From Caryophanales bacterium UBA1231 (GTDB lineage: Bacteria; Bacillota_I; Bacilli_A; ML615J-28; CAG-313), in contig DBWT01000012.1 in assembly GCA_002309035.1 (NCBI GenBank), positions 1 through 11,547 on the forward strand: a stretch of 11,547 nucleotides of DNA. Direction: 5' to 3'. Both the position numbers and the translations under genes were made by a program. Positions 1 through 11,547 of the stretch are shown piece by piece (position 1 is the stretch's first letter; the number at the start of each line of letters is the position of its first letter). The notes beneath the pieces were generated by a model. The model was not told where the DNA came from, searched no databases, and worked only from the letters and a program-made list of their open reading frames with translations.

Positions 1-665
1 TCACCTTCGTCACCATTACAAATAACATATTTTTCATCACCAGGTGAATTGTAAGCAAATTGCCATTTTCTACCTGTTGGGAAGCCACCACCGCCACGGC
101 CACGTAAGCCAGATGCTAATACTTCATCGATAACTTCTTGTTGTGTCATTTTTAATGCTTTAGCTAAGCCTTGGAATGCACCATAACCTAAAGCTTCGTT
201 GATATCTTCAGGATTGATAATGCCACATCCGTGTAAAGCAACTTTTACTTGCTTTTTATAGAATGCCATTTCATCTTGTTTTTGAACTTTTTCTTTAGTT
301 ACTGGATCAACATAAAGTAATCTTTCAATAACTTCATGATTTTTGATTGTCTTTTCTAATACTTCTTCAGCATCTTCAGCTTTAATGCCACGATAAAGAA
401 TATCATCAGGATAAATCTTAACAAATGGACCTTGGCTACAGAAACCAAAACAACCAACTTTATTAACAGTTACTTGGTCTTGTAATCCCATTTCAATAAC
501 TTTTTCTTCAAAAGCTTTTAAAATGTCAGCAGCACCTGTTGCTAAACAACCAGTACCACTACAAACAACGATTGCTCTTTTACCATCAGCACCAGCAAAT
601 TTTTTAGATAAGCATTCTGAACAATGTTTAATTTGCTCATTTAATTGTTTTTCATCTTTAATCAT
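1..665 (-). CDS. nuoF: NuoF-like NAD(P)H/FMN flavoprotein subunit of a soluble hydrogenase-type complex (partial, C-terminal part off the window)
   Basis: The first 221 codons are visible and the frame stays open at the window edge. The protein belongs to the NuoF/HydB/HndC family, which oxidises or reduces NAD(P)H on FMN and passes electrons through Fe-S clusters; it is a cytoplasmic diaphorase subunit. Residues about 30-110 form the N-terminal thioredoxin-like [2Fe-2S] domain, with C35, C40, C72 and C76 as ligands. An additional CxxC lies at C15/C18. The FMN-binding glycine-rich loop [16 protein letters not shown] is at 186-201, and a CNGDEG motif follows at 216-221. The N-terminal thioredoxin-like domain is typical of HydB/HndC of electron-bifurcating or NADP-linked [FeFe] hydrogenases (and of some formate dehydrogenases), not of complex I NuoF. 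The ATG overlaps the stop of the NuoE-like gene by one base (TAATG), and GGAGGT lies in the last codons of that gene, so the two are translationally coupled. The catalytic partner, likely HydA-like, would lie beyond position 1. Confidence 0.9.
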
Positions 666-1150
666 TAGTTGGCACCTCCATTACGATATTCTTCAACTAA
701 TTCTTGAACTTTTGCAACTGTCATTTTAGGATATACTTTACCATTAATGTTAACAGCAGGAGCAATACTACATGCACCAATACAACGTAGAGCAGATAGA
801 GTAAATAATCCATCAGCTGTTGTTTCGCCTGGTTTAATACCTAGAAGTTCAGAGAATTTGTCGATTATTTGTTGTGAGCCTTTAACATAACAAGCAGTTC
901 CTAGGCACACACCTACAACATATTTTCCTTTTGGATTCAAAGAAAAGAATGAGTAGAATGTAACAACACCATAAATTTCAGCAACAGAAATACCTGTTTC
1001 ATCAGATACTAATTCTTGAACATCAAGTGGAATATAACCATATTCTTTTTGAATGTCACTAAGAATCATCATCAATGGTGTTTTTTCATTTTTATATCTT
1101 GCGATAATTTCTTTGATTTGCTTTACAGCACTTGCACTTAATTGAGCCAT
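665..1150 (-). CDS. nuoE: NuoE-like [2Fe-2S] subunit (HydC/HndA type) of an NAD(P)H-linked hydrogenase-type complex
   Basis: This 161-residue protein matches the usual length of the 24-kDa/NuoE family. An N-terminal helical segment (about 1-75, with the family-typical GVVTFYSFF stretch at 61-69) precedes a thioredoxin-like [2Fe-2S] domain. Its ligands are C82-x4-C87 and C123-x3-C127. In HydABC and HndABCD complexes this subunit relays electrons next to the NuoF-like flavoprotein encoded immediately downstream. Start choice is firm: GGAGGT sits at 1156-1161, five bases before the ATG, and a good promoter lies at 1194-1222. As first gene of its transcript it is separated from the rnf/apbE transcript by a terminator. 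Whether the complex is a bifurcating hydrogenase, a formate dehydrogenase or another NAD-linked enzyme cannot be decided without the missing downstream gene; hydrogenase is my inference. Confidence 0.92.
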
Positions 1151-1193
1151 CCATAACCTCCATACAATAATATTTTATATAAGTACGTTATAT

Positions 1194-1222
1194 ATTATAC
1201 CAAAAATTAGTTTTTATTGCAA
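1194..1222 (-). promoter_or_regulatory. Promoter of the nuoE-nuoF operon
   Basis: Read on the minus strand, TTGCAA (1217-1222) is followed after exactly 17 bases by TATAAT (1194-1199). The bases just before the -10 are TGG, making an extended -10 (TGnTATAAT). Transcription would start near 1187, giving a leader of about 37 bases with a good SD. The spacer ends in the T-rich stretch CTAATTTTTGG, which recurs at other promoters in this window. Confidence 0.82.
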
Positions 1223-1242
1223 AAGAAATATAAACGATTTTT

Positions 1243-1275
1243 AAAAAAATAGAGATTCAATTTTGAATCTCTATT
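1243..1275 (-). terminator. Rho-independent terminator ending the rnf/apbE transcript
   Basis: A perfect 13-base inverted repeat (1248-1260 with 1263-1275) is followed in the minus direction by seven consecutive T (1249 to 1243). The plus-strand side lacks a comparable T-run, so it acts on leftward transcription. It closes the operon that ends with the Gx-transporter gene and insulates it from the nuoE promoter just below it. Confidence 0.82.
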
Positions 1276-1484
1276 CATTAACCAAAATTATATTTACGTA
1301 TGATTAACCGATGTTTTTCATCGCTTGTTTTTTTAAAAACTAACTTGATTTAGTTCATATAAAACATTCGCGAAAGATGCTTCTTTTGCTAGCTGTATCT
1401 ACTAGTGTACCCTTTTATAAATGATTACATATCCTAAAAAGTTCAAATCATCATTTTAATTTACATAAATAATACAACAAATAT
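1276..1484. other. Intergenic spacer without a recognisable gene
   Basis: About 210 bases lie between the stop of the Gx-transporter gene and the operon terminator. No open frame of note exists. Two weak hairpins are visible: AACTAA/TTAGTT at 1338-1355, and CGATG/CATCG near 1309-1323 with a T-run on its plus-strand side. One minus-strand frame, interrupted by stops, gives a protein-like stretch rich in Lys and Arg near 1283-1345; this could be decayed coding sequence or chance. The segment is an unusually long 3' untranslated region for such a compact operon. Confidence 0.5.
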
Positions 1485-1985
1485 TTATTTACTGAATTCA
1501 AAATAATGCGACTTTTGAATAAGAGTTACGACTAATCCTACAAAAATACCAGTTGGAATTGATAATAATAAAATAAATGGCAAATAATAAAATATCGATG
1601 CTGTACTCATAATAATCATTGCCATTATTATTTGTCCAACCGCATGCATAGTACTTCCCAAGACACTAATAAAGACAGTGAATCTAAATTTTGTCTTAGC
1701 AATTATTTCCATGATTGTAAAGGAAAATAAAGCACCTGAAAGACTCATTAAAAAGGTAACATTAAGAAAAGTTCCAACTAATAAACTAACAATAATTACT
1801 CTAAATATAGAAATGATCAATGCTTCATACCACTTGAAATTTAAAATACAAATCAATACCACAATATTTGCCAACCCCAGTTTAACGCCTGGAATAAAGA
1901 AGGCAGGAATGAAAGATTCAATATATCCAATTACAATTGCTGAAGCTAAAAGGACGCTTAAAATAACTAATCTTTTAGTTTTCAT
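1485..1985 (-). CDS. Gx transporter family / heptaprenyl diphosphate synthase component I-like membrane protein (EetB-like)
   Basis: A 166-residue, very hydrophobic protein with about five predicted membrane helices. The family hallmark is visible near the N-terminus: a Glu-containing first helix (IESFIP, 22-27) followed by PGVKLGLANI (32-41). This is the Gx transporter/Hpre_diP_synt_I family (Pfam PF07456). The old name comes from neighbouring prenyl synthase genes in Bacilli; the protein has no prenyltransferase motifs. As I recall, EetB of the Listeria flavin-based extracellular electron transfer locus is of this family, so a role in membrane redox or quinone/flavin handling is plausible but unproven. 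Its ATG overlaps the TGA stop of the NusG-II gene (ATGA, 1982-1985) and has only a weak SD, so translation is probably coupled. It is the last gene before the terminator at 1243-1275. Confidence 0.85.
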   Translation of the reverse strand: MKTKRLVILSVLLASAIVIGYIESFIPAFFIPGVKLGLANIVVLICILNFKWYEALIISIFRVIIVSLLVGTFLNVTFLMSLSGALFSFTIMEIIAKTKFRFTVFISVLGSTMHAVGQIIMAMIIMSTASIFYYLPFILLLSIPTGIFVGLVVTLIQKSHYFEFSK

Positions 1986-2368
1986 ACAATCACATCCACA
2001 TTATCATTATGATTTTTTAAGAGGATTTTATAGTGTAAATCCATGCAAATAATCGGTTTGTTGATTGATGATATCCAATTGGTTCTTACACATTCTTTTG
2101 TATGACAAGGCGCATCAATTACTCTAATACTGTTGTGTTTATATTCAATTTTAATATATAAATCTTCTTTTAAAACAATAGTTTTAACTGTATTATCACT
2201 AACTGAACTTAAATCAATCGTTTCAATAATTTTGTTTTCATACCATATTTCAGCATACAAATCATTATTATTTTGCTTATTCATAACAATCATTATTGTT
2301 GTGAAAACAAGTTCTATTAAGACTAAGCCTAAAATAATAAATAATGCAATTTTCTTCTCTTTAGTCAT
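1982..2368 (-). CDS. NusG domain II-containing membrane-anchored protein (EetA-like)
   Basis: A 128-residue protein with one N-terminal membrane helix (about 7-29) and an extracytoplasmic beta-rich domain. The NusG domain II signature (Pfam PF07009) is visible as IRVIDAPCHTKECVRTNWI (81-99) followed by KPIICMDL (104-111), with three conserved cysteines. Despite the name the protein has no NGN/KOW transcription-factor portion and is not NusG. Members are often encoded between an ApbE flavin transferase and a Gx transporter gene in Firmicutes, exactly as here; as I recall, EetA of the Listeria extracellular electron transfer locus belongs here. A function in extracytoplasmic electron transfer is inference. 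The SD (AGGTG) overlaps the apbE stop codon seven bases upstream. The gene ends with TGA as a real stop. Confidence 0.85.
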   Translation of the reverse strand: MTKEKKIALFIILGLVLIELVFTTIMIVMNKQNNNDLYAEIWYENKIIETIDLSSVSDNTVKTIVLKEDLYIKIEYKHNSIRVIDAPCHTKECVRTNWISSINKPIICMDLHYKILLKNHNDNVDVIV

Positions 2369-2375
2369 TATACAC

Positions 2376-3311
2376 CTACTTTTGATATGCTAAAACATCA
2401 TCATGGTATATTAAATATTTTAAATCATATTCTTCACAAAGATTTTCAATATCATCAATTGGCATATTAAAAAATGCTGTGGTTAAGGCATCAATCAATG
2501 CCGCATCTCTACCGATTAAATAAATAGTTGAATAAAGATTCTCACATCGACCTGTCTTTGGATTAATAATATGATGATATAAAGCACCATCAATGGTAGC
2601 ATTTTGTTCATGAATACTTGAACTTCCAATAGCGATGTTTTGAAGATTCAAGATTCTTGTATCATCATATTTCAAGCCCACACGATAATCTTTACCATTT
2701 TTTGAGCCAAGTCCAATCGATGAAGTGCCAGCTGATATTAAATAATTGCTGATGCTATTTATAGCCAAATAGTCAATAACTGTTTGTAAAGCATAGCCTT
2801 TTGCAATCGCACCTAAATCAATTGTGGCAGAACCATTTATTTTGATTCGATTATCGATAATTTCAATTGATGAATTATTGATATTCTCAAATTCTTCACT
2901 AACTCTATCGAGTGAACTTGTGTCTTTCGTTTCAATAATCTCTTTATAGATATCACTTAAATTACCAACAAGAATGTTAAAATAACCATTTGTTAACTGT
3001 TGATAATAAAGACTATCCTTTATTAATTTGATAAGCACTTCATCTACTTCAACAAATTCATCGCTATGATTAATTGTATAGACATTATTACAATCTTTCT
3101 GATTATAACGATCTGAAAGGTCTGAATATGTTTTGAAAAGACAAACAATGTCATCATAAATAGTATCTGCTTCATCTTTTGGAGCGTCAAAAGAAATAGA
3201 AATCGTCGTGTTAAAAGCAATGATGATACCACTTTTATTATATAATGAATTACAACTAAATAGTAAAAAGAATGATAAAAAGAGTGTAACAATCATTATT
3301 CCTTTTTTCAT
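2376..3311 (-). CDS. apbE: ApbE-family FAD:protein FMN transferase (lipoprotein)
   Basis: A 311-residue flavin transferase that uses FAD to attach FMN to a Thr of target proteins on the outer face of the membrane; RnfG and RnfD encoded upstream are the natural substrates. I place the start at 3311 rather than the longer in-frame ATG at 3362. AAGGAAG lies about seven bases upstream of it, and it yields a signal peptide with lipobox LFSC (lipid Cys20). Motifs: DLGAIAKGYA (165-174), HHIINPKTG (246-254), and the Mg-binding D274-x3-T278 in IDALTTAF. The conserved GG-N/D loop is replaced by SAGTSS (193-198), an oddity shared with some lipoprotein-type members as far as I recall. The length is normal for the family. 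It is followed by NusG-II and Gx-transporter genes and has a likely own promoter at 3333-3361. Confidence 0.92.
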   Translation of the reverse strand: MKKGIMIVTLFLSFFLLFSCNSLYNKSGIIIAFNTTISISFDAPKDEADTIYDDIVCLFKTYSDLSDRYNQKDCNNVYTINHSDEFVEVDEVLIKLIKDSLYYQQLTNGYFNILVGNLSDIYKEIIETKDTSSLDRVSEEFENINNSSIEIIDNRIKINGSATIDLGAIAKGYALQTVIDYLAINSISNYLISAGTSSIGLGSKNGKDYRVGLKYDDTRILNLQNIAIGSSSIHEQNATIDGALYHHIINPKTGRCENLYSTIYLIGRDAALIDALTTAFFNMPIDDIENLCEEYDLKYLIYHDDVLAYQK

Positions 3312-3332
3312 AAAACACTTCCTTATATTAAT

Positions 3333-3361
3333 AATATACCATAAAATAAGAAATATTGCCA
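3333..3361 (-). promoter_or_regulatory. Likely internal promoter for apbE and the two downstream genes
   Basis: On the minus strand TGGCAA (3356-3361) and TATATT (3333-3338) are separated by 17 bases, with TGG directly before the -10 (extended -10). This matches the layout of the other promoters in the window. The -35 lies in the distal arm of the hairpin at 3353-3382. A leader of about 20 bases would carry the apbE SD. The -35 is one mismatch from the TTGCAA seen at nuoE, so confidence is moderate. Confidence 0.5.
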
Positions 3362-3382
3362 TAGATTAATCTATGACAATAT
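3340..3382 (-). terminator. Hairpin between rnfB and apbE, probable partial terminator
   Basis: Positions 3353-3366 pair with 3369-3382. The only mismatch becomes a U-G wobble when read as minus-strand RNA, so the stem is complete on the transcribed strand. It is followed by an interrupted T-rich tract (TTTCTTATTTTAT). The stem is AT-rich and the U-tract is imperfect. I expect incomplete termination that lowers apbE expression relative to rnf, or an mRNA-processing or stabilising hairpin. Confidence 0.5.
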
Positions 3383-3388
3383 CCTCTA

Positions 3389-3709
3389 TTAGAATTTTAC
3401 TTTGATTGTTGTACCATTTTCATCTGGATGTGATTCCAAATATTCTTTAATTAATTTGTAATTTGTCTCAGGTTTACCAGGTTTACAACGATTTAAATCA
3501 TCTACTTCGCCTTTAACGATGGCTTCAGCAAACCCTTGGCATCCCGCAAATCCACAGGCACCACAATTATAATTTGGAAGAAGCTTTTTAACATCTTCAA
3601 TTCTTGTATCAACTTTAACATAAAACACTTTACTAGCAATTGCTAGAATAACACCAAAACATAAGCCTAATGCACCAAGAATCAGAAAAGACCAAAGAAT
3701 AGTAATCAT
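3389..3709 (-). CDS. rnfB: RnfB-like subunit, minimal form: membrane helix plus one 4Fe-4S domain, no ferredoxin domain
   Basis: Only 106 residues, against roughly 190 (RsxB of E. coli) to 270-330 (Clostridia) for typical RnfB. One N-terminal helix (about 4-27) is followed by the RnfB/CDH-type Fe-S domain (Pfam PF04060) with C49-x2-C52-x4-C57 and C75, all in place in NCGACGFAGC and the following NRCKPG. The frame then ends after about 30 residues. The two or more CxxCxxCxxxCP ferredoxin-type clusters that normally accept electrons from ferredoxin are absent, and the 77 bases before apbE leave no room for them, so this is not a simple frameshift. It sits last in the rnfCDGEA-x-B order. Its ATG overlaps the stop of the 61-residue gene (TAATG), with AAGGAAAGG as SD. 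Electron entry may rely on another protein. Confidence 0.85.
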   Translation of the reverse strand: MITILWSFLILGALGLCFGVILAIASKVFYVKVDTRIEDVKKLLPNYNCGACGFAGCQGFAEAIVKGEVDDLNRCKPGKPETNYKLIKEYLESHPDENGTTIKVKF

Positions 3710-3894
3710 TATTTATTTTCCTTTCCTTGATATTCACAAAGCGTGTTTTTACAATGTGAACAATGTTCATTTAATTGTTTTTCACAACCTTTAGGAATAG
3801 GTGTTCTTTTATTCATTACATAGGTTGCGAAAAAGATGACAATTAATAATATTAAAACTATTAAAGCAATAATAATATAAAATACTTGATCCAT
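3709..3894 (-). CDS. Small cysteine-rich single-helix membrane protein inserted in the rnf operon
   Basis: A 61-residue protein that I do not recognise as a named family. Residues 4-26 form one very hydrophobic helix, followed by a positively charged stretch (NKRTPIPK) that predicts a cytoplasmic C-terminus. The tail carries four cysteines, C37-x7-C45-x2-C48-x4-C53. The C-x2-C-x4-C part has the same spacing as the cluster motif of the neighbouring RnfB, so an Fe-S (or metal) site is plausible. It lies between rnfA and rnfB, where canonical rnfCDGEAB operons have no gene. It is joined to both by one-base TAATG overlaps, which argues strongly that it is translated with the complex. The SD is weak, so translation likely depends on coupling from rnfA. 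An accessory or split cluster-carrying Rnf subunit is my inference; FeoB-associated Cys-rich proteins have a similar layout but no feoB is present. Confidence 0.75.
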   Translation of the reverse strand: MDQVFYIIIALIVLILLIVIFFATYVMNKRTPIPKGCEKQLNEHCSHCKNTLCEYQGKENK

Positions 3895-4481
3895 TAGATA
3901 TTAATCATTCCACTTAAGCCTAAGAATGCTAAACTCATAAGAGCAGCAGTAATTAATGCGATAGGAATACCTTTCATACATTTTGGTAAATTTGATGCCT
4001 CTAGGCGTGTTCTAATACAAGAGAATGTAAAGATGATTAGTAAGAAACCAAGTGATGTACCAATAGCATTAGCCATTGCTTGTGAGAAAGTATAAGCCAT
4101 ATCAGTATTTCCTTGAGCTACACCTAAAACTGCACAATTAGTTGTAATTAAAGGTAGATAAACACCAAGTGCTTTATATAAAGATGGTGAATACTTTTTA
4201 ATTACCATTTCAACAAATTGAACTAGTGATGCAATAACAAGAATAAAGGAAATAGTATCCATAAATGGAATACCGGCTTTTACTAAAACAAAATTATAAA
4301 GTGGCCAAGTAATTAAAGTAGCTAAGACAATAACAAATGTAACAGCAAGTCCCATGCCAAACGCAGATGATGTCTTTTTTGAAACACCTAAAAATGGACA
4401 AATACCATAGAAACGAGACAATATTACATTATCCATTAAAATACCATTAACAATTGCAAGAATAAAGACAACAATTTTCAT
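3894..4481 (-). CDS. rnfA: RnfA, integral membrane subunit of the Rnf electron transport complex
   Basis: A 195-residue membrane protein of the RnfA/NqrE family, of normal length, with about six helices. The two half-helix motifs that hold the intramembrane [2Fe-2S] cluster shared with RnfE are intact: SRFYGICPFLG with C28 and TTNCAVLGV with C116. RnfA and RnfE are inverted-topology homologues at the core of the ion-translocating complex and move electrons across the membrane between the cytoplasmic RnfB/RnfC side and the extracytoplasmic RnfG flavin. The start at 4481 overlaps the rnfE stop (TAATG), with GGAGGTGA placed inside the final rnfE codons. The stop overlaps the start of the 61-residue gene. 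Confidence 0.97.
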   Translation of the reverse strand: MKIVVFILAIVNGILMDNVILSRFYGICPFLGVSKKTSSAFGMGLAVTFVIVLATLITWPLYNFVLVKAGIPFMDTISFILVIASLVQFVEMVIKKYSPSLYKALGVYLPLITTNCAVLGVAQGNTDMAYTFSQAMANAIGTSLGFLLIIFTFSCIRTRLEASNLPKCMKGIPIALITAALMSLAFLGLSGMINI

Positions 4482-5191
4482 TATTTGTCACCTCCTGCAC
4501 TTACTGTTTGTTTTGCTTTAGCAAGCTTTTCTTGTTTAAGTAAAAACTGCTTTTTATCTTCTTTTCGGTTTTTAATTGCTGCAACCACCGCAAGCACTAA
4601 ACCTAAAGTCAAGAAGCCACCAGCAGGTAGTGTGAAAAGCGATATAGCATATCGTTTTAATGGAACAAATGATACTTTTGGTAGGAATGGTAAAACAACA
4701 CCAAATGAGAAACCACCAGTACCCAATAGTTCACGGATAAATGCGATTAAAACAATTGCCATTGTATAACCAATGCCCATACCTAAAGCATCGATCAATG
4801 ATTCAAATGGATTGTGTTTTGATGCATATGCTTCAGCACGACCAAGAACAATACAGTTAACAACAATAAGTGAAATAAATACACCAAGTGTTGCATATAA
4901 ATCAGGTAAGAATGCTTGTGATAGCATCTTTACGATTGTTACGAACGTTGCGATAACAACTATATACATTGGTATTTTAACTTCTTCAGGTGTAATTTTA
5001 CGAAGAAGAGAAATAAAAATGTTAGAACAAATCAATACAAACATGAATAGCAAACCCATTCCAAGGGCAGATTCAATTGATTTTGTTGTCGCAAGCGCCG
5101 GACAAGTCCCAAGTAAAGAGACAAACAATGGATTTTCAACAATTATGCCTTTAGTAAAATTTTTCCATGTAGATACTTTTTCACCATCCAT
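4481..5191 (-). CDS. rnfE: RnfE, integral membrane subunit of the Rnf complex
   Basis: A 236-residue member of the RnfE/NqrD family, homologous to RnfA and opposite in topology. The cluster-binding cysteines are C30 (LLGTCPALATT) and C113 (VNCIVLGRAEA). About six membrane helices are visible, followed by a Lys-rich cytoplasmic tail (about 205-236) typical of Firmicute RnfE. Together with RnfA it forms the membrane channel and the [2Fe-2S] relay of the ion pump. The start is set by AAGGAGGTG inside the last codons of rnfG and a TAATG overlap. No defects are seen. Long plus-strand open frames opposite this gene are shadows of its sequence. Confidence 0.97.
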   Translation of the reverse strand: MDGEKVSTWKNFTKGIIVENPLFVSLLGTCPALATTKSIESALGMGLLFMFVLICSNIFISLLRKITPEEVKIPMYIVVIATFVTIVKMLSQAFLPDLYATLGVFISLIVVNCIVLGRAEAYASKHNPFESLIDALGMGIGYTMAIVLIAFIRELLGTGGFSFGVVLPFLPKVSFVPLKRYAISLFTLPAGGFLTLGLVLAVVAAIKNRKEDKKQFLLKQEKLAKAKQTVSAGGDK

Positions 5192-5730
5192 TATTCCACC
5201 TCCTTATAATTGTCCACAAAATGTTTAAGTGCGGTTTGAACTAATTCTTTAATCAATTTAGCACCATAGGTTGCACCACACTTCACATCAATGCCTTCAA
5301 TTAATGAATTATCTAGACCATCTTTTTGATAATTTGTTGTCAAATGTTCATCAACTGTCGATGCAAAGCTTTCAGTATTTTCAATAAATACAACATTTTT
5401 CGTTGTGCCATTAGGATTAACGCCAACTAATAATGTGATTTTACCATATGCATTTTTACCACTAACTTTGTAAACATATCCAATTGTATGATCATCTTTA
5501 ATAGCTTTAGATACTTTTAAAATCGTTTCATCTTGATAATCTAAAGCAATAAATTCAGCATCTTGATATACTTCTTGAAGTTTCTTTTGTTCAAGTTTTA
5601 TTTCATTTTCTTTAATTCTAGGTTCAGTGAACATATTCAAGCAAACAATTAATGCACCTGAAAGGCCAGCAACAATCATTAAAGTTATTGCAATCATGAA
5701 CACTTTTTTAAGACTTAATTTATTTTCCAT
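5191..5730 (-). CDS. rnfG: RnfG, flavoprotein subunit of the Rnf complex with covalent-FMN site
   Basis: A 179-residue protein with one N-terminal membrane helix (about 9-33) and an extracytoplasmic FMN_bind domain. ApbE attaches FMN to the Thr of a D-x-x-(S/T)-(G/S)-A-T motif. Here this reads DVKCGAT (148-154), so the acceptor Thr154 and the Asp are present while the usual Ser/Thr is Cys151. The domain also shows GITLLVGVNPNG-like strands (residues about 96-108, KITLLVGVNPNG) common to the family. RnfG passes electrons between the membrane [2Fe-2S] and the RnfD flavin. The ATG follows the rnfD stop by seven bases, with AGGAGG overlapping that stop codon. The length is slightly short of the usual 190-210 but nothing essential seems lost. 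Confidence 0.95.
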   Translation of the reverse strand: MENKLSLKKVFMIAITLMIVAGLSGALIVCLNMFTEPRIKENEIKLEQKKLQEVYQDAEFIALDYQDETILKVSKAIKDDHTIGYVYKVSGKNAYGKITLLVGVNPNGTTKNVVFIENTESFASTVDEHLTTNYQKDGLDNSLIEGIDVKCGATYGAKLIKELVQTALKHFVDNYKEVE

Positions 5731-5739
5731 ATAAGCCTC

Positions 5740-6804
5740 CTAATGTGTTACTAAGACAACAACAATAGCTAAAGCCATGATGATGCCCCAGAACAAAAAG
5801 TGTTTCCAAGTGTATTTACTATTACTGAAACGTGGATAATCGATAACAGGTACAAACATATTTGCAATTATTATCGCAAAAGCAACACCTTCAGGATATG
5901 CTCCATATAAACGAATAAATGCAGATATTAAACCAATTAAAATACCAAATGTAACTCTTCCCGGTTTAGTAGTAGGACTTGTGATAGGGTCTGTTGCCAT
6001 GAAGACAGCACCAAATAACAATCCACCAGCTAATGTTTGATAAAGCATATACATAAATGGATTAACGCCTTCAATTTTCAAACCAACGAAAAGCATGATA
6101 ACCATGAATGATAATATCATCGCAAGCATTGGTCTGAAATCAGCTGATTTACGGATTAATAAATATCCACCACCAATGATGATTGCAATCTTATTAACTT
6201 CACCCATTGAACCAGGAATTGTGCCAATAAATAAATTCTTAATTGCTTCCCAAGTAAAGATATTTTGAACAAGTGGTGTTCCACCAGCAAAAATATCAAC
6301 ACTTGAGCCAAGTGAATTAATCGATAAATATTTAAATCCTACACCAAAGCAAATCATTGCGAAAACTCTACCGACAGCTGCAGGATTAAAAATGTTACCA
6401 CCTAATCCACCAAATACTAATTTACCAACAACAATACCAAATAATGCGCCAACTAAAACAATATACCAACTAACTTCAGCAGGCATAATTAATGCAAAGA
6501 TAATTGCACTAATTAATGGTGCAGTAATGTTATTGATTGTCATTTTGCTAAATGTATTTTTGAAGATTGTTTTTAGTGTTCTTCTTTCACCATTATAAGG
6601 TTCTTGCATTGTCAAAAGGCAAAAAACAAATTCAGCAAGAAGCATTGTGATAATTGATATTCCTAATACTTTAACTGCTTTAAATTGATATTGGACAATT
6701 GCCATTATCGTTACTGGAATTAAAGCAATTAAAACATCAATCATCATTCTCTTAACAGACGAGGCTTTATGAATATGAGGACTATTTTCTTTGATTATTT
6801 TCAT
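5740..6804 (-). CDS. rnfD: RnfD, integral membrane flavoprotein subunit of the Rnf complex
   Basis: The ATG at 6804 (354 residues) is preferred over the in-frame GTG at 6813, because AGGTGAT just upstream of 6804 is a proper SD and the GTG forms part of it. RnfD/NqrB family: about ten helices, the GGLGGNIFNPAAVGR motif (134-148) and FMATDPITSPTTKPGR (268-283) are intact. The covalent FMN site, usually D-x-x-S-G-A-T-P-L, reads DIFAGGTPL (170-178). The acceptor Thr176 stays, but Ser becomes Ala and Ala becomes Gly, so this is a degenerate ApbE site. RnfD contributes to ion translocation and accepts electrons near RnfG. It follows rnfC by nine bases in the same operon. Confidence 0.95.
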   Translation of the reverse strand: MKIIKENSPHIHKASSVKRMMIDVLIALIPVTIMAIVQYQFKAVKVLGISIITMLLAEFVFCLLTMQEPYNGERRTLKTIFKNTFSKMTINNITAPLISAIIFALIMPAEVSWYIVLVGALFGIVVGKLVFGGLGGNIFNPAAVGRVFAMICFGVGFKYLSINSLGSSVDIFAGGTPLVQNIFTWEAIKNLFIGTIPGSMGEVNKIAIIIGGGYLLIRKSADFRPMLAMILSFMVIMLFVGLKIEGVNPFMYMLYQTLAGGLLFGAVFMATDPITSPTTKPGRVTFGILIGLISAFIRLYGAYPEGVAFAIIIANMFVPVIDYPRFSNSKYTWKHFLFWGIIMALAIVVVLVTH

Positions 6805-6813
6805 TACTATCAC

Positions 6814-8112
6814 CTATTTAATCAATTTCTTAGCCTTTCTCATAAATTCTGTCACTGGTATTTTCGAAGTACATGAATATGAACATAATCCACATTCAAT
6901 ACAACGGTTGACATTTAAACGTTTAAGAGATTCTTTATCACCTGCTTTATAAGCATTCATAATATTAACAGGTTGTAAACCGACAGGACAAGAATAAACA
7001 CATGAAGCGCATCTAACACAAGGTTCTTCTTTTTGTGGAATATGATCTAAAACAATAACTGATGTACATGTTTTAGTAATAATAGCATCATCTCTAACAA
7101 GCGATGCTCCCATCATTGGACCACCCATAATAAATACTTTATCAACATCTGGATGAACATAACCACCACATAATTCAATTAATTCTTGAACTGGTGTTCC
7201 AACTCTTACTCTAAAGTTTTGAGGAAGTTTAATACCATCACCTGTTAAAGTAAAATGTCTTTTAACAACAGGAAGATTATATTTTATGGCTTTATAAATA
7301 CCAACCATTGTGGCAACATTAAAGTTCATAATGCCATATTTAGATGGAAGTGTTCCACTCTTAACATTGATGCCTAAGCAACTCTTGATCATAGCAATTT
7401 CCCAACCTTGTGGATAATAATTACCTACAGGTTTGACTTCAACTGGAAGATCAGGATATCTTTCCTTAACAGCATTCATAACGTCAATTAAGTCATCATG
7501 TTTTTTCTTAATACAAATAAAGGCTTTTTCCGCTTTAAATGCTTGTAAACAATACTTAATACCCATCATAATACGATCAGGCATTTCCATCATTAAACGA
7601 TAATCACTAGTTAAATAAGGTTCACATTCGATACCATTAATCAAAATGTATTTAATAGGATCTTTTGTTTGAAACTTAATATATGTTGGAAATGAGCTAC
7701 CACCAAGGCCAACCATTGCACAATCTTTAACGATTTGTGTCATATCATCTTTCGTAAGTTTAGCTATTTCTTCTTCTGTTCTTTCATGAATTGAAGGATC
7801 AAAAGTATTTTGCATATCATTTTTGATTTGAATGAAATCAGTTAATTTGCCACTACGATGGAATTTCTTAACAGTTCCAACAATTGTTCCACTAACTGTA
7901 GAATGAATTGGTTGTTCAAAAAAACCACCATGACGCATACCAATTACAGTACCAACCTTAACATAATCACCTGGTTTACAATAAACATCAGCTGTTGCAC
8001 ATCTGGCATTGGCGACAGCTATATAAACATATTCAGGATCAACATATCTAATTGTTGGTAAATCTTTTGTTAATTTACGGATATCATCAATTCCTTTAGT
8101 TTTCGCAATCAT
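6814..8112 (-). CDS. rnfC: RnfC, NADH-binding Fe-S/FMN subunit of the Rnf complex
   Basis: A 432-residue peripheral cytoplasmic subunit where NAD+ is reduced or NADH oxidised on FMN. Order: RnfC N-terminal barrel-sandwich domain (about 1-100); the FMN/NADH-binding complex-I 51-kDa-like domain with GLGGSSFPTYIKF (136-148) and INGIECEPYLTSDYRLM (159-175); an SLBB segment (about 285-330); and two [4Fe-4S] motifs, CVRCASCVYSCP (364-375) and CIECGLCSYSCTSKIP (403-418). The length is normal for Gram-positive RnfC, without the long Ala/Lys-rich tail of the proteobacterial protein. It is the first gene of the operon; CGGAG lies seven bases before the ATG, and a strong promoter is found at 8145-8173. 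With RnfB shortened, RnfC and the 61-residue protein are the main cytoplasmic cluster carriers encoded here. Confidence 0.97.
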   Translation of the reverse strand: MIAKTKGIDDIRKLTKDLPTIRYVDPEYVYIAVANARCATADVYCKPGDYVKVGTVIGMRHGGFFEQPIHSTVSGTIVGTVKKFHRSGKLTDFIQIKNDMQNTFDPSIHERTEEEIAKLTKDDMTQIVKDCAMVGLGGSSFPTYIKFQTKDPIKYILINGIECEPYLTSDYRLMMEMPDRIMMGIKYCLQAFKAEKAFICIKKKHDDLIDVMNAVKERYPDLPVEVKPVGNYYPQGWEIAMIKSCLGINVKSGTLPSKYGIMNFNVATMVGIYKAIKYNLPVVKRHFTLTGDGIKLPQNFRVRVGTPVQELIELCGGYVHPDVDKVFIMGGPMMGASLVRDDAIITKTCTSVIVLDHIPQKEEPCVRCASCVYSCPVGLQPVNIMNAYKAGDKESLKRLNVNRCIECGLCSYSCTSKIPVTEFMRKAKKLIK

Positions 8113-8144
8113 ATTAATACTCCGTTTATTTATAATATATAACT

Positions 8145-8173
8145 ATTATAGCAAAAATTACTTATTTTCTCAA
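8145..8173 (-). promoter_or_regulatory. Promoter of the rnf operon
   Basis: Minus-strand TTGAGA (8168-8173), 17-base spacer, TATAAT (8145-8150), with TGC before the -10 (extended -10). The spacer ends in GTAATTTTTGC, very close to CTAATTTTTGG at the nuoE promoter. Transcription would begin near 8138, leaving a leader of about 26 bases. The end of the insertion sequence lies only about 20 bases upstream of the -35. Confidence 0.85.
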
Positions 8174-8193
8174 ATAATCTACTAAATAAAAAT

Positions 8194-8217
8194 CCGCGTC
8201 TAAAAGGCGCGGTTTTT
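8194..8217. terminator. GC-rich hairpin at the 3' end of the IS, bidirectional terminator-like
   Basis: CCGCGTC (8194-8200) pairs with GGCGCGG (8206-8212) through a TAAAA loop, with one G-T wobble. It is followed by five T on the plus side (8213-8217), and by ATTTTTATTT on the minus side, so it can stop transcription from both directions. In IS200/IS605 elements such subterminal hairpins are the transposase recognition structures, so both roles may apply. Confidence 0.65.
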
Positions 8218-8220
8218 CTG

Positions 8221-8282
8221 CTCGCCTATAAGGCTTAATATTGGCGGCCCCATTTATAGGGCCTTTTCTGCGGCCAATTGCC
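8221..8282. repeat. Structured GC-rich segment of the IS 3' end
   Basis: Within this short segment several complementary blocks occur. GCC-TATAA-GGC lies at 8225-8235. A GGCCC/GGGCC stem lies near 8246-8263 around CATTTATA. An outer TTGGC/GCCAA pairing lies near 8241-8277. Such GC-rich paired blocks stand out in this AT-rich window. They lie just downstream of the tnpA stop and look like folded DNA or RNA at the right end of the element. Confidence 0.5.
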
Positions 8283-8799
8283 TTTGACACTATTACTTAC
8301 CCGTAAACGGGTCCTTGTATTCTTTCAAACTTCGTTTGTCCGAAATTTGATCTTCCATTTCTTGATTGCGAATGTAATTTTCAACAGTCTTCTTATTCAA
8401 TCCGACTGTTGAAACATAATACCCTTCCGCCCAAAAATTTCTGTTTCCATACTTATATTTCATATTCGAATGTTCCTCAAATATCATCAATGAACTCTTT
8501 CCTTTCAAGTATCCCATAAATGAGGAAACAGCCATTTTTGGCGGTATCTTGACAAGCATGTGTATGTGATCGCTCATTGCATGAGCTTCCACTATTTCGA
8601 CTCCTTTGTATTCACATAATCGTCTTAAATATCTTCCTATATCTGCTCTTAGTTTTCCATATATCGCTTTTCTGCGATATTTTGGACAAAATACTATATG
8701 ATATTGACAATTCCACTTTGTATGTGATAAACTTGATGTATCATCATTTCTTTTTGACATGATGTATTCTTCTCCTTTCTGTGTTGTTTGGCAATTGGC
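8273..8799. repeat. 10-bp inverted repeat flanking tnpA
   Basis: GCCAATTGCC at 8273-8282 is the exact reverse complement of GGCAATTGGC at 8790-8799. The arms bracket the tnpA gene 10 bases beyond the stop and 29 bases before the start. In the tnpA mRNA they could pair the 5' leader, near the SD, with the 3' region. Confidence 0.6.
8293..8760 (-). CDS. tnpA: IS200/IS605-family transposase TnpA (HUH/Y1 type)
   Basis: A 155-residue single-tyrosine HUH transposase of normal IS200 length that cuts and rejoins single-stranded DNA at hairpin ends. The HUH metal motif is H65-I-H67 (in SDHIHMLV) and the catalytic Tyr is Y129 in TVENYIRNQ, with the helper Q133 present. The N-terminal WNCQYHIVFCPKYRRK stretch (16-31) is the usual family signature. 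All key residues are intact and the frame is unbroken, so the enzyme may be active. GC content and codon choice are visibly higher in GC than in the neighbouring genes, consistent with transfer. The SD (AAAGGAG) sits 11 bases before the ATG, an unusually long spacing that fits the low, post-transcriptionally limited expression known for IS200. An extended -10 lies at 8806-8814. Confidence 0.95.
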   Translation of the reverse strand: MSKRNDDTSSLSHTKWNCQYHIVFCPKYRRKAIYGKLRADIGRYLRRLCEYKGVEIVEAHAMSDHIHMLVKIPPKMAVSSFMGYLKGKSSLMIFEEHSNMKYKYGNRNFWAEGYYVSTVGLNKKTVENYIRNQEMEDQISDKRSLKEYKDPFTGK

Positions 8800-8805
8800 G
8801 TTACC

Positions 8806-8814
8806 ATTATAACA
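8806..8814 (-). promoter_or_regulatory. Extended -10 promoter element for tnpA
   Basis: On the minus strand TGTTATAAT (TG at 8814-8813, TATAAT at 8811-8806) lies about 45 bases upstream of the tnpA start. No good -35 is present 16-18 bases upstream (AGTAAA at best), so expression would depend on the extended -10 and is probably low. Confidence 0.5.
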
Positions 8815-8859
8815 CGAAAGGACTTTTTTTTACTTAAATGTATAACTCATTATAATTCT

Positions 8860-8876
8860 CACCCACAAAGTGGGTG
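8860..8876. repeat. Hairpin at the tnpA-proximal 5' end of the IS
   Basis: A perfect 7-bp stem CACCCAC/GTGGGTG closes on a three-base AAA loop. This is the expected form of a left-end recognition hairpin of an IS200/IS605 element. On the plus strand it is followed by G and five T, so it could also terminate transcription running into the element's antisense side. Confidence 0.65.
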
Positions 8877-8900
8877 GTTTTTATGCCCCCTACGGACGCA

Positions 8901-8926
8901 TAATAAAAGTCAGCATTGCTGCTGAC
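8901..8926 (-). terminator. Terminator of the lipoprotein gene
   Basis: GTCAGCA (8909-8915) pairs with TGCTGAC (8920-8926). In minus-strand RNA the loop is GCAA, a stable GNRA tetraloop, and the stem is followed by UUUUAUUA. It starts 14 bases beyond the lipoprotein stop codon. Confidence 0.85.
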
Positions 8927-8940
8927 AATTATTACTAGTT

Positions 8941-10728
8941 TTATTCAAATAGATCGGATGCTGCCTCTTGTTTAATACCAAATGTTTGATTTGTGTAAGT
9001 TATATCAATGAAATAAATACTTTGTTCTCCACCTTTTGTATAGTCAATAGTAACACTTGAAACTCTACCTTCATCAAAAGTGATTATGCATTCCATTGTT
9101 TCAAGGCTTAAAACAAATGAACCATCACCGCTGTTATAATTGCATGTATTAATATATGCAGATGAAGTAATTTGTAGAAGATATGTATAAAAAGCTACAG
9201 CATCTGGACTATTATGTACAGTTTTGCCTAGATATTCACCATCATAATATTTACAAACAATTAGTTTATCATCATCAACTGAATAAAGTCCATATTCTTC
9301 TTTCAAATGATCGCCATCTGCTTCTGTCATATAATAAATATAAGTGTCTTCTTCGTATAGTCTAAACATATAAGAACTTGTTTCAACTACTGCTTCACCA
9401 TTTATTGTAAAACTAGCTGTACAATCATTATTCATATTATCCAATGAATCTTGTAGATAATAAATTAAATCACTGTCAAATGAGTAATTAGCATAATCAA
9501 AATCAGGAAGTTCAATAACAGTTGAATCATAATCGCTGAACTCTACTAAAATGTGATGATCTTTAATATATTCATCATTGTCAGAAGATGTGATAATTTC
9601 CATACTAGTCAATTTACCATTTTCAAATACTAATGTTACACTATCAGCATTAACATCATTGTAACTAGTATCAGTATATTCAATAACAGCTGATTTTGTT
9701 TTATAATCGAATGATTTAACCAAAGCATCTTCAAAATCAAATTCATAAAGGATATCTAAAACATCTTCCAATTTATCAAATTGGTCTTCTAATTTATCTT
9801 CATCAACATATAATAATTGATATTGAGACTCATCTTCATATAATTTAGCTGTTAAGCCAGCATTTTTAATAATATAGTACTTATTACCAGCGTCATCAAA
9901 ATAATATTCATCATTTAAGAAATCAATCATCATACCCATTTTCATTACAGGTGAACCATTTTGTGATGCAACAAGGTTAAAAGTGAAACTACTACATTCT
10001 TTTAAACTGTCTAGATAATCATCAACAAGTTGTTCATATCCGCTTTCTGTCAATGTATTCAAGAAATTTTCATAATTTGGTAAGCGAACATATGTTGATG
10101 TGAAGTCACTAAAGAAAACTGAACCTTCTAAGTCTCCATCTTTATCATAGATTGTTACTTCTACGACGTGACCTTCTTCAACTTTGATACAAACTTTATT
10201 ACCTGATGAAGTAGAAATATAATAATCTGATGCTTCATCATAGCTGAAACTATCAATTCCAACTTTATCTAAAATCTGATCTTTGATAAAGAATATACCA
10301 GCATCATCCATAATGTTTTCAGGAGAAGTGAATTTATATTCATATTCACTATTATCTTGTTGGATCATTACTAATGATACATAACTATTAATCACTGCAT
10401 AAATAGATTTTTCTCTTTCTGTAGTCCAAAGTGCTAAAAATGACATATTACCACTTTCATCATAAGAAACATTAATTTCAAATTTTTGTTCTCTTCCCGT
10501 AACAACACGAACTTTTGCACCTGTCTCTTTGTAATTAAGAGCAGCTTTTAATGCGGCCATTCTTTGATCTTCTGGTTCTTTACATTTTTCTTGTGTTGGA
10601 TCTTCTTCACAACTAATGACAACAGGTTCTTTTTTATCATCATCTTTTTCATTACAAGAACATGCTGTAATAAATAGACCTAATGATAGGATAAATAAAA
10701 TACTGAATAATCTAATTGCTTTTTTCAT
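8941..10728 (-). CDS. Large acidic surface lipoprotein of unknown function with three repeated units
   Basis: I do not recognise a named family. The start is placed at 10728 (595 residues) rather than 10740. GGAGG lies five bases before it, and the promoter predicts transcription starting at about 10741, which would leave no leader for the longer form. A signal peptide with lipobox ITAC gives a lipid-modified Cys23, followed by a charged Asp/Lys/Glu linker and then a long, strongly acidic, Tyr- and Ser-rich, beta-strand-rich extracellular region. Three similar units of about 170-190 residues can be traced (about 57-221, 225-415, 425-595). Units one and two end in nearly the same segment, FSDFTSTYVRLP (207-218) and FSDYDSTVIELP (397-408), and unit three ends in a diverged counterpart. 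The pattern recalls LolA/LppX-like lipoprotein folds, but that is a guess. The gene is monocistronic, with its own promoter and terminator. Confidence 0.85.
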   Translation of the reverse strand: MKKAIRLFSILFILSLGLFITACSCNEKDDDKKEPVVISCEEDPTQEKCKEPEDQRMAALKAALNYKETGAKVRVVTGREQKFEINVSYDESGNMSFLALWTTEREKSIYAVINSYVSLVMIQQDNSEYEYKFTSPENIMDDAGIFFIKDQILDKVGIDSFSYDEASDYYISTSSGNKVCIKVEEGHVVEVTIYDKDGDLEGSVFFSDFTSTYVRLPNYENFLNTLTESGYEQLVDDYLDSLKECSSFTFNLVASQNGSPVMKMGMMIDFLNDEYYFDDAGNKYYIIKNAGLTAKLYEDESQYQLLYVDEDKLEDQFDKLEDVLDILYEFDFEDALVKSFDYKTKSAVIEYTDTSYNDVNADSVTLVFENGKLTSMEIITSSDNDEYIKDHHILVEFSDYDSTVIELPDFDYANYSFDSDLIYYLQDSLDNMNNDCTASFTINGEAVVETSSYMFRLYEEDTYIYYMTEADGDHLKEEYGLYSVDDDKLIVCKYYDGEYLGKTVHNSPDAVAFYTYLLQITSSAYINTCNYNSGDGSFVLSLETMECIITFDEGRVSSVTIDYTKGGEQSIYFIDITYTNQTFGIKQEAASDLFE

Positions 10729-10747
10729 AAATTCCTCCATTAGTTAT

Positions 10748-10776
10748 ATTTTACCAAAATTTAGTATCTTTTTCAA
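10748..10776 (-). promoter_or_regulatory. Promoter of the lipoprotein gene
   Basis: Minus-strand TTGAAA (10771-10776), 17-base spacer, TAAAAT (10748-10753), with TGG directly before the -10. The spacer ends in CTAAATTTTGG, nearly the same as at nuoE. The expected transcription start near 10741 leaves a leader of only about 13 bases, just enough for the GGAGG before the ATG at 10728. Confidence 0.75.
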
Positions 10777-10779
10777 ATC

Positions 10780-10826
10780 ATAAATTAAATTAAAAGCACT
10801 ATTTAATATTTCTAAATAGTGCTTTT
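10780..10826 (-). terminator. Terminator of dnaJ
   Basis: A 14-bp perfect stem (10792-10805 with 10813-10826) and a 7-base loop are followed in the minus direction by TTTTAATTTAATTT. It lies about 20 bases beyond the dnaJ stop and directly before the lipoprotein promoter. The T-rich side on the plus strand is short, so it serves dnaJ. Confidence 0.85.
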
Positions 10827-10845
10827 AAGGGAGAAAAATATTTAA

Positions 10846-11547
10846 TTATTTAGTTTTCTTAAAGAATTTTTTGAATTTTTCGAAGATTGAATTAGCTCCT
10901 GCTTCATCAGTCTTACTTAATTTAGTGAATAAATCTTTTTGTTCACTTGATAGTTTTGTTGGTGTTACGACATTTACAATAACAAATTGGTTACCAGTTC
11001 TACCTGTTGTTGAGTTTTTAATACCTCTACCAGATAGTTTAAACTTAGTGCCTGATTGTGTTCCACTAGGAACTTTCATCGCAACCTTACCTGTTAAAGT
11101 TTCAACTTCAATCGTTGAACCTAAAGCTGCTTGGCTAAAAGTAATTGGAAGTGTTAAGTAAATATCATTACCATCTCTTTGGAAGACTTCATGAGGTGTA
11201 ACTTTAATACCGATGAATAAATCGCCACTTGGTCCACCATTCACACCAACTTCACCTTGGCCAGAAAGACGCAATGTTTGATCATTATCAATACCAGCTG
11301 GAATTGTGACACTAATTTTAGCATCTTTCTTAACTTTACCAGTACCTCGACAATCTGGACAAATATGATCGATGATTTTACCTTTACCATGACAATCTGG
11401 GCAAGTTGTTCTTGTTTGGATACGTCCAAATAAAGTATTTTGTTCGACTATGACAGTACCAGTACCACTACATCTTTTACAAGTATGAATATCATTTTTA
11501 CTAGCTGCACCTGTACCAGCACATTTAGTACATTCTTCATATCTTGT
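10846..11547 (-). CDS. dnaJ: Molecular chaperone DnaJ (partial, N-terminal J domain off the window)
   Basis: One frame is open from the window edge at 11547 to the stop at 10846 (233 residues visible). All four zinc-finger CxxCxGxG motifs are present: CTKCAGTG, CKRCSGTG, CPDCHGKG and CPDCRGTG, spanning visible residues about 6-80. These bind two zinc ions. C-terminal domain I (with RLSGQGEVGVNGGPSGDL) and domain II (with LTGKVAMKVPSGTQSG and FKLSGRGI) follow, and a short basic tail rich in Phe and Lys ends the protein. DnaJ delivers unfolded clients to DnaK and stimulates its ATPase in the cytoplasm. The GxG-rich linker and J domain would lie beyond the right edge. An apparent internal TTG start near 11274 is not the gene start. 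The zinc finger marks it as true DnaJ, not CbpA. Confidence 0.97.
   Translation of the reverse strand, partial: TRYEECTKCAGTGAASKNDIHTCKRCSGTGTVIVEQNTLFGRIQTRTTCPDCHGKGKIIDHICPDCRGTGKVKKDAKISVTIPAGIDNDQTLRLSGQGEVGVNGGPSGDLFIGIKVTPHEVFQRDGNDIYLTLPITFSQAALGSTIEVETLTGKVAMKVPSGTQSGTKFKLSGRGIKNSTTGRTGNQFVIVNVVTPTKLSSEQKDLFTKLSKTDEAGANSIFEKFKKFFKKTK

Follow-up and report, generated by a model that had tools for sequence, protein, structure and literature searches.

A conserved cysteine-rich microprotein encoded between rnfA and a short rnfB probably belongs to Rnf complexes whose RnfB has no ferredoxin domain

Many anaerobes have the ion pump Rnf, whose electrons are thought to enter through RnfB, whose C-terminal domain accepts them from ferredoxin (PMC12174285, in the part available). 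An rnf operon in which this domain is missing and a small cysteine-rich protein is encoded beside the shortened RnfB raises the question of what that protein does. The window (the whole 11,547-nucleotide stretch analysed, contig DBWT01000012.1 of Caryophanales bacterium UBA1231) carries on its minus strand the order rnfC-D-G-E-A, microprotein gene, rnfB, apbE, a NusG_II-domain gene and a gene for heptaprenyl diphosphate synthase component I, and has all six Rnf genes C, D, G, E, A and B, with rnfG only below the TIGR01947 cut-off (Table 1). The cysteine pairs of RnfA and RnfE we take to be the ligands of the cluster. This assignment is in line with the available part of PMC12174285. A canonical Rnf includes an RnfB with a ferredoxin domain; the only Pfam match in the 106 residues of the window RnfB is PF04060, and TIGR01944 is covered at positions 4-89 of 190. 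Since a terminator-like hairpin (a consensus match only) follows rnfB and precedes apbE, the microprotein ORF would belong to the rnf transcription unit. Downstream of the rnf region lies a NuoE-like [2Fe-2S] thioredoxin-fold gene (PF01257; 665-1150), as it does in loci L001, L011 and L013. A scan of viral contigs using RnfA gave no matches. Directly upstream of rnfC, a 155-aa ORF (8293-8760), read by eye, is presumably an IS200/IS605-type transposase.

Table 1. Features of the rnf region in the window.
Feature	Coordinates	Strand	Remarks
rnfC	6814..8112	-	432 aa; TIGR01945 above cut-off
rnfD	5740..6813	-	357 aa; PF03116
rnfG	5191..5730	-	179 aa; TIGR01947 37.5 bits, under its cut-off of 102
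rnfE	4481..5191	-	236 aa; C30 and C113 at expected cluster positions
rnfA	3894..4481	-	195 aa; C28 and C116 at expected cluster positions
microprotein gene	3709..3894	-	61 aa; predicted helix 3-30; tail with C37, C45, C48, C53
short rnfB	3389..3709	-	106 aa; one helix and one FeS domain (PF04060); no ferredoxin domain
terminator-like hairpin, rnfB/apbE gap	3351..3384	-	consensus match only: 1 found vs 0.4 expected
apbE (flavin transferase of Rnf flavoproteins)	2376..3362	-	PF02424

The microprotein ORF starts with ATG, and both of its junctions read TAATG, with one base shared with rnfA and one with rnfB. Its product has the cysteine pattern C37-x7-C45-x2-C48-x4-C53, and the window RnfB carries C49-x2-C52-x4-C57. 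AlphaFold2 predicts a single helix at residues 3-30 (pLDDT at least 90 at 24 residues) and an unstructured tail (about 55-60, with 40 at the final residue). The tail is probably cytoplasmic because K/R directly follow the helix. The first-pass annotation had described an extra 61-residue cysteine-rich ORF that overlaps both neighbours by one base, with one helix, a cysteine spacing shared with the RnfB cluster motif and a shortened RnfB next to it, and each of these points was borne out. No Pfam or NCBIfam model reached its cut-off on the window protein, PADLOC gave no match, and a homologue search with the single sequence recovered only the window's own protein. A PDB search with the family found nothing beyond chance, with four weak helix or peptide matches (E of at least 0.23).

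To place the ORF among relatives, loci were drawn from a contig scan with an alignment of 23 of 44 RnfB homologues (from a length-limited search), and the best 80 of 536 loci were taken. Of these best 80, 79 carry a comparable ORF in the rnfA-rnfB interval (L016 by eye; L056 has none), a recurrence that makes the ORF more than chance. Cultured carriers include Anaeroplasma bactoclasticum (L073) and Peloplasma aerotolerans (L021). Alignment of 78 of these loci with the window has C45 and C48 in 79/79 sequences, C53 in 78, P34 in 76 and C37 in 68; alignment A2, on which the later Pfam counts rest, holds 77 of the 80 sequences, three near-copies being omitted. Motifs were counted in 128 distinct rnfB-adjacent strings, among which near-duplicates remain and start points vary, and in 30 standalone strings. 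CxxC is present in every string and C-x2-C-x4-C in 107/128 adjacent and 29/30 standalone strings, and the upstream cysteine is found in 104 and 14 and missing in 24 and 16, respectively; among the adjacent strings the third spacing is other than 4 in 20 and the third cysteine is absent in one. A protein database yielded 132 relatives, and among the 120 listed the source names, where given, are nearly all 'hypothetical protein'. The microprotein represents a real coding family that has had no name so far and whose cysteines are conserved. In our literature search we recognised no description of a small cysteine protein in rnf operons, nor of an RnfB without ferredoxin domain, and the part of PMC4014512 that gives known rnf gene orders mentions no extra gene between A and B. 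The expected conservation of the gene position in relatives therefore held in 79 of the best 80 loci. For the four cysteines it held for CxxC and the third cysteine but not for the upstream one, and the claim that nothing canonically stands between A and B is true of the ferredoxin-type operons read but not of this bacterial group, where the extra gene is common.

The family extends beyond these loci. Among 60 sampled Fusobacteriia genomes, three, including that of L080, are arranged rnfE-rnfA-micro-short rnfB-apbE; the fourth match in that group is weak and in a different context. In four genomes (G020, by eye, G043, G072 and G119) the rnfA-rnfB gap encodes a helix of 35-45 aa with CxxC and a further cysteine. 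Such 35-45 residue versions, from small genomes (L310, L311, L312, L254), fall below the reach of the profile.

The link to Rnf was followed through 296 sampled genomes of the class, of which 170 have an RnfA match and 150 a microprotein match (E up to 0.001): both are present in 146, RnfA only in 24, the microprotein only in four (G198, G214, G218, G269) and neither in 122. The microprotein profile thus matches 146/170 genomes with an RnfA match vs 4/126 without (Fisher p 1.8e-52, kinship ignored). The 146 include G086, whose helix-only match in a 229-aa frame is no true member, and two weak matches were counted unread (G186, 7.4e-4; G214, 2.1e-4); a clear copy without an RnfA match is present in G198, G218 and G269. 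We lean more on the relocated copies and the copy numbers than on this genome statistic.

One hundred RnfA regions, fetched from the listed places, were read between rnfA and rnfB. A short RnfB with the ORF in between was found in 54, the ORF with an RnfB of 183-187 aa that has two FeS-type domains (by reading) and no ferredoxin motif in four (L102, L112, L115, L150), and the ORF with no recognised RnfB in two. Four regions have a ferredoxin-type RnfB and no ORF between rnfA and rnfB. The remaining 36 were scored as short RnfB without ORF; one of these (L096, from G239) is the fragment of a ferredoxin-type RnfB at a contig end. The 35 other bare short rnfBs represent 34 genomes, and 31 of these have a microprotein match elsewhere. 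In the RnfA tree, a quick tree with several weak branches, rows with the bare arrangement fall into two groups, one of 33 and a separate one of two, and the three genomes without a match (G232, G258, G272) are single rows scattered within the bare clade, so that their absence would fit incomplete assemblies, a fit that is no proof. ApbE lies within about 2.2 kb downstream in 17/58 adjacent-type, 0/33 bare-type and 0/4 ferredoxin-type regions, which is suggestive only.

Of the 24 genomes with RnfA only, four have a ferredoxin-type RnfB, ten have no match to the RnfB N-terminus and ten have a short RnfB (G020, G043, G047, G072, G074, G119, G232, G242, G258, G272). No copy was found in six of the sampled short-RnfB genomes (G047, G074, G232, G242, G258, G272). 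A real copy is missing from five genomes of this class whose RnfB is of the ferredoxin type (G086, G136, G149, G197, G239); in G197 the strongest sub-threshold match (E 0.011) coincides with its FeoB-associated gene. The first-pass annotation had named presence of the gene in operons with full-length RnfB, together with no association with the complex, as evidence against its proposal, and no such presence was seen in the five genomes. Its prediction of co-occurrence with short RnfB fared well, including genomes in which the gene is remote from rnf and with copy number mostly following the operons, but not without exception, given the six short-RnfB genomes without a copy and the three copies without an RnfA match. 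Its interpretation of the protein as a candidate subunit of a split or substituted electron-entry module is supported in part.

Copy numbers were obtained by setting microprotein profile matches against the operons read. Nine genomes have two or three short-RnfB operons read, and copies equal operons in seven (G001, G006, G033, G045, G057, G083, G290), where the second G045 copy is weak (E between 1e-4 and 1e-3); G022 has two copies for three operons (third match E 0.008) and G139 one for two. Further RnfA-type pairs in G006, G033, G045, G057, G083 and G174 were left out of the operon counts. G174 has two copies, its second RnfB not being recognised. Two copies 1.5 kb apart accompany one RnfA/RnfE pair in G052, and two copies lie on two contigs in G041; these two genomes either contradict a strict one-to-one rule or owe their counts to assembly.

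Where the gene has left the operon, it occupies few places. Among 30 distinct standalone copies read, 17 precede a dCMP deaminase gene and in most cases follow aspS or a ThiF-family gene, and 12 follow a phosphoglucomutase gene and in most cases precede a uracil-DNA glycosylase gene, so that 29/30 fall into two housekeeping sites and only that of G198 lies elsewhere. Neighbours at these sites were named by Pfam for one example per site and otherwise from reading translations. Three of the 30 are the copies in genomes without an RnfA match (G198, G218, G269).

Taken together, the microprotein very probably belongs functionally to Rnf. Conservation, position, co-occurrence and copy number argue for dedication to the Rnf type whose RnfB has no ferredoxin domain, and our preferred, still tentative, reading is that it is an accessory of that complex which loads or holds an Fe-S site during assembly. 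The tail would sit on the cytoplasmic side near the membrane; its C-x2-C-x4-C, often joined by the upstream cysteine, may hold iron or an iron-sulfur cluster, and the tail may serve the electron-entry side of its own complex, meaning the FeS domain of RnfB and/or RnfA/RnfE. Its job would be to have the Fe-S site loaded or held while the complex assembles. We consider loading or holding slightly more likely than a relay of electrons because only three cysteines are near-universal, because the third spacing varies in part of the family, because AlphaFold2 predicts no fold for the tail, because the gene has moved to housekeeping sites, and because the similarly built NqrM is needed for cluster insertion in NQR (PMC12174285, available part). 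Copy-less NQR operons, the six short-RnfB genomes without a copy, G139 and G022 count against the accessory reading.

The alternative that comes closest, and that we regard as only slightly less likely, is a stoichiometric redox subunit with an Fe-S cluster of its own in the tail, through which electrons would pass from soluble ferredoxin to the FeS domain of RnfB or to the RnfA/E cluster, in place of the lost ferredoxin domain. Relay is favoured over loading by the strict pairing with a truncated RnfB and by the RnfB-like motif: the C-x2-C-x4-C of most adjacent and nearly all standalone strings equals the spacing of the RnfB FeS motif, the partner RnfB has no ferredoxin domain, and there is roughly one copy per complex. 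In profile comparison, the family aligns with short RnfB without gaps, from the helix to the third cysteine in the window sequence, with a probability of 87-90%. None of 100 column permutations, a lenient test that here as elsewhere keeps the helix unless stated, was as good, narrowly (35.5 vs 34.2; tail alone 15.8 vs 13.8). Against a relay stand the fourth cysteine, missing in 24/128 adjacent and 16/30 standalone strings, the unstructured tail in the AlphaFold2 model, the distance of the gene from the operon in many genomes and the six short-RnfB genomes in which no copy was found.

A more specific proposal, which we judge unlikely, is that the microprotein is a shrunken duplicate of the helix-plus-cluster half of RnfB, a mini-RnfB that carries an Fe-S cluster and thereby stands in for the missing ferredoxin domain in a split two-protein entry module; if true, Rnf/NQR pumps would have, besides full RnfB and NqrF, an entry module of a third type. 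Like the N-terminal half of RnfB (TIGR01944, PF04060), the microprotein has one helix followed by C-x2-C-x4-C at about equal distance, and it is an operon neighbour. Unlike RnfB, it has neither the NCGACG glycines nor a fourth cysteine downstream and only 61 aa, and the window microprotein has no PF04060 or TIGR01944 match. It may descend from RnfB or from an FeoB-associated type, or the likeness may be convergent.

Returning to the loading of an Fe-S site, a known protein of similar build is NqrM (DUF539, PF04400), the maturation protein of Na+-NQR. Kostyrko 2016 is reportedly a study on NqrM. NqrM is required for cluster insertion into NQR (PMC12174285, available part), and the same source ties it to a Rnf/NQR-type complex. 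The eight NqrMs that we read have a helix, a basic stretch, a cysteine, CxC or CxxC and a further cysteine at variable distance; the likeness thus lies in a small membrane protein with a cysteine soon after the helix and a cysteine group of variable spacing. That the microprotein is itself an NqrM-type factor, supplying the iron of the [2Fe-2S] cluster that lies within the membrane between RnfA and RnfE, is nevertheless improbable. Its build matches, and five genomes (G054, G080, G097, G104, G213) have an operon with RnfE-like and RnfA-like genes without cluster cysteines, with no RnfB or microprotein in the stretches read. However, hhalign against NqrM gives a probability of 12.9% with 17/100 permutations as good, GSCGG is missing, the five ferredoxin-type-RnfB genomes have no real copy, and NQR, whose cluster is of the same kind, is found in genomes without a copy and adds none: genomes with one Rnf of the microprotein-linked type and one NQR have exactly one copy in 7/7 cases (G009, G042, G065, G118, G131, G137, G144; the RnfB motif itself is unrecognised in G118). 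None of the five genomes in which NQR operons with NqrF were read (G054, G104, G181, G206, G242, the last also carrying a short RnfB) has a microprotein copy. Identity with NqrM, which the architecture fits, was rejected on the profile comparison, the missing motif and the lack of an extra copy with NQR; PF04400 is not among the matches of the window, nor among the 25 families listed for the 77 members.

In this Bacilli-related group, the genomes behind the NqrF-bearing NQR operons (L324, L326, L327, L329, L331) have no NqrM (PF04400) match. With the NqrM profile, 0/12 class genomes matched and both NqrM-bearing plasmid control records did. NQR operons without microprotein and without NqrM imply that the intramembrane cluster does not always depend on such a factor. 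The second rnf-like operons whose RnfE-like and RnfA-like proteins lack the cluster cysteines (L304-L308, L335, L336, L348) have an extra RnfG-like gene, no RnfB in the stretches read, and downstream ApbE-like and, where covered, NusG_II-like genes; such an operon possibly encodes a pump or an electron branch that does without the intramembrane cluster.

Very doubtful is the reading as an iron-handling protein of the FeoB-associated kind (PF12669) that is only loosely tied to Rnf. The shared build is a helix, a basic stretch and a cysteine tail. Profile similarity to seven FeoB-associated-type sequences exceeds all 100 permutations with and without the helix, Pfam matches across the 77 members, weak and scattered as they are, touch FeoB_associated most often (31/77, best E 0.0015; the best E of all is a helix match to Syndecan, 2.4e-5), and standalone copies exist, three of them without an RnfA match. 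However, the similarity is largely borne by the helix (permuted tails still have a mean probability of 88%), PF12669 gives the window protein 12.4 bits vs a cut-off of 27, separate PF12669 matches are present in the same genomes (9/20), and the microprotein lies away from feoB in the stretches read and accompanies Rnf (146/170 vs 4/126). Identity with this family was set aside, as the standalone copies occupy other sites and the FeoB-type GNPNxGK motif is absent from 31 standalone stretches (30 distinct copies; about 1.7-4.2 kb each). Scarcely probable at all is a purely structural one-helix assembly partner without Fe-S role whose cysteines bind zinc, as CxxC can, or form disulfides; the helix is the only confidently predicted element, but no positions are better conserved than the cysteines, and the protein occurs in the context of an Fe-S complex.

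As a Rnf accessory, the microprotein has a parallel in RnfH of the Azotobacter vinelandii Rnf1, likewise an extra Rnf component limited to a lineage; RnfH is cytoplasmic and has no redox cofactor (PMC12174285, available part), unlike the microprotein with its helix and cysteine tail. Many Bacilli-related genomes and 3/60 Fusobacteriia have a Rnf without the ferredoxin-accepting domain and have kept a dedicated cysteine microprotein, which may be an overlooked working part or a dedicated builder of Rnf and is an example of the small components that annotation overlooks. If it loads or carries a cluster, it would show how little the entry point needs, and both ferredoxin docking and cluster loading in Rnf would become directly testable.

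The operons themselves vary in further ways. A TSCPD-domain gene directly follows the short rnfB in L315 (1097-1354, PF12637) and, by reading, in L316, L317 and L332, with a MetK-like gene next wherever the stretch extends far enough. Four loci (L035, L038, L039, L064) have very large RnfG ORFs of 1353-1555 aa vs about 180 aa. In Acholeplasma-like operons (L008, L010, L015, L020, L021, L028, L060), RnfG has about 320 aa and roughly 1 kb extra lies between rnfG and rnfE.
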